Assembly: GCA_012839475.1 (NCBI GenBank)
Contig: DUNG01000005.1
Span: 62,001-126,000, forward strand
DNA: 64,000 nucleotides
From: Petrimonas sp.
Lineage (GTDB): Bacteria; Bacteroidota; Bacteroidia; Bacteroidales; Dysgonomonadaceae
Direction of reading: 5' to 3'
Positions 1 to 64,000 of the stretch are shown here, one piece after another. The number at the start of each line of letters is the position of its first letter. The stretch's first letter is position 1. Under the pieces are notes generated by a model. That model worked only from the letters and a program-made list of their open reading frames with translations, had not been told where the DNA came from and did not search any database. The translations under genes and the position numbers were made by a program.

Positions 1-1
1 C

Positions 2-418
2 GAACTGTCGGGCGATAGGAACGCGGCTATTGGTGCTTTTGAAGAACTTGGCAGGGTAGCCGGTTTTACCGTTGCCGAATCGCTCAACATTGTAGATGGC
101 ATTGTGGTGATTGGAGGGGGAATCTCCAAAGCATACAAATACATTTTACCGGCAATGGTAGATGAAATGAGTGGTACACGCGGCATGATAAGCGGCAACA
201 TCTTCCCTCGTCTGCAAATGAAAGTTTATAACCTTATGAGTGATGCGGATAGAAAAGAGTTTTTGCAGGATGAGTCGGTGTTGGTTCCCATCCCCGGTTC
301 TGATAAAGAGGTGAGTTATAACATCGAAAAAAAGACAGGCGTGGTTGTAAGCAGCATCGGGACCAGTCGAGCCGTTGCTTTAGGTGCTTACGCGTACGCG
401 TTGCGGATGTTGAATTAA
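2..418 (+). CDS. ROK family protein (sugar kinase/regulator), C-terminal part, truncated by window edge
   Basis: Open frame from base 2: ELSGDRNAAIGAFEELGRVAGFTVAESLNIVDGIVVIGGGISKAYKYI; ROK-like C-terminal glycine-rich motif. The ORF track start at 104 is an internal codon. Confidence 0.75.
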   Translation, partial: ELSGDRNAAIGAFEELGRVAGFTVAESLNIVDGIVVIGGGISKAYKYILPAMVDEMSGTRGMISGNIFPRLQMKVYNLMSDADRKEFLQDESVLVPIPGSDKEVSYNIEKKTGVVVSSIGTSRAVALGAYAYALRMLN

Positions 419-503
419 CCTGTTCTATTTTATTTAAAACGTTAATTTTTTAAATACAATATTGTATTTTTCATACACTGAAGTATAAAAACAAAATAGT
501 CTT

Positions 504-3500
504 ATGAAAAAAATAATTCTTCTTTTCTATTTGATCTCAACTGTAATCCTCGTTCAGGCACAAACAGTTTGGAGTATTGGTGAAAAAGACAACAGCGCTG
601 CCGAATTTGCCTTGGCGCCTGATAAATATGCCGATTTCTTAAAAAACGATTTCGGATGGGAAGATAGATATTACATCATCGGGCTATCCAAGCCTGAAAA
701 AGACTTCCCCTACATTCTCCCGGGAACCTCAGACGTTTGGGCAGGTTCGCTCAGTATGGCAGGATTGCGCACACAGGAGATAAATATCCTTTTCCGCATG
801 AAAAAAGCAGGCCTCGGCAGAGATTACAAGTTGACGCTCGATATCCTGGACGTACAAAGTAAGTATCCGCCGTTACTTAAAGTAACCGTAAACGGAGAAA
901 TTCACAAGTTTGTATTGCCACCAGGGAAAAGCGACGCTTCCTTAATCGGAAATTACGATTCCATAACACCCCATACAATTGAAATTCCAATTAAAAATAT
1001 TGCCGCGGGATCCAATACCATTCAATTGAAAATAATTGAAGGTTCGTGGCTCATTTTTGATGCTGTGCGCCTTGAAGGACCGGCTGAGGCAATGCTGGAA
1101 AATGTAAATCCTTCAGTTTACCTGAGAAATGTGAAAGCAGCCCAATACCAACTTTCACCGGAAATACAACCACTGTTGGTAGATGTTGAACAGCTGGCGG
1201 GTTTTCCGCAAATCACCGTTATGCTCGATGGAGAAAATATTCTTCAGCAACAATTGGAGAAAGGACGCTATAAACTGGAGGCACCCATGCCTGCTGTAAA
1301 AAATGCGATGACAAGCAGGTATGAAATTATAGCAGACGGTAAGCTCATTGAAGAGGGTTCCATTTTGCGTTCTCCGCAGCATATCATCACACCGGCAGAT
1401 TATGTCGATACCCACATGGGTACCGCTCATTCGCGTTGGATGATTGCCCCCGGTCCATGGATGCCGTTCAGCATGGTGAAATTAAGTCCCGACAACGAAA
1501 AAGCCGGCTGGCAGGGCGGTTATGATCCATCCATCGAAAGCATAGGCGTTTTCAGCCATATTCATGAATGGACCATGGCCGGACTGGGCATGTTGCCCGT
1601 AAACGGTCCCTTAAAAATCAAAATAGGCGATCCGTCGGAAATAAACCGGGATCCTGACGCTTATCGCTCTGCCATAGACAAATCGACCGAAGAGACGCCG
1701 CTCGGTTACTACAAGGTAAACCTTACCGATTACGGCATCAAAGCCGAACTCACATCTACCACGCGCTGCAGCTTCCAGCGATACACTTTTCCACAGGATA
1801 AAGAGGGACGTGTGATGATTGACCTCAAGATTCCTGCTGAATACTGGTATCATATTTTGGATGCAGGTTTAAAACAGGTAAACGACCATACCATCGAGGG
1901 ATACAGCCAACAGCAAACAACCAGGGTATGGTCTGAAGACGATAATCAGGACTACACCATCTATTTTACGATCGAATTCGATAAACCTATCAAAAACTTT
2001 GGCGCATGGATAAACGAAGATATTATTTGCGACAAAAACGAAGTAAGCGCACAAAAACCGTCACAAATGGGCTGTTTTGTTGAATTTGACACCAAAAGCA
2101 ATCCGGTGTTGCAGGTACGAACAGGAATTTCATTTGTCGATATGGAAGGCGCTCGTAACAACCTTCAGGAAGAGATAATAACACCTTTCAATTGGAGTTT
2201 TGACGCTGTTAGAAATTACAACAAGCAAACCTGGAACAATATCTTAACGCGTGTAGATGTTCTAAGCAACGACCAACGCGAAAAAAAACGCTTTTACACC
2301 AACCTCTATCGTGCTTTTTGCCGCAATACATTCAGCGATGTGGATGGCAGGTGGACAGATGCTACCGAATTAATTCAACAACTGAAGGATCCGGCGAATG
2401 AGGTGGCACTGGGGTGCGATGCATTTTGGAATACTTTCTGGAATCTCAATCAGGTATGGAACCTGATTGCTCCCGAGTGGAGCAGCCGGTGGGTAAAATC
2501 GCAATTGGCAATGTACGACGCCAACGGGATGCTGGCAAAAGGTCCCGCTGGCATGGAATACATTCCGGTTATGGTGGCCGAACACGAAATCCCGTTGCTC
2601 GTAGGCGCTTACCAAATGGGGATTCGCGATTACGATGTGGAAAAAATGTTTTCAGCAATAAAGAAAATGCAAACCGTTAAACCGCAGAAGATTGGTGATG
2701 GGCTTGCCGGAAATCGTGATATCGAGGCTTATCTTAAATATAAATTCGTGCCGGCCGATTTGGGACGTTTCTCCAATTCGTTGGAATATTCTTATGATGA
2801 TTGGACGGTATCGCAATTAGCTAAGGCGTTAGGGAAACATGATGATTATGATTATTTTGCCGATCGCGGAACATGGTGGAAAAACACCATTGACCCCGAA
2901 ACCGGTTTTGCCAGATTACGCTACAGCGATGGTTCGTTTGAAAAAGATTTCGACCCGTTTAAAACTGGCGTGAATGATCATTACGTGGAAGGCAATGCTT
3001 GGCAACTTACCTTCTTTGTCCCCCAGGATGTTCCGGAGTTAATAAAAACCATCGGCCGCGACCGCTTCCTGAAGCGGCTATCCGAAGGTTTTGAGATTAG
3101 CGAAGTTTGGCGTTACAACGCGCCGGGCGAACGTTATGGCGATTTTCCCGTTGTGCATGGCAATCAGCAGAGTATGCACTTTGCTTTTCTTTTTAATTGG
3201 GCAGGTGAACCTTGGCAGACACAAAAATGGAGCCGCTCTATATTAGAGCGTTATTACGGTTATGGCGCGGGAGATGCTTATTTGGGTGATGAAGACCAGG
3301 GGCAGATGAGCGCCTGGTTTATAATGGCTGCATTGGGATTATTCCAAACCGACGGTGGTTGTAACAGTAATCCTGTTTATGAAATTGGCAGCCCTCTATT
3401 TGAAAAGGTAACGATCAATTTAGAAAATCGTTACGGACGTGGTAAGCATTTTGTCATCAAGGCAAACGGAGCATCAAGAAACAACAAGTATGTGCAGTCG

Positions 3501-3620
3501 GCCAAACTTAACGGCCAACCACTAAACAGTTTTAAGTTCCCCGCGAGCGATTTACTCAAAGGGGGAATATTGGAACTTGAAATGGGAGATAAACCAAACG
3601 TTAAATGGGGGGTAGAATGA
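504..3620 (+). CDS. GH92 family alpha-mannosidase with an extra N-terminal beta-sandwich-like region
   Basis: Signal peptide MKKIILLFYLISTVILVQAQ; GH92-like motifs YVDTHMGTAHSRWMIAPGPWMPFSMVKLSPDN, GCDAFWNTFWNLNQVWNLIAPEW, GDEDQGQMSAWFIMAALGLF. Confidence 0.9.
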   Translation: MKKIILLFYLISTVILVQAQTVWSIGEKDNSAAEFALAPDKYADFLKNDFGWEDRYYIIGLSKPEKDFPYILPGTSDVWAGSLSMAGLRTQEINILFRMKKAGLGRDYKLTLDILDVQSKYPPLLKVTVNGEIHKFVLPPGKSDASLIGNYDSITPHTIEIPIKNIAAGSNTIQLKIIEGSWLIFDAVRLEGPAEAMLENVNPSVYLRNVKAAQYQLSPEIQPLLVDVEQLAGFPQITVMLDGENILQQQLEKGRYKLEAPMPAVKNAMTSRYEIIADGKLIEEGSILRSPQHIITPADYVDTHMGTAHSRWMIAPGPWMPFSMVKLSPDNEKAGWQGGYDPSIESIGVFSHIHEWTMAGLGMLPVNGPLKIKIGDPSEINRDPDAYRSAIDKSTEETPLGYYKVNLTDYGIKAELTSTTRCSFQRYTFPQDKEGRVMIDLKIPAEYWYHILDAGLKQVNDHTIEGYSQQQTTRVWSEDDNQDYTIYFTIEFDKPIKNFGAWINEDIICDKNEVSAQKPSQMGCFVEFDTKSNPVLQVRTGISFVDMEGARNNLQEEIITPFNWSFDAVRNYNKQTWNNILTRVDVLSNDQREKKRFYTNLYRAFCRNTFSDVDGRWTDATELIQQLKDPANEVALGCDAFWNTFWNLNQVWNLIAPEWSSRWVKSQLAMYDANGMLAKGPAGMEYIPVMVAEHEIPLLVGAYQMGIRDYDVEKMFSAIKKMQTVKPQKIGDGLAGNRDIEAYLKYKFVPADLGRFSNSLEYSYDDWTVSQLAKALGKHDDYDYFADRGTWWKNTIDPETGFARLRYSDGSFEKDFDPFKTGVNDHYVEGNAWQLTFFVPQDVPELIKTIGRDRFLKRLSEGFEISEVWRYNAPGERYGDFPVVHGNQQSMHFAFLFNWAGEPWQTQKWSRSILERYYGYGAGDAYLGDEDQGQMSAWFIMAALGLFQTDGGCNSNPVYEIGSPLFEKVTINLENRYGRGKHFVIKANGASRNNKYVQSAKLNGQPLNSFKFPASDLLKGGILELEMGDKPNVKWGVE

Positions 3621-5989
3621 AAGTTAACTATACTACAATCAATATTTTAGTTATTACTATAACTTCACTGCTGCTGATAACTGCTTGCAAGAATGTTGAA
3701 AACAGCATACTGGATGAGCAGGAAGAGTGGACAAAATATGTCAATCCGAATATCGGGACAACCCACAGCCGGTGGTTTTTTTACACGCCAGCAGCACTTC
3801 CGTTCGGAATGGCCAAACTGGCACCTTCCACCAACGGAACTTACGGGAACGAATGGGGTTGGGAAGCTGTAGGGTACGAAGACGGTCACACCTCTATCGA
3901 AGGGTTTGCCTGTTTTCACGAGTTTCAGGTGGGCGGCGTAATGCTGATGCCCGTTACCGGTGAGGTGAAAACCCAGCCCGGTACTTTGGATGCACCTCAA
4001 AACGGCTATCGTTCTCTCTTTGATAAGAGCAGTGAATTTGCCACGGCAGGATATTATTCAGTGCTGTTGAAAGATTATGGTATTAAGGTGGAACTTACCG
4101 CCACCGAAAGAGTGGGGTTCCAACGATACACTTTCTCAAAATCGGATGCTGCCGGTATCATTTTTGACATTGGTAATCAGTTGGGCGAAAGCGGTAAAGT
4201 AAAAGACGCTTATATTAAGCTGGCAGATAATCAAACAGTGGAAGGATACGTGGTTACAATGCCTGAATACGTGAAAAAATACCAGGGAGAAGATGCCGAT
4301 GTACGGATGTATTTTTACGCGAAACTGAGCAAACCCGTGGAAAACTCGTTGCTGTTTTACCGAGGAGAAGCACTACGGGAAGGCAGTGCCATTCAGGGCG
4401 CAAAAAGCTGTATGGCGGTAAGATTCAGCGTTTCAGATAACGAGCAGGTTACAGTAAAAATAGGACTCTCCTACACCTCTATCGAAAACGCCAAATTGAA
4501 CTTGAACGCCGAAGCCCGAACTATGGACTTTGACACCGCGAAAGAGCGGGCACACACCATCTGGAACAAGCAATTGGGCAGGATAAAAGTATCTGGTGAT
4601 AGTGAAGATGATAAAACAAAATTTTATACCGGATTATATCACGCCATCCTTGGACGCGGCTTAGCCAGCGATGTGAACGGGGCGTACCCTAAAAACGATG
4701 GGTCAGTAGGGCAAATCCCCTTGAATAAAGCACGCGAACCCATTCACAACCATTATAATACAGACGGTATATGGGGTGGTTTTTGGAACTTAACACAACT
4801 TTGGACGTTGGCTTATCCCGAATACTACGCCGATTGGATAAGTAGCCAACTATTGGTGTACAAAGATGCTGGCTGGTTGGGCGATGGAATTGCAAATAGC
4901 CGATATGTGTCGGGCGTGGGCACCAATTTCGTGGGGCTTGCCATTGCAGCGGCATACAACTGCGGCATACGTAACTTTGATGTGGATGTGGCTTACGAAG
5001 CTGCACTGAAAAACGAGATTGATGGCAAAAATCGTCCGCTCGGCGCCGGCAAAACAGATGTGGACTTCTTCGTGAAAAATGGTTTTGCGCCTTATTCTCC
5101 CGAGTTGAAAGATGAAACAGTACCCGAAGGCTGGATGTTCGGTACATCTCATACGCTGGAGTATTCTTTCAGTTGTTACGCTGTTGCCCAGTTTGCCAAG
5201 CAACTGGGTAAACAACAGGAGTATGAACAATTGATCAACCTTTCAAAAAGTTGGGAGAATATTTTTGACCCTGAAACAGAGTTTATGCGTCCACGGTTAA
5301 CAGATGGAAGCTATATTGATAATTTTGACCCGATGGAACCTTGGGTGGGATTTCAGGAAGGTAACGCGGTGCAATATACATTTTACGTGCCACACGAGCC
5401 TGAAAGGTTGGTTGAAAAGGTTGGGCAAGACACTTTTAACAATCGCTTAGATTCCATTTTTATTCTTTCCCAAGATGATGTTTTCGGGGGAGGAAAGACA
5501 GTGAACGCCTTTTCGGGCATACATGCCGTGTACAATCATGGAAATCAACCCTGCTTGCACACTTCGTGGCTCTTTAATTTTTCAGGTCGTCCGGATTTAA
5601 CGCAAAAATGGGTGCGTGCTATTTGCGATGAGTTCTACGGAACGGACGGAGTACACGGGTATGGCTACGGACAAGATGAAGATCAGGGACAGTTGGGCGC
5701 CTGGTACGTGATGAGTTCAATAGGCCTGTTTGACGTGAAAGGCTTGACTGCCGAGAATCCTTCGTTTCAAGTAGGTAGTCCGCTTTTCGACAGGATAGAA
5801 ATTCAACTTAATCAAGATTATTATCCGGGGAAAACTTTCGTGATTGAAACAAAGAACAACTCGAAAGAGAATATTTACAGTCGAACGGAAAGTCTAAACA
5901 ACAGATCTTTCGAATCAATCTTCTTACCCTTCGAAGAGATTAAAAAAGGAGGTAAACTGGTAATCACTATGTCGGAGAAGCCTAATTAA
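3617..5989 (+). CDS. GH92 family alpha-mannosidase, lipoprotein
   Basis: Likely start is the ATG at 3617 (ATGA overlap with upstream stop) giving MKVNYTTINILVITITSLLLITAC, an SPII signal; GH92-like motifs YVNPNIGTTHSRWFFYTPAALPFGMAKLAPS and GQDEDQGQLGAWYVMSSIGLF. ORF track start is 3605. Confidence 0.9.
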   Translation: MKVNYTTINILVITITSLLLITACKNVENSILDEQEEWTKYVNPNIGTTHSRWFFYTPAALPFGMAKLAPSTNGTYGNEWGWEAVGYEDGHTSIEGFACFHEFQVGGVMLMPVTGEVKTQPGTLDAPQNGYRSLFDKSSEFATAGYYSVLLKDYGIKVELTATERVGFQRYTFSKSDAAGIIFDIGNQLGESGKVKDAYIKLADNQTVEGYVVTMPEYVKKYQGEDADVRMYFYAKLSKPVENSLLFYRGEALREGSAIQGAKSCMAVRFSVSDNEQVTVKIGLSYTSIENAKLNLNAEARTMDFDTAKERAHTIWNKQLGRIKVSGDSEDDKTKFYTGLYHAILGRGLASDVNGAYPKNDGSVGQIPLNKAREPIHNHYNTDGIWGGFWNLTQLWTLAYPEYYADWISSQLLVYKDAGWLGDGIANSRYVSGVGTNFVGLAIAAAYNCGIRNFDVDVAYEAALKNEIDGKNRPLGAGKTDVDFFVKNGFAPYSPELKDETVPEGWMFGTSHTLEYSFSCYAVAQFAKQLGKQQEYEQLINLSKSWENIFDPETEFMRPRLTDGSYIDNFDPMEPWVGFQEGNAVQYTFYVPHEPERLVEKVGQDTFNNRLDSIFILSQDDVFGGGKTVNAFSGIHAVYNHGNQPCLHTSWLFNFSGRPDLTQKWVRAICDEFYGTDGVHGYGYGQDEDQGQLGAWYVMSSIGLFDVKGLTAENPSFQVGSPLFDRIEIQLNQDYYPGKTFVIETKNNSKENIYSRTESLNNRSFESIFLPFEEIKKGGKLVITMSEKPN

Positions 5990-6083
5990 TAAATATTTAG
6001 GACAGGAAAATCAGTCGCGAATATTTCATTTTTATTTTTCTGTTACTTGTCTGTTTTGTTCATTACCGGATTTCACAAATTAT

Positions 6084-6118
6084 TTAGGGCTGATCCCATT
6101 TTCCAGGATCAGCCCTAA
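6084..6118. terminator. Bidirectional intrinsic terminator-like hairpin between convergent genes
   Basis: Perfect 13-bp inverted repeat TTAGGGCTGATCC-N9-GGATCAGCCCTAA between convergent GH92 (+) and GH9 (-). Confidence 0.8.
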
Positions 6119-6176
6119 TGTTTAGCTGCCTAAAGAGTTATATTGGGCAGCGGTGTTAATGGAACCTTTATCATGA

Positions 6177-8720
6177 TTAGTAGTTCGCTTGCATTGCATC
6201 CTTAAAGGCACTTCCAAAGATTAAATAACTGGTATTGCCACCAATTGTACCTTCGTTTTGTCCCCAAAGGAATGGCCAGTCATCATAATTCTCAAAATGA
6301 TCGGGTTGTCTGAAGAGCAAACCTGGGGCAACATTACCCGGGATAAATGAGAAATCGGCCCTGTTATTGCCATAAAAGACCTCTTTCGGGCGGGCAGCGC
6401 CTACGGTTGCTACCAATGAGTAGTTATGATAGGGATGGCATCCAAATAGCCAGCTCGTTACTTTGAAAGCATGGTCCGCGTCAACAATATCAGGGAAATA
6501 ATGATTTGCAAAACAGATACTGGTTCCAAAGCTAACGATGTTTCCAGCCCCAGCCCAGTTACCAAGGCCGATGGGCACTCCATATGGGTTGTCATTTTCA
6601 AGTTCATCTATATATTCCACGTATTTTTCTACATAGGGCCTTACCCTCTCCTTGTAGGCTTCATCCATGTGTGGAATTCCATGAAGTGCAGTCAGGATCG
6701 AGAAGTTGACATTTCTTTCAAGTGACGGCCATAACAGTTCTTCAAACCTATCGGCATATTGTTGCTCACCAGTCGAAATGTAGAGTTGGAGGTTTGTGCC
6801 AATGTCAGCAGATCCCCCTCCTCTGCCAGGACGGGCTTGCTGCTGTTGACCCAGTAATTCAGTTGCCTCTTTCAAGAGTCTCTTTGACTGATACAACGCT
6901 CTTTCCGAAAGCTCATCATTATAGCCTTTCAAAGCCCGGCTCGCGGCAGCGAACATGGTCGCGGCCCTGAGGTCGAGACCAGGGTTGCGGGTTGTAAATG
7001 CCCACATGTCATCCTTAACACCGCTTGACCTGCCATCGCGAGCCACCTCGTACGGTCCCAGGTTTTTATTGTATGGGAGTCCATCTGTTATCGAGGCTGC
7101 ATCACCAAGGTGGTGGTAGTTGTAGAGGACCGAGTTAGAGAGGGTTTGTGCCATATGGCCAATATTTTCAGCCTGGGCTACAAGCTGTAATGTGCCGTGC
7201 TCTATGAACTGCAAGATGTCTGGTATTCCATCTGGCCGATGAAGTTCTACGTAACGCTGCTCCTGATCAACAAAGGTTTGATCGCGCAAGGGCTTGAAAG
7301 ACTCCCAGGTTTGAACAAGATTCTGTACAACGCCAATATTAGCCCCGGTTTCAATGTCAAAATCCCCGGCATCGAAAAAGCCTCCTACGTTTAGACCTGG
7401 AATTAACTCCAGTCCTTTATACTTCGTATCGGTAGTCGGTCCTTGCCAGTGCATGTCAAAATGATCGGTATTGGGTGGAGCCTGTAGGTAACCCTCCTTG
7501 AAAGGCTCACCATGCCATACCCGGTAACCTTCTCTGACGAACATGTGGTTCATATGAATGGGAATCCAGATATCACTCGTGGCATCGGTGATTTTGTCGT
7601 AAACGCTATTGTCAATAATAAAGTTATTGGTCGTGTTGTCGCCATATTTAATGAAATAGATACCAGGCGTGTTGACGGCTGAAAAATCAAATTTCACGTA
7701 GTTGTACTTGAAATAATCACCCCACGGGACGACATTCCCGGTGAATACTTTCTTGGCTTTGCCATCTTCGTCAATTTTAAATATCGATGCTTTTTTCAAA
7801 GGCGTATCTTTCTTGTCAAGTTCAATAACCGAAACTTTGGGTTGTGAAGGAAGATAGCCAACTTGAGAAAAGCCAATATTGGGCTCCCTTATCCATCCTT
7901 TGATGGTGTTTGGTTCAATGGTCCAGGTTAGAACCTTTCCTGTTTTTTCCGTGGGTAAAAGGCTGCGAACAACAAACCAGCCATTTTGTGCCAGGACACG
8001 CCCATCGAATAGCATCAGATCAGCTTCATGTGAGGTGATTTTTACCCGGCGTTCAGGATCCTCGGGAGCAAGAAGAATGGTGCGACCCGTTTCCAAAGGA
8101 AGGGGGTCGATAAACATTCCTGTTCCACGGTCATCAGAAGTTACATACCCTTTAAACTGTTTTATTTTCTCACTGTTGGGTCTTATAGTCGTGTTGCCTA
8201 CAACATAACGTGGAAAACGATTGAGACGACCGTCCATCAAGTAAGTTTTTCCCCAATATTGTGAAGGTAAAAACTCCAGGTTAAACCCGGCATTCCCTTT
8301 AAGTGATTCAGGAACGGGTTCATCAAGGTGTACCGATATCTCTACACCTTTACCTTTTGCCGTGACAATAACCCGTGATTCGAAATCATAATCTTCAAAC
8401 GTTAACGTTGCCTCGATACTGTTTGAAACACTATCTACAGTACGGACGGGTATGGTCGGCACCAGATCCCATTGCTCCGGGGTGTTCGAAAGCCTTACAG
8501 CCCCCCCCTGTGAAGTCCTCACACCGTGGTGAATGATCTCGATTCCGGCATTTTTCTCATCATTGAAGCCTCCGGTGAAAAGATTGCTGTAAACAAGAAC
8601 ATTGACACCTTGCGCTTCAAAATAACCAAGCTCGTTCAGTACCAAATCCTGATTCGAGACACTATTGCTGCAGGCTGATAGCAAGACTGCAAGACAAAAG
8701 AAAAATACTGTTTTTTTCAT
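6177..8720 (-). CDS. Glycoside hydrolase family 9 lipoprotein (cellulase-type) with N-terminal beta domains
   Basis: Lipobox AVLLSACSN; GH9-like GGFFDAGDFDIETG and a C-terminal WGQNEGTIGGNTSY motif; Ig-like region before the catalytic domain. Confidence 0.8.
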   Translation of the reverse strand: MKKTVFFFCLAVLLSACSNSVSNQDLVLNELGYFEAQGVNVLVYSNLFTGGFNDEKNAGIEIIHHGVRTSQGGAVRLSNTPEQWDLVPTIPVRTVDSVSNSIEATLTFEDYDFESRVIVTAKGKGVEISVHLDEPVPESLKGNAGFNLEFLPSQYWGKTYLMDGRLNRFPRYVVGNTTIRPNSEKIKQFKGYVTSDDRGTGMFIDPLPLETGRTILLAPEDPERRVKITSHEADLMLFDGRVLAQNGWFVVRSLLPTEKTGKVLTWTIEPNTIKGWIREPNIGFSQVGYLPSQPKVSVIELDKKDTPLKKASIFKIDEDGKAKKVFTGNVVPWGDYFKYNYVKFDFSAVNTPGIYFIKYGDNTTNNFIIDNSVYDKITDATSDIWIPIHMNHMFVREGYRVWHGEPFKEGYLQAPPNTDHFDMHWQGPTTDTKYKGLELIPGLNVGGFFDAGDFDIETGANIGVVQNLVQTWESFKPLRDQTFVDQEQRYVELHRPDGIPDILQFIEHGTLQLVAQAENIGHMAQTLSNSVLYNYHHLGDAASITDGLPYNKNLGPYEVARDGRSSGVKDDMWAFTTRNPGLDLRAATMFAAASRALKGYNDELSERALYQSKRLLKEATELLGQQQQARPGRGGGSADIGTNLQLYISTGEQQYADRFEELLWPSLERNVNFSILTALHGIPHMDEAYKERVRPYVEKYVEYIDELENDNPYGVPIGLGNWAGAGNIVSFGTSICFANHYFPDIVDADHAFKVTSWLFGCHPYHNYSLVATVGAARPKEVFYGNNRADFSFIPGNVAPGLLFRQPDHFENYDDWPFLWGQNEGTIGGNTSYLIFGSAFKDAMQANY

Positions 8721-8754
8721 GCTTGTAATTATTTTTTATGGTGGTAAATTAACT

Positions 8755-11301
8755 TTATTCAAAGAGAACTTTTTCAACCTTACGACTGCTTTCCATTGGA
8801 CCTAGATAGCTGGGTTTTAAACCTCCGGTATCTATCACTATTTTCTGTAGCACGATACCTGGATCCAGCACGCGAAAACGAAGGGTATGAATGCCGGGTT
8901 CACTAATGGTATGCTGGGTTGTAGAACGGATGATATGTTCCGCCTGCCACCTTCCCAGCTCACCACGGTAGTGTCCATTGAAATTGACTTGCCGTGGAGC
9001 CTCTTTTCCAAAAGAGACCTCGTATCTCAACCCTTTGTTGTCATTAAAGTTCAGCGTGGGAGCCAGTAATAGCTGTAACTCTATCACGCCGGTGGTTTCG
9101 AAAGCAATGTCATATTCCAAGTATATCTCCTCTTCACTAGACGGGTATCTATTTTGTGGAAATGTGGTGATTCCCGACACGGTTTTACCAAAATGAGGGA
9201 TCACCTCCCAGCGTAACTCCTTGCCATTTTGCAGGCGGGCATAATTTTCTGCTTCAATGGAAACATATCCCTCTTGTTCCATGAAAATCTTATTCGTGGC
9301 AGCCTCCTCCGGTGAAATATAGGTTGTCCTGGGCATAATGTTGCGGGGTGGTTGCTGCCAGGAAAAGTAACCGATTCGGGTCTGATCCATCATATGTGCC
9401 CATTTCCCGTTGGCGACACCTCGGTTGTACTCCTCTTGCAATAACGAGTCGCGCGTGAAACACGCTTTTACTTTATCGGCAAATTGATTGGCCCCGGGGT
9501 CATTCCTTGCCGCCAGCTGCCTGTTCATGGCTACAGCGTAATACATTTCATAGAGGTTACAGCAGGCATTAACGGGATAGAGTACCAGTTGGTAATAAGC
9601 ATCGCTGTATTCTCGTGGAATCCAAGCGTTAATCCTGAAAGCGTCAAGTGCCAGAGCGCGGTATTCGTTCATTACCCTTTCAAACTCACCGTAGTTGTCT
9701 ATGCTGTAGGTACGTTCGTTTAACAGCTCGGGTGTTACTCTCCGGTTGTATTTCGCGTAAAGCGTGAGGATACGGGCTATCTCTTCCGCGTAAGTTTCTC
9801 CAAACTGTTGCGTTGCCCATTGCTTTGTATGTTCCATCAGGTTGTGTGGCGTGAACTGTTCGGGATTCCAGGCCATATCAAGAAAGAAACTGATGGGATA
9901 TTCCATGGGCTTGAGGTCTCCCACGTTTACAATCCAAAGTTTGTTTACACCATGCTCGTAAGCTAAATTCATCTGTTCCCAGACCCGCTGAATGGGATTG
10001 ATATTAATCCATTTTGAATTGCGTGGTGCACCCACGTAGTCAAAATGATAATAGATGCCGTAACCCCCTTTTCTGGGCTTAGCATCCATGTTGGGAAGCT
10101 TGCGGATATTACCCCAGTTGTCGTCGCTATACAGCAGTGTCACGTCGTCTGGCACCCTCATCCCGTGGTCATAGTAATCTTGTACCTCTTTGTAGAGTGC
10201 CCAAACCTGGGGGGTCTGCTCTGCCTTTTTACCCGTCACTTTTTCGATAATCTTTCGCTGATCCTCAACGATCTTTTCCAGTAAGGTTATGTTTACATTC
10301 TCCTCCATGGCTTCGTCCCCGTCGCCACGCATACCCACGGTTACCACTTTTTCCCAATTACGACTTCGTTCAATACCGTATGTCCAGGCCTGCTGGAGTG
10401 CTTTCTTGTTTTTGTTGTAATCCCAGGTATCGGGTAATTCATTACGTGCCACGTAGCGATGCCAGTCGGTTTGCGCCATTGCCATTGGTTCGTGGTGCGA
10501 GGTGCCCATGATGATTCCCATCTCATTCGCCAGTATCCCGTTATTCGGATCATCGTCATAGAAGGCACTGCCCCACATGGCTGGCCAGAGAAAGTTCCCT
10601 TTTAACCTCAAAATAAGCTCAAAAACCTTTTCGTAGAAGGCACTGTTAAAACCCCCAAACGTCACATTCGCCCATCCGGTAAGTGCCGGTGCTTCATCGT
10701 TGAGGAAGATCCCGCGATAGGTTACAGCGGGCTCTCCATCACTGTAACTTCCTTTTTGAAAGTAGAGGGTCTCTTTTCTCTCCACGGGCACATCGGCCCA
10801 ATAATACCAAGGCGAAACCCCCATTTGCTTGGAAAACTCATATATTCCATAAATAGTACCCCGCTTATCACTGCCGGCAATCACGACAGCCTCTTCAACT
10901 CCTTCACAGGGATTGCTTATCGATTCAATGAGGAACATCTCATGCCTTCCTTTTAACGTTGAAACGTTCAGTTTTTTTTGTTCCACAAGGGCATCTATGG
11001 CAGAATGAGTACCTAGGGTGCCAATGATGAACAGGGGCATTTTTGTGGGTGCAAAACTGTTTCGCAAGGTTGGCAGATGACCGGTTACCTTTTGGTAGTC
11101 CGTTCTTAAATTGGCAACGGCGCGTTCCACCCCTTTCTCTGTATCAGGAAAGAGGAGTATCTCAGCTTTATTAACTGCATCGTAAAGGACAATATGCGTT
11201 CCCCCTGACTCTGTGGTGATGAATGTTGTAGTGCCAGAGAGATGGTAAGAATTACAGCTGATAATTGCGATCAGGGCAATTAATATTTTATCTTTTTTCA
11301 T
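8755..11301 (-). CDS. Glycoside hydrolase family 115 (alpha-glucuronidase-like)
   Basis: GH115-type motifs VVIAGSDKRGTIYGIYEFSKQMGVSPWYYWADVPV, TVGMRGDGDEAMEENVNITLLEKIVEDQRKII, KLWIVNVGDLKPMEYPISFFLDMAWNPE. Confidence 0.87.
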   Translation of the reverse strand: MKKDKILIALIAIISCNSYHLSGTTTFITTESGGTHIVLYDAVNKAEILLFPDTEKGVERAVANLRTDYQKVTGHLPTLRNSFAPTKMPLFIIGTLGTHSAIDALVEQKKLNVSTLKGRHEMFLIESISNPCEGVEEAVVIAGSDKRGTIYGIYEFSKQMGVSPWYYWADVPVERKETLYFQKGSYSDGEPAVTYRGIFLNDEAPALTGWANVTFGGFNSAFYEKVFELILRLKGNFLWPAMWGSAFYDDDPNNGILANEMGIIMGTSHHEPMAMAQTDWHRYVARNELPDTWDYNKNKKALQQAWTYGIERSRNWEKVVTVGMRGDGDEAMEENVNITLLEKIVEDQRKIIEKVTGKKAEQTPQVWALYKEVQDYYDHGMRVPDDVTLLYSDDNWGNIRKLPNMDAKPRKGGYGIYYHFDYVGAPRNSKWININPIQRVWEQMNLAYEHGVNKLWIVNVGDLKPMEYPISFFLDMAWNPEQFTPHNLMEHTKQWATQQFGETYAEEIARILTLYAKYNRRVTPELLNERTYSIDNYGEFERVMNEYRALALDAFRINAWIPREYSDAYYQLVLYPVNACCNLYEMYYAVAMNRQLAARNDPGANQFADKVKACFTRDSLLQEEYNRGVANGKWAHMMDQTRIGYFSWQQPPRNIMPRTTYISPEEAATNKIFMEQEGYVSIEAENYARLQNGKELRWEVIPHFGKTVSGITTFPQNRYPSSEEEIYLEYDIAFETTGVIELQLLLAPTLNFNDNKGLRYEVSFGKEAPRQVNFNGHYRGELGRWQAEHIIRSTTQHTISEPGIHTLRFRVLDPGIVLQKIVIDTGGLKPSYLGPMESSRKVEKVLFE

Positions 11302-11517
11302 GCGATTCTTTAACCTTTATGTTGCAGTGTATGGAACCTTTGATGTTTAATGATGATTTTCAACATGTTGGTTTCACGCCTATATCTTATTATTGACTGT
11401 CCAAGAGGTCACTTTCTGAGAATTAAATACGCACCTATGAGATATCTACAAAGATAGGATGATTTACCTGTAGAAATGTTGATTGACCGGGGCGAGGCTT
11501 TACAAAGATAGGCTCTT

Positions 11518-12048
11518 TTACCAGCTAAACGCGATACCCGCGTTTACGTTAAGAGATGGTTCGCCATCAATCAGCAGAACATCGGGAGCCAGGACAAAGT
11601 TGAACCTTTTATGTGCTGCAAACCGCAAAGTGGCCCCTATGTTGAAGGCAACTACTCCATCGCCTGTTATAGTTTCACCTTCGTACATGACAGAGGGCGT
11701 TGCATACCCTACAAGTGCTCTATAGGTGGCTTTGACGTTCAGCTTATTTATTAGATGAGAGTATGAAGGACCAACCAGTAAATAGCCTATTCCCAAGGTC
11801 ATCTCATCTACCAGGTACGAATTGGCTCCCCACTTGAGCGTTCCTCCCAATCCTCTTTGAGTGGCCAGATTGAGCTCAAGTAAGTTTAATCCAAGTCCCA
11901 CATGATCAAAATCAGTTGCTACCCCCAGGTTCAAGCTGTAGTAGCTGTACCTGTTTTTACCTTCAGCAGGGGATTTTCCATCGTTTTGAGAAAATAGATA
12001 AACGCTGGAAAAAATCATGAATACCGTGAAAATAAGAACTTTTCTCAT
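11518..12048 (-). CDS. Putative outer-membrane beta-barrel protein
   Basis: 176 aa, signal peptide, Gly/aromatic-rich alternating strands, C-terminal aromatic (AGIAFSW). Confidence 0.6.
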   Translation of the reverse strand: MRKVLIFTVFMIFSSVYLFSQNDGKSPAEGKNRYSYYSLNLGVATDFDHVGLGLNLLELNLATQRGLGGTLKWGANSYLVDEMTLGIGYLLVGPSYSHLINKLNVKATYRALVGYATPSVMYEGETITGDGVVAFNIGATLRFAAHKRFNFVLAPDVLLIDGEPSLNVNAGIAFSW

Positions 12049-12237
12049 GCGATTAATAAGTTAGTGAGTTATACATAAATTGCTTGATAATAGGCAAACC
12101 TTTTTAACAGGTTATGCAAATATACACTTTTTCATTGAGATAGGTATTCAGATAATAGATATTCGAATACCAGGTTTAGCTACAGGTCGAATCAAATGAC
12201 TATTGTATTTATTGCAGATAGCGTGGATAAGCGTAAA

Positions 12238-12320
12238 ACGAGCCCGTCTCCATGATAGGAGCGGGCTCGTTCGCGTTTCACCGGGTCACCCCCCATTGAT
12301 GGGGTGGTGTAAAGGTTCGA
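12238..12320 (-). repeat. Twin-hairpin element copy 1 (3' of lipoprotein A1; also terminator-like on the minus strand)
   Basis: ACGAGCCCG-t-CTCC-ATGATA-GGAG-CGGGCTCGT, conserved linker ACCGGGTCA, second stem CACCCC...GGGGTG; aligns with 19014-19090. Confidence 0.75.
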
Positions 12321-12327
12321 GGAGCCT

Positions 12328-13647
12328 TTACAGGCCAAATGTATAGGTTACAATCTGTTTCTTGCCGTTGCTGCTTGTAATGGTAACCTTATCAAAAACG
12401 CCTTTTTCAGCACCGGGGATATTAAAGGTAGCTTTACCATTATTATCGCTCTTCTTAGTCTGCTCATCTGTGTACCCATCTGTTCCAACAATGCTGAAAT
12501 GAATGTTACACCCTTTAGCGGGAGGCATCAATGTGGCTGTTACAGTTACCGGTACCCCGACACCCGGGTTTTGGGGAAAGTGCGTTGCGTTGATGTACCA
12601 CACCTCATCGCAACTTCTAACCTGTAGCTTCTTATCCAGATAGCAATATTCTGCTTTTGCCCCTTTTTTGAGTTCATTCGGTTTCACCGGGTTCATCGTT
12701 ATTTCCCTCTCCACGCCCTCCCCGGGTACCGAGAAATCGTTGATCACCATAGGCGCGTAACCCTCCATGTTAAATATAAGGGTTGATCCGTCAGGGATAA
12801 CATTCAGCGGCAGGGGCTCTCCTTGCTTGATTTTACCGGTAGCTATCCAGACAGAGGGCTCGATACCTCCACTTTTGGTGCTTTTCTTGCCAAATAGTTT
12901 CGTGCAAATCCAAGAAGCTCCAGCTCCTACAACGGAAGCACCTGCCCATAGCGCGACACCGGTAACACCCGCTGCTGAAATAGCACTACCAGCAAGCAAA
13001 GCAGCGCCCCCCCCAACGATGGCAGCGGCACCGATGGTTACCGTTTTTTGAAGGAGATCAAGTTTGTTTTTCTTATGTTCCTCTATTTCATGAAAATTAG
13101 CTTCTTCACGGGTGAGTTCTCCTTTTTTCACCTTCTCGTCGTACTTTTTTGTTGTTTTTTTATACGTTTCTCTCGCCTCCTTTATGCTTTCGCCCGTTTG
13201 TTTAACAGTCCCGATTCCAAGCGATGTGGGATTGTCTAAAACGGCATCGAGGACTTCACAAGTTATGTCCCCGGCCGTACTTCTCGTTCCCGGTGTAACA
13301 TTGTTTTCGTTATAATTAAACATGGAGAAAACCTGCCGGTTTTCTTCCTGGTATTTGAACATTTCCAGGTAGGTTTCACAAAATATCTCACCTGCTTCTA
13401 AATAGTCTTCAAATACTTTTCTAATCTCCTCTATTGACATGGTTTCAAAGTTAGAATTGATAAAGGCATCTTGCTTTATTACATAATCAGTAAGGGTAAC
13501 CGATACCTTCTCTATATTCTTTCCATGCTCTTTTGCCACCTCTTCCACGCTTTTCTTACCCTCAAACCACTCCTCACAGGAGGTGAAGTTGAAGCCAACA
13601 AGTGCTATCGTAGCACAAATAACAACTGTTTTAATTATTCTCTTCAT
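12328..13647 (-). CDS. Uncharacterised lipoprotein A1 (helical region, Gly/Ala-rich hydrophobic segment, Ig-like C-terminus)
   Basis: SPII signal VGFNFTSCEEW; clear paralogue of the protein at 20068-21384. Confidence 0.85.
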   Translation of the reverse strand: MKRIIKTVVICATIALVGFNFTSCEEWFEGKKSVEEVAKEHGKNIEKVSVTLTDYVIKQDAFINSNFETMSIEEIRKVFEDYLEAGEIFCETYLEMFKYQEENRQVFSMFNYNENNVTPGTRSTAGDITCEVLDAVLDNPTSLGIGTVKQTGESIKEARETYKKTTKKYDEKVKKGELTREEANFHEIEEHKKNKLDLLQKTVTIGAAAIVGGGAALLAGSAISAAGVTGVALWAGASVVGAGASWICTKLFGKKSTKSGGIEPSVWIATGKIKQGEPLPLNVIPDGSTLIFNMEGYAPMVINDFSVPGEGVEREITMNPVKPNELKKGAKAEYCYLDKKLQVRSCDEVWYINATHFPQNPGVGVPVTVTATLMPPAKGCNIHFSIVGTDGYTDEQTKKSDNNGKATFNIPGAEKGVFDKVTITSSNGKKQIVTYTFGL

Positions 13648-13689
13648 AGTGATGTGTTATTAAGTAAATATTTAAACTAATTGTACGTT

Positions 13690-13795
13690 CGAATGTGTTT
13701 TTCATCTATTTGGCCGGAGCCTTAACCTTGTTCATCTATTTCGTTAACAGGGAGATTGGGATATTCTTGAAAAAAAGTGTTGATTTTTTTCATGT
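13690..13795 (-). pseudogene. Degenerate fragment of the 647-aa lipoprotein gene (intact copy at 22843-24786)
   Basis: Minus-strand translation KSTLFFKNIPISLLTK*MNKVKAPAK*MKNTFER aligns with KSAVAFENVPISLLTKYTEKVNTPAKWMKSATYV of the intact protein; DNA aligns to about 23000-23102. Confidence 0.85.
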
Positions 13796-13856
13796 CCGAT
13801 CTGTTTGATTTACTAACAAAGCTAATTAGAATTAAGGAGACCCGCGTACTGTTTTT

Positions 13857-13910
13857 AATAACTGGTACGATTTACGTAATCACTGGTAGAACAAGAAAAT
13901 AACTGGTCAG
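13857..13910. promoter_or_regulatory. Three direct repeats with ACTGGT core at 20-21 bp period upstream of the sensor kinase
   Basis: ACTGGT at 13861, 13882 and 13902 in the intergenic region between divergent lipoprotein A1 and the kinase gene. Confidence 0.6.
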
Positions 13911-13998
13911 AATTAAATGAAAATATTTTGATGATAACTGCTGTTTAATTATTAATTTTATAGCCAGTTTGCCTTCACGGTAACAAATAGTGGTTGAA

Positions 13999-16959
13999 AT
14001 GCCTGGTTTCGATAAATATCAATTGCTCGTTCGTCTTACATGGCTGGCTTGCCTCATTTGCCTCGCTTTTATACCCATTAAAGCGGGTGCACAGCATTTG
14101 CCTTTCATTAACTACAACACGCACAACGGTTTGCCACAGATACAGGTGCAGAGGTTGTACCAGGATAGTAAAGGGTATATTTGGGTAGGCACGAAAGGGG
14201 GTTTGGCAAAATTTAACGGTTCTACTTTCCAACAGTTTCTTCACAACGAATATATATACGGGATGGGCGAAACCCTAAACGGGGAGCTCTATTTCATAAC
14301 GCTCTATAACGTCTATAAGCAAGAAAGAGGAACAATGAGACATGTGGTCTCGCTTAACGAACAGATGCATCTTATCGCGGGCAGGGATAGCTATTGGGTC
14401 TACACGAACAGCGAAATGAAAGAGTTTAGGGCAGACACGCTTTACCAGACCCTACAAAGCGGCATCGGCTTTGAAGGAACATTCACGGGCATCACGTATG
14501 ACCGTGAAAACGATCGTCTCTTGTTTTCTACCACAACGAACAGAGTTTACAGTTTGAAAGACAAAGAGATAGTTGAATTGTCTGCATTTGAATCGCAAGT
14601 GAACGTTTCATCGTTTTCAAACGGTTTTATCTATTATCATCTCCTGCCGTCGGCAACGGAGAATATCTACATCGATCCCGAAAGCCGTGAGGTGTTATTA
14701 CGGTACAAGGATGATACGCGTATTCACGACGTTGAGATTCACAAGCTTCCCGTCCGACAGCACCTGTTATACAAGTTTAATATAAGGCAATACCTGTTGC
14801 TCGATAGTGTGACAAACGATGTACAACCCATTGAGTTACCGTTCGAGGAAGAGGTCTATCCCTTTATCATAGACAAAGACGACAACTGTTGGCTGGGAAC
14901 CGACAATGGATTATACCAACTCAACAACAAGTCGTTTCGCGCCTATCCGCGCACGTTTATGAACAATTTTTGGACGATGATATTGGGTAAGGATGGTTAC
15001 TATTACGGCGGGCAATACAAGGTCGGATTGTTTCGGTTGGACCTGGCAAAGCAAGAAAAGCAGGAGATTAGGGTGAAAGAGGCGGATGGAACGTATAATA
15101 AGGATTTCTATTACGGCTCGTCGATGGACAGGCAAGGGAACCTTTATTTTCCCACACACGCGGGTTTGGTGAAATATGACTACACGAAAGCGAAATTTTT
15201 CGACACCGGCATCTCGATGATATCAAAATATGATCCGTACGAAGATAGGATTCTGTTTGGACATGGCCTTGGCATCGGGTTTATCGACAGTAACGAGAAA
15301 ATTGAGGCTTTCACGGACAGTACGGGTGAAACCCTTACCTTTTACCCGTCGGCCCTGGAGTTTACATCTAACGGCAATGTTTGGATAGGGAACCGTTCTG
15401 GTTTGGTGCTTTTCGACAAGGCGAGCAAGCAACTGAAGCACGTGTCGAAGTTGCATTACGACGTTTACCCAAGCCAACAGGTGATTTCGATGACGAAAGA
15501 CAGTGAGGGCAACGTGTGGATGGGTGGAAATTCCGAGCTTTGGCTATACAACGGGCGAGAAGACAGGTTCACACATGTTGGGAAAGATTATTTCAATATG
15601 AAAATCCTTAGCCTTATCTCTCCCAATTCCACGCTGTTGCTGGTCGGCACATCGCGTGAGGTGTTCGCGATGAGGTTAGACAAGTATTATCAGGATGGGA
15701 TGATTGAATTTAAAATGTTCAATCACCGCAACGGGTTTTTTAGCGAAGAGGTGGCGCAAAATGGGTTCCTTTTAGATGGCGATAGGGTGTTCATCCCCTC
15801 GTCCACCACTACTAGTGAACTATATTACAATGAGATATCGTTTACGCCAGATTACTTTAACCTGTTTGTGACTTCCATCAACGAAACGGGGCTGAGCGAT
15901 GAGGAACAGATTGGCCTGCAACCGTTTCAGGCTGGTAGAGGCAATAACAGGCTGACGATTCAATATGAAACCGTGGGGTTCGGGTTGCCTACCTATCCCG
16001 TTTTCAAGTATAAGCTGGAGGGAAAAGAGAAGGATTGGAGTGAGTGGACGCAAGCTGGCACTGCATATTACTCGGGCTTAGGTTCTGGGAAATACACTTT
16101 CCGCGTTGTCGCGAAAAACGGTGACGAGCTCGCACCCTACGAAGAGAAAGAGAGTTCGGTGGAGATCATCATTGATATGCCATTTTTTAAAGAACCTGAT
16201 TTCTTCAAGTACGCTTTTTTCGTTTTCGCTCTGCTGACGCTCATCGTTGCGTTCCTAATATGGAGTAGTTATAAAAATCGAATGGCGGTTCAGGCGCGTG
16301 AACGGCACATAAAACTCCTGGAGGTGGGCACGCTGCAAGCCCAATTAAGTCCGCACTTCATTTTTAACTTTTTGTCGTCCATTCAAAGCCTTATCGGTCA
16401 AAAAAAGCCTGAAGTTGCCAACAGCTATTTGGTGAAGTTCTCCCGGTTGATTCGCTCCTACATGGAATCATCCATCAAGTCATCGATGTTGCTTGGTCGA
16501 TCGATTTTGGATAACGAAAACAGCATCAGGGAGGAGATCGATTTACTGAAGACGTACGTGGAGTTGGAAAAAATGAAGTATCCCGATGGAAAAATAATAT
16601 TCGGGGTTGAGATGGAGTCTGATTCGCTACTGGATCGTTCCATTCCGCCGATGATCTTGCAACCATTCGTGGAAAATGCCATCAAGCATGGTATCCTGCC
16701 CAAAGAGGGGGCGGGGAGCGTCACCGTTCGATTCGAGCAGGACGGTGACACGCTTATTTGTAAAATCATGGACGATGGTATTGGCCGGGAACGATCGGCT
16801 CAAAACAGGGAGAAATCTGTTAAGGCACACAAATCGAGGGGCTTGCAGTTGATCAAGCAGCGGGTGAAGCTGCTCAATGAGCTCAATTACAATATAAACA
16901 TAGATTTCGAAGACCCCGAGTCAGGAGGCACGGTTGTTATCATTACCATTCCAAATTAA
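13999..16959 (+). CDS. Sensor histidine kinase, LytS/His_kinase type, with N-terminal two-component regulator propeller and Y_Y_Y domain
   Basis: Propeller repeats (LYQDSKGYIWVGTKGGLAKFNG), TM segment, QAQLSPHFIFNFLSSIQSLI and a C-terminal ATPase region (PPMILQPFVENAIKHGI). ATG at 13999 preferred over GTG at 13990. Confidence 0.9.
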   Translation: MPGFDKYQLLVRLTWLACLICLAFIPIKAGAQHLPFINYNTHNGLPQIQVQRLYQDSKGYIWVGTKGGLAKFNGSTFQQFLHNEYIYGMGETLNGELYFITLYNVYKQERGTMRHVVSLNEQMHLIAGRDSYWVYTNSEMKEFRADTLYQTLQSGIGFEGTFTGITYDRENDRLLFSTTTNRVYSLKDKEIVELSAFESQVNVSSFSNGFIYYHLLPSATENIYIDPESREVLLRYKDDTRIHDVEIHKLPVRQHLLYKFNIRQYLLLDSVTNDVQPIELPFEEEVYPFIIDKDDNCWLGTDNGLYQLNNKSFRAYPRTFMNNFWTMILGKDGYYYGGQYKVGLFRLDLAKQEKQEIRVKEADGTYNKDFYYGSSMDRQGNLYFPTHAGLVKYDYTKAKFFDTGISMISKYDPYEDRILFGHGLGIGFIDSNEKIEAFTDSTGETLTFYPSALEFTSNGNVWIGNRSGLVLFDKASKQLKHVSKLHYDVYPSQQVISMTKDSEGNVWMGGNSELWLYNGREDRFTHVGKDYFNMKILSLISPNSTLLLVGTSREVFAMRLDKYYQDGMIEFKMFNHRNGFFSEEVAQNGFLLDGDRVFIPSSTTTSELYYNEISFTPDYFNLFVTSINETGLSDEEQIGLQPFQAGRGNNRLTIQYETVGFGLPTYPVFKYKLEGKEKDWSEWTQAGTAYYSGLGSGKYTFRVVAKNGDELAPYEEKESSVEIIIDMPFFKEPDFFKYAFFVFALLTLIVAFLIWSSYKNRMAVQARERHIKLLEVGTLQAQLSPHFIFNFLSSIQSLIGQKKPEVANSYLVKFSRLIRSYMESSIKSSMLLGRSILDNENSIREEIDLLKTYVELEKMKYPDGKIIFGVEMESDSLLDRSIPPMILQPFVENAIKHGILPKEGAGSVTVRFEQDGDTLICKIMDDGIGRERSAQNREKSVKAHKSRGLQLIKQRVKLLNELNYNINIDFEDPESGGTVVIITIPN

Positions 16960-17031
16960 CTAAGGATGTGAGAAACTCAGGGGGCTGTTTCGGGACCAAT
17001 CGTTATCATTGCCATTTAAAATTAACCCGTT

Positions 17032-17871
17032 ATGGAGAAATATAGCGCGCTTATCGTGGAGGATGTAAAAGAGACCGCTGACTATATTTATCAGCGAGTG
17101 TCTACGCTTTGCCCGGCCATCGCGAAAATCGACCAGGCACTAACCTTAAGCGAAGCCGAAGAGTTTATCGAAAGCAACCGTTACGACATCGTTTTTCTTG
17201 ATATCCAGATGCAGACCGGCACCAGTTTCGACCTGTTAAAACAGTTGTCGGATAAGGGTGGCATTGACTTTGAGATTATCTTCATAACCGGTGAAAGTGA
17301 CAAGGAACACGTGTTGAGGGCCATCAAGTTTTCAGCCATCGATTTCCTGTACAAGCCGTTGGATGATGGCGAACTCGTGGTGGCCGTGAACAGAGCGTTG
17401 AATAATCGTGAAAGTCAGAACCTTAATCGCCAGATTAAACTGCTGTTACAACGGATAGATGAACGGCCTGTAGTGAAACCCGGAAAAATAGCGTTTCACC
17501 TGCATAGCGGGATATTGCAAATGATACCCGTTGATGAACTCAAATATATGGAGGCCGATGGCGTGGTATCGAAAGTGCACTTGAAAAGCGGTGAAACCAT
17601 CACGGTGAATAGGAACTTGGGGTATTACAAGGATCTCCTTATACTTGAACACGACTTTATCCCTCTTAGTAACCGCACTTTGCTCAATAGGGAGTATGTG
17701 AAGCGATACAACCACCAGACACTTAAAATCACCCTTACCGATAACAGCGAGCTGCCGGTATCGCGACGAAGGGGCAAGGAGTTGAAAGAGCTATTAAGCG
17801 AAAGGAAAGGGTTAAGCGCTGTTTTCTCTACTTTTATATCGATGCGTGGCGGCAAGAAAAAACGGGGGTGA
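17032..17871 (+). CDS. LytTR-family response regulator
   Basis: Receiver domain (ALIVEDVKETADYIYQ, IVFLDIQM, DFLYKPLD) followed by LytTR-like domain (IPVDELKYMEADGVVSKVHLKSGETITVNRNLGYY). Confidence 0.92.
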   Translation: MEKYSALIVEDVKETADYIYQRVSTLCPAIAKIDQALTLSEAEEFIESNRYDIVFLDIQMQTGTSFDLLKQLSDKGGIDFEIIFITGESDKEHVLRAIKFSAIDFLYKPLDDGELVVAVNRALNNRESQNLNRQIKLLLQRIDERPVVKPGKIAFHLHSGILQMIPVDELKYMEADGVVSKVHLKSGETITVNRNLGYYKDLLILEHDFIPLSNRTLLNREYVKRYNHQTLKITLTDNSELPVSRRRGKELKELLSERKGLSAVFSTFISMRGGKKKRG

Positions 17872-17976
17872 TAACGGGGATAATAACGGGGGATGAAATG
17901 GGGTGTTGTGGTTATAGCATAAATTTATCCTATATTGAAAATTGTTATATCATTTTTTTCTATAGGGTAATCGGGT

Positions 17977-17984
17977 TATATTTG
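17977..17984 (+). promoter_or_regulatory. Bacteroidetes -7 element (TATATTTG) for the peroxiredoxin transcript
   Basis: Matches TAnnTTTG; -33 element is weak. Implies a 5'UTR of about 200 nt. Confidence 0.45.
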
Positions 17985-18035
17985 CATTGTCAATGATGAG
18001 GAAGGATGTCATCAAGCGAGGAGCCGTTAAGCATG

Positions 18036-18116
18036 GATTGTTTCAAGAAAGGACTTCATCATGAAAGTCGTCCATCGAGAAAGAATCGTTTCAAGAAAGA
18101 GGCTCATCATTGAAAG
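18036..18116 (+). repeat. Imperfect direct repeat in the peroxiredoxin 5' leader
   Basis: gattGTTTCAAGAAAGgaCTTCATCATGAAAG (18036-18067) and gaatcGTTTCAAGAAAGagGCTCATCATTGAAAG (18083-18116). Confidence 0.7.
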
Positions 18117-18189
18117 GGGGCCGTTAAAAGGAGCCAATGGTAAAAGAAACAAAGTAAAATAATCATTTAACATTAAAACAATAACAGCA

Positions 18190-18930
18190 ATGAACAAGGA
18201 TTTAGACAACAAGCAAGGCAACGTAGATTGCACAGAGAAGGTATTCAACATGCCCCGTATTGGAGAGAAAGCCCCGGCTTTCCGCGCCGTGACCACGCAG
18301 GGCGAGATCAATTTCCCGGAGGATTACAGCGGTAAGTGGAAAATTCTGTTTAGCCACCCGGCCGACTTTACCCCCGTTTGTACCACGGAGTTCATGACGT
18401 TTGCCACCCGTCAGAAGGAGTTCGAGGCGCTTAACTGCCAGCTCATTGGTCTTTCGGTCGACGGGCTATTCAGCCATATCGCCTGGTTGCGTAACATTCA
18501 GACCCTGGAGTATAAGGGGATGAAAGACGTGGAGGTGACTTTTCCGCTTATCGAGGATATCAAGATGGAAGTGGCCAACAAGTACGGTATGATCCAGCCG
18601 GGAGAGAGCGATACCAAGGCCGTGCGCGCGGTCTTCTTCATTGATCCCGAGAATATTATCCGTACCATCATCTACTACCCCGGGTCCATGGGCCGTAACT
18701 TCGATGAGCTGTTGCGCGTGCTGAAAGGACTCCAGGTGTCCGACGAGTTTGGTGTTGCCCTACCTGCCGACTGGGAGCCGGGTGACGACGTGATCGTGCC
18801 TCCAGCCGGTACTTGTGGCGTGGCTAAGAAGCGCATGAAGAGCGATGACAAGGATATGCATTGCCACGACTGGTACCTCTGCACCAAGAAGCTCTCAAAG
18901 GAGAAGGTCGACAAGGCGTTGTACAAGTAA
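18190..18930 (+). CDS. Peroxiredoxin (AhpC/TSA family, 1-Cys/Prx6-like)
   Basis: FSHPADFTPVCTTEF active-site motif; 246 aa with long C-terminal domain. Confidence 0.93.
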   Translation: MNKDLDNKQGNVDCTEKVFNMPRIGEKAPAFRAVTTQGEINFPEDYSGKWKILFSHPADFTPVCTTEFMTFATRQKEFEALNCQLIGLSVDGLFSHIAWLRNIQTLEYKGMKDVEVTFPLIEDIKMEVANKYGMIQPGESDTKAVRAVFFIDPENIIRTIIYYPGSMGRNFDELLRVLKGLQVSDEFGVALPADWEPGDDVIVPPAGTCGVAKKRMKSDDKDMHCHDWYLCTKKLSKEKVDKALYK

Positions 18931-19013
18931 CTGGCCTGGTTAACCAGTTTAAACGCGTAGCCGTAGCCCATTCATTGGACTTATCCATTGCGGAGAAATA
19001 GCTAAGCGTAAAA

Positions 19014-19090
19014 AGAGCCCGCCCCATGATGCATGATGGGAGTGGGCTCTTTCGATTTTACCGGGTCATCCCCTAGTGGGATGGGGTAAT
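19014..19090 (-). repeat. Twin-hairpin element copy 2
   Basis: AAAGAGCCC...GGGCTCTTT stem, ACCGGGTCA linker, CATCCC...GGGATG stem; homologous to 12238-12320 with compensatory changes; lies between the convergent peroxiredoxin and LRR lipoprotein. Confidence 0.75.
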
Positions 19091-19169
19091 GGCCCGTGGA
19101 ATTGCCTATCGTGTAGACACTTTGCTTGTCGGCCTATCGGGGTTGGTACTGGCTTCTTTGTCCCAGGTG

Positions 19170-20033
19170 TTATTTACGCCCTTTGTACACGGGACAATTG
19201 CCCGCGTACCCGACGCAATTATAGACCAGTTGCCACCCTTTATTCTTCGCCGCGGTAACCTGACCTTCAGTAGCAAAATTTTCCTCCTTAGCACTATCGC
19301 CTACAAATGCACAATACCTAAAATCTTCGCCTGATGAATTGTATTTTCCGAGGCTCTCGAGAAATTTATTGAAGTTCTCCCCATTGATACGGTTATGGTG
19401 ACAATAGATATAGAGGGGTATTCCGCCATTCAGCGACAGTTTCTCTATTTGGTTATCGTTGCAATGAATAGCCACGCCACCCGTGTATTTGGTTTCCACG
19501 AATATTGATAACGATTTCAGCTTGTTATTTGAACAGTCGATCCTAATAAACTTCTGTTTTGCCAACTGCAAGTTTTCTATCTGATTATTTTTACAGTCCA
19601 AAACATTCAACTTTGGTATCTTGGTCACATTTAGCTCTGTAAGTTGGTTACCACTGCAATCTAACCTTGACAGCGACTGGTTATTTATTTCCAACTTGGT
19701 AATCTGGTTATCGGGGCAGTTAAAATCGTCTATTTTGCCATAAACAGCCACCGTGCCCTCTACCTCATAGGTATCTAATCCGTTGAAATCTTCGCCTTTA
19801 TCTTTCTTACCGTTGCCGTTTAAATCGATCCAGCTGCCCGCTTCCACTCCAACCGCTACAAGTTCGACATTCACAAGACTTTCCGTTGTGATTTTAATAT
19901 AGTTCTCCTTACCTGCACTCTCCTCTTCGGTACCAAAATATTCGCTTGGATCGCACGATGCGAAACCCAGCATGACCATACCCAACAACAAGGGTAAAAT
20001 TTTGCTTTTTATATATCCATTTGTTATGCTCAT
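19170..20033 (-). CDS. Leucine-rich-repeat lipoprotein with a Ca-binding-like motif
   Basis: Lipobox LGFASCDPS; repeats LSRLDCSGNQLTELNV / LNVLDCKNNQIENLQL / IRIDCSNNKLKSLSI; DLNGNGKKDKGEDF motif. Confidence 0.85.
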   Translation of the reverse strand: MSITNGYIKSKILPLLLGMVMLGFASCDPSEYFGTEEESAGKENYIKITTESLVNVELVAVGVEAGSWIDLNGNGKKDKGEDFNGLDTYEVEGTVAVYGKIDDFNCPDNQITKLEINNQSLSRLDCSGNQLTELNVTKIPKLNVLDCKNNQIENLQLAKQKFIRIDCSNNKLKSLSIFVETKYTGGVAIHCNDNQIEKLSLNGGIPLYIYCHHNRINGENFNKFLESLGKYNSSGEDFRYCAFVGDSAKEENFATEGQVTAAKNKGWQLVYNCVGYAGNCPVYKGRK

Positions 20034-20067
20034 AAGTTTATCTAAACTTTATTATTCCATTTGAGTA

Positions 20068-21384
20068 CTACACTCCAAATGTATAGGTAACAATCTGTTT
20101 CTTGCCGTTGCTGCTTGTAATGGTAACCTTATCAAAAACGCCTTTTTTGGCACCGGGGATATAAAAGATAGCTTTACCTTTGTTATCGCTTTTCTTAGTC
20201 TCCTGCTTAGAGTATCCATCTGTTCCAACAATGCTAAAATGAATATCACACCCTTCCGCTGGAGGCATTAATGTGGCTGTTACAGTTACCGACACGTTGA
20301 CACCCGGGTTTTGGGGATAGTGTGTAGCGTTGATGTACCACACGTTATCACAACTTCTAACTTCTAGCTCCTTATCCTGATAACAATATTCTGCTTTTGC
20401 TCCTTTTTTGAGCTCACTCGGTTTCACCGGGTTTATCGTCAACTCCCTCTCCATGCCATCCTCGGGTATTGAGAAGTTGTCAATTGCCACAGGTGAATAT
20501 CCATCTACATGAAAATAGACTGTTGCTCCCTCAGGAATAAGATTCAGCGGTAGGGGTTCTCCATGCTTTATTTTACCGGTAGCCATCCAGAGAGAGGGCT
20601 CGGAATCTCCACTTTTGGTGCTCTTTTTGGTAAATAATTTATAACTTATCCAAGTGACTCCTGCTCCTACAGCAAGAGGAACGGCAACTATCGACAGACC
20701 TGTTACGCCAGCGGCAGCCATACCCGCGCCAACTATTGTAGCTGCCCCTCCTCCATAAACAGAAGCGGTACCTAAAGTTACTGTTTTTGCAACGTGTTTA
20801 CGTAAATTTTCACCATGTTCTGTAAATTCATCTTCAACAGCTTTTACAGGGTCCCCTCCTTTTTTCACCTTTTCATCGTACTTTTTTACTGTCTCTTTAT
20901 ACATTTTATTCGACTCCTCAATGCTTTTGGCCGTTTGCATAACCTGCCCGAGTCCAAGCGAAGTGGGATTGTTTGAAACAGCATCGATGATTTCACATGT
21001 TATGTCCCCAACCGTACTTCTTGTTTTTGATGCAACATTGTTTTCATTATTATTAAACATGGAGAAAACTTGCCGGTTTTCTTCCTCATATTTGTACATT
21101 TCCTGGTAAGTATTACAAAATTTCTCACCTGCCTCGAAATAGTCCTCAAATACTTTTCTAACCTCTTCTATTGTCATGGTTTCAAAGTTACAATTGATAA
21201 AGGCATCCCGTTTGATTACAAAATCTGCAAGAGTACTCGATACCTCCTGTATATTTTTACCATGCTCTTTTGCCACCTTTTCCACGTCTTTCTCACCCTC
21301 AAACCACTCTTCACAAGAGGTGAAGTTGAAGCCAACAAGTGCTATCGTAGCACAAATAACAACTGTTTTAATTATTTTTTTCAT
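20068..21384 (-). CDS. Uncharacterised lipoprotein A2, paralogue of 12328-13647
   Basis: SPII signal VGFNFTSCEEW; near-identical ends to paralogue A1, diverged hydrophobic middle. Confidence 0.85.
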   Translation of the reverse strand: MKKIIKTVVICATIALVGFNFTSCEEWFEGEKDVEKVAKEHGKNIQEVSSTLADFVIKRDAFINCNFETMTIEEVRKVFEDYFEAGEKFCNTYQEMYKYEEENRQVFSMFNNNENNVASKTRSTVGDITCEIIDAVSNNPTSLGLGQVMQTAKSIEESNKMYKETVKKYDEKVKKGGDPVKAVEDEFTEHGENLRKHVAKTVTLGTASVYGGGAATIVGAGMAAAGVTGLSIVAVPLAVGAGVTWISYKLFTKKSTKSGDSEPSLWMATGKIKHGEPLPLNLIPEGATVYFHVDGYSPVAIDNFSIPEDGMERELTINPVKPSELKKGAKAEYCYQDKELEVRSCDNVWYINATHYPQNPGVNVSVTVTATLMPPAEGCDIHFSIVGTDGYSKQETKKSDNKGKAIFYIPGAKKGVFDKVTITSSNGKKQIVTYTFGV

Positions 21385-21440
21385 GTTCTTAGTTATGTGA
21401 ATTCTACCATATATTTAAAATTAGCCTTAAAACATACCTC

Positions 21441-22724
21441 TTACCATATCTGCATTAGGTTGCCCACATTGCTTGGAAGTGTAAACAGAGTATCTACAGG
21501 AGCTTCGGCATCGATACTTTGCAACTCTACATAATAATTCTTCTCTTTGGTGGTGATAAGAGCATAAACTTTTGTTCTCGATTTATTCAATTGCAAGCTG
21601 TTTTGATGCCAATATGGAAGATTTTTAAATTCAACAACTTCCACCTTATTACCATTATCTTTGTAATAAAAGTTATTATTACCTGTGCCACCCTGTAAAT
21701 TACCGTCATTACCAATTCTCATATGGTTTTTAATAGCTAAACTGGTCATTCCACCATATTCCTTTGACAGGCTTGTTACTTTCCTGGTCTTGAGATTGTA
21801 CTTAAAGTTATAACTGAAGCCATAGCCAAAATTACAGAAGTAAAGAGTTTCATTATCATTCAATATAGATATAAATGACGGCGTTCCTTCGCTGTCACCT
21901 ACTATCAGATCGAACTTGTCTGTTGGAATATCATAACGGAATAGTTTTGTACTTCCACCTTGCCAACCACCAAAGCCAGAAAAAGCAAGATGGTATCTGA
22001 TAGACCCGATAATTGTTTTGCTATCCGGAGTTATACAGTTAATCGATAAATACCATCCATGTGGCTTGTCCACACCATACGGATCTTTATAGGTAGGTTG
22101 GTATCCTACAGCATTCAAAAGCCCTTGCAAGTTTATCTCCGCACTCTTTTTTGAAGCTACATCATACATGATTAACCCATCTTGTGCATTATTATCTTCA
22201 GGCCCCCCCTCGCTATTGGCAAAACAACGACTAAATTCATAAAAGACCTTCTTGCCATCAGGCGAAACATAGAAATCTTTCATATTAACAAAAAGCTTTT
22301 CCGATTTACTACCTTTAATATGTGGCAAGTATGTCCATTCAAGTGTCTCAAGGTCGATAACATAAGGAACAGGTCCACCGGTAAAACTTCCTGCTTTATG
22401 ATAGTCTCTACATACAGACTCTTTCTTTGAAACTACCAAGAAATGGCTACCTAATTGTCCGGAAAGTGTAGGATGGTTGTTGTACCCGAATGTTATCCCA
22501 TTGATCTTTTCAATAACAGGCTCATCGCCTTTTTTCCAGCTAATAAAGCAAGGATAATCATTGTCAATTGTACCTATAAAGGTCATAACCGTTGATTTAC
22601 CCGGTTTATCTGGGTTATCGGGATCATTCGGATCATCCGGAAACAGCTCGTCACACGCAACAAATAGCACCATACTCATCATGAGTGCTATAAATAGTTG
22701 TAAAAATTTATTTAACTGTTTCAT
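21441..22724 (-). CDS. Lipoprotein with predicted beta-propeller-like repeats
   Basis: Lipobox MVLFVACDEL, Asp/Asn/Pro linker, blades such as YVIDLETLEWTYLPHIKG and LFRYDIPTDKFDLIVGD. Confidence 0.7.
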   Translation of the reverse strand: MKQLNKFLQLFIALMMSMVLFVACDELFPDDPNDPDNPDKPGKSTVMTFIGTIDNDYPCFISWKKGDEPVIEKINGITFGYNNHPTLSGQLGSHFLVVSKKESVCRDYHKAGSFTGGPVPYVIDLETLEWTYLPHIKGSKSEKLFVNMKDFYVSPDGKKVFYEFSRCFANSEGGPEDNNAQDGLIMYDVASKKSAEINLQGLLNAVGYQPTYKDPYGVDKPHGWYLSINCITPDSKTIIGSIRYHLAFSGFGGWQGGSTKLFRYDIPTDKFDLIVGDSEGTPSFISILNDNETLYFCNFGYGFSYNFKYNLKTRKVTSLSKEYGGMTSLAIKNHMRIGNDGNLQGGTGNNNFYYKDNGNKVEVVEFKNLPYWHQNSLQLNKSRTKVYALITTKEKNYYVELQSIDAEAPVDTLFTLPSNVGNLMQIW

Positions 22725-22842
22725 AACTTGTTCTTGTTTATTATTTTTTAGTTCAATATCTTTTTTTCAAGTACTTTTCACATCATTATTTTAATCATGT
22801 CATTTTCATGCTAAACTCCGCACCTATTTTCAGTCAATACAT

Positions 22843-24786
22843 TCACTTTTTCTCCACGTAGTAGAACATGATGATGGTGTTCTTTGCAAAAAGTTTTTTG
22901 GATGACATATTATTTTTAGTGCCGGTAGCCGATACAAGGTAAGGGCTTAAGTCAGAGCCTTTTATGTAAATGGCGCCTCCTTTTGTGTTATACACGTACG
23001 TGGCACTTTTCATCCATTTGGCCGGAGTGTTGACCTTTTCGGTGTATTTCGTTAGCAGGGAGATGGGAACATTCTCAAAAGCAACTGCTGATTTTTCATT
23101 AAACACGTAGACATCTGACTCATTGGCATAATGCCCCTCTTGGTGCGATGTATGGTTGAGGGTGAGTTTTGTTATCTTGGTAGGTTTTTCTGCTTTATCT
23201 ACCGTGAGTTCCATTTCAGTAACTTCATTGATATCGCTAATGTATGTCTTGCCGAGCGCGGAAACTGTTTTGGTAAAGGTAACATTGCCTTTCCCGGAGA
23301 ACTGTTTCTTGTCCGACGGGTTTTGCTTGAGCGCGAAAAAGTCGGTGGGTTCCGTGCAGGATGAGAACTCATCTAACCAAAGACCTCTTGAGCCCCTAAA
23401 ATTGATATGCCAGGAGTCGTGGTAAACATTCAAGTCTACTGTCTTTGCGGTAGCGGCATCCGGCACTGTGAAAAAATGGATATTTCCCAACAGGTAATAG
23501 GTTTTTCCGCCTTCCTGATCATCATCTTCATCTTCTTCAGGTTCCGCGGTATTCACCTCGGTGACGGTCACCTTCCCAGGCTTCACATCGATCTCCACCG
23601 TTTCGCGTCGTCCCTGCTCGTTGATGGCGGTGACCAACCATTTCCCAACGGCCAGCGCTTGGTCGATGCCCTCCTTGACCCATTTCTTCCCGGTCACGTA
23701 GATCGATGGCCCGTCATCGGATGGTGCGCTTTCCTTCTTCTGGGAGATGACGATTTTTGCCGGCTGCTCCTCGTTCTTATCCTTCACGACGATTTTTCCC
23801 TGCTCCTTCTTGTCAAACTCCTGCGTTGCTTCCTGCGACACCCTTTCTATATGTTCGGCCAGCTGCTCACACACGAAATCCGAAACCTCCACGGTGGTTT
23901 CACCGAAGAATTTTCCCTTCAGGTAGTTTTTCATGTCCTCCTTCGCCTTCGCCTTTTCATTGAAGTCCTTGGCGTTCGCGAGCCTGTCCACATTATCGGT
24001 GACCGTGACGATCTCCATGCCGATCTCTGCACCGGGTACCACCGTTGAAAAGGCATCGAGCGCTATCTGGGCACCACTAGCCGCTATTTCCCCGTAATCT
24101 TTTGTCAGGTCCTGCAGTGTCAATCCCTTTTCTTGGAGCGTGACGATCACGTCCTCATTGTCCGAGGCCAGCAGGTCTCCCATTAGCCGGTTCCCGTGTT
24201 CATCGTACGACCCGTCAAGCATCCTATCGTAAAACTCCTTCTCGCTGTACGGCTTGTTGCCCCAGCCGTAGGTGTCCCAACACTCTTTGGCGCTCTCGTA
24301 CATTTTGGTGCGGGTCTTTTTGTCCACGTTGGTGTAGACCACCATGTACCGTTGCCTGTTCCTCTTCTGAATGCCGGAGACTTTGCCGAAAAAGTTGGTT
24401 ATGGAACCGAACAGCCCTCTGGTCCTCGTGGGTGACATCAGCACTCCCGACTGCTCCAGTTGTTGTGCGGCCGCCTCGTACTGCTCCGCCTTCTCACTTA
24501 TGTCGGCCACGTAGCTGACCAACCGTCTGCACTCCTCTATGCTCAAGGTTCCCTCAAGTGGTCCTTTCGTGAACCCGTCGGAGGTGTAATTCAAGAACTC
24601 AAGCATCATGGCCTCCTTGAGGTACGCGAACTCGTAAAAGAGTTCCACGTCCGACTGAAAGCCCTCGTAGCCCGTGTCGGAATTACCTATATTTTTCTCT
24701 ATTCCATCGGGATCGCAGCCTTGCCATATCAGCAACGCCAGCATTATGGTAATGAGTATCCATGGTAATGATATCCTCTTTTTCAT
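22843..24786 (-). CDS. Uncharacterised 647-aa lipoprotein
   Basis: SPII signal ALLIWQGCDPDG; helical N-terminal half, acidic linker EPEEDEDDDQEGG; C-terminal region matches relic at 13690-13795. Confidence 0.8.
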   Translation of the reverse strand: MKKRISLPWILITIMLALLIWQGCDPDGIEKNIGNSDTGYEGFQSDVELFYEFAYLKEAMMLEFLNYTSDGFTKGPLEGTLSIEECRRLVSYVADISEKAEQYEAAAQQLEQSGVLMSPTRTRGLFGSITNFFGKVSGIQKRNRQRYMVVYTNVDKKTRTKMYESAKECWDTYGWGNKPYSEKEFYDRMLDGSYDEHGNRLMGDLLASDNEDVIVTLQEKGLTLQDLTKDYGEIAASGAQIALDAFSTVVPGAEIGMEIVTVTDNVDRLANAKDFNEKAKAKEDMKNYLKGKFFGETTVEVSDFVCEQLAEHIERVSQEATQEFDKKEQGKIVVKDKNEEQPAKIVISQKKESAPSDDGPSIYVTGKKWVKEGIDQALAVGKWLVTAINEQGRRETVEIDVKPGKVTVTEVNTAEPEEDEDDDQEGGKTYYLLGNIHFFTVPDAATAKTVDLNVYHDSWHINFRGSRGLWLDEFSSCTEPTDFFALKQNPSDKKQFSGKGNVTFTKTVSALGKTYISDINEVTEMELTVDKAEKPTKITKLTLNHTSHQEGHYANESDVYVFNEKSAVAFENVPISLLTKYTEKVNTPAKWMKSATYVYNTKGGAIYIKGSDLSPYLVSATGTKNNMSSKKLFAKNTIIMFYYVEKK

Positions 24787-24857
24787 AATAATATTTCTCC
24801 TTACTTCTGTTTTTTTGTTTATATAGTCTGTACTTAATTACTTGTTATCTCATTTAT

Positions 24858-24877
24858 TTACTTACTTACTTACTTAC
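24858..24877. repeat. Tetranucleotide tandem repeat (TTAC)5
   Basis: ttacttacttacttacttac read directly; about 70-90 bp upstream of the 647-aa lipoprotein start. Confidence 0.9.
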
Positions 24878-24986
24878 TTTACTAACCTTAACCTACCCAA
24901 ACTTTCAATTTTACACGTGTATTTATAAAATAACCCTCAAGGCGATGACTTTTGTGGAGCCCGTGCACACTTGAAGCTACCTGACA

Positions 24987-25018
24987 AGTGGCCTACGGGA
25001 TTGTACCGGTAGGCCACT
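24987..25018 (-). terminator. Hairpin downstream of the beta-barrel gene
   Basis: AGTGGCCTAC-N12-GTAGGCCACT perfect 10-bp inverted repeat. Confidence 0.6.
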
Positions 25019-25069
25019 CGCACAGGTTAAACTGCTCGCTTGCCGTTAGCCCGGCAACGGTGATTGCAA

Positions 25070-25636
25070 TCAGAATCGGTATCCCACGGCGAGGTAGGCT
25101 GACATGTTCTTCGCCTTGCTGTAGTCGCTTAAGTTCAGTAAGCCCATATCGACTCCAAAATCAATCAAGAACCTACCCATTTCGGTGCCCACGCCCAAGC
25201 CTATACCGGCATCAAAACGCTTTGAGTCTTCGTCGAAAGTGTTCACGCTTTCCCCGAATGCCTTGGTTTTACCAGCTACGCCGAATGCTGCGAAGGGACC
25301 ACCATGAATCACGATGCGCGTCCCGGGGGTGAAATCGATTTTAGCCGCGACGTGAAGGGGTACCTGAAGGTAGATGGCGCTGGAACTCATGTCTTTGCCC
25401 GCTTTGCATCCCTTGCTAATAGCGTACAGGCCAGTCTGGAACGCCACCCCTTGCGCGAATTCGTAATCGTACCCCAAGCCGACGATAAAGCCCACTTTCG
25501 GGTCAAGTTCGTCCGTGTCTTCGCCTATCAAGTTGGCTAAACTCAGCCCACCTTTCACGCTTAACTGCGCACTGGCCGTGAATACCACGAGCAATGCCGT
25601 GACTATGAATAACACCTTTTTCTTCATTTTTTTCAA
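25070..25636 (-). CDS. Outer-membrane beta-barrel protein (porin-like)
   Basis: Signal peptide, SVKGGLSLANL, AAKIDFTPGTRIVIHGGPFAAFG, C-terminal AVGYRF. Confidence 0.82.
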   Translation of the reverse strand: MKKMKKKVLFIVTALLVVFTASAQLSVKGGLSLANLIGEDTDELDPKVGFIVGLGYDYEFAQGVAFQTGLYAISKGCKAGKDMSSSAIYLQVPLHVAAKIDFTPGTRIVIHGGPFAAFGVAGKTKAFGESVNTFDEDSKRFDAGIGLGVGTEMGRFLIDFGVDMGLLNLSDYSKAKNMSAYLAVGYRF

Positions 25637-25692
25637 ATTAATGGTTTACAACTACTTATTATTGTTTATTTCGATACGACTTTTAATTTTCA

Positions 25693-26400
25693 CTATCTTC
25701 CCTGTTGTTCATTGAGGCGGCGTGCTTCCTCTTCCGCTTCGCGAATCATCTTGGCATTGGGGTGAATCTCGATTTCCACCCGGCGGTTTTGCTGCCTGCC
25801 CCAAGCGGTTTCGTTGCTTTCAATGGGGCGGTACGATCCAAACCCTTGGGTCTCCATCCGGTAACTTTCTACCCCCCTGGAGCGTAGGTACTGGTACACT
25901 GACTCGGCACGACGGCGTGATAACGGGTCGTTGATGGCATCGCTGCCGGTGTTGTCCGTGTGGCCGTGAATCTTGACATCGGTGTCGGGAAGCCGCATCA
26001 ACGATTCAGCAAATTCGTTTAACTGACGGCGAGACTCGGGTCTCAAATCGCTCTTCCCGGTATCGAAGAAGATACCCGATGAGAAGATCACCTTCGATGC
26101 TTGCCCATCGTTGATGGCCTCTACTTGCGCCCCCTCGATCTGCTTTAGCTCCTCACGTTGCTGATCCATCTTTTTGCCAATGAGTGCCCCCGAAGCAGCA
26201 CCCACGGTAGCACCAATACCGGCACCCCAGGCGGCCCCTTGTTTCCCGCCTAAAATCGCACCTACTCCTGCGCCCAAGGCGGCACCCGTTCCCGCGCCAA
26301 TCCCTGTCCCTTTAACCGCGGAACTAGCACCGCACCCGGGTAATATCAGCGCTACACACAATGCGAAAACACTCAATTTACCTACTGTTCTTTTTTTCAT
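25693..26400 (-). CDS. OmpA-family lipoprotein with glycine-zipper region
   Basis: Lipobox LPGCG; glycine zipper GTGIGAGTGAALGAGVGAILGG; OmpA motif KIHGHTDNTGSDAINDPLSRRRAESVYQYLRSRGV. Confidence 0.93.
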   Translation of the reverse strand: MKKRTVGKLSVFALCVALILPGCGASSAVKGTGIGAGTGAALGAGVGAILGGKQGAAWGAGIGATVGAASGALIGKKMDQQREELKQIEGAQVEAINDGQASKVIFSSGIFFDTGKSDLRPESRRQLNEFAESLMRLPDTDVKIHGHTDNTGSDAINDPLSRRRAESVYQYLRSRGVESYRMETQGFGSYRPIESNETAWGRQQNRRVEIEIHPNAKMIREAEEEARRLNEQQGR

Positions 26401-26549
26401 ACTATTACTTATTACATGGTTAATGTTAATGTTGTCAAAATTGACTGTATTTGACCTTAGTTGACCTGGTGGTTCGGTATCATGTCACGGAAAGAATCCC
26501 TGTCAACCTTATCCTTGCAAATGTAACGATTCAAACGGAGAAATCGTTT

Positions 26550-26611
26550 ACAAATCGTAAATATTTACATACAAATCGTAAAATTTATTCACGAATCGCG
26601 TATATTTATCC
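26550..26611. repeat. Three direct repeats (ACAAATCGTA-type) at 20-21 bp period
   Basis: ACAAATCGTAAATATTTACAT / ACAAATCGTAAAATTTATTC / ACGAATCGCGTATATTTATCC. Confidence 0.75.
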
Positions 26612-26720
26612 TGAGAAACTACCAAGTGAGTGTTTCGCTTATCGTGGGTTTGATTTTCGTGATAGCCAGTGATGATGGTGCCACTTGTGGTTGTAGTTCC
26701 TTGTTCATGTTCTTCCCCTA

Positions 26721-27890
26721 TTACTTGGATCCCCGTGTCATGTATTTCCCAGGGGTGCACTTCTCGTGCTTCTTAAAAACACGATAGAATGTGGTGATAT
26801 TTGAAAAACCCGATTTTTCGGCTATTGATTCTATGGTAAGTTCGGGTTCCTGTCTGTGCATCAACTCTTTCGCGTAATCAACGCGGTAGGAGTTGATCCA
26901 GTCGCAAAAATTGGTCTGCATATCTTGGTTTATCGTTCGTGAGATGTAAGAGCGGTTCGTCTTTAACCGTATGGCCAGGTCGGATACCTGCAGGTCGGGA
27001 TTCGTGAAGAGTTGGTTTTTGCTGACCAACGCGTTCAGTTCGTCCATCATGCCCGTCTCTTTCTTTTCTTTACGTTGAATGTGACCGCTCTGCTGAAGCT
27101 GCTGCTTGTATTTCGCCACGTCTTTCTTGAAGTCGCTAATGGTGAGGTTCTGGTAGAATCCCACGTAACCGATCCAGAACAGGAAGGTAGAGTGTAACAA
27201 GGAGATGACCGCGAGTGGTGATTTCCTGTCGATGAAGAACTCTTTTCCTATGAAGGCAGATATCCCGGATATGAGCGACGAGAAAACGAGCGCTAACAGG
27301 AGCATTTTGAAGATGGAGAGGTCACGCCCGGTTTTATCTGAATAGAAATCAGTCAGTTTTTTATTGTATGACGATATGAGGCGGGTTCCGTAGAATAGCA
27401 CGAGTACCACTTGTATACCGAAGATCCATTTGAAAATGATTGTTCGTAGCACCTGCAAGCGTACCAGTAGCGGCATATCTACCGCGGGAGCCGGCTGATG
27501 ATACATCGACTGGTAAATGAAAAGCTCCAACTCCCCTTGCGACATTAAAAAATAAAGGGTGAAAGAGAAAAGCGATACAAGGAATGCCGGTAGCAGAATT
27601 ACGAGCCACTTCCAGTTAATCTTGGTGTCCTTTGTAAGTAGCCGGATGTAATAGTAGTAGAGCGGGTAGCTGGCAAGTGACGTGAATACCCACACGTTGT
27701 CCATAAAAGCAAACAGCTTTACTTCACGCAAAAAGAAGGTGGCGTGCGTGAAGTAATTAATAAGGGTTACGAACATGAAAAAAGCCAGGTAGCTTTTCGG
27801 CAAATTACGTTGTTTATCCCCAAGCAACAGTATGCCCCAGAAGAGGCAGACGAAGGTAGGCATCAACGCGAAAAAAGAGGTGATAAGCAT
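26721..27890 (-). CDS. AraC-family transcriptional regulator with N-terminal multi-TM region
   Basis: About 7 hydrophobic segments then HTH (DLAIRLKTNRSYISRTINQDM, IESIAEKSGFSNITTFYRVFKKHEKCTPGKY). Confidence 0.9.
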   Translation of the reverse strand: MLITSFFALMPTFVCLFWGILLLGDKQRNLPKSYLAFFMFVTLINYFTHATFFLREVKLFAFMDNVWVFTSLASYPLYYYYIRLLTKDTKINWKWLVILLPAFLVSLFSFTLYFLMSQGELELFIYQSMYHQPAPAVDMPLLVRLQVLRTIIFKWIFGIQVVLVLFYGTRLISSYNKKLTDFYSDKTGRDLSIFKMLLLALVFSSLISGISAFIGKEFFIDRKSPLAVISLLHSTFLFWIGYVGFYQNLTISDFKKDVAKYKQQLQQSGHIQRKEKKETGMMDELNALVSKNQLFTNPDLQVSDLAIRLKTNRSYISRTINQDMQTNFCDWINSYRVDYAKELMHRQEPELTIESIAEKSGFSNITTFYRVFKKHEKCTPGKYMTRGSK

Positions 27891-28132
27891 GTTTGAAATC
27901 TGTTAACACACCTGGCACACGCTTGTGTAAAACGGGTACCATGCAGTTCAAAAACAAAAATACAAAAAAAACGGGGAAAAGAGGATTGATTTTAGGGGTA
28001 AGTTCATATTCGGTGTCCTTTAAGCTGCAAATATGACGGAAAGTTGGCGATAATAGGAGTAGTCGTCATGAATGGATTGATATGCCATTATCATGACGTT
28101 GAAGTATCGAGATGGAAATTTGTTGACTGTTC

Positions 28133-28558
28133 CTAAAGAGTGGCCGGTCGATTGACCAGTATGGGAATCTTCAACTCCCTCTCCACGTACTGGAAGTAGT
28201 AAAATAACTTATGGTTTAGCTCGAAACCGTAATCTACCCCCTGCTCGTACCCGTGAATGGGTTGGAAGAATGAGTGCTTGCCAGGTGACGTGGCCTTGTG
28301 GTTCCATTCTGAGACATATCGGTGGTTCCAGTTCTCATAATAGGATTGCGACCGGTATTTGGTCGGGGTACCATGCAGTAGGTACCACGACTCAAAACCG
28401 GGGTCCAGCACGATTAACTCGTAGGAGATGGAGTCTTCTAGTAGGGGCGCCCCACCATTGGGTTCGATGGCTACCACGCCCTTGGGCCCTGAGCAGGCCG
28501 CCATAGCTGCCATCAAGACCAGCATATAAAGTAGAGGTTCCCTTTTTATTGGTTTCAT
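28133..28558 (-). CDS. Small conserved lipoprotein (DUF6146-like)
   Basis: Lipobox MAACSG; YELIVLDPGFESWYLLHGTPTKYRSQSYYENWN motif. Confidence 0.7.
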   Translation of the reverse strand: MKPIKREPLLYMLVLMAAMAACSGPKGVVAIEPNGGAPLLEDSISYELIVLDPGFESWYLLHGTPTKYRSQSYYENWNHRYVSEWNHKATSPGKHSFFQPIHGYEQGVDYGFELNHKLFYYFQYVERELKIPILVNRPATL

Positions 28559-28573
28559 ATTGAATCTATTACA

Positions 28574-30814
28574 CTACGGTTTGTCAGTCATGTAAAATAA
28601 CAGCATACCCCCATCCATGATCTCCTCGTAGGTGATGTACATCTTGTCGTGTAACTGGCCGTTCAGCTCGATTCTCTCCACGTGTAGGTTCGTCTCAGAA
28701 AGGTTTTTCGCCTCCATCGTGAACTGCTTCCCGTTGCCCACGTCGATGGTCACCTTGGGCACCTGAGGGGCACCAAGCACCATCTCGCCCCCCACGGGGT
28801 TGACCGGGTAGAATCCCATGGCCGAGAAGAGGTACCATGCCGACATCTGACCACAGTCATCATTACCAATCAGCCCGTCGGGCTTGTTTTGGTAGAAATC
28901 GGTGCAGATGCGACGTACCAGTCGTTGCGTCTCTTCTGGTCGATCCAGGTAATTGTAGAGGTAGGCTACGTGATGGCTTGGCTCGTTGCCATGGGCGTAT
29001 TGCCCGATTAAACCGGTCACGTCGGCAAGCTTCCCCGGTGTTTCACTGGTGGTGTTGAAGAGGTAATCGAGTACTTTACCCGCCTCCTCCTTGCCACCCA
29101 TCTGCTCCACGAGGCCAGGGATATCGTGCATCACGTGCCAGGTGTACTGCAAGGCATTCCCTTCCGTGTAGTGCCCCCCGATCTGGGAGTCGGCGTGCGC
29201 CAGCTCGTACGGGTTAAAAGGCGTGAGCCACTCGCCTTTCGAGTCCTTGGGTCGCATGGAGCGTGTCTCCGGGTCGAACAGGTTCTTGTAGAAGCCAGCC
29301 CGTTTCATGAAGAACGCGTGGTCCTCGGTTTTGCCCAGCTTTTCTGCCATCAGTGCGGTAGCGTAATCATCGAACCCGCATTCTAACGTACGCGATACCG
29401 ACTCTACTTTGATGAGGTCGTAAGGGTAATATCCGTAGTGGTCGTAGATATCCCAGTTCGACTTGTAGTGTTTGCTTTCTGTGATGGTGCGTTTGATCGC
29501 GTCGTATGCCTGCTCCACGTCAAACCCCTCAAACCCTTTCAGGTAAGCGTCCACGATCATGGGGATGGAGTGGTTCCCGATCATGGTGAAGGTCTCTTGC
29601 CCCATCAACGCCCAGATGGGGAGGTGCCCCTGCTGTTCGCTGAAGTCGACCATCGAGTTGATCAGGTCAGAAACGATCTCTGGACTTAGGATGGTGTACA
29701 TCGGGAACGCAGCACGAAAGGTGTCCCATTGCGAAAGGGTGGAGTAGTACTTGCCCGTTGACGAGCGGGCAACTTCGCGGCTGGGGCCCACGTAGCGGCC
29801 GTCCACGTCGGCGATATTGTTGGGCTGGATGTAAAGGTGGTATAGAGAGGTGTAGAAATTGCTTTTCTGGTCGTCCGTACCTTCAACCGTTACCCGGGAG
29901 AGGCAGCGGTTCCACGCGTTTTTCGCTTCGGCGTACACCGCTTCGAAATCCCACCCGGGCACCTCCGCCGCAAGGTTGCCTTTTGCCCCCTCGATACTTG
30001 TGGTGGACATGGCGACCTTTACCTGCAGGGTTTCATCGCCTTGCATATCGAACGTGAGGATGTAGCGCGGTGCCTTCTCGCGTGGATCTCGCTGATCGAG
30101 TTTCTCCGAAGAGAGGATGGGTTTATCGAACTCGATCACGAAGTAATAAGTGCGCTTCACCCACTCGGTGCGTTGGGTATACCCCGTGATTACCCGGTCG
30201 CTCTCGAAATGCACCTCGTTATCGAGTACGTGTGTGTAGAGCCTCTGATCCTGCCAAACCAGGCCGCTCTGAAAGTCGGCCAGCACGTTGGATGCTTCAC
30301 TGTCTGCATCCGCGAAAGTGTAGCGGTGGAAGGCCACGTGAGGAGAGGTGGTGATCTCCACGGCCACGTTGTTGTCGGTGAGTTGCACGGCGTAGTAGCC
30401 GGGGGAAGCTTTCTCGGTCGACTTGTCGAACGCGCTGCTCAAGTCGTCCCTAACTATCCCCGAGAAGGGTTGTATGAGCAGGTCACCCAGGTCAACGCAC
30501 CCTGTGCCGTTGAGTCGGTTTTGTGAGAAGCCGTTGATTCGCTCGTCATCATAAAAGTAACCTGAGCAGTACTCCCATGAGAAATTGCCAGTCTCGGGTC
30601 CTGGTTGCATCATTCCCAGCGGGTAGGTAGCCCCCGGGAAGGTATGGCCAGTGAAAGCGGTACCAATGAACGGGTTCACGTATTTCGTGAAATCGGGCTT
30701 TCCCGCGTCCTGCTTGGTACAGGCCGTGAAGGAGAGAGCAAAAATGGCTAGTAACGCCAAGGCCCTCGAAAATGGAGTCACGGTTGTTCGTTGTGTTGTT
30801 ACACTTTCTCGCAT
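28574..30814 (-). CDS. GH92 family alpha-mannosidase, lipoprotein
   Basis: Start re-assigned to ATG at 30814 (MRESVTTQRTTVTPFSRALALLAIFALSFTAC); GH92-like YVNPFIGTAFTGHTFPGATYPLGMMQPGP and GNDDCGQMSAWYLFSAMGFYPVNP. Confidence 0.93.
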   Translation of the reverse strand: MRESVTTQRTTVTPFSRALALLAIFALSFTACTKQDAGKPDFTKYVNPFIGTAFTGHTFPGATYPLGMMQPGPETGNFSWEYCSGYFYDDERINGFSQNRLNGTGCVDLGDLLIQPFSGIVRDDLSSAFDKSTEKASPGYYAVQLTDNNVAVEITTSPHVAFHRYTFADADSEASNVLADFQSGLVWQDQRLYTHVLDNEVHFESDRVITGYTQRTEWVKRTYYFVIEFDKPILSSEKLDQRDPREKAPRYILTFDMQGDETLQVKVAMSTTSIEGAKGNLAAEVPGWDFEAVYAEAKNAWNRCLSRVTVEGTDDQKSNFYTSLYHLYIQPNNIADVDGRYVGPSREVARSSTGKYYSTLSQWDTFRAAFPMYTILSPEIVSDLINSMVDFSEQQGHLPIWALMGQETFTMIGNHSIPMIVDAYLKGFEGFDVEQAYDAIKRTITESKHYKSNWDIYDHYGYYPYDLIKVESVSRTLECGFDDYATALMAEKLGKTEDHAFFMKRAGFYKNLFDPETRSMRPKDSKGEWLTPFNPYELAHADSQIGGHYTEGNALQYTWHVMHDIPGLVEQMGGKEEAGKVLDYLFNTTSETPGKLADVTGLIGQYAHGNEPSHHVAYLYNYLDRPEETQRLVRRICTDFYQNKPDGLIGNDDCGQMSAWYLFSAMGFYPVNPVGGEMVLGAPQVPKVTIDVGNGKQFTMEAKNLSETNLHVERIELNGQLHDKMYITYEEIMDGGMLLFYMTDKP

Positions 30815-30872
30815 GATGTTATTGTTGTTATTAAGCTTTTTCGTGCTTGTTAAATTGGTTACGAAATTCTCA

Positions 30873-32915
30873 TTAATCATCCCGTTTCGCGCGCTTGGTC
30901 TCCCAGATAAAATAGGCGATGAGCGCGGTGAAAGCGATGAGCGCGGTGATTTGGGCACCTGTACCGCTGGGATCGCTCCACACGTTAAGGTTGAGCGCAT
31001 TCGCGTTATCGGTCGTAAAGATGATAAGTGCTCCCAGCACCCCGAAGAGGGCTGCACCAGCGATGAACCCAGACGAGATCAGGATAGCCCGTTGATGCCT
31101 CGCATTGGCCAGCTTTTTGTCTTTACCGGGTTTGGACTTATTGATCCAGTGATTGAGTAGTCCACCTACGATAAGGGGGGTGTTGAGTTGTATGGGGATA
31201 AACATACCGAGCGCGAACGCCAGGGGTGAGATGCCCAGCCAGTTGATAAGGATAGCCAGGACCGCACCAATACTGAGCAGCATCCAGCTGACGCCTTCAC
31301 CAGACATAAGGGGTTCGATGATGGCTGCCATCGCGTTGGCTTGAGGGGCAACCATGGGATCTGGATGCTCGGGCGTGGCAACGAAGCCATATGCCTCGTT
31401 GAGGATAAAGATGACTGCCCCCACGGTAGCCGCCGAGACCAGCGTTCCCAGGAACTTATACGACTGCTGTGTGGCAGGGGTGCTCCCTATCCAGTACCCG
31501 ATCTTAAGGTCGGTGATGAAACCGCCGGCCATCGACAGGGCAGTACAGACGATCCCCCCGATGATCAGGCCGCTCACCATTCCCTGCCAGCCATCGAGAC
31601 CCACGGCGACGAGGACCACGGAAGATAGGATCAGGGTCATGAGCGTCATGCCCGAGACGGGGTTGGAACCCACGATGGCGATCGCGTTGGCCGCCACGGT
31701 GGTGAAGAGGAAAGAGATCACGGTGATGGTAATCAGGGCTACGATGGCTTGCAGGAGCGTGATCTTCACACCGATGATCAGGAAGATGAAGATGGCGATT
31801 AACGTAAGGAACAGGAACAGCGTAACGAATGACATCTTCAGGTCACGGTCGGTTCTTTTGATCGCCGTCTGATCACTCCCACCGCCCTTTTTGCCAACGG
31901 CTAACTTAAAGGCACTTCCGATAACGCCGGACGACTTGATGATACCAATGATCCCCGCCATAGCGATGGCACCGATACCGATGGGGCGAACGTACTCGGC
32001 AAAGATCGCCTCAGCCGACATGGCAGCAAACGGGTTGACCCCACCGGATGCGGCCGCCAACGCGCCAATCTCGTTAACCAGCGGGATAAAAACCAGCCAC
32101 GAGAGGAGTGAGCCGACGGTGATGATCACGGCGAAACGCAACCCAACGAGGTAGCCGAAGCTGAAGATGAGCGCGCTCACGTTGAACTTGAACACCATCT
32201 TAAACTTTTCGGCAAGGGTGGCACCAAAAGGTATGACGCGGGTAGTGATCACCTCACTCCACAAGCGGAAGGAGGAGAAACAGAAGTCGAATAACCCGCC
32301 AATGAGCCCGCTCGTGATGAGCAGTTTCGCCTTGTTCCCCCCTTTCTCTCCGGTCATCAATATCTCGGTGGTGGCAGTGGCTTCGGGGAAGGGGAGTTTC
32401 CCGTGCATGTCCTTCACGAAGTACTTGCGGAAAGGAATCAGGAAGAGGATACCCAAGCAACCGCCAAGCAGTGATGAGAAGAAGATTTGCCAGAAGTTAA
32501 TCTGTATCTCCGGGTATTTGGCCTGTAGGATGTAGAGCCCGGGGATGGTGAAGACAGCTCCGGCGACGATGACGCCCGATGAGGCCCCAATGGACTGGAT
32601 GATCACGTTTTGACCCAACGCGTTTTTCTTGCGAAAGGCGGCTGATGCCCCTACCGCGATGATGGAGATGGGGATGGCCGCCTCGAAGACCTGACCGATT
32701 TTCAGGCCCGAGTAGGCTGCCGCGGCAGAGAAGATGACGGCCATGAGCAACCCCATGCCAATCGCCCAGGGGGTGGCTTCAGCTACCGGCCGGTCGGCTG
32801 GCAACACCGGTTTGTACTCTTCCCCGGGTTGTAATTCACGGTACGCGTTTTTTGGTAACTCCGTGATTTTCTTTTCGTTCGATTCCATTTTTTGTATGTT
32901 GTTAAATGTGTTCAT
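30873..32915 (-). CDS. OPT family oligopeptide transporter
   Basis: Many TM helices; ATPWAIGMGLLMAVIFSAAAAYSGLKIGQVFEAAIPISI. Start probably 32915 (MNTFNNIQK) or 32888 (MESNEKK), not the ORF-track 33125. Confidence 0.9.
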   Translation of the reverse strand: MNTFNNIQKMESNEKKITELPKNAYRELQPGEEYKPVLPADRPVAEATPWAIGMGLLMAVIFSAAAAYSGLKIGQVFEAAIPISIIAVGASAAFRKKNALGQNVIIQSIGASSGVIVAGAVFTIPGLYILQAKYPEIQINFWQIFFSSLLGGCLGILFLIPFRKYFVKDMHGKLPFPEATATTEILMTGEKGGNKAKLLITSGLIGGLFDFCFSSFRLWSEVITTRVIPFGATLAEKFKMVFKFNVSALIFSFGYLVGLRFAVIITVGSLLSWLVFIPLVNEIGALAAASGGVNPFAAMSAEAIFAEYVRPIGIGAIAMAGIIGIIKSSGVIGSAFKLAVGKKGGGSDQTAIKRTDRDLKMSFVTLFLFLTLIAIFIFLIIGVKITLLQAIVALITITVISFLFTTVAANAIAIVGSNPVSGMTLMTLILSSVVLVAVGLDGWQGMVSGLIIGGIVCTALSMAGGFITDLKIGYWIGSTPATQQSYKFLGTLVSAATVGAVIFILNEAYGFVATPEHPDPMVAPQANAMAAIIEPLMSGEGVSWMLLSIGAVLAILINWLGISPLAFALGMFIPIQLNTPLIVGGLLNHWINKSKPGKDKKLANARHQRAILISSGFIAGAALFGVLGALIIFTTDNANALNLNVWSDPSGTGAQITALIAFTALIAYFIWETKRAKRDD

Positions 32916-33028
32916 ATGGGTTTCATGCGCCACCCTCCATCCAAGGTGCCGATACGGTTGACCGGCACTCGTGTCACAAATTTTCGCCGAAAATACAAAA
33001 AATAGGGGAAAGAGTACGCCTATTTTCG

Positions 33029-33036
33029 TAACTTTG
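33029..33036 (+). promoter_or_regulatory. Candidate -7 element TAACTTTG for the DPP-IV gene
   Basis: TAnnTTTG match 22 bp before the ATG; no clear -33 box. Confidence 0.4.
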
Positions 33037-33057
33037 TGGTAAAAACAGAATAATCGT

Positions 33058-35217
33058 ATGAAACGACTCTTTTTTATTATTCCGTTGATGGTGGGACTGG
33101 GAACGGCCGCGGCACAGCAGTACACCTTGGATGACTTGATTAGCGGCAGGTTTAACCCTCGTGGGATAAGCGAGATGGTCTCATCCGCCGATGGGCAGCA
33201 TTACTATCAAACTGACCCGCGGAGGACGGCGGTTATTAAGTACGCCTACGCTACCGGTGAGGTGGTGGATACCCTGTTAAACCTGGCTACTGCCCGGGGG
33301 GCTCAATTTAACACGTTCGAGGGGTTCCTGGTGAGTGCTGATGAGAACCGGGTACTGCTCTACCGCGATAGGGAACAGCTCTATCGACGTTCGTTTCGTG
33401 CGGACTATTTTTATTACGACGTGAGGCGCAACCTGGTAAGGAGGCTGAGTGATCAGCCCGGTAAGCAGATGATTCCTACCTTTTCGCCTGACGGGAAGAT
33501 GGTGGCGTACGTGATTGATAACGATATCTGGCTCACCAAGTTCGACTTTGATACCGAGAGCCGGGTGACAACAGACGGTGAGGTGGGTAAGGTGATGAAC
33601 GGGGTTACCGATTGGGTGTACGAGGAGGAGTTCGGGGTGACCCGCTTGATGGAGTTTTCGCCCGATAACCAGTTACTGGCGTTCGTGCGCACCGATGAGT
33701 CGGCAGTGAAGGAGTTTTCGTTCCAAACGTTCCATCAGCAACTATATCCCGATTACTACCGGTTCAAATACCCAAAGGCGGGTGAGACCAACTCCGCGGT
33801 CGAATGCCGGGTGTTCGATGTTTCGGCAAGAACTACACGAACACTGAACGTGCCGTTGGACGGCGATGGCTACATCCCCCGGATCAAGTTTACATCCAAC
33901 CCAGATGAGTTGGCAGTGATGACGTTGAATCGCGATCAGAACCGTTTCGAGATGTACTTTGTGAATCCCCGCTCTACGGTTGCCAAGTTGGTGTTGCGGG
34001 AGGAGAGCGATCACTATATCGACTCAGAATGGTTGAAGTCGATTCACTTTACAAAGGACCGATTTACCTACGTGTCGGAGCGGGATGGCTACAGCCATAT
34101 CTACCTGTATGGCCTGTCGGGTACTATACAACGGCAGTTGACCAGCGGGGATTATGACGTGACCTCTCTCTTGGCAGTGGATGAGCAGCGGGCGTTCGTT
34201 TACTACCAAGCTGCCGCTGAATCGCCCTTGCGGCGCGAGTTGTATCGAGTACATATGGATAAAGGGGTTCCTGAGAAACTGTCGAGTCAACCTGGCTACA
34301 ACAGTGCCTCGTTCGCGGAGCAGGGGAAGTATTACGTGAACCACTGGTCGGATGCCAATACCCCCCCGGTAATTACCCTGCACGACGGCAACGGCAAGCA
34401 GTTGCGGACGCTGGAGGATAACCAGTTCCTTAAGGATCAGGTGGCTTCGGCTGGTTTCCCCGCTATGGAGTATATTACCGTGCCAGCGGCGGATGGGCTG
34501 ACTTCGTTAAATGGCTGGCTGTTGAAGCCCCATGATTTTAACCCGGGACGGAAGTACCCGGTTGTCCTTATCCAGTATAGTGGCCCTAACTCACAACAGG
34601 TACTGGATAGGTATGGCAGGGATTGGTACTACGCCTTGCTTAACGAGGGAGTCGTGGTGGCATGCGTGGATGGCAGGGGTACGGGAGCGAGGGGGGCCGA
34701 GTTTCGCCACTGCACCTACCGCCAGTTAGGTATCATCGAGTCGGATGATCAGATTGCCGCTGCACACTACCTGGCCTCGTTGCCCTATATCGATGAGAAG
34801 GCCATAGGTATCTGGGGTTGGAGCTACGGTGGCTATAACGTGTTGATGAGCATGAGCCGCGGTAACGGGATCTTTAGCGCTGGGGTGGCTATCGCACCGG
34901 TCACCAGTTGGCGTTTTTACGATACCATCTACACGGAACGATTTATGCGTACACCGCAGCAGAACGCGTCGGGTTACACGAACGGGTCACCCATTACGTT
35001 CGCTAATCAGCTGCAGGGCAGCCTGTTGTTGATCCACGGGACGGCAGACGACAACGTGCACGTGCAGAACTCCATCGAGTATAGTCGTGCACTGATTGAA
35101 GCGAATAAGCATTTTGACCAGTTTTTCTTCCCCGATAAAGATCACTTTATAACTGGGGGGAACACCCGCAAGTACCTTTATGAAAAGGTAATTGGCTACT
35201 TTAAGCAGAACCTGTAA
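33058..35217 (+). CDS. Dipeptidyl peptidase IV, S9 family
   Basis: Catalytic GWSYGGYNVLMSM, GTADDNVHVQNS and DKDHFI motifs; propeller N-terminus. Confidence 0.93.
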   Translation: MKRLFFIIPLMVGLGTAAAQQYTLDDLISGRFNPRGISEMVSSADGQHYYQTDPRRTAVIKYAYATGEVVDTLLNLATARGAQFNTFEGFLVSADENRVLLYRDREQLYRRSFRADYFYYDVRRNLVRRLSDQPGKQMIPTFSPDGKMVAYVIDNDIWLTKFDFDTESRVTTDGEVGKVMNGVTDWVYEEEFGVTRLMEFSPDNQLLAFVRTDESAVKEFSFQTFHQQLYPDYYRFKYPKAGETNSAVECRVFDVSARTTRTLNVPLDGDGYIPRIKFTSNPDELAVMTLNRDQNRFEMYFVNPRSTVAKLVLREESDHYIDSEWLKSIHFTKDRFTYVSERDGYSHIYLYGLSGTIQRQLTSGDYDVTSLLAVDEQRAFVYYQAAAESPLRRELYRVHMDKGVPEKLSSQPGYNSASFAEQGKYYVNHWSDANTPPVITLHDGNGKQLRTLEDNQFLKDQVASAGFPAMEYITVPAADGLTSLNGWLLKPHDFNPGRKYPVVLIQYSGPNSQQVLDRYGRDWYYALLNEGVVVACVDGRGTGARGAEFRHCTYRQLGIIESDDQIAAAHYLASLPYIDEKAIGIWGWSYGGYNVLMSMSRGNGIFSAGVAIAPVTSWRFYDTIYTERFMRTPQQNASGYTNGSPITFANQLQGSLLLIHGTADDNVHVQNSIEYSRALIEANKHFDQFFFPDKDHFITGGNTRKYLYEKVIGYFKQNL

Positions 35218-35255
35218 TCTTCCCGGTAAAATCACACCATATAATATTTTTTTGT

Positions 35256-35281
35256 AGCGGCCGCACGATATGGCGGCCGCT
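35256..35281. terminator. Intrinsic terminator-like hairpin
   Basis: AGCGGCCGC-N8-GCGGCCGCT perfect 9-bp inverted repeat downstream of the DPP-IV gene. Confidence 0.65.
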
Positions 35282-35362
35282 GCTTGTATCCTTTACCCGT
35301 GGTTAAACAAAAAAAAGGGATTTGTTGTTATTATGTGAAGGCGTATATAATAAGGTGACTCC

Positions 35363-36538
35363 ATGTTAGAGATGACAACCCAACAAAAGATAATGATGAA
35401 CCCGGCATTGGGGGTGATGCCGTTGTTCGTCTTCTCAATTCTATTCCTGCTGGTAGACACCCGTGTCGCGGTATCCGTCGCGCTGCTTCTCTCTATCCCA
35501 CCCCTGTTCGTGGTGAAGCGGCCGATTCGCCTGATGTTCGACATCTCCCTGGTTACCTTCGTGGTTGCCCTGCCGCTTTCGTTTACCCTTTTTACCTCGC
35601 TACCATTGTTGAACCGTTTCGTTATCGTGGAGGTCATATTCGTCCTGTTGCTCGTCGTCGCCCGCTTATCGAGGGGGAGGGCTATAGTTCGTGTAGCGCG
35701 ACTTCGTGATTTAACGCTGAAAAATGGCTTGAAAGGGGCGTTCCGGGTAGCTTTTATCACCCGCTACGGTTTATTGTTACATTTGCTTTTGCTGTTTGCC
35801 CTCTTCCTGTTTAATGCTGAAGGATCACTGCTCTCTTATACCGTTTTCGTGGTAATCGCTTGTCAGGTTGTCTTGCTGTTGGTTATCCTCCTTGAAACCA
35901 CCCGCTTGCATATCCTGGGTAAAAAGTTGTACCGTGAAGAGTGGCTGCCTGTGGTGACCGAGAAAGGAAACGTAACCGGGCGAGTAGCCAAGTCGATCAC
36001 GAGGGAGATGAAAAACTGGTTCATGCACCCCGTGGTGCGGGTGGTGCTGTTGCACGATGGGAAGATTTACCTTAAAGAGCGCGATCCATCGTGCTTGCTG
36101 AATCCGGGTAAGTTGGATTATCCGTTTGAAAAATACCTGCAATTTAATCACGCTATTGATGAGGCGGCACGTAACAGCTTGGCAAAGGAGTGTGGCAAGA
36201 GAGATTTGCCGCTCCGCTTTCTCCTTAAATACACCTACGAAAACGAGGCGACCAAGCGGCTTATTTTCCTGTACGCCGCACACGTGGTTGAGGAGGAGAC
36301 GTTCAATAGCTTGCAGCTAAACGGGGGTAAGCTCTGGACCCTTGCCCAAATTGAAGATAACATGCAGAGCGGCCTCTTTTCGGAATGTTTTGAACAGGAG
36401 TTCGAGTACCTTAAAAACACCCTCTTCTTGGCCCTTCATTTTAAGCAGTGCGCCAGCAATCGGTTAGGCAACCGAACTGGCGGTCGAATCAACAGCCGCT
36501 CAGGCAAGCAGACCATCAAACCTGTCACCGCCAGGTAG
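35363..36538 (+). CDS. Multi-TM protein with C-terminal Nudix-like domain (degenerate)
   Basis: Several N-terminal hydrophobic segments; C-terminal VVRVVLLHDGKIYLKERDPSCLLNPGKLDYPFEKYLQFNHAIDEAARNSLAKECGKRDL resembles a Nudix fold without the canonical Nudix box. Confidence 0.55.
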   Translation: MLEMTTQQKIMMNPALGVMPLFVFSILFLLVDTRVAVSVALLLSIPPLFVVKRPIRLMFDISLVTFVVALPLSFTLFTSLPLLNRFVIVEVIFVLLLVVARLSRGRAIVRVARLRDLTLKNGLKGAFRVAFITRYGLLLHLLLLFALFLFNAEGSLLSYTVFVVIACQVVLLLVILLETTRLHILGKKLYREEWLPVVTEKGNVTGRVAKSITREMKNWFMHPVVRVVLLHDGKIYLKERDPSCLLNPGKLDYPFEKYLQFNHAIDEAARNSLAKECGKRDLPLRFLLKYTYENEATKRLIFLYAAHVVEEETFNSLQLNGGKLWTLAQIEDNMQSGLFSECFEQEFEYLKNTLFLALHFKQCASNRLGNRTGGRINSRSGKQTIKPVTAR

Positions 36539-36630
36539 CCCGGTTTAATTGTTTTATTGTAATTACTTGCTTTCAACGTGGAGATTTTGGTATCGGGGGG
36601 CACATTTTTTTCAAAAATATGCCAAAATAC

Positions 36631-36661
36631 TTGCATATCCTATTGATTATTTGTAATTTTG
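36631..36661 (+). promoter_or_regulatory. Predicted promoter for the ribosomal super-operon
   Basis: TTG (36631-36633) - 20 nt - TAATTTTG (36654-36661): Bacteroidetes -33/-7 with canonical spacing. Confidence 0.6.
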
Positions 36662-36839
36662 TGCCGTTTTTCACTCGTAATAATTGGTTATGTCGTGATA
36701 ATCAGCGTATTATAATTGTCGTATTCCAATTGTACTGTTACTAACAAACAAATAGGTAAAGGGTGTCTCGGGTGAAGAGTGGATGTTTAAAGAAAACGGA
36801 TAGTATAATACAGTAATAACAGGTAAAAGAAAGCTGACA

Positions 36840-37226
36840 ATGCCTACAATTCAACAATTAGTAAGAAAGGGACGCTGCACGCAAAAGGAGAAAAGCAAAT
36901 CGCCCGCGTTGGACTCTTGTCCGCAGCGCCGCGGTGTTTGCGTGAGGGTCTATACCACGACCCCGAAAAAGCCTAACTCGGCCATGAGGAAGGTGGCTCG
37001 CGTGCGCCTGACCAACTCGAAAGAGGTGAACGCTTACATCCCGGGAGAAGGGCACAACCTGCAAGAGCACTCGATCGTGCTGGTGCGCGGGGGGCGTGTT
37101 AAAGACTTGCCCGGTGTGCGCTACCACGTGGTACGTGGCGCTTTGGACACCGCGGGTGTAAGTGGCCGCACGCAGAGACGTTCGAAATATGGAGCGAAAC
37201 GTCCAAAAGCTCCCGCTAAGAAGTAA
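36840..37226 (+). CDS. rpsL: 30S ribosomal protein S12
   Basis: [57 protein letters not shown]. Confidence 0.99.
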
Positions 37227-37339
37227 CATGCATGGTATACGATACGTTATTGTAATGATGAAGGGTTGAGTAAATGAGCTCAGTGGAGTTTCGTTGAAGA
37301 CATGCAAACGGCAACCAAACAATATAAATTTTTATTTCA

Positions 37340-37816
37340 ATGAGAAAAACAAAACCTAAAAAAAGGCAGGTTCTTCCAGATCCTGTATACGGTGATGTGA
37401 GGGTAACAAAGTTTGTTAACCACCTCATGTACGACGGTAAGAAGAGTCTCTCATACAACATCTTCTACACCGCGTTAGATAAAGTAAAGGCTAAATTGCC
37501 GAACGACGAGAAGTCGGCGCTCGAAATATGGAAAGCGGCCCTGGACAACATCACCCCTCAAGTGGAAGTGAAGTCTCGCCGCGTGGGTGGGGCTACCTTC
37601 CAGGTTCCAACCGAAATAAGACCCGAAAGAAAAGAATCCGTTTCAATGAAAAACCTTATCCTCTACGCGCGTAGAAGAGGAGGTAAAACGATGGCTGACA
37701 AGTTGGCCGCTGAGATAGTGGACGCTTACAATAGCCAGGGAGGCGCATTCAAACGCAAAGAGGATATGCATAGAATGGCAGAAGCAAACCGCGCCTTCGC
37801 CCACTTCAGGTTTTAA
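37340..37816 (+). CDS. rpsG: 30S ribosomal protein S7
   Basis: [41 protein letters not shown]. Confidence 0.99.
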
Positions 37817-37843
37817 CCAGGTATAGCAAGAAGGTAAGTAAAG

Positions 37844-39973
37844 ATGACCAAGGGTTTACAAGAGGCATTGCAATTCACTCGTAACATCGGTATCATGGCG
37901 CATATCGATGCCGGTAAGACGACCACATCCGAGCGTATCCTGTACTACACGGGACTGACGCACAAGATGGGGGAGGTACATGACGGTGCGGCGACCATGG
38001 ACTGGATGGCGCAGGAGCAGGAGCGAGGGATAACCATCACCTCCGCGGCTACCACCACGAGTTGGAAGTATAATGGTGATGCCTATAAGATAAACTTAAT
38101 CGACACCCCGGGGCACGTTGACTTCACCGTGGAGGTGGAGCGTTCGCTACGGGTCCTGGATGGGGCCGTGGCCGCGTTTTGTGCCGTGGGAGGCGTGGAG
38201 CCGCAATCGGAAACGGTGTGGCGCCAAGCCGATAAATATAACGTGCCGAGGATAGCGTACGTGAACAAGATGGACCGTTCGGGTGCTAACTACTTCGATG
38301 CTGTCCGACAGATGAGGGAGATGTTGGGTGCCAACGCGTGCCCCATCCAGATTCCCATTGGTGCCGAAGAGGAGTTCAAGGGGGTGGTCGACCTCGTGAA
38401 GATGAAAGCCTACTTCTGGCACGACGAGACATTGGGGGCTGACTACGACGAGGCGGAGGTGCCGTCTGAACTGTTGGCGGAAGCCCAGGAGTGGCGCGAG
38501 AAGATGCTTGAGGCAGTCGCCGAGTTCGACGACACGTTAATGGAGAAGTTCTTCGATGCCCCCTCTTCAATCACCGAGGAGGAGATCAATAGGGCTATAC
38601 GGAAAGGGACGTTGGCGATGAGGCTTAATCCCGTCATCTGTGGTTCTTCGTTCAAGAACAAGGGGGTGCAGACGCTGCTCGACGCGGTATGCGCTTACCT
38701 GCCCAGTCCAGCCGACACGGAGTCGATCACGGGTACCGACCCGAGGGATTCCTCTAAGGAGTTGACGCGGCGTCCCGATCCATCGGAGCCGATGTGTGCG
38801 CTGGCGTTTAAGATCGCGACCGATCCTTACGTGGGTCGTCTCTGTTTTTTCCGGGTTTATTCCGGCGAGTTAAAAGCCGGTTCCTATATATACAACGCCC
38901 GTTCGGGCAAGAAAGAGCGTATCTCTCGTCTCTTCCAGATGCACTCCAATAAGCAGAACCCCAAGGAGTCTATCGGGACGGGAGATATTGGTGCAGGGGT
39001 AGGGTTTAGGGATATACGTACGGGTGATACGCTGTGCGACGAGAACCATCCCATCCTCTTGGAAGCGATTGATTTCCCCGATCCGGTAATCGGGATCGCG
39101 GTGGAACCAAAGACCCAGAAAGACCTGGATAGGCTTTCCACGGGATTGGCTAAATTGGCGGAAGAGGATCCCACCTTTACTGTGAGGAGTGACGAGGATA
39201 CGGGTCAGACCGTAATTTCCGGGATGGGCGAACTGCACCTGGAGATCATCATTGACCGCTTGAAGCGGGAGTTCAAGGTGGAGTCGAATCAGGGACGACC
39301 GCAAGTGTCTTACAAAGAGGCTATTACCAAGCCTGTTGAGTTGCGTGAGACCTATAAGAAGCAGACCGGTGGTCGCGGTAAGTATGCCGATATGATCGTG
39401 CGTGTAGAGCCGGCTGATAGGGATTTTGAAGGTACGTTGCAATTCGTGGATGAAGTGAAGGGGGGCAACATCCCCAAGGAGTATATCCCCTCTATCCAAA
39501 AGGGCTTTGAACGCGCTATGAAGAGTGGTGTGTTAGCCGGTTACCCATTGGATAAACTGAAAGTGACCGTGATCGATGGCTCTTATCACCCGGTGGATTC
39601 CGATCAGTTGTCGTTCGAGATATGCGCCATGCAGGCGTTTAGAAATGCTGCCGAGAAGGCCGACCCTGTTTTGTTGGAGCCCATTATGAAGGTAGAGGTG
39701 GTAACGCCGGAGGAGAACATGGGTGACGTGATCTCCGACCTCAACAAGCGTCGCGGACAGGTAGAGGGCATGGAGTCGAACCGCTCCGGTGCCCGGGTGG
39801 TGAAAGCCAGAACGCCGTTAGCAGAGATGTTCGGGTATGTCACCGCGTTGCGAACCATTACCTCGGGACGTGCCACGTCGACCATGGTGTTTTCCCATTT
39901 CGAGGAGGTCTCTTCATCCATCGCCAGGGAGGTGTTGGAAGAGGTGGGTGGTCGTGTGGAATTGATAAAGTAA
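37844..39973 (+). CDS. fusA: Elongation factor G
   Basis: [55 protein letters not shown]. Confidence 0.98.
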
Positions 39974-39994
39974 CAAATTTTACGTGAGATAGTT

Positions 39995-40300
39995 ATGAGC
40001 CAAAAAATCAGAATCAAACTGAAATCGTACGATTATAGCTTGGTTGATAAATCAGCCGAGAAAATCGTGAAAACCGTAAAAGCTACGGGTGCGGTGGTCA
40101 GCGGGCCAATTCCCCTGCCCACGCATAAGCGTATTTTTACCGTGAACCGCTCGACTTTCGTGAACAAGAAGTCACGCGAGCAGTTCGAACTGGCCTCTTT
40201 CAAGCGCCTCATCGACATTTATAGCTCCACCGCGAAGACCGTGGACGCGTTGATGAAGCTCGAGTTGCCCAGTGGGGTAGAAGTAGAGATTAAGGTGTAA
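39995..40300 (+). CDS. rpsJ: 30S ribosomal protein S10
   Basis: [43 protein letters not shown]. Confidence 0.99.
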
Positions 40301-40319
40301 TTAATTAAACAACAGAGAA

Positions 40320-40937
40320 ATGCCAGGATTATTGGGGAAAAAAATCGGAATGACATCCGTTTTCAGTGCCGAGGGAAAAAATATTCCATGCACTGTCATC
40401 GAAGCTGGTCCTTGCGTGGTTACTCAGGTCAAAACCATCGAGAAAGATGGTTACGAAGCTATTCAGCTTGGGTTTATCGATAAGAAAGATAAGCATACCA
40501 CCAACGCTGAAAAAGGGCACTTTAAGAAAGCCGGGGTAACGCCAAAGAGACACTTGGCCGAGTTCAAAGGATTCACGGAAGAGTACGAGGCTGGGGCTGA
40601 GATCGGCGTCGACATTTTCAGCGATACGGTGTACGTTGACGTGGTGGGTACCTCGAAAGGGAAGGGATTCCAAGGGGTGGTCAAGCGCCACGGCTATTCG
40701 GGAGCAGCCGAGACATCGCACGGGCAGGGTGGGGTCACTCGTTCGCCCGGGTCCATTGGTATGTCGTCTACACCCGCTAGGGTTTTCAAGGGTAAGAAGA
40801 TGGCTGGACAGATGGGGAATGAACGGGTAACCGTTCAGAACCTACAGGTAATGAAGGTGATCCCGGAACACAACCTACTCCTTTTGAAAGGGTCGGTTCC
40901 CGGGGCCAATGGTTCAATCGTATTAATCAAGAAATGA
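40320..40937 (+). CDS. rplC: 50S ribosomal protein L3
   Basis: [38 protein letters not shown]. Confidence 0.99.
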
Positions 40938-40938
40938 A

Positions 40939-41583
40939 ATGGAATTAACTATTTACAATATCAACGGTGAGGCAACGGGTAAAAAGGTGACGCTCGATGA
41001 TTCCATTTTCGGGATTGAACCTAACGAGCACGTCATCTGGTTAGACGTGAAGCAGTATCTCGCCAATCAGCGTCAAGGTACGCACAAGACCAAAGAAAGA
41101 AGCGAAGTCGCGGGTAGTTCTCGCAAGATCATTCGCCAGAAAGGGAGCGGGGGTGCCCGCCGCGGTAATATCAAGTCGCCTTTGCTGGTGGGGGGGGGCC
41201 GTGCGTTTGGTCCCAGGCCCAGGGATTACGGCTTCAAGGTGAACAAGAAGACCAAGGTGCTGGCACGCAAGTCAGCCCTATCCCTTAAGGCCAAGAACAA
41301 CGCGATCGTTGTGGTCGAGGATTTCGAGTTCGACGTACCCAGCACGAAGAGCATGGTGAAGCTAACGGAGAATTTGCAACTGGCTGATAAAAAGCTACTT
41401 TTCGTTTTGCCAAGTCAAAATAAAAACGTATATTTGTCGGCCCGAAATTTAAGGGGAGTGAATATTATAACGGCCTCAGACATAAATACTTACAAGATCA
41501 TGGATTGTAACAATCTGGTGATTACCGAGTCGTCCATGACCGTCATCGACAACTTATTTAACGCGCAAGGAGGTACAAAATGA
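40939..41583 (+). CDS. rplD: 50S ribosomal protein L4
   Basis: [43 protein letters not shown]. Confidence 0.98.
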
Positions 41584-41873
41584 GTGTAATCGTTAAACCC
41601 ATCATCACCGAAAAGCAGACCGATATATCGGAGAAGTATGAGAACCGGTATGGTTTCATCGTGGCTCCTTCCGCGAACAAGGTACAGATCAAGGAGGCTG
41701 TGGAGGCCTTATACAACGTGCACGTCGAGAGCGTGAACACGATGCGGTATAACGGAAAGAAACGCCGCCGCTACACCAAATCGGGTGTGGTGGAAGGCCG
41801 CACGCCCTCGTTCAAGAAAGCGATCGTGACCTTGCGGAAAGGGGAGACAATCGACTTATTTAGCAACATCTAA
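41580..41873 (+). CDS. rplW: 50S ribosomal protein L23
   Basis: [55 protein letters not shown] overlap with rplD. Confidence 0.98.
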
Positions 41874-41882
41874 AGTAAAATA

Positions 41883-42710
41883 ATGGCAATACGTAAATTA
41901 AAGCCCACTACGCCGGGGCAAAGACACAAGATTATCGGTACGTTTGATAACATCACCGCAACCGTACCGGAGAAATCTCTCGTGGTCGGTAAGTCAGCGA
42001 GGGGTGGCCGCAACAACCAGGGGCGGATGACCGTCCCGAACGTTGGAGGCGGACACAAGAGACGCTACCGTTTCATCGACTTCAAGAGAACGAAAGACGG
42101 AATTCCCGCCGTTGTAAAGAGCATCGAGTACGATCCCAATCGTTCGGCGCGCATCGCGCTGCTCTATTACGCTGACGGTGCCAAGGCTTATATCTTGGCC
42201 CCGAACGGGTTAAAGGTGGGAGACACGGTGATGTCGGGTGCTCAAGCAGCCCCCGAGATTGGAAATGCCCTGCCATTGGCGGTAATTCCTATCGGGACAG
42301 TGATTCATAACATCGAGTTACGCCCCGGTCAAGGCGCCAAGATGGCACGTTCTGCAGGAACGTTCGCTCAGCTGGTATCGCGCGAGGAGAAGTACGCGAT
42401 CATCAAGATGCCCTCTGGTGAAGTCCGCAAGATACTCTCCGCGTGTAAGGCTACCATTGGTAGTGTTGGTAATTCGGACCATGCTCTGGAACAATCAGGT
42501 AAAGCAGGTCGTTCTCGTTGGCTCGGACGTCGTCCTCGCACCCGTGGTGTTTCTAAAAACCCGGTGGATCACCCGATGGGTGGTGGTGAAGGCAAGGCGT
42601 CGGGAGGTCACCCCAGGTCAGCCAAAGGCCTTTATTCTAAGGGGATGAAGACAAGAGCGCCCAAGAAGCACTCTTCTAAGTACATCGTGGAAAAGAGGAA
42701 GAAGAAGTAA
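41883..42710 (+). CDS. rplB: 50S ribosomal protein L2
   Basis: [59 protein letters not shown]. Confidence 0.99.
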
Positions 42711-42732
42711 CCCGATTAATTAAGTAACGACT

Positions 42733-43002
42733 ATGAGCAGATCATTAAAGAAAGGTCCGTATATCAACCTGAAGTTAGAGAAAAAGATACTCGCCATGAA
42801 CGAGAGCGGCAAGAAGTCCGTGATCAAGACGTGGGCGCGCGGCTCGATGATATCGCCCGATTTCGTGGGGCATACCATAGCCGTTCATAATGGCAACAAG
42901 TTCATCCCGGTTTACATCACCGAGAACATGGTGGGGCACAAGTTGGGCGAATTTGCCGTTACCCGTACATTCCGCGGGCACGCTGGCAGCCGTAAGAGAT
43001 AA
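42733..43002 (+). CDS. rpsS: 30S ribosomal protein S19
   Basis: [19 protein letters not shown]. Confidence 0.99.
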
Positions 43003-43021
43003 ATAAAAATAGGGAAAAGAT

Positions 43022-43435
43022 ATGAGTGCTAGAAAAAGAATAGCAGCAGAGAGAAGAAAGGCAGAGCGCAAGGAGATCGCTTTCGCCGTGCTGAGGAACG
43101 TACCCACCTCCCCCAGGAAGATGCGTTACGTGGCCGATATGGTTCGCGGTATGGAGGTGTTTAAGGCATTGGGTGTTTTGAAGTTTTCCAATAAGGAGGC
43201 CGCGACGAGGGTAGAGAAGTTGTTGCTTTCAGCCATCTCGAACTGGGAACAGAAGAACGAACGCAAAGCCGAGGCTGGCGAGTTGTTCATCAAGACGATT
43301 ACCGTTGACGAGGGAAGTATGCTGAAGAGGCTTCGTCCGGCCCCACAAGGCCGTGGACACCGTATTCGCAAGCGTTCCAATCACGTGACCATCGTGCTGG
43401 ACAGATTAACTAACGAAGAACAAGAACAAAATTAA
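43022..43435 (+). CDS. rplV: 50S ribosomal protein L22
   Basis: [34 protein letters not shown]. Confidence 0.98.
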
Positions 43436-43440
43436 ATAAG

Positions 43441-44193
43441 ATGGGACAAAAAGTAAATCCGATAGCCAATCGTTTGGGGATCGTCAGGGGATGGGATTCT
43501 AACTGGTATGGCGGGGGTGATTACGGCGACACGCTGCTGGAAGATAGCAAGATCCGCAAGTACCTCAACGCCCGTCTTTCCAAGGCAAGCGTCTCCCGCA
43601 TCATCATCGAAAGGACGTTGAAGCTGGTGACGATCACTATCTGTACGGCCCGCCCGGGAATCATCATCGGTAAGGGTGGTCAAGAGGTAGATAAGCTGAA
43701 GGAGGAGTTGACGAAGCTCACCGATAAAGATATACAGATCAACATTTTTGAAATAAAGAAGCCCGAGCTTGAGGCGGTGATCGTGGCCAACAACGTGGCA
43801 CGGCAGATTGAAGGCAAAATCGCCTACCGCCGGGCGGTGAAGATGGCCATCGCTTCCACTATGAGAATGGGAGCAGAGGGAATCAAGATCCAGGTTTCGG
43901 GTCGTCTTGGTGGTGCCGAGATGGCACGCTCCGAGATGTATAAAGAGGGGAGGACCCCCTTGCACACGTTCCGGGCCGACATTGACTACGCCCACGCTGA
44001 AGCGCTCACCAAGGTGGGGCTGATTGGGGTGAAGGTGTGGATTTGCCGCGGTGAGGTTTACGGGAAGGTAGACCTGGCACCCTCGTTCGCTTCGGCCAAG
44101 GACAGCCGTCCACACGGCGGTGGCCGCGGTGGCCGCGGTGGTCGTCCGGAAGGCGGAAGGGGTGGCCGGCGCAGAAGGAGTAAAAACGCTTAA
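43441..44193 (+). CDS. rpsC: 30S ribosomal protein S3 with RGG-rich C-terminal tail
   Basis: [46 protein letters not shown]; tail [25 protein letters not shown]. Confidence 0.99.
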
Positions 44194-44206
44194 TCGATAA
44201 GAGAAT

Positions 44207-44638
44207 ATGTTACAGCCAAAGAAAACAAAGTTTAGAAGACAGCAGAAAGGCCGGATGAAAGGTATAGCTGGTCGCGGCAACGAGCTGGCGTTCGGTTCGT
44301 TCGGTATCAAGTCATTGCAATCCAAATGGATTACCGGCAACCAGATCGAGGCAGCACGTGTGGCAGTTACCCGCTACATGCAGCGTCAAGGACAGGTTTG
44401 GGTACGTATTTTCCCGGATAAGCCAATCACCAAGAAGCCCGCGGAAGTACGTATGGGTAAAGGGAAGGGGAACCCCGAAGGGTTCGTTGCACCCGTTACT
44501 CCCGGGCGCGTTCTATTTGAAATTGAGGGGGTCTCGTACGATGTGGCCAAGGAGGCGTTGCGCCTGGCAGCACAAAAGCTGCCCGTGACCACCAAGTTCG
44601 TCGTGAGAAGGGATTACGATTTCAAGAAAAATTCGTGA
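44207..44638 (+). CDS. rplP: 50S ribosomal protein L16
   Basis: [38 protein letters not shown]. Confidence 0.99.
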
Positions 44639-44680
44639 CCCGCATGCCCCAACGAGTAATAAACTATTAGCGAACGAATC

Positions 44681-44896
44681 GTGATGAATAAGAAGCAAGA
44701 AGAGTTAAGAGAGCTTACCGATAGAGACCTGCAAGAGAGATTGGAAGCCGAAGTGATGGAATTGAACCAGTTGCGTATCAACCATGCCATCACGCCCCTC
44801 GATAATTCGAGTTCGATCAAAGAGAAGCGGAAGCACATCGCTCGCATTCGCACCGAAATAAGGGCGAGGGAGTTGAATATTGCACAACAACGTTAG
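44681..44896 (+). CDS. rpmC: 50S ribosomal protein L29
   Basis: [30 protein letters not shown]; syntenic position. Confidence 0.97.
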
Positions 44897-44898
44897 AT

Positions 44899-45156
44899 AT
44901 GGAAACGAGAAATTTAAGGAAAGAAAGAATCGGGGTCGTTTTCAGCAACAAAATGGACAAAACCGTCACTGTTGCTGTAAAATGGAAAGAGAAACACCCT
45001 ATTTATGGGAAGTTCGTTAACAAAACGAGGAAATTTCACGCCCATGATGAGAAGAACGACTGTAACATAGGCGATACAGTGCGTATAATGGAGACCCGTC
45101 CTTTGAGCAAGACGAAGAGATGGAGGGTGGTTGAAATAATGGAAAGGGCCAAGTAA
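44899..45156 (+). CDS. rpsQ: 30S ribosomal protein S17
   Basis: [37 protein letters not shown]. Confidence 0.99.
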
Positions 45157-45157
45157 G

Positions 45158-45523
45158 ATGATACAGCAAGAATCAAGGTTAAAAGTAACGGACAACAGCG
45201 GTGCCAGAGAGGTTCTTTGCATTCGCGTGTTGGGGGGAACCAGGAGACGTTACGCGTCGGTAGGTGATATCATCGTGGTATCCGTGAAGAGTACTATTCC
45301 GGCGAGCGAGATCAAGAAGGGCACCATTACGCGGGCCATCATTGTTCGCACCAAAAAGGAGATACGGCGTGCCGATGGATCATACATACGTTTTGACGAT
45401 AACGCGTGCGTTTTGCTCAATAACGCCGGCGAATTGAGGGGAAGCCGTATTTTCGGGCCCGTTGCCCGCGAGCTTCGCGCGACGAACATGAAGATTGTAT
45501 CGTTGGCCCCGGAAGTATTATAA
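45158..45523 (+). CDS. rplN: 50S ribosomal protein L14
   Basis: [37 protein letters not shown]. Confidence 0.99.
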
Positions 45524-45544
45524 TCTATTAAGCAATTACAGGCA

Positions 45545-45865
45545 ATGAGTAAATTACATATAAAGAAAGGCGACACGGTTTACGTTAACTCTGGTGAAGA
45601 CAAGGGGAAGACCGGCCGCGTGCTTAGGGTACTGGTTAAAGAGAACCGGGCGGTGGTAGAGGGTGTGAACATTGTTTCCAGGCATACCAAGCCCAACGCG
45701 CAGTTCCCTAACGGCGGGATCGAGAAGAAGGAGGCACCCATTCACATCTCGAAATTGAACCCGGTGGATCCAAAAACGGGTAAGCCTACCCGCATTGGAA
45801 GGAGACTAAATAGTAAAGGAAAATTAGTTCGTTACGCTAAAAAATCTGGGGAGGAGATCGTATGA
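45545..45865 (+). CDS. rplX: 50S ribosomal protein L24
   Basis: [26 protein letters not shown]. Confidence 0.99.
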
Positions 45866-46428
45866 GTACCACATACCAAGTGAATTTAAAGAAGGAGTAT
45901 AAAGAGCGTATCGTGCCCGCGTTGATGAAGGAGTTTAACTACACCTCGGTGATGCAGGCCCCCAAGCTCGAGAAGATCGTGATAAACCAGGGTTTGGGAG
46001 CAGCCGTGGCCGATAGGAAGATTATCGAAACGGGCATTGAAGAACTCACTGCCATTACCGGGCAGAAGGCGGTTCAAACCATTTCACGAAAGGATATCTC
46101 GAACTTTAAGTTGCGTAAGAAGATGCCGGTTGGCGTGCGCGTCACCTTGCGGCACGATAAGATGTACGAGTTCCTGGAGCGATTGATACGTGTAGCGTTG
46201 CCCCGTATTCGGGACTTTAGGGGCGTTGGCGCCAAGTTGGATGGCCGCGGGAACTACACGCTGGGGATCGAGGAGCAGATTATTTTCCCCGAGATCAATC
46301 TTGATAACGTTAGCCGGATACAGGGGATGAACATCACGTTCGTCACCTCGGCCAAGACCGATGAGGAGGGATACGCTCTTTTGAGGGAATTTGGAATACC
46401 GTTTAGGACGAAACAAGAAAACGAATAG
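45862..46428 (+). CDS. rplE: 50S ribosomal protein L5
   Basis: [42 protein letters not shown] overlap with rplX. Confidence 0.99.
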
Positions 46429-46431
46429 AAC

Positions 46432-46701
46432 ATGGCAAAAGAATCGATGAAAGCTCGCGAGGTGAAAAGGGCCAAGATGGTTGCCCGTTACGCCGAGAAA
46501 AGGGCGAAGTACCTGGCAGAAGGCAACTACGAAGCACTTCAGACCATTCCGAAGAACGCCTCACCGGTGCGCTTGCACAACCGCTGTAAGCTTACCGGGC
46601 GACCGAAAGGGTACATGCGTCAATTTGGCGTTTCCCGTATCGTGTTTCGCGAGATGGCCTCAAAAGGGTTAATCCCCGGGGTGAAGAAAGCGAGCTGGTA
46701 A
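46432..46701 (+). CDS. rpsN: 30S ribosomal protein S14 (89 aa, zinc-independent type)
   Basis: [65 protein letters not shown]. Confidence 0.98.
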
Positions 46702-46758
46702 GAAAGAAGCAGTTTTAAATATTGTCCCGGGAGTCGGGATCAATTTAACTTTTATAAT

Positions 46759-47154
46759 ATGACAGATCCAATAGCAGACTATTTGACGCGTATTCGGAAC
46801 GCCATCATGGCGAATCACCGCGTGGTGGAGATTCCCGCGTCGAATTTGAAAAAAGACATCACGAAGATTCTTTTTGAGAAGGGCTACATACTTAATTACA
46901 AGTTTGTAGACGACGGTCCCCAAGGCACCATCATGATTGCCTTGAAGTATAACCCGGTAACCAAGGTCAACGCGATCAAGAAGTTGCAGCGCGTTTCCAC
47001 TCCCGGGTTGCGTAAGTACGTGGGGCATAAAGATTTACCTCGCGTTCTCAATGGGTTAGGCATTGCCATACTCTCTACTTCAAGTGGAGTAATGACCGAT
47101 AAGGAGGCCCGCCAACAAAAAGTGGGCGGTGAAGTATTGTGTTACGTGTATTAA
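46759..47154 (+). CDS. rpsH: 30S ribosomal protein S8
   Basis: [32 protein letters not shown]. Confidence 0.99.
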
Positions 47155-47172
47155 TTTGAAGGGAGAAATAGT

Positions 47173-47724
47173 ATGTCAAGAATAGGAAAAGCACCCATCA
47201 CGGTTCCCGCTGGTGTTACTGTTACCATTGGGGACGACAACCTGGTAACCGTTAAGGGACCCAAAGGCGAACTTCAACAACAGGTTGCTGACGCCATGAA
47301 AGTGGAGCTGAAGGACGGTGAATTGACCGTTGAACGGCCCAATGACGAGAAAGAAAACCGTGCGATGCACGGTCTCTACCGATCCCTGTTGAACAACATG
47401 GTGGTCGGTGTTACCGAGGGGTTTCGTAAGGAGCTGGAGCTGGTTGGCGTGGGCTACCGCGTTTCCAACAGTGGCCAGGTGTTAGAACTGTCGCTCGGGT
47501 TCACACACAACATTCTCTTGGAGTTACCTCCCGAGATCAAGGTGGAGACCAAGATGGAAAGGAACAAGAACCCGCTTATCATGTTGGAGTCGTGTGACAA
47601 GCAGCTGTTGGGGCAGGTTTGCGCCAAGATTCGTTCGTTCCGCAAGCCAGAGCCCTACAAAGGGAAAGGGGTTCGCTTCGTGGGTGAACAGGTTCGTCGC
47701 AAGTCGGGTAAAACAGCAGGTTAG
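47173..47724 (+). CDS. rplF: 50S ribosomal protein L6
   Basis: MSRIGKAPITVPAGVTVTIGDDNLVTVKGPKGEL. Confidence 0.99.
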   Translation: MSRIGKAPITVPAGVTVTIGDDNLVTVKGPKGELQQQVADAMKVELKDGELTVERPNDEKENRAMHGLYRSLLNNMVVGVTEGFRKELELVGVGYRVSNSGQVLELSLGFTHNILLELPPEIKVETKMERNKNPLIMLESCDKQLLGQVCAKIRSFRKPEPYKGKGVRFVGEQVRRKSGKTAG

Positions 47725-47748
47725 TAACTTACGTAAACTGATATCGCA

Positions 47749-48093
47749 ATGATAAAGAAAAAAGAAAGAAGACAAAGGATAAAAGCCCGTGTTCGCGGAA
47801 AAATTCACGGTACGCCCGACAGGCCCCGCTTGTCCGTGTTCAGGAGCAATAAACAGATATACGCGCAGGTAATCGACGATACGACCGGCACCACCCTGGC
47901 TTCGGCCTCCTCACTTAAAATGGAGGAGAAGTTGCCCAAGAAGGCGATGGCCGCAAAGGTGGGCGAGCTGATCGCTCAAAATGCTAAAGAGGCTGGTATA
48001 GAGGCGGTTCGATTTGATCGTAACGGTTACCTTTATCACGGGAGAGTGAAAGAATTGGCGGATGCCGCTCGTAAGGGAGGGCTTAAATTTTAA
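47749..48093 (+). CDS. rplR: 50S ribosomal protein L18
   Basis: [35 protein letters not shown]. Confidence 0.99.
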
Positions 48094-48098
48094 CGATC

Positions 48099-48614
48099 AT
48101 GGTGAGAAGCAACAAAGTAAAAACGACGAACGACATCGAGTTAAAAGACCGTTTGGTGGCTATTAACCGTACCACGAAAGTCACGAAGGGAGGTCGGACC
48201 TTTACCTTCTCGGCGATGGTAGTGGTAGGAAACGAGGACGGTATCGTGGGTTGGGGCTTAGGTAAAGCCGGTGAAGTGACTACAGCCATCGCTAAAGGCG
48301 TGGAGGCAGCAAAGAAGAACCTGATCGAGGTGCCCGTTTATAAAGGCACTATACCGCACGAGCAGACTGCTCGTTTTGGGGGTGCCGAGGTGTTCCTCAA
48401 GCCGGCCGTAACGGGAACCGGGGTGAAGGCTGGGGGTGCCATGCGCGCCGTGCTGGAGAGCGTGGGCGTGACCGACATCCTGGCCAAGTCCAAGGGATCG
48501 TCTAATCCCCATAACCTGGTGAAAGCCACCATCACCGCGCTGAGCGAATTAAGGGACCCCATGATGGTGGCCCGCGCCCGGGGGGTGAGTATGGATAAAG
48601 TGTTTAACGGGTAA
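48099..48614 (+). CDS. rpsE: 30S ribosomal protein S5
   Basis: [46 protein letters not shown]. Confidence 0.99.
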
Positions 48615-48625
48615 AAGATGCTGAA

Positions 48626-48802
48626 ATGGCTACGATAAAAATAAAACAGACGAAAAGTAGAATTGGATCACCTAAGGATCAGAAGAGGGCGCTGGATGCT
48701 TTGGGGCTTACCAAGATGAACCGCGTGGTTGAACACGAGGACACCCCTTCCATACGAGGCCTTATCCGTAAAGTACATCACTTGGTGACGGTGATCGAGT
48801 AA
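48626..48802 (+). CDS. rpmD: 50S ribosomal protein L30 (missed by the ORF track because it is 58 aa)
   Basis: Direct translation MATIKIKQTKSRIGSPKDQKRALDALGLTKMNRVVEHEDTPSIRGLIRKVHHLVTVIE; between rpsE and rplO. Confidence 0.97.
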   Translation: MATIKIKQTKSRIGSPKDQKRALDALGLTKMNRVVEHEDTPSIRGLIRKVHHLVTVIE

Positions 48803-48831
48803 TTCATGTAAAACGATAAAATATTACTATA

Positions 48832-49281
48832 ATGACAAGTTTATCGAACTTAAAGCCGGCCAAGGGCTCTACCCACTCCCGCAAGAGAATCGGACGCGGT
48901 GAAGGATCGGGTAGGGGAGGAACCTCAACAAGAGGGCACAAAGGACAGAAATCGCGGTCGGGCTACGCAAGAAAAGTCGGGTTCGAAGGAGGGCAGATGC
49001 CCCTGCAACGTCGTGTGCCGAAATTTGGTTTCAAGCCGTTGAACCGGATCGAGTATAAAGCGATCAACCTGGATACGCTGCAAGAGCTGGCTACTACGCG
49101 AAAAATCGATAAGATTACCCCAGAGGTCTTGTGTGACGCCGGCTTGGTGGCACGCAAGCATCGGGTGAAGATTTTAGGCAGAGGCACGCTAACGGCGAAG
49201 TTGAACGTGGAGGCGCACGCTTTTTCGAAATCGGCTGAAGCAGCCATCACCTCCGCGGGTGGAACAACCGTAAAAATCTAG
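48832..49281 (+). CDS. rplO: 50S ribosomal protein L15
   Basis: LKPAKGSTHSRKRIGRGEGSGRGGTSTRGHKGQKSRSG. Confidence 0.99.
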   Translation: MTSLSNLKPAKGSTHSRKRIGRGEGSGRGGTSTRGHKGQKSRSGYARKVGFEGGQMPLQRRVPKFGFKPLNRIEYKAINLDTLQELATTRKIDKITPEVLCDAGLVARKHRVKILGRGTLTAKLNVEAHAFSKSAEAAITSAGGTTVKI

Positions 49282-49285
49282 TGTG

Positions 49286-50608
49286 ATGGGATTTGTACAG
49301 ACAATAAAGAACATTTGGAAGATTGAAGACCTTCGCACGAGGATCCTGACCACGATCGGTTTCGTGGCGATTTATCGCTTCGGATCGTTCGTGGTATTGC
49401 CTGGTGTCAACCCGGAGCTCTTGGTGGCCTTGCAGACTAGCGCCAGCACAGGACTGTTAAGTTTGTTGGACATGTTCTCCGGGGGAGCGTTCGCGAACGC
49501 TTCCATTTTTGCCCTTGGGATCATGCCCTATATCTCGGCGTCCATCGTGATGCAGCTTTTGGGAATCGCCGTGCCGGCGTTCCAGAAGATGCAGCGTGAG
49601 GGCGAAAGCGGCCGCACCAAGATTAACCAGTACACCCGTTACCTCACCGTGGGTATCCTGCTTCTTCAGGGGCCGGCTTACCTCTATGGTGCTGTTGGTA
49701 GTGCCATCCCGGGTGGTTTTTGGGATTGGGTTTTGCCTTCCACCATCATTTTAGCGGGTGGTAGCATGTTCGTGTTGTGGCTTGGTGAGCGCATTACCGA
49801 TAAGGGGATAGGGAACGGGATATCGTTTATCATCCTCATTGGTATTATTGCTCGTTTGCCGCACGCGTTGGTGGCGGAGTGGGATCGGCTGGTAAATGCC
49901 CCGGGGGGACTTATCCTCTTGTTGCTCGAGTTGCTCTTCCTGATGCTGGTTATCTCCGGGGCGATCATGCTGGTTCAAGGAGTACGTAAGGTGCCGGTGC
50001 AGTACGCGAAACGTGTTGTGGGCAACCGCCAGTACGGGGGTGTACGGCAGTATATTCCGCTGAAGGTGAATGCGGCAAACGTGATGCCCATCATCTTTGC
50101 TCAGGCCATCATGTTTATTCCCGTTACCGTTGCACGATTTTCCGTGCAGGAGGGTGGCGGATTTTGGGCCTCGCTCATGGATTTTACCAGCTTCTGGTAT
50201 AACCTCATCTTCGCTCTGCTTATCATCGCGTTCACCTACTTCTACACGGCGGTAACGGTGAACCCGGTACAGATGGCGGAGGATTTGAAGCGCAACAACG
50301 GTTTTATCCCGGGTGTGAGACCGGGTAAGAGAACGGCTGAGTACATCGACACCATCATGTCGAGGATCACGCTTCCCGGTTCCTTCTTCCTGGCACTGGT
50401 GGCTATCATGCCTGCCTTTGCAGGGCTGATGGGCATGAACTCCCAGTTCGCCCAGTTTTTTGGAGGTACCTCGTTGCTCATCCTTGTAGGGGTGGTGCTC
50501 GACACGTTGCAACAGATAGAGAGTCACCTGCTCATGCGCCACTACGATGGCTTCCTGAAGTCGGGAGCCAAGATAAAGGGGCGCACGGGTTCCATGGCAG
50601 CTTATTAA
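49286..50608 (+). CDS. secY: Preprotein translocase subunit SecY
   Basis: Multi-TM; ALGIMPYISASIVMQLLGI, RITLPGSFFLALVAIMPAF; ATG at 49286 preferred over GTG at 49283. Confidence 0.98.
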   Translation: MGFVQTIKNIWKIEDLRTRILTTIGFVAIYRFGSFVVLPGVNPELLVALQTSASTGLLSLLDMFSGGAFANASIFALGIMPYISASIVMQLLGIAVPAFQKMQREGESGRTKINQYTRYLTVGILLLQGPAYLYGAVGSAIPGGFWDWVLPSTIILAGGSMFVLWLGERITDKGIGNGISFIILIGIIARLPHALVAEWDRLVNAPGGLILLLLELLFLMLVISGAIMLVQGVRKVPVQYAKRVVGNRQYGGVRQYIPLKVNAANVMPIIFAQAIMFIPVTVARFSVQEGGGFWASLMDFTSFWYNLIFALLIIAFTYFYTAVTVNPVQMAEDLKRNNGFIPGVRPGKRTAEYIDTIMSRITLPGSFFLALVAIMPAFAGLMGMNSQFAQFFGGTSLLILVGVVLDTLQQIESHLLMRHYDGFLKSGAKIKGRTGSMAAY

Positions 50609-50637
50609 GGCGTTAATAAGTTGAAGGAGTTAATGAG

Positions 50638-51423
50638 TTGATGAAACGGAATGTGATCATACTGAAAACCGACGAGGAGATTGAATTCATGCGTATGGCA
50701 AACCGCCTGGTGGGTAAAACGCTCGGTGAGCTGTCTCATCACGTGAAGCCGGGTGTTACCACGCTGCAACTGGATAAGATCGCCGAGGAGTTTATCAGGG
50801 ATCACGGGGCCATCCCCACCTTCTTAGGATACGGTGGTTTTCCCAATTCCATTTGTGCTTCCGTGAACGAGAACGTGGTACACGGCATTCCTAATGACAG
50901 GCCACTGCAAAATGGGGACGTGGTATCTATCGATTGTGGCACCAGCCTGCATGGCTTTTGTGGTGACTCGGCTTACACCTTCCAAGTGGGGGAGGTGGAT
51001 GAAAAGGTGAAGCAACTGCTTCAAACCACCAAGGAGTCGCTTTACAAGGGTATAGAGCAGGCCAAGGAAGGTAACCGGGTGGGAGACATTGGCTTCGCGG
51101 TGCAATCTTACTGCGAGTCGAGAGGCTACTCGGTAGTACGCGAACTGGTGGGACACGGCATCGGACGGAATATGCACGAACCCCCTGAAGTGCCCAACTA
51201 CGGGCGGCGTGGCACGGGTCCCCTGATTCAGAACGGTATGTGCCTCGCCATCGAACCGATGATCAACATGGGGGGCAAAAAGGTGGTTTTCGAGAGCGAT
51301 GGGTGGACGGTGCGGACGAAAGACCGCAAGCCATCGGCGCACTTTGAGCACACGGTTGCCATCCGTAATGGGAAGGCCGATATTTTATCTACTTTTGAAT
51401 TTATTCAAGAGATCATTAACTAA
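50638..51423 (+). CDS. map: Type I methionine aminopeptidase
   Basis: VVSIDCGTSLHGFCGDSAYTF; RELVGHGIGRNMHEPPEVPNYG; FEHTVAI. Confidence 0.97.
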   Translation: MMKRNVIILKTDEEIEFMRMANRLVGKTLGELSHHVKPGVTTLQLDKIAEEFIRDHGAIPTFLGYGGFPNSICASVNENVVHGIPNDRPLQNGDVVSIDCGTSLHGFCGDSAYTFQVGEVDEKVKQLLQTTKESLYKGIEQAKEGNRVGDIGFAVQSYCESRGYSVVRELVGHGIGRNMHEPPEVPNYGRRGTGPLIQNGMCLAIEPMINMGGKKVVFESDGWTVRTKDRKPSAHFEHTVAIRNGKADILSTFEFIQEIIN

Positions 51424-51441
51424 AAAAGGAGAGATATATTT

Positions 51442-51660
51442 ATGGCTAAACAACCAGCAATAGAACAAGACGGTACGATTATCGAGGCCCTATCGAATGC
51501 GATGTTCCGCGTGGAGCTTGAGAACGGACACGAGATTACCGCCCACATCTCCGGGAAGATGAGGATGCACTACATCCGTATTTTACCGGGTGATAGGGTG
51601 AGGGTGGAGATGTCGCCTTATGACCTCACGAAGGGACGCATATCGTTTAGGTACAAGTAA
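51442..51660 (+). CDS. infA: Translation initiation factor IF-1
   Basis: [47 protein letters not shown]. Confidence 0.99.
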
Positions 51661-51760
51661 TCGGTAAGAGACCGTACATGGATAGAAAATAAAACAGCGG
51701 TAACGTGTGCGTGAAACTAGCAGGCTCGGTTAGCCACGTTACTATAAAGACAGATATTGT

Positions 51761-51877
51761 ATGAAAGTTAGAGCATCATTAAAAAAGCGGACGCCCGATT
51801 GCAAGATTGTCAGGAGGAAGGGGCGGCTATACGTCATTAACAAGAAAAATCCCAAGTTCAAGCAACGGCAGGGATAG
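51761..51877 (+). CDS. rpmJ: 50S ribosomal protein L36 (38 aa, missed by ORF track)
   Basis: Direct translation [38 protein letters not shown]. Confidence 0.97.
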
Positions 51878-51917
51878 CGTATCGCGCACATTGAAAACAA
51901 ATAATTAATAGAAATAT

Positions 51918-52298
51918 ATGGCTATAAGAATTGTAGGAGTCGACATTCCCCAGAACAAAAGAGGCGAAGTAGCCCTTACCTATATCTACGGTATTGGCCG
52001 AAGCTCCGCCAACGCTATCCTGAAGAAGGCGGAAGTTGACCGAGACATTAAAGTGAAAGACTGGACCGATGATCAAGCGGCCCGGATTCGTGAGATTATC
52101 TCCACCGAGTACAAGGTAGAGGGAGATCTTCGCACCGAAGTACAGTTGAACATCAAGCGATTGATGGACATTGGTTGTTATCGCGGTATTCGTCACCGTA
52201 TTGGTTTGCCCGTACGCGGACAAAGCACCAAGAACAACGCCCGTACCCGTAAGGGAAGAAGGAAAACTGTGGCTAACAAGAAGAAAGCATCTAAATAA
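51918..52298 (+). CDS. rpsM: 30S ribosomal protein S13
   Basis: [35 protein letters not shown]. Confidence 0.99.
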
Positions 52299-52310
52299 TA
52301 GGTAGGTAAC

Positions 52311-52700
52311 ATGGCAAAAAGAAAAGTTGCAGCAAAGAAGAAAAACGTGAAGGTGGGTGCCATCGGGCAAGCCCATATCTCTTCGTCGTTTAACAACATC
52401 ATCGTGTCGTTGACAAACGAGAACGGTGAGGTAATCAGTTGGTCCTCTGCCGGGAAAATGGGCTTTAGAAGCTCCAAGAAAAATACCCCGTACGCCGCGC
52501 AAATGGTCGCGCAGGATTGTGCTAAGGTAGCGTACGATATGGGATTGCGTAAAGTGAAGGTGTTCGTGAAAGGACCCGGTAACGGGCGTGAATCGGCTAT
52601 TCGTACCATCCACGGCGCTGGAATCGAGGTGATGGAGATCGTAGATGTTACCCCGCTGCCGCACAACGGCTGCCGCCCACCTAAAGCAAGGAAAGTATAA
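52311..52700 (+). CDS. rpsK: 30S ribosomal protein S11
   Basis: [46 protein letters not shown]. Confidence 0.99.
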
Positions 52701-52720
52701 TCAGTAGAAAATTGTAGAAA

Positions 52721-53326
52721 ATGGCAAGGTATATTGGTCCAAAATCAAAGATCGCTCGTAAGTTCGGGGAGCCTATATTCGGTCCCGACAAAGTGCTCAC
52801 TAGAAAGAATTACCCGCCAGGGCAACATGGCAATTCACGCCGGAGGAAAACGTCGGAGTACGGTATCCAGTTGCGTGAGAAGCAGCGTGCAAAGTACACC
52901 TACGGTGTGCTCGAGAAGCAGTTCCGCCTAACGTTCGAGAGAGCCGAGCGGAGTCGTGGTATCACGGGTGAGGTGCTGTTACAACTGCTCGAATCACGAC
53001 TAGATAACATTGTTTACCGTTTGGGAATTTCACCTACTCGTGCTGGTGCTCGCCAGCTGGTATCACATCGCCATATCGTGGTGAACGGGAGAGTAGTGAA
53101 CATACCATCCTTCACGGTGAAGCCCGGAGACGTGGTAGGTGTACGCGAAAAAGCGAAATCGATGGAAGTGATCGTGGACTCCCTCACAGGGTTTAATCAT
53201 GGCAAGTACCCCTGGTTGGAATGGGATAAAGGCACCATGAGCGGAAAGTATTTGCATGTGCCGGAACGTGCTGACATCCCGGAAAACATTAAAGAACAAC
53301 TCATCGTAGAATTATATTCCAAATAA
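52721..53326 (+). CDS. rpsD: 30S ribosomal protein S4
   Basis: [37 protein letters not shown]. Confidence 0.99.
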
Positions 53327-53333
53327 TAGATTC

Positions 53334-54335
53334 ATGGCAATTTTAGCATTCCAAAAACCCGATAAAGTAATCATGTTGCAGGAGGACGCGTTCCACGGCA
53401 AGTTCGAGTTCCGTCCCCTTGAGCCTGGATATGGCATCACGATAGGCAATGCCTTGCGCCGTATCTTGCTCTCTTCACTGGAAGGATTCGCGATTACATC
53501 GGTAAAAATAGAGGGTGTGGAGCACGAGTTTGCTTCCATACCGGGTGTTATTGATGATGTAACGGGGATCATTTTGAACCTGAAGAAAGTTCGCTTCAAA
53601 AGGATCGTGGAGGAGTTCGAAACAGAAAAGGTGAGCGTCGCTATTTCGGGAACGGAAGTGTTTAAGGCCGGGGATATTGGCAAGTTGCTTACTGGCTTTG
53701 AAGTGCTAAATCCTGAACTTGAAATCTGTCGGATGAATAAAAAAGCTGAACTACGTCTTGAGTTGACCATCAATAAGGGACGCGGTTACGTTTCTGCCGA
53801 TGAGAACAGGGAGGAACTCGCTACGGACGATGTTCAAGTTTTATTCATCGACTCCATATACACTCCAATCCGAAACGTGAAGTACGCCGTTGAAGATTAC
53901 CGTATCGAGCAAAAAACTGACTACGAAAAACTGGTTATCGAGATATCTACTGATGGTTCCATACAGCCAAAGGAGGCACTTAAGGAGGCCGCGAAAATCT
54001 TGATTCAACATTTCGTGTTGTTCTCGGACGACAACAAGATCATGCTGGATACCTCCGATTCTGAAAGCATCGAGGAGTTCGATGAGGAGGTGCTTCACAT
54101 GCGTCAGCTACTAAAACGCAAGTTGTCTGACCTGAACCTCTCCGTACGCGCGTTGAATTGCCTCAAGGCAGCCGACGTGGAGACGTTGGGTCAACTGGTC
54201 GTCTACAACCGGAACGACCTGCTTAAGTTCCGCAACTTTGGCAAGAAGTCACTTGCCGAGCTTGAAGAGTTGCTGGGTGGGCTGAACTTGACGTTTGGCA
54301 TGGATATAACGAAATACAAATTAGACAAAGAGTAA
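53334..54335 (+). CDS. rpoA: DNA-directed RNA polymerase subunit alpha
   Basis: [42 protein letters not shown]-terminal [11 protein letters not shown]-type motif. Confidence 0.98.
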
Positions 54336-54343
54336 CTACTGCA

Positions 54344-55078
54344 ATGAGACATAAAAGAAAAAACAACCATTTAGGCCGCAAGACCGCGCACCGCAAGGCG
54401 ATGTTATCCAACATGGCCACTTCGCTGATCATGCACAAGCGCATCTTTACCACGGTTCCTAAAGCAAAGGAACTGAGGAAATTCGTGGAACCCCTTATCA
54501 CCAAGAGCAAGGAAGATACCACCCATTCAAGGCGCCTTGTTTTTAGAAAGCTCCAGAATAAGCATGCCGTGCAGGAGCTGTTCCTGAACGTTTCGCCAAA
54601 GGTGGGTGATCGACCTGGCGGGTATACCCGTATCTTAAAGACCGGTTACCGCTTAGGGGATAACGCGTCTATGTGCTTTATTGAATTGGTTGATTTCAAC
54701 GAGAACATGTTGAGCGAGGGCAAGGCAAAGAGAACCAGAACCCGCCGTTCGCGCAGGAAATCTTCCGCTGCAGCGGTTGCTCCGGTAGCAGCGGGCGCGG
54801 AGACCCCCAAGGCAAAAACTGAAGAGGTGAATGCTAAGGAGGTGGCTGAGGCTACGGAGAGCGTTAAGGAGCCGGTGATCGTGAGCGAGGAAACCACGGA
54901 TGCTTCGATAACTGAACAAGTTGTTGAGGCTAAGGAAGCTACGGGAGTTGTAGAAGTCCCGGCCGAAGAGCCTGCTGATGAGACATCAACTGAACCCTCT
55001 GTAGAGGAACCTGCCCAGCCAGAAGATGCCCCAGCTTCTGAGGCAACAGCCAAGGAGGAACCTAAAAAAGAGGAATAA
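54344..55078 (+). CDS. rplQ: 50S ribosomal protein L17 with long acidic C-terminal extension
   Basis: [37 protein letters not shown]; extension about residues 143-244, Glu/Ala/Pro/Thr-rich. Confidence 0.97.
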
Positions 55079-55090
55079 TTTCTCAATATA

Positions 55091-55119
55091 AACGCCGCGA
55101 CCCGCTCGCGGCGTTTTTT
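55091..55119 (+). terminator. Intrinsic terminator of the ribosomal super-operon
   Basis: AACGCCGCGA-CCCGC-TCGCGGCGTT followed by a T-run, 13 bp after the rplQ stop. Confidence 0.92.
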
Positions 55120-55240
55120 ATACTTGACACTTTGCATTTTACCTGTTGATTTCTCTCTATGCCTAGACCGCTTTTTGATTGGCTACTTTTCATCTCGCGT
55201 GTTCAGAAAAATCTTTTCTATATATTTATCCACTATGCCG

Positions 55241-55272
55241 TTTGTGAATAGCTTTTTTTTCCTTTATTTTTG
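55241..55272 (+). promoter_or_regulatory. Bacteroidetes promoter
   Basis: TTTG (55241-55244) - 20 nt - TATTTTTG (55265-55272), just before ATG 55277. Confidence 0.7.
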
Positions 55273-55276
55273 TGGT

Positions 55277-56068
55277 ATGAGGCGATTGCACATAATATGG
55301 ATGACTTGGATGCTTTTCGCGGCGGTATTATATGCACAGGAAGGTGCCATGGACGTTCCCGAAAAGAGTGGTAAGACATATACCTTCTTGTTAACGGGAG
55401 CCTCATTTGCCTCGCCTAACAACGGGTGGTTCGAGATGGGGTGTGAACTGTTAGGAGCAAAACCGCTCAACCGCGCTGTCGGTGGTGAAGCGATCGCTAA
55501 CACCGCTAACCGGATGATAGAGGGAACGCTCTACTCCAAAGATGAGTTGGAGGAGATGGATGCCTTAGTGATCATGCATGTGCACGATAGAGATGTGTTT
55601 AACTCGTCCGGCCTGAAAGAGAAGTATAGCGATTATGAGACCCCTTTTACCCGCGATGACTATGCCGCCGCGTTCGACTACGTGATCAAACGCTACTTGA
55701 CGGAGTGTTACAACTTGAAGTTCGATGAGAGTTCTAAGTATTACAATACCTTGGGAGGGAAGCCGGCGGTAGTGGTACTTTGCACGGACTGGCACGACGG
55801 GAGGGTCACCTATAACTCATCGGTGCGCCAACTGGCCGAAAAATGGGGGTTCCCGGTGGTAGAGTTCGACAAGCTGATCGGTTTTTCTAAGAACACCCTT
55901 CATCCGGTTACGGGTGAACAGATTAGCCGTTTGTTCACGAGAGACAAGCAAGAGATTGAAGGAGAGACCTTCGGTTGGCATCCCGAGAATGGACAAGATA
56001 AATATATCCAACGCCGGATGGGGGCCATCTTTGCCGATACCATGCGTGAGATTTTCCCGATAGAGTAG
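55277..56068 (+). CDS. Secreted SGNH-hydrolase-like protein (DUF5040-like)
   Basis: Signal peptide MRRLHIIWMTWMLFAAVLYAQE; LLTGASFASPNNGWFEMGCELLGAKPLNRAVGGEAIANTANRM. ORF-track start 55124 lies upstream of the predicted promoter. Confidence 0.65.
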   Translation: MRRLHIIWMTWMLFAAVLYAQEGAMDVPEKSGKTYTFLLTGASFASPNNGWFEMGCELLGAKPLNRAVGGEAIANTANRMIEGTLYSKDELEEMDALVIMHVHDRDVFNSSGLKEKYSDYETPFTRDDYAAAFDYVIKRYLTECYNLKFDESSKYYNTLGGKPAVVVLCTDWHDGRVTYNSSVRQLAEKWGFPVVEFDKLIGFSKNTLHPVTGEQISRLFTRDKQEIEGETFGWHPENGQDKYIQRRMGAIFADTMREIFPIE

Positions 56069-56219
56069 TCAAAAAGCGTAGCCAATCGAGATATATCCCC
56101 ATGGTAGAACGCCCTTTCCACTATATTCTTCTAATCCTGTTTCGGCATATTTCCCGTAAGTAGGCGAGAATCCTATGCGGAATTGAACCCCTTTGTTCCC
56201 TTCATATCGTTACCCTATT
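56069..56219 (-). pseudogene. C-terminal remnant of an outer-membrane beta-barrel protein
   Basis: Minus-strand translation *RYEGNKGVQFRIGFSPTYGKYAETGLEEYSGKGVLPWGYISIGYAF*: barrel-like C-terminus with terminal Phe, no start codon, in-frame TAA immediately upstream. Confidence 0.7.
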
Positions 56220-56265
56220 CATGCGGAGCTGACAAAATTGGGGCCAGTAAATAGATAACATGCAT

Positions 56266-57492
56266 CTACTCTTCCCAAACGAGGTAAGCAGATACTAACC
56301 AGTGATTGAGCTTATCCTCTGTGATTGGAGTGGATTCCGGGATGCTGATGGTGAGGGTATGGTTGCCGGGGGCGAGGTCGTTCAGGTCCACCTCTACCGG
56401 CGGAACGTCGCTTCCCGGGCACCAGTTGCTGCGGGAGAGGTCGGACGATGCCAGGGGTTCCTCTATCTCCTTTACCTCCCGCTTTCCTCCTTGGGCGATA
56501 AAGGCTATGGGGCGCGTACGGAGCCAAACACCCGAGGTGGGGTTAAAGCGTCGGAAGGAGGCGCAGTCGGTACGCCAAGGGAGAAAATTTAATACCTCTT
56601 CCCCGTCTACGTAAAGGATGTTGTGCTGTGGGCGAAACTCATCACCGCCGGAGTGGCCCCCATGGCCGGTGGTGATGTACTTGAGACGGGTGTTTTTCGC
56701 GTTTTTGGGGAGCGTGAAGTCGATCACCACATCCCGCCTGGAGAAAATATCCGGGTGTTTCTGCCCGATGTAGTAGTTGGTGTTGATCAAAGGTTCAACG
56801 TGAAACCGTGGCTTCGCATCACCGGTTATGGCACTTTCGGTGAAGGTGAACCGGGCGTCTACCTTATACCCCTCGGCAGTCCACGTGTCCACGTAGATGC
56901 CCACGTACGTTTCACCTTCCAGTAGGGGGAGGAGGTCGGTGATATCTTGTTTCCAGGTGACCGCTTCGGCCCACCCGTCGATATAGACCGGCCGGCGCTT
57001 CGCGGAAACTGAGTCCTCATTACTGCTAAAGTGTCCCACGCCAAACGGGGTCATGAACCGCATGAGCTCCACGGTGGGAAGGTATCCCTCTCCCGGGGTG
57101 ATCCCGGGGAGTTGCTCGTAACGGGTGGTGTCGTGCGGCGGGTACGAGGCCCTGCCGGCCGCCACGTCGATCATACTGATAGCCGATGCGCGGGGGATCA
57201 CGAAGCAGGAGCCCGACTTGTCCCAGGGGTCACCATTCGAAACCAGCGTAATCTCGATTTCTGCCTCGGTGTATAGGGTAAATTCGGGAATCTCTATTTT
57301 TTTTAGTGCGATGCGCCCGTTCCCCAAGTAGGTAACCCCATCTTTTTCAACTACACCATTCGGGTAGTTTGACGGGTTGAACAACACAGGAATATTTTGG
57401 AATAGCTCCACTGTTACGGGCGCTTGGGTGCGTTGGGCAACGACCGAGAGGGTCGCGGCAAAAGTGATCGATAAAAGCAGCGTTCGTTTCAT
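56266..57492 (-). CDS. PNGase F-like N-glycanase (peptide-N-glycosidase F, N- and C-terminal domains)
   Basis: [50 protein letters not shown] and [13 protein letters not shown] match the PNGase F C-terminal signature as I recall it; signal peptide present. Confidence 0.85.
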
Positions 57493-57592
57493 AAAAGGCA
57501 GCGTAAACGTAAAACAAAATGGAAATAATGAACGCGAATGTACGAAAAAAAACTATATTCGCGTAGGTAACCCATTCATTCACTAACCCTTT

Positions 57593-58693
57593 GTGTATAT
57601 GCGTGTAAAAGAGGTCATACAGCTTATTGAGCAGGTGGCTCCCCTGCCGTTACAGGAAGAGTACGATAATAGCGGCTTACAGGTGGGCGACCCAAATCGT
57701 GAAGTAACCGGTGCGCTGCTGGCGATAGATGTAACCGAGAACGTGATGGATGAGGCGATTTCTTTGGGGTGCAATCTCATTGTATCACACCACCCCCTCG
57801 CGTTTCGTCCGTTTAAATCGTTAACCGGTAGGAACTACGTGGAGCGTTGTATCATGAAGGCGATAAAGCATGACATCGTGGTCTACGCGGCACACACCAA
57901 CCTCGATAATGCCTGGAACGGGGTGAACTTTAAGTTAGCGGAGAAACTGGAGCTGCAGAACGTGAAGATACTTGAGCCTAAAAGGGGGGCACTGCTCAAA
58001 TTCGTGACTACCGTGCCAGTACAACAGGCCGATAGTGTCCGAAATGCCCTCTTTAACGCGGGGGCCGGTCATATCGGGAACTACGATAACTGCAGTTACA
58101 ACCTAACCGGTAGGGGCACTTTCCGGGCTAAAGAGGGTGCTAACCCCCACGTGGGAGAGCTAAATAGACTCCACTTCGAGGAGGAGATACGCGTTGAAAC
58201 TGTAATCCCGGCGATGAAAAAAGAGGAGGTGCTACGGGCACTCATGGCGGTACACCCGTACGAAGAGCCCGTCTATGACCTATACCCGATCGTGAACGAG
58301 TGGCCAAGGAGTGGTAGTGGGGTCGCGGGTGTTCTCCCGGAACCGATGCCGGAGCAGGAGTTCCTTTACCTGCTTAAAGACCTTTTTAACCTGCCCGTAA
58401 TCCAGCACTCTAAGATGCGGGGTAAAGAGATCAGGGACGTTGCCCTTTGTGGAGGTGCAGGTGCCTTCCTGATACCTAAAGCGATTACCTACGGTGCCGA
58501 TGCGTTTATCACGGGAGAGGCCAGGTACAACGACTTCCATGACGTGGAAGATAAGCTACTGCTCGCGGTAGTAGGACATCACGAGTCGGAGATTTGCACG
58601 AAAGAGATCTTTTATGAGCTTATTTCCAGAAAATTTCCTACCTTTGCCCTACATAAGTCGGCGTTCGACTCGAACCCGGTTAAGTACCTGTGA
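57593..58693 (+). CDS. NIF3-like dinuclear metal centre protein (YbgI/DUF34 family)
   Basis: PLQEEYDNSGLQVGDPN; LIVSHHPLAFRPFKSL; VYAAHTNLDNAWNGVN; C-terminal VVGHHESEICTKEI. Confidence 0.94.
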   Translation: MYMRVKEVIQLIEQVAPLPLQEEYDNSGLQVGDPNREVTGALLAIDVTENVMDEAISLGCNLIVSHHPLAFRPFKSLTGRNYVERCIMKAIKHDIVVYAAHTNLDNAWNGVNFKLAEKLELQNVKILEPKRGALLKFVTTVPVQQADSVRNALFNAGAGHIGNYDNCSYNLTGRGTFRAKEGANPHVGELNRLHFEEEIRVETVIPAMKKEEVLRALMAVHPYEEPVYDLYPIVNEWPRSGSGVAGVLPEPMPEQEFLYLLKDLFNLPVIQHSKMRGKEIRDVALCGGAGAFLIPKAITYGADAFITGEARYNDFHDVEDKLLLAVVGHHESEICTKEIFYELISRKFPTFALHKSAFDSNPVKYL

Positions 58694-58885
58694 AAATGGC
58701 GGTTTGACTTGTTCCCGCGTTTACAGGAAAAGTGTGGTAATGAAAACGGTAGATTGCCGTTGCATTGCTGCATTTTTTGTTAAAGCATCGCTGTCAATCA
58801 GTTCACGTAAAGTACACAAGCGACAAGAATAATTCACCCAATGGGTACTGTTACAGCAATAAAGACTCTAATAAATATTTAAACT

Positions 58886-59653
58886 ATGGCGACAAGAAAG
58901 AAAAGTACCGAACAAGAGATGTCAGTAGAAGGCAAGCTGAAAGCACTGTATACATTGCAATCCTACCTGTCGGAGATCGACCGTATCAAAACGCTACGAG
59001 GAGAGCTGCCGCTAGAGGTGGCCGACCTGGATGACGAGATCGCGGGGTTGGGCACGCGGATCAATAACTTCGAGCTTGAGCTGAAAGAACTGGACACGAA
59101 TACCAAACTACAGAAAGGAAAGATAGAAACCAGTAAGGCGAGGATTGAGAGATACAACACGCAACTCGATAACGTGCGCAATAGCAAGGAGTACGACCAC
59201 CTATCGAAGGAGATCGAATTTGAAACGCTGGAGATTGAGTTGGCCGAAAAACATATTCGTGAATATGGACAGGAGATAGTGAATATCAATGAGCAGATTG
59301 ATATTGCCAACGAGCAACTCAAAGATAAAACTTCCGATCTGGAGCATAAGAAGAAGGAGTTGGACGACATCATCTCCGAAACGAAGTCGCAAGAAGAGAC
59401 AATACGGGAAAAGGCCAAGAAGACCGAAAAGAGCATCGATCCGAGGTTGCTGGCGGCTTTTAAACGCATTCGTAAGAATGCACGCAACGGTCTGGGTGTT
59501 GTACCCATTCAACGTGGTGCTTGCGGTGGCTGCTTTAACAAGATCCCACCACAAAAGCAGATGGATATCAAGCTGGGTAAAAAGGTGATCGTTTGTGAGT
59601 ATTGCGGGCGAATCATGATTGACCCGGAAATGGCGGGGATTCAAGAGAAGTAG
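58886..59653 (+). CDS. Coiled-coil protein with C4-type zinc ribbon (CdsZ-like)
   Basis: Long coiled coil then GACGGCFNKIPPQKQMDIKLGKKVIVCEYCGRIM. Confidence 0.93.
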   Translation: MATRKKSTEQEMSVEGKLKALYTLQSYLSEIDRIKTLRGELPLEVADLDDEIAGLGTRINNFELELKELDTNTKLQKGKIETSKARIERYNTQLDNVRNSKEYDHLSKEIEFETLEIELAEKHIREYGQEIVNINEQIDIANEQLKDKTSDLEHKKKELDDIISETKSQEETIREKAKKTEKSIDPRLLAAFKRIRKNARNGLGVVPIQRGACGGCFNKIPPQKQMDIKLGKKVIVCEYCGRIMIDPEMAGIQEK

Positions 59654-59829
59654 GGCGACTTAACATTCAACGTCTAATGATCATCGTTGTTTAGGTGTTG
59701 ACTGGCCTGTTTCCCTGGCTTAAGATAGAGAAGCGGATGGAGTTGTTGTTTCGAATAGAAACAAATAGGAGTAAAGGGTAACTGTTTTTTTGCAAATTGA
59801 AGTTTTTTTGAAGAAAACGTGGAAAATAT

Positions 59830-59860
59830 TTTGTAAGTTCCCTTTTTCATGTTTACTTTG
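59830..59860 (+). promoter_or_regulatory. Promoter of the leucine operon leader
   Basis: TTTG (59830-59833) - 20 nt - TACTTTG (59854-59860). Confidence 0.65.
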
Positions 59861-59890
59861 TATCCGCTCAATATAGGTAAAGTATATACA

Positions 59891-59956
59891 ATGTACAACA
59901 ACATCGCTATTCTAGTCGTCTCCATTATTCTCCTTTTGCATGTCATCGGGGGGTGA
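59891..59956 (+). CDS. Branched-chain amino acid leader peptide (21 aa) of the leucine operon
   Basis: atg...tga translates to MYNNIAILVVSIILLLHVIGG: 12 of 21 residues are Ile/Leu/Val; upstream of a terminator preceding leuA. Confidence 0.8.
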   Translation: MYNNIAILVVSIILLLHVIGG

Positions 59957-59995
59957 GACAGGAATATCGTTGGATGAACGAAAAAATATAAGGAT

Positions 59996-60026
59996 AACCT
60001 TTCTCACCCGGTGGGAAAGGTTTTTT
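59996..60026 (+). terminator. Attenuator terminator upstream of leuA
   Basis: AACCTTTCTCACCCGGTGGGAAAGGTT (one T-G wobble) followed by TTTTTT; 5' arm can instead pair with 59951-59958. Confidence 0.85.
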
Positions 60027-60063
60027 CATTTTAACGGGGATGCTTAATTTTTAAAGTAACAGT

Positions 60064-61551
60064 ATGGAGCGCATATATGTTTTTGATACCACGTTGAGGG
60101 ATGGGGAGCAGGTGCCCGGCTGCCAGTTGAACACTATCGAGAAGATACAGATCGCGCAGTCGCTTGAATCGCTCGGCGTGGACGTGATCGAGGCCGGCTT
60201 CCCGGTTTCGAGCCCGGGAGACTTCCAGTCTGTCGTGGAGATCTCTAAGGCGGTCACCTGGCCCACCATCTGCGCGCTCACCCGGGCGGTGAAGAAGGAT
60301 ATCGAGGTGGCGGCCGAGTCGCTTCAATACGCAAAGCGTAAACGCATTCACACGGGGATTGGAACTTCCGACTTCCATATTCGCCACAAGTTCAATTCCA
60401 ACCGTGAGGAGATACTGGAACGGGCGGTGAAGGCGGTAAGGTACGCGAGGCGATTCGTGGATGACGTGCAGTTTTACGCCGAAGATGCCGGCCGTACCGA
60501 TAACGAGTACCTGGCACGGGTGGTGCAGGCGGTAATTGATGCCGGCGCCACGGTCGTGAATATTCCCGATACTACCGGCTACTGCTTTCCCGACGAGTAC
60601 GGTGCGAAGATAAAGTACCTGATCGACAACGTGGATATGAAGCAGGCGATCCTGGCGACCCACTGTCATCAAGACCTGGGCATGGCCACGGCCAACACCA
60701 TCGTAGGTGTGTTGAATGGGGCGCGGCAGGTAGAGGTGACCGTGAACGGTATCGGCGAACGTGCCGGGAACACTTCGTTAGAGGAGGTGGTGATGGCCTT
60801 CAAAAGCCATAAGGAGAGAGGATTCGATACCAATATCAACACGCAGTACATATACGGCATTAGTCGACAAGTATCGAGCTTGATGAACATGCCAGTGCAA
60901 CCCAACAAGGCCATCGTGGGAAGGAACGCCTTCGCGCACTCCTCCGGGATTCACCAGGACGGGGTTCTCAAGAACGTGGAGACCTACGAGATTATCGATC
61001 CGAAAGAGGTGGGCATTGACGACAACGCGATCCTCCTCACCGCACGTAGCGGTCGAGCGGCGCTCAAGAACAGACTCGCTATACTGGGTGTGAAGCTGAG
61101 CGACGAGGAGCTGGATAAGGTGTACCAGAACTTCTTGAACCTGGCCGATAAAAAGAAAAATATCCGGGATGAGGACTTGCTGATGTTGGTCGGCAGGGAG
61201 TCCAGTAAAGCCCGTATCAAGGTGGAGTACCTGCAAGTGGTATGTGGTATCGGGGTGCGCGATGTAGCCAGCATCGGGCTCAATATCGCCGGGGAGCAGT
61301 TTGAAGCCACGGCAACCGGCAATGGTCCGGTTGATGCGGCCATCCGGGCGGTGAAGAACATCATTAAACGGAAGATGAAGATACAGGAGTTCCTGATACA
61401 AGCCATGGACCATGGAAGCGACGACGTTGGCAAGGTGCATATGCAGGTGGAACATAATAACAAGCACTATTACGGCTTCGCGGCCAATACCGATATTATC
61501 GCGGCCTCGGTGGAGGCGTTTATCGATGCGGTCAACAAGTTCGTGGAATAA
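60064..61551 (+). CDS. leuA: 2-isopropylmalate synthase
   Basis: [76 protein letters not shown]. Confidence 0.96.
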
Positions 61552-61657
61552 TTTTTGATGGATACAAGTGGCTGATGGATCGCGAAATTCATGAGGTCTT
61601 CGCTCTGAAAGCTCATACAGTAATAAATAGACGAAAGTTCAATTAAGTAATAGCAGT

Positions 61658-63040
61658 ATGAAGACGCTTTTCGATAAGATATGGGATGCGCACGTGGTGA
61701 CCACGGTTAAGGATGGTCCCACGCAGTTGTACATCGACCGTCACTTCTGTCACGAGGTGACTAGCCCCCAGGCTTTCTCGGGCCTTCGGGCAAGGGGGTT
61801 GAAGGTTTTGCGACCGGAACGTACCACGCTCACGGCCGACCACAATATTCCCACCATGGGGCAGGACAAGCCTATTCGCGACGATACCTCCCGTTTTCAG
61901 GTGGAGACGCTCGAGAAGAACGCCCGTGATTTCGGGTTAACCTATTACGGGCTGAACCACCCCAAGAATGGGATCGTGCACGTGATTGGCCCCGAGAACG
62001 GCTATACCCAACCGGGAATGACCATCGTGTGTGGCGACAGCCATACCTCCACGCACGGCGCGTTTGGTGCCATCGCCTTCGGGATTGGTACCAGCGAGGT
62101 GGAGATGGTGCTGGCCTCGCAGTGTGTTTTACAGTCACGCCCCAAGACGATGCGGATCCACTTCGAGGGGCGACTGGCGGAGAACGTGGGTGCTAAGGAT
62201 ATGGCCCTCTACATGATATCGAAAATGACCACCGGAGGGGCTACCGGATACTTCGTGGAGTATGCCGGCGAAGCGGTGCGTAACCTCACCATGGAGCAGC
62301 GGATGACCCTCTGTAACCTGAGCATCGAGATGGGTGCCCGGGGTGGGATGGTTGCGCCGGACGAGACCACCTTTGCCTACCTCAAGGGGCGTGAGTTTGC
62401 ACCCAAGGGGGAACGGTGGGAGGAGGCATTGGCCTATTGGAAGACCCTCAAGAGCGACGATGGCGCACGGTTCGACAAAGAGATCACCTTCAACGCGGCC
62501 GAAATCCGACCGATGATCACCTACGGGACCAACCCCGGTATGGCAATACCAGTCGATGGCTCGATCCCTACATTGGACGAGATCGAGGAGGCAGGAAGGG
62601 GCTCCTTCAGGCGGTCGCTCCACTACATGGGCTTTGCCCCGGGTGAGAAGCTGGTGGGAAAACCCATCGACTACGTCTTCCTGGGTAGCTGCACCAACGG
62701 CCGGATAGAGGACTTCCAGGTTTTTGCCAACTACGTGAAGGGCAAGAGGAAGGCCGATAATGTAACGGCCTGGCTGGTGCCCGGCAGTTGGCAGGTACGC
62801 GAGCAGATCGAGGAGGAGGGATTGGACGAGATATTGAGAGAGGCCGGGTTCGAGTTGCGTCAACCGGGCTGCTCCGCATGCCTCGCGATGAACGAGGATA
62901 AGGTGCCGGCGGGCAAGTACGCGGTCTCCACATCGAACCGCAACTTCGAAGGGCGACAGGGGCCGGGATCCCGTACCATCCTGGCGGGGCCGCTGGTGGC
63001 GGCCGCGGCGGCGGTGAGCGGGAAGATCACGGTGCCGTGA
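61658..63040 (+). CDS. leuC: 3-isopropylmalate dehydratase large subunit
   Basis: [57 protein letters not shown]. Confidence 0.98.
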
Positions 63041-63069
63041 ATAGAAATATAGATGCAAAACATATAGAG

Positions 63070-63666
63070 ATGGAGAAGTTTACAACCATAACATCAACCT
63101 GTGTGCCACTGCCTATTGAGAACGTGGACACCGATCAGATCATACCGGCCCGGTTCCTGAAGGCAACTACCCGTGAAGGGTTTGGTGATAACCTGTTCGC
63201 CGACTGGCGGTACGACAAGGCGGGGAACCCCAAGGGTGACTTCGTGCTGAACAATCCCACCTACAAGGGGGAGGTGCTGGTCGCCGGGAAAAACTTTGGT
63301 AGCGGGAGTAGCCGCGAGCACGCGGCGTGGGCTATCGGGGGGTATGGCTTCAAGGTGGTGGTTTCCAGCTTTTTCGCCGACATCTTTCGCCACAACGCGC
63401 TCAATAACGGTATTCTGCCGGTGGCGGTGAGCGAAGAGTTTCTGGGTGAGCTATTCGTTTCGGTGAAGGGGAATTCCAAGGCTACCGTCACCGTGAACCT
63501 TCAAGAGCAAACCATCACCAACAACGAGACCGGGAAGTCGGAGTCGTTTAACATCAACGCTTACAAGAAGGAGTGCCTGTTGAACGGGCTGGATGATATC
63601 GATTTCCTGCTCTCTAACAGGGATAAGATTGAAGCGTTCGAGAAGCAGCGTGTTTATTCATATTAA
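63070..63666 (+). CDS. leuD: 3-isopropylmalate dehydratase small subunit
   Basis: VPLPIENVDTDQIIPARFLK; GKNFGSGSSREHAAWAI; ATG at 63070 preferred over ORF-track start 63037. Confidence 0.97.
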   Translation: MEKFTTITSTCVPLPIENVDTDQIIPARFLKATTREGFGDNLFADWRYDKAGNPKGDFVLNNPTYKGEVLVAGKNFGSGSSREHAAWAIGGYGFKVVVSSFFADIFRHNALNNGILPVAVSEEFLGELFVSVKGNSKATVTVNLQEQTITNNETGKSESFNINAYKKECLLNGLDDIDFLLSNRDKIEAFEKQRVYSY

Positions 63667-63675
63667 TAGATTGTT

Positions 63676-64000
63676 TTGGAAAAGGTAAGGAAAATAGAGA
63701 TCATGGATACCACGCTACGCGACGGGGAGCAAACCTCCGGCGTGTCGTTTGTCGCCCAGGAGAAGCTGAGCGTGGTGCGCCTCCTGATTGAAGAACTTAA
63801 GGTGGATAGGGTGGAGATCGCCTCGGCACATGTGTCGGAAGGGGAGTTTCGCTCCGTCCAGAGGATGACACGGTGGGCTAAGGAACATGGCCATATCGAT
63901 AAGTTGGAGGTGTTGGGATTCGTGGACGGTACCGCCTCGCTGGAGTGGATAGCGAGTGCGGGTTGCCGGGTGATAAATCTGTTGACGAAAGGATCGCTGA
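63676..64000 (+). CDS. Second 2-isopropylmalate synthase-like (LeuA/citramalate synthase family) protein, truncated by window end
   Basis: From a TTG at 63676: [62 protein letters not shown], open to the window end; syntenic with leuACD. Confidence 0.85.
   Translation, partial: MEKVRKIEIMDTTLRDGEQTSGVSFVAQEKLSVVRLLIEELKVDRVEIASAHVSEGEFRSVQRMTRWAKEHGHIDKLEVLGFVDGTASLEWIASAGCRVINLLTKGSL

Follow-up and report, generated by a model that had tools for sequence, protein, structure and literature searches.

Two copies of a twin-hairpin element, E1 and E2, in the window (the entire 64,000-nt stretch of Petrimonas sp. DNA analysed, contig DUNG01000005.1) are very probably paralogous intrinsic (Rho-independent) terminators with an accessory 3'UTR hairpin, duplicated together with part of a lipoprotein operon. 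On the most likely reading, the operon ends in a pair of hairpins that acts as a conventional transcription stop, probably in both directions; the element is real but ordinary. Shown here are the homology of the copies, a collinear duplication, their position, their predicted structure and compensatory base pairs, whereas the act of termination is inferred.

E1 (about 12228-12324, minus strand) is a 3'UTR element of gene A and consists, in minus-strand order, of stem 2, a linker, the stem 1 terminator hairpin and the end TTTTACGC. Its stem 1 (12237-12271, minus strand) forms the terminator hairpin AACGAGCCCG...CGGGCTCGTT of -26 kcal/mol, after which the T-rich TTACGCTT comes on the minus strand. 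Its stem 2 (12287-12306, minus strand), CACCCC/GGGGTG, is an upstream 3'UTR hairpin in minus-strand reading. E2 (about 19003-19100) is the same element, a putative bidirectional terminator located between ahpC (+) and the LRR lipoprotein operon (-), and neither it nor its stems are assigned to one strand. Stem 1 of E2 (19012-19052; AAAGAGCCCG...TGGGCTCTTT) runs on as TTACGC on the minus strand and as CGATTTTA on the plus strand, stem 2 (19067-19083) is CATCCC/GGGATG, and the minus-strand end is TTTTTACGC. The box GCGTAAAA is common to both copies, starting at 12231 in E1 and 19006 in E2, and the linker ACCGGGTCA occurs in the window at 12280 and 19060 only. The preliminary description of this DNA had reported a shared box, two stems and a linker, and all of these parts were located in the window, spanning 12231-12315 in E1 and 19006-19089 in E2.

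Stem 1 is formed by ACGAGCCCG/CGGGCTCGT in E1 and by AAGAGCCCG/TGGGCTCTT in E2. One full compensatory pair (C-G to A-T) distinguishes the copies, as first described, besides a G-C to G-T change absent from that description; the single compensatory pair reported for stem 2 (C-G to T-A) is likewise seen. In blastn, E1 and E2 align over 86 columns with 77% identity (E 6e-12), and their local alignment scores 69, the best of 60 shuffles scoring 26; identity amounts to 77-86% across about 80-100 nt, loop and linker included. Sequence comparison confirms E1 and E2 as homologous structured twin hairpins and a real element.

Both copies lie 3' of a minus-strand lipoprotein gene, in agreement with the preliminary description. 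Gene A (12328-13647, minus strand), encoding a 439-aa putative lipoprotein, ends at E1 and is a paralogue of 20068-21384 (71% aa), whereas the LRR lipoprotein gene (19170-20033, minus strand) is the last gene of the operon ending at E2; the N-termini of 12328-13647 and 19170-20033, read from sequence, resemble lipoprotein signal peptides. The E2 operon (operon 2) contains four genes, with A' (20068-21384), 21441-22724 and 22843-24786 upstream of the LRR gene (20068-24786, minus strand) and gaps of 34, 56 and 118 nt, while E1 ends the single gene A. An ahpC-type peroxiredoxin gene (18190-18930, plus strand) is convergent with operon 2, its 3' end facing E2. A scan of the 34, 56 and 118 nt gaps inside the operon detected no terminator-like hairpin, which makes E2 the operon's only terminator candidate.

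The E1 region is collinear with the E2 operon in three segments, 12228-12305 with 19003-19087 (77%), 12329-13647 with 20069-21384 (80.5% nt) and 13699-13788 with 23007-23096 (79%). The last of these is a 90-bp remnant of coding sequence of the gene 22843 type (13699-13788, minus strand) upstream of gene A, which matches gene 22843-24786 at 79% nt and, in tblastn, at residues 564-594 (E 5e-6), and whose order and orientation are those in operon 2. Given the paralogy of A and A' (71% aa, 80.5% nt) and the remnant in operon 2 order, the E1 unit is most plausibly what erosion has left of a duplicated E2 operon, with loss of the LRR gene and gene 21441. The divergence of E1 and E2 (77%) is like that of A and A' (80.5%), as expected if they were duplicated together. 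Since E1 lies within this collinear, eroded duplicate, the copy number of the element reflects operon duplication.

Searched with a covariance model built from the two copies, the 3.39 Mb genome yields no others; behind E1 and E2 ranks the reverse strand of E1 itself, and the remaining matches have E above 1. Among 60 related genomes, strong matches are restricted to G020 (two copies, a and b, E 4e-24 and 3e-18) and G031 (one copy, E 1e-10), and extending the search to 101 genomes of the family brought no additional strong match. The model search proposed in the preliminary description thus gave no third copy in the genome itself; two congeneric species contribute three copies, each at the corresponding ahpC/lipoprotein locus. 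Weak matches in other genomes are probably chance-similar G+C-rich stems at gene ends. A pattern scan of the genome contig collection independently recovered the same G020 and G031 sites, along with four unrelated pattern matches; the records with the element are DUPB01000063.1 (Bacteroidales bacterium) and JAMNYO010000060.1 (Bacteroidetes bacterium Bin_28). The stem 1 pattern has six matches in its own genome versus eight for the reversed control, and no exact match among the viral contigs of the collection scanned. A one-mismatch search with the linker ACCGGGTCAYCCC gave 22 matches genome-wide, and among the 20 that were folded the twin hairpin is present in E1 and E2 only; the other folded matches resemble coding sequence. 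Rfam, the comparison with which had also been suggested, yielded nothing for the window when the gathering score was applied; with E relaxed to 10, no match overlapped E1 or E2, the sub-threshold matches lying elsewhere. G020 offers a parallel to the duplication, its copies a and b being 90% identical and the neighbour gene of copy a 67% identical to the paralogous gene of the copy-b operon.

The locus shares further features between species. The segment 13990-18930 encodes a propeller-type sensor histidine kinase, a LytTR response regulator and the AhpC-type peroxiredoxin, linked beside a variable lipoprotein array in three species. In all three the kinase, regulator and peroxiredoxin genes are on the plus strand and minus-strand putative lipoprotein genes come next; the G031 kinase is represented by two open frames. 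Genes A (12328-13647) and A' (20068-21384) encode about 439 aa, and their only domain match is a sub-threshold one to Big_1 at the C-terminus. Neither has a relative in the 60 related genomes, nor has gene A one in the genome contig collection; A and A' are orphan genes duplicated in this species. The congeners possess 1670-aa leucine-rich-repeat lipoproteins in the same array (L048:10306-15318, L050:8218-13230), which are absent from the window, and a remnant of the 288-aa LRR gene lies downstream of G031's 1670-aa LRR lipoprotein gene. The locus is a lineage-specific lipoprotein locus, duplicating and eroding.

Across the five copies, double changes that keep the pairing occur at three pairs: outer pair 3 and upper pair 2 of stem 1, and pair 3 of stem 2. 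Two of the pairs differ in this way between E1 and E2, and the third emerges with the homologues. These three pairs with double compensatory changes support the selection for hairpins that the preliminary description had proposed. In the MAFFT alignment the percentage of paired cells is reached by 2 of 500 shuffles, while the number of double-change pairs is reached by 132 of 500, which limits the statistics. The upper part of E1 stem 1 is slightly out of register in MAFFT, and the pairs were therefore counted also on a hand-made register. Near-pairs favour no strand, with three G-U on the plus versus four on the minus strand. The linker, described earlier as invariant, is kept as ACCGGGTCA in three copies and altered in the other two (ACCGGATCA in G020b, ACCGCATCA in G031). 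In the predicted folds of E2 and G020a it can instead pair with ATGGCCCG downstream of stem 2, forming an alternative longer plus-strand stem, and thus need not be a protein or ligand site. G031 has lost stem 2 through a deletion running into the LRR-gene remnant. The E2/G020b comparison gives identities of 85% for stem 1, 84% for stem 2 and 99% for the adjacent 3'UTR; judged by sequence identity, conservation of the element does not exceed that of its flanks.

The 3'UTR of the LRR gene (19101-19169) is 99% identical with that of G020b (coding sequence 89-92%) and 93% with that of G031. Next to G020 copy a the LRR gene has disappeared, but a fragment of this 3'UTR persists.

Gene order places all five copies at the 3' terminus of minus-strand lipoprotein units, i.e. 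at the end of a transcription unit, the position of an intrinsic terminator. According to a home-made heuristic applied to 48 predicted gene ends, window only, the best two terminator-like hairpins are E2 from ahpC (-27.1 kcal/mol) and E1 from gene A (-26.0 kcal/mol), with a T-rich tail; E2 from the LRR operon side ranks fifth (-22.2 kcal/mol). Stem 1 has a predicted fold of -22 to -27 kcal/mol in E1 and E2, a stable G+C-rich hairpin, and a U-rich run directly follows in both (TTTTACGC and TTTTTACGC); the minus-strand tail TTGTACGC of both G020 copies is a weak U-run. A minus-strand RNA polymerase leaving the lipoprotein operon would transcribe stem 2, the linker, the G+C-rich stem 1 and a short U-rich run, and should stop at that run. 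Minus-strand termination is inferred for E1 and E2 alike. The E2 hairpin, which separates ahpC from the LRR operon, is preceded by an A-run and followed by a T-run (AAAAAGAG...CTCTTTCGATTTT); with this A-run on one side, T-runs on the other and ahpC converging, E2 probably terminates both units, that is, on the plus strand as well. At three of the five copies (E2, G020 copy a and the G031 copy) ahpC and the lipoprotein unit converge. No plus-strand gene faces E1 or G020 copy b, each of which closes a lipoprotein unit at its 3' end, so two-way use cannot apply there. The absence of stem 2 from the G031 copy suggests that it is dispensable; it may stabilise the transcript end or act as a reserve hairpin. 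The presence of two copies would go back to duplication of the lipoprotein operon including its 3' end; erosion of one operon copy would then have left E1, gene A and part of gene 22843, and the compensatory changes would represent ordinary selection that keeps a terminator stem paired during sequence drift.

Intrinsic bidirectional terminators in tail-to-tail gene pairs are treated in TransTermHP (Kingsford et al. 2007, PMC1852404). As predicted terminators, E1 and E2 resemble these in the G+C-rich hairpin, its T-run 3' and its place at operon ends, and E2 also in the A-run 5' and in lying between convergent genes; they differ in a second G+C-rich hairpin beside it and in the two paralogous copies. 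Structured 3'UTR RNAs in Rfam likewise have conserved pairing in the 3'UTR, but E1 and E2 lack a family match at gathering score or an overlap at E up to 10. A role of hairpins and linker beyond termination, as a regulatory small RNA derived from the 3'UTR or as a structure that stabilises RNA or binds protein, is unlikely. The compensatory pairs in both stems, the linker kept in three of five copies and the adjoining LRR-gene 3'UTR, 93-99% identical between species, would suit such a role. However, the linker is altered in G020b and G031, stem 2 is lost in G031, the element falls below its 3'UTR flank in conservation (E2/G020b), no Rfam match exists, near-pair kinds have no strand preference, and the statistics from five sequences are weak, 132 of 500 shuffles attaining the number of double-change pairs. 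The earlier proposal of a function beyond a simple terminator is not sustained: the genome holds no extra copies, no RNA family matches, the linker varies and stem 2 is lost in one species, while the copies derive from an operon that was duplicated including its 3' end, and their location, the strength of the hairpin and the T-runs fit an intrinsic terminator at the end of an operon. Very unlikely, too, is a discrete 3'UTR-derived RNA, yielded by the terminator together with the conserved LRR-gene 3'UTR, common to several lipoprotein units and coordinating them or the facing ahpC gene.

REP/REPIN elements are short, palindromic and intergenic, with two hairpins, and are associated with RAYT transposases. 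E1 and E2 share all of these structural traits, but there are two copies and no dispersed family in 3.39 Mb, no transposase was seen nearby, and operon duplication explains the copies; a REP/REPIN repeat was rejected for want of many dispersed copies. A mobile repeat of this kind, or a recombination site (integron-attC-like or attachment-site-like) moving lipoprotein genes as cassettes, is highly improbable, even though copies flank variable lipoprotein genes and the homology of the paralogous copies begins just outside stem 1. Against it stand the two genome copies, confined to one locus and standing beside operon parts that are paralogous and identically ordered, the pattern predicted by segmental duplication, the lack of any recombinase or transposase among the Pfam-scanned window proteins and of an exact stem 1 match in the viral contig collection. 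An integron attC or other recombination site was rejected since the Pfam-scanned window genes include no recombinase and the flanks consist of paralogous parts of an operon. Gene ends often carry G+C-rich stems, and two unrelated terminators could in principle look alike, yet the probability of chance resemblance is negligible here: identity of 77-86% includes loop and linker and lies far above shuffles, and the flanking paralogy is collinear, which together refute it. With terminators duplicated along with their operon as the preferred reading, E1 and E2 illustrate that duplication of an operon along with its terminator is enough to produce a short structured repeat showing compensatory changes, and the two-copy case is a useful caution for covariation-based RNA discovery.

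The window contains a further strong two-way terminator-like hairpin (5990-6176; TAGGGCTGATCC...GGATCAGCCCTA) between convergent glycosidase genes.

Follow-up and report, generated by a model that had tools for sequence, protein, structure and literature searches.

Comparative evidence for a probable leader-peptide transcription attenuator upstream of the leu-ilv operon in Bacteroidales

The region upstream of leuA in the window (the whole stretch of 64,000 nucleotides analysed here) very probably carries a ribosome-mediated (leader-peptide) transcription attenuator that controls the leu-ilv operon, and this leader switch very likely activates the operon under shortage of Ile, Leu or Val. Several hallmarks of an attenuator were present, namely an ORF made of pathway codons, a terminator before leuA, and a covarying antiterminator that is mutually exclusive with it. 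This reading is supported by the downstream genes, which make exactly Leu, Ile and Val, and also by conservation, covariation, spacing, codon bias, the promoter, the modelled states of the RNA and similar leaders found before ilvD.

All elements of the leader lie on the plus strand. A Bacteroidetes-type promoter motif TTTG-N20-TACTTTG was located at 59830-59860 (TTTG at 59830-59833, a 20-nt spacer, and TACTTTG at 59854-59860), and it is followed by a leader peptide ORF of 21 codons, MYNNIAILVVSIILLLHVIGG, which runs from the ATG at 59891 to the TGA at 59956 and contains five Ile, four Leu and three Val residues. A further in-frame ATG, upstream at 59849, was discounted as a start codon because it sits within the promoter. 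The predicted stall site is the Ile-Ile-Leu-Leu-Leu codon run at 59924-59938, whose spacing to the antiterminator is constant in relatives. The 5' strand of the antiterminator, GGGTGAGA (59951-59958), overlaps the leader stop codon and is the exact complement of the 3' strand, TCTCACCC (60002-60009), which lies within the 5' arm of the intrinsic terminator (59996-60026). The terminator stem is formed by 59996-60007 with 60011-60022 (12 pairs, a loop of 3), its T6 run occupies 60021-60026, and 37 nt separate the end of this run from the leuA start at 60064. The first-pass annotation had proposed the promoter, the 21-codon ORF, the two complementary 8-mers and the hairpin with T6 at these positions; all were correct to the base, and the perfect complementarity of the 8-mers was found again in the sequence.

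To judge how much of this could arise by chance, the 230 bp upstream of leuA were compared with 5000 dinucleotide shuffles. None of the shuffles produced an ORF in which 9 of 10 consecutive codons were for Ile, Leu or Val, and 10 of them produced one with at least 8 of 10. The terminator-like pattern alone was not above chance (1 found vs 2.0 expected in shuffles), and folding of the whole leader was not significantly better than that of shuffles (z = -1.08); the terminator segment itself folded better than shuffles (z = -2.56). The decisive evidence for the attenuator is conservation and covariation in relatives.

The genes behind the leader all run in one direction, in the order leuA-leuC-leuD-cimA-leuB-ilvD-ilvB-ilvN-ilvC. 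The first of these nine genes, leuA (60064-61551, plus strand), matched the NCBIfam model for 2-isopropylmalate synthase above its cut-off, and leuC (61658-63040, plus strand) and leuD (63070-63666, plus strand; matched on L120:4071-4667) were also above their NCBIfam cut-offs. Only the start of the cimA-like gene lies in the window (63676-64000, plus strand; L120:4677-6239), and leuB, ilvD, ilvB, ilvN and ilvC follow beyond it. The top NCBIfam match of the cimA-like gene was the Leptospira CimA model, below its curated cut-off, and its place in the run suggests that isoleucine may be made from pyruvate. Judging from gene order, the nine genes probably form one transcript. Genes of such a run supply leucine, isoleucine and valine, in keeping with the mixed Ile/Leu/Val codons of the leader.

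In the proposed mechanism, transcription would start near 59867, and the leader ORF would be translated while it emerges. When charged tRNAs for Ile, Leu and Val are ample, the ribosome would get to the stop codon and mask GGGTGAGA (59951-59958), so that the arm TTTCTCAC would be left free, the terminator hairpin (59996-60022) would form, and transcription would stop before leuA. If one such tRNA were uncharged, the ribosome would stall within the Ile/Leu/Val codons, and GGGTGAGA would pair with TCTCACCC (60002-60009) before the 3' arm of the terminator was made; with the antiterminator formed, the terminator would fail and the operon would be transcribed. We infer that leader translation, stalling, termination and the amino acid response take place in this way in the cell.

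Conservation was analysed at two levels, and the closer one was the genus (Proteiniphilum, order Bacteroidales, as indicated by named relatives; 35 loci examined). The leader ORF was present in all 35 loci, with its end about 106-120 nt before leuA, and the typical peptide was M....DILVISILLLE.F.G followed by the stop; in L019 the start was GTG. Leader and terminator were scored together in 34/35 loci, a score that rests on automatic ATG-ORF and terminator criteria. The stretch GATATTCTAGTCATTTCTATTCTACTTCTGGA...GGGTGAGACTGGCATATC was nearly invariant across the genus, silent positions too, and HVIGG before the leader stop distinguished the species of the window and its two closest relatives from the rest of the genus. 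The promoter, as TTTG-N18-21-TAn(n)TTTG, was found upstream of the leader in 30/34 genus loci, and the -7 element in 55/61 loci outside the genus vs 14% of shuffles. The genus leaders favoured codons that are uncommon in leuA: CTA made up 49% of their Leu codons (vs 3.5% in leuA), GTC 89% of their Val codons (vs 8%) and ATT 87% of their Ile codons (vs 30%).

A further pairing was seen at this level, between the Ile/Leu/Val codons and the sequence just after the stop. In the window it would join segment 1, in the leader codons (59906-59917, plus strand), to segment 2, just 3' of the leader stop (59957-59968, plus strand). In 34 genus sequences 90% of cells were paired, vs 24-50% when the partner was slid, and no compensatory change was found among these nearly invariant sequences; the pairing was weaker in the window's own species. 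We regard it as a candidate 1:2 (protector) helix conserved in the genus. The antiterminator and terminator pairings also hardly varied within the genus, so the covariation signal comes from other families.

At the wider level, we compared 177 different regions upstream of leuA, those of the genus among them: 83 contained an ORF in which no fewer than 8 of 10 codons were for Ile, Leu or Val, vs 0.5% of shuffles. Leader and terminator stood together before leuA in 40/65 named close loci and in 29/77 loci drawn evenly from the order, and the low share of the latter is partly due to relocation of the leader to ilvD. Among 18 sampled loci of the same class outside Bacteroidales, an Ile/Leu/Val ORF with terminator before leuA was found in none. 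Outside the genus the leaders were unrelated in peptide sequence, for example MNQAFIHILLCGIIILLAKFSGSEYCA and MKNTSIILASLIISLLILRC, with the layout kept. The mini-ORF, whose conservation in relatives the first-pass annotation had put forward as a check, is thus kept within the genus and also throughout the order, where its sequence is unrelated.

These data also bear on whether the ORF is instead the gene of a small, hydrophobic and functional membrane peptide, with the terminator behind it merely ending its transcript. Stretches rich in Ile, Leu and Val are typical of membrane segments, and the sequence is conserved within the genus, but across families both sequence and length vary while the position, the spacing from codon run to antiterminator and the pairings are kept. 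Moreover, the near-invariance in the genus extends to silent positions, rare codons are favoured, and hisG is preceded by leaders of the analogous kind that are His-rich and not hydrophobic. We consider a membrane peptide very improbable, and the attenuator remains our reading of the ORF.

Covariation was measured in an order-wide alignment of 56 sequences that was built without reference to structure. In this alignment 88% of antiterminator cells were paired, and 40 cells were double-changed vs 12.6 +/- 2.5 after shuffling and at most 18 with the partner slid. One antiterminator pair was A-U in 30 sequences and G-C in 15, and another was U-A in 48 and C-G in 5. For the terminator, 43 cells were double-changed vs 10.2 +/- 6.1 after shuffling. 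The rows are mutually related and were picked for having both leader and terminator, so the shuffle figures cannot be read as probabilities. Both of the pairings proposed earlier from the window alone therefore covary across the order.

The distance between the stall codons and the antiterminator was also conserved. In loci outside the genus, the Ile/Leu/Val run lay a nearly constant distance of about 21 nt from the 3' end of the antiterminator segment (the codon run being chosen with sight of that segment), and the leader stop codon followed the run at distances that varied between 3 and 39 nt. When the run was defined blind to the segment, the positions of run and antiterminator still correlated (r = 0.90, n = 41), and the spacing had an SD of 4.4 nt vs 13.3 nt with loci permuted, a permutation result that is optimistic because loci share ancestry. 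A constant distance from the stall codons is a requirement of a ribosome-stall switch.

Modelling of the window RNA gave the two states that such a switch would need. With the ribosome modelled at the last Leu codon, the antiterminator had a probability of 0.98 and the terminator 0.02; with the ribosome at the stop, the values were 0 and 0.91. In the finished RNA without a ribosome the terminator reached 0.91 at equilibrium, and with RNA polymerase at 60010 and no ribosome the antiterminator reached 0.99. The first-pass annotation had reasoned that a ribosome at the stop would allow termination and that a stalled one would leave the antiterminator free to form, and in the model these two positions do flip the window RNA between both hairpins. 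At equilibrium, switching was seen in only 9/34 genus loci and 5/69 other loci; in most relatives a stalled ribosome did not keep the finished terminator from winning, and the antiterminator therefore has to prevail by being formed earlier. When RNA polymerase was placed at the terminator loop, sequestration of the 5' arm reached 74% (genus) and 65% (others) with the ribosome stalled, and 20% and 12%, respectively, with it at the stop; with shuffled spacers the value was 52%, so in these models the mid-transcription margin over shuffled spacers is modest. Spacing and model together indicated that the distance of the regulatory codons fits a stalled ribosome exposing the antiterminator strand and a stop-positioned ribosome covering it.

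Part of the apparent absence of leuA leaders is accounted for by relocation to another first gene, ilvD. In eight leaderless order loci the end of ilvC was directly upstream of leuA. We inspected ilvD in 14 genomes that lack a leader before leuA (in nine of them ilvC lies upstream of leuA, and five are others), and an Ile/Leu/Val-rich ORF followed by a terminator stood before ilvD in 12 of the 14, which belong to other Bacteroidales families (L283-L296). These leaders, for example MNTTLIIIVVVIILILIRT and MTLFASLLLVVIIILVVNH, carry runs of Val and Ile; seven of the 12 reach 9 or 10 of 10 Ile/Leu/Val, and two are weak, with 6 or 7 of 10 and an unusual length. For comparison, 13% of shuffles reached 6 of 10 and none reached 9, these shuffles being of leuA and not of ilvD regions.

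Similar leaders were found before other amino acid operons by reading and a simple scan. Most readable genus loci had a hisG leader of the form MKAN.FHHHHFHTC.QA(R/S) followed by the stop, in which CAGGCG at the stop is complementary to CGTCTG in the terminator arm. In one instance, the His leader MKANGFHHHHFHTCNQAR and a terminator lie upstream of hisG at about 3650-3706 of L121, minus strand (G000:C59). Apart from this, the hisG frames of two distant Bacteroidales genomes (L230, G053:C67:11878-12690) were interrupted by stops, with 1 TGA in one and 1 TGA plus 3 TAA in the other. Genus relatives also had a Thr/Met-rich ORF (...TTTTMTMTP...) before thrA. The thrA leader MQGFYFMHLCATATMTMTPWGG was read at L122:1063-1131 (G000:C30), where TTGGGGGGGTTA at the stop could pair with the downstream TAACCTTTTCAA; no clear U-tract terminator was found in the thrA leader region of the window's genome. 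For trpE (PF04715) and pheA (PF00800) there was no match in that genome.

The match between codons and pathways argues against an attenuator that mainly reports general translation speed, as under antibiotics or broad starvation, and not specific charging of branched-chain tRNAs. Rare codons slow ribosomes generally, which would suit such a sensor, but codon identity matches the pathway before the leu/ilv and his operons and partly before the thr operon, and the ilvD leaders carry Val and Ile runs; we therefore give a general sensor very little credence against one of specific tRNA charging. On balance, it seems probable, though well short of certain, that leader-peptide attenuation is a general control of amino acid operons in Bacteroidales (leu/ilv, his and possibly thrA), unrelated in sequence to the proteobacterial systems, and that the leu/ilv leader stands before leuA or ilvD according to which gene comes first.

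A riboswitch or T-box that directly senses a ligand or tRNA, with the ORF incidental, would likewise place two competing hairpins before a biosynthetic operon, and T-boxes, riboswitches or the LEU element do serve other leu/ilv operons (PMC2494555, PMC10272879, PMC1262725). However, neither the T-box covariance model nor any other Rfam family matched the window at gathering score, and the region had only chance-level Rfam matches; what is conserved is an ORF whose codons match the amino acids and lie at a fixed distance from the antiterminator. Direct sensing is accordingly highly unlikely, and we retain the leader-peptide attenuator.

Bacteroidales are a dominant gut lineage, and a strongly supported attenuator would show how they sense branched-chain amino acids. 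Mutations that probe the leader switch would be simple to test, and covariation together with the leuA-to-ilvD relocation offers a model for the annotation of similar leaders, which gene callers may overlook given their small size. No prior description of this Bacteroidales leader family was found in the open papers that were searched, only general hints. The works of Vitreschak 2004 and Lopatovskaya 2010 may include Bacteroidota predictions, and the former reportedly mentions Bacteroidetes/Chlorobi.

Among known systems, the enterobacterial leuL and ilvL leaders are alike in having a short ORF with pathway codon runs, an antiterminator and terminator that exclude each other, and the same amino acids, and leuL also uses rare CUA codons. 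Unlike them, the Bacteroidales element is unrelated in sequence, has a single leader for a merged leu-ilv run and, in the window, has an antiterminator strand that overlaps the leader stop codon. The enterobacterial type of logic with unrelated sequence, which the first-pass annotation had suggested, was supported: the attenuator layout was found, none of the Rfam enterobacterial leader families matched the window at gathering score, and none was among the region matches up to E = 5. The uORF attenuator of Corynebacterium ilvB-II (PMC10272879) is alike in its uORF rich in branched-chain amino acids, its terminator stem with U-tract, its antiterminator and its branched-chain amino acid operon, but it belongs to another phylum, gene and RNA, and its case includes reporter data where ours is built from sequence. 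The actinobacterial LEU element (PMC1262725), compared by description, is a conserved pseudoknot upstream of leuA, whereas here there are a leader ORF and two competing hairpins. Naville and Gautheret (2010) knew of no leader-peptide system outside Proteobacteria and Actinobacteria and reported a Firmicutes one (PMC2965389); this histidine leader before hisS/hisZ is another case of leader-peptide attenuation from outside Proteobacteria, for which that paper suggested a convergent origin, but with a different amino acid, gene and phylum. In the same order as the window's genome, the Bacteroides thetaiotaomicron transcriptome revealed short ORFs in long 5' UTRs that are reminiscent of leader peptides (PMC7366714), but the example given is BT_4401, the main text does not name leuA, and no mechanism was established. 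Compared with these systems, the type of mechanism proposed here is classical, and the putative leader family, which has no Rfam match, is well supported by comparative evidence.
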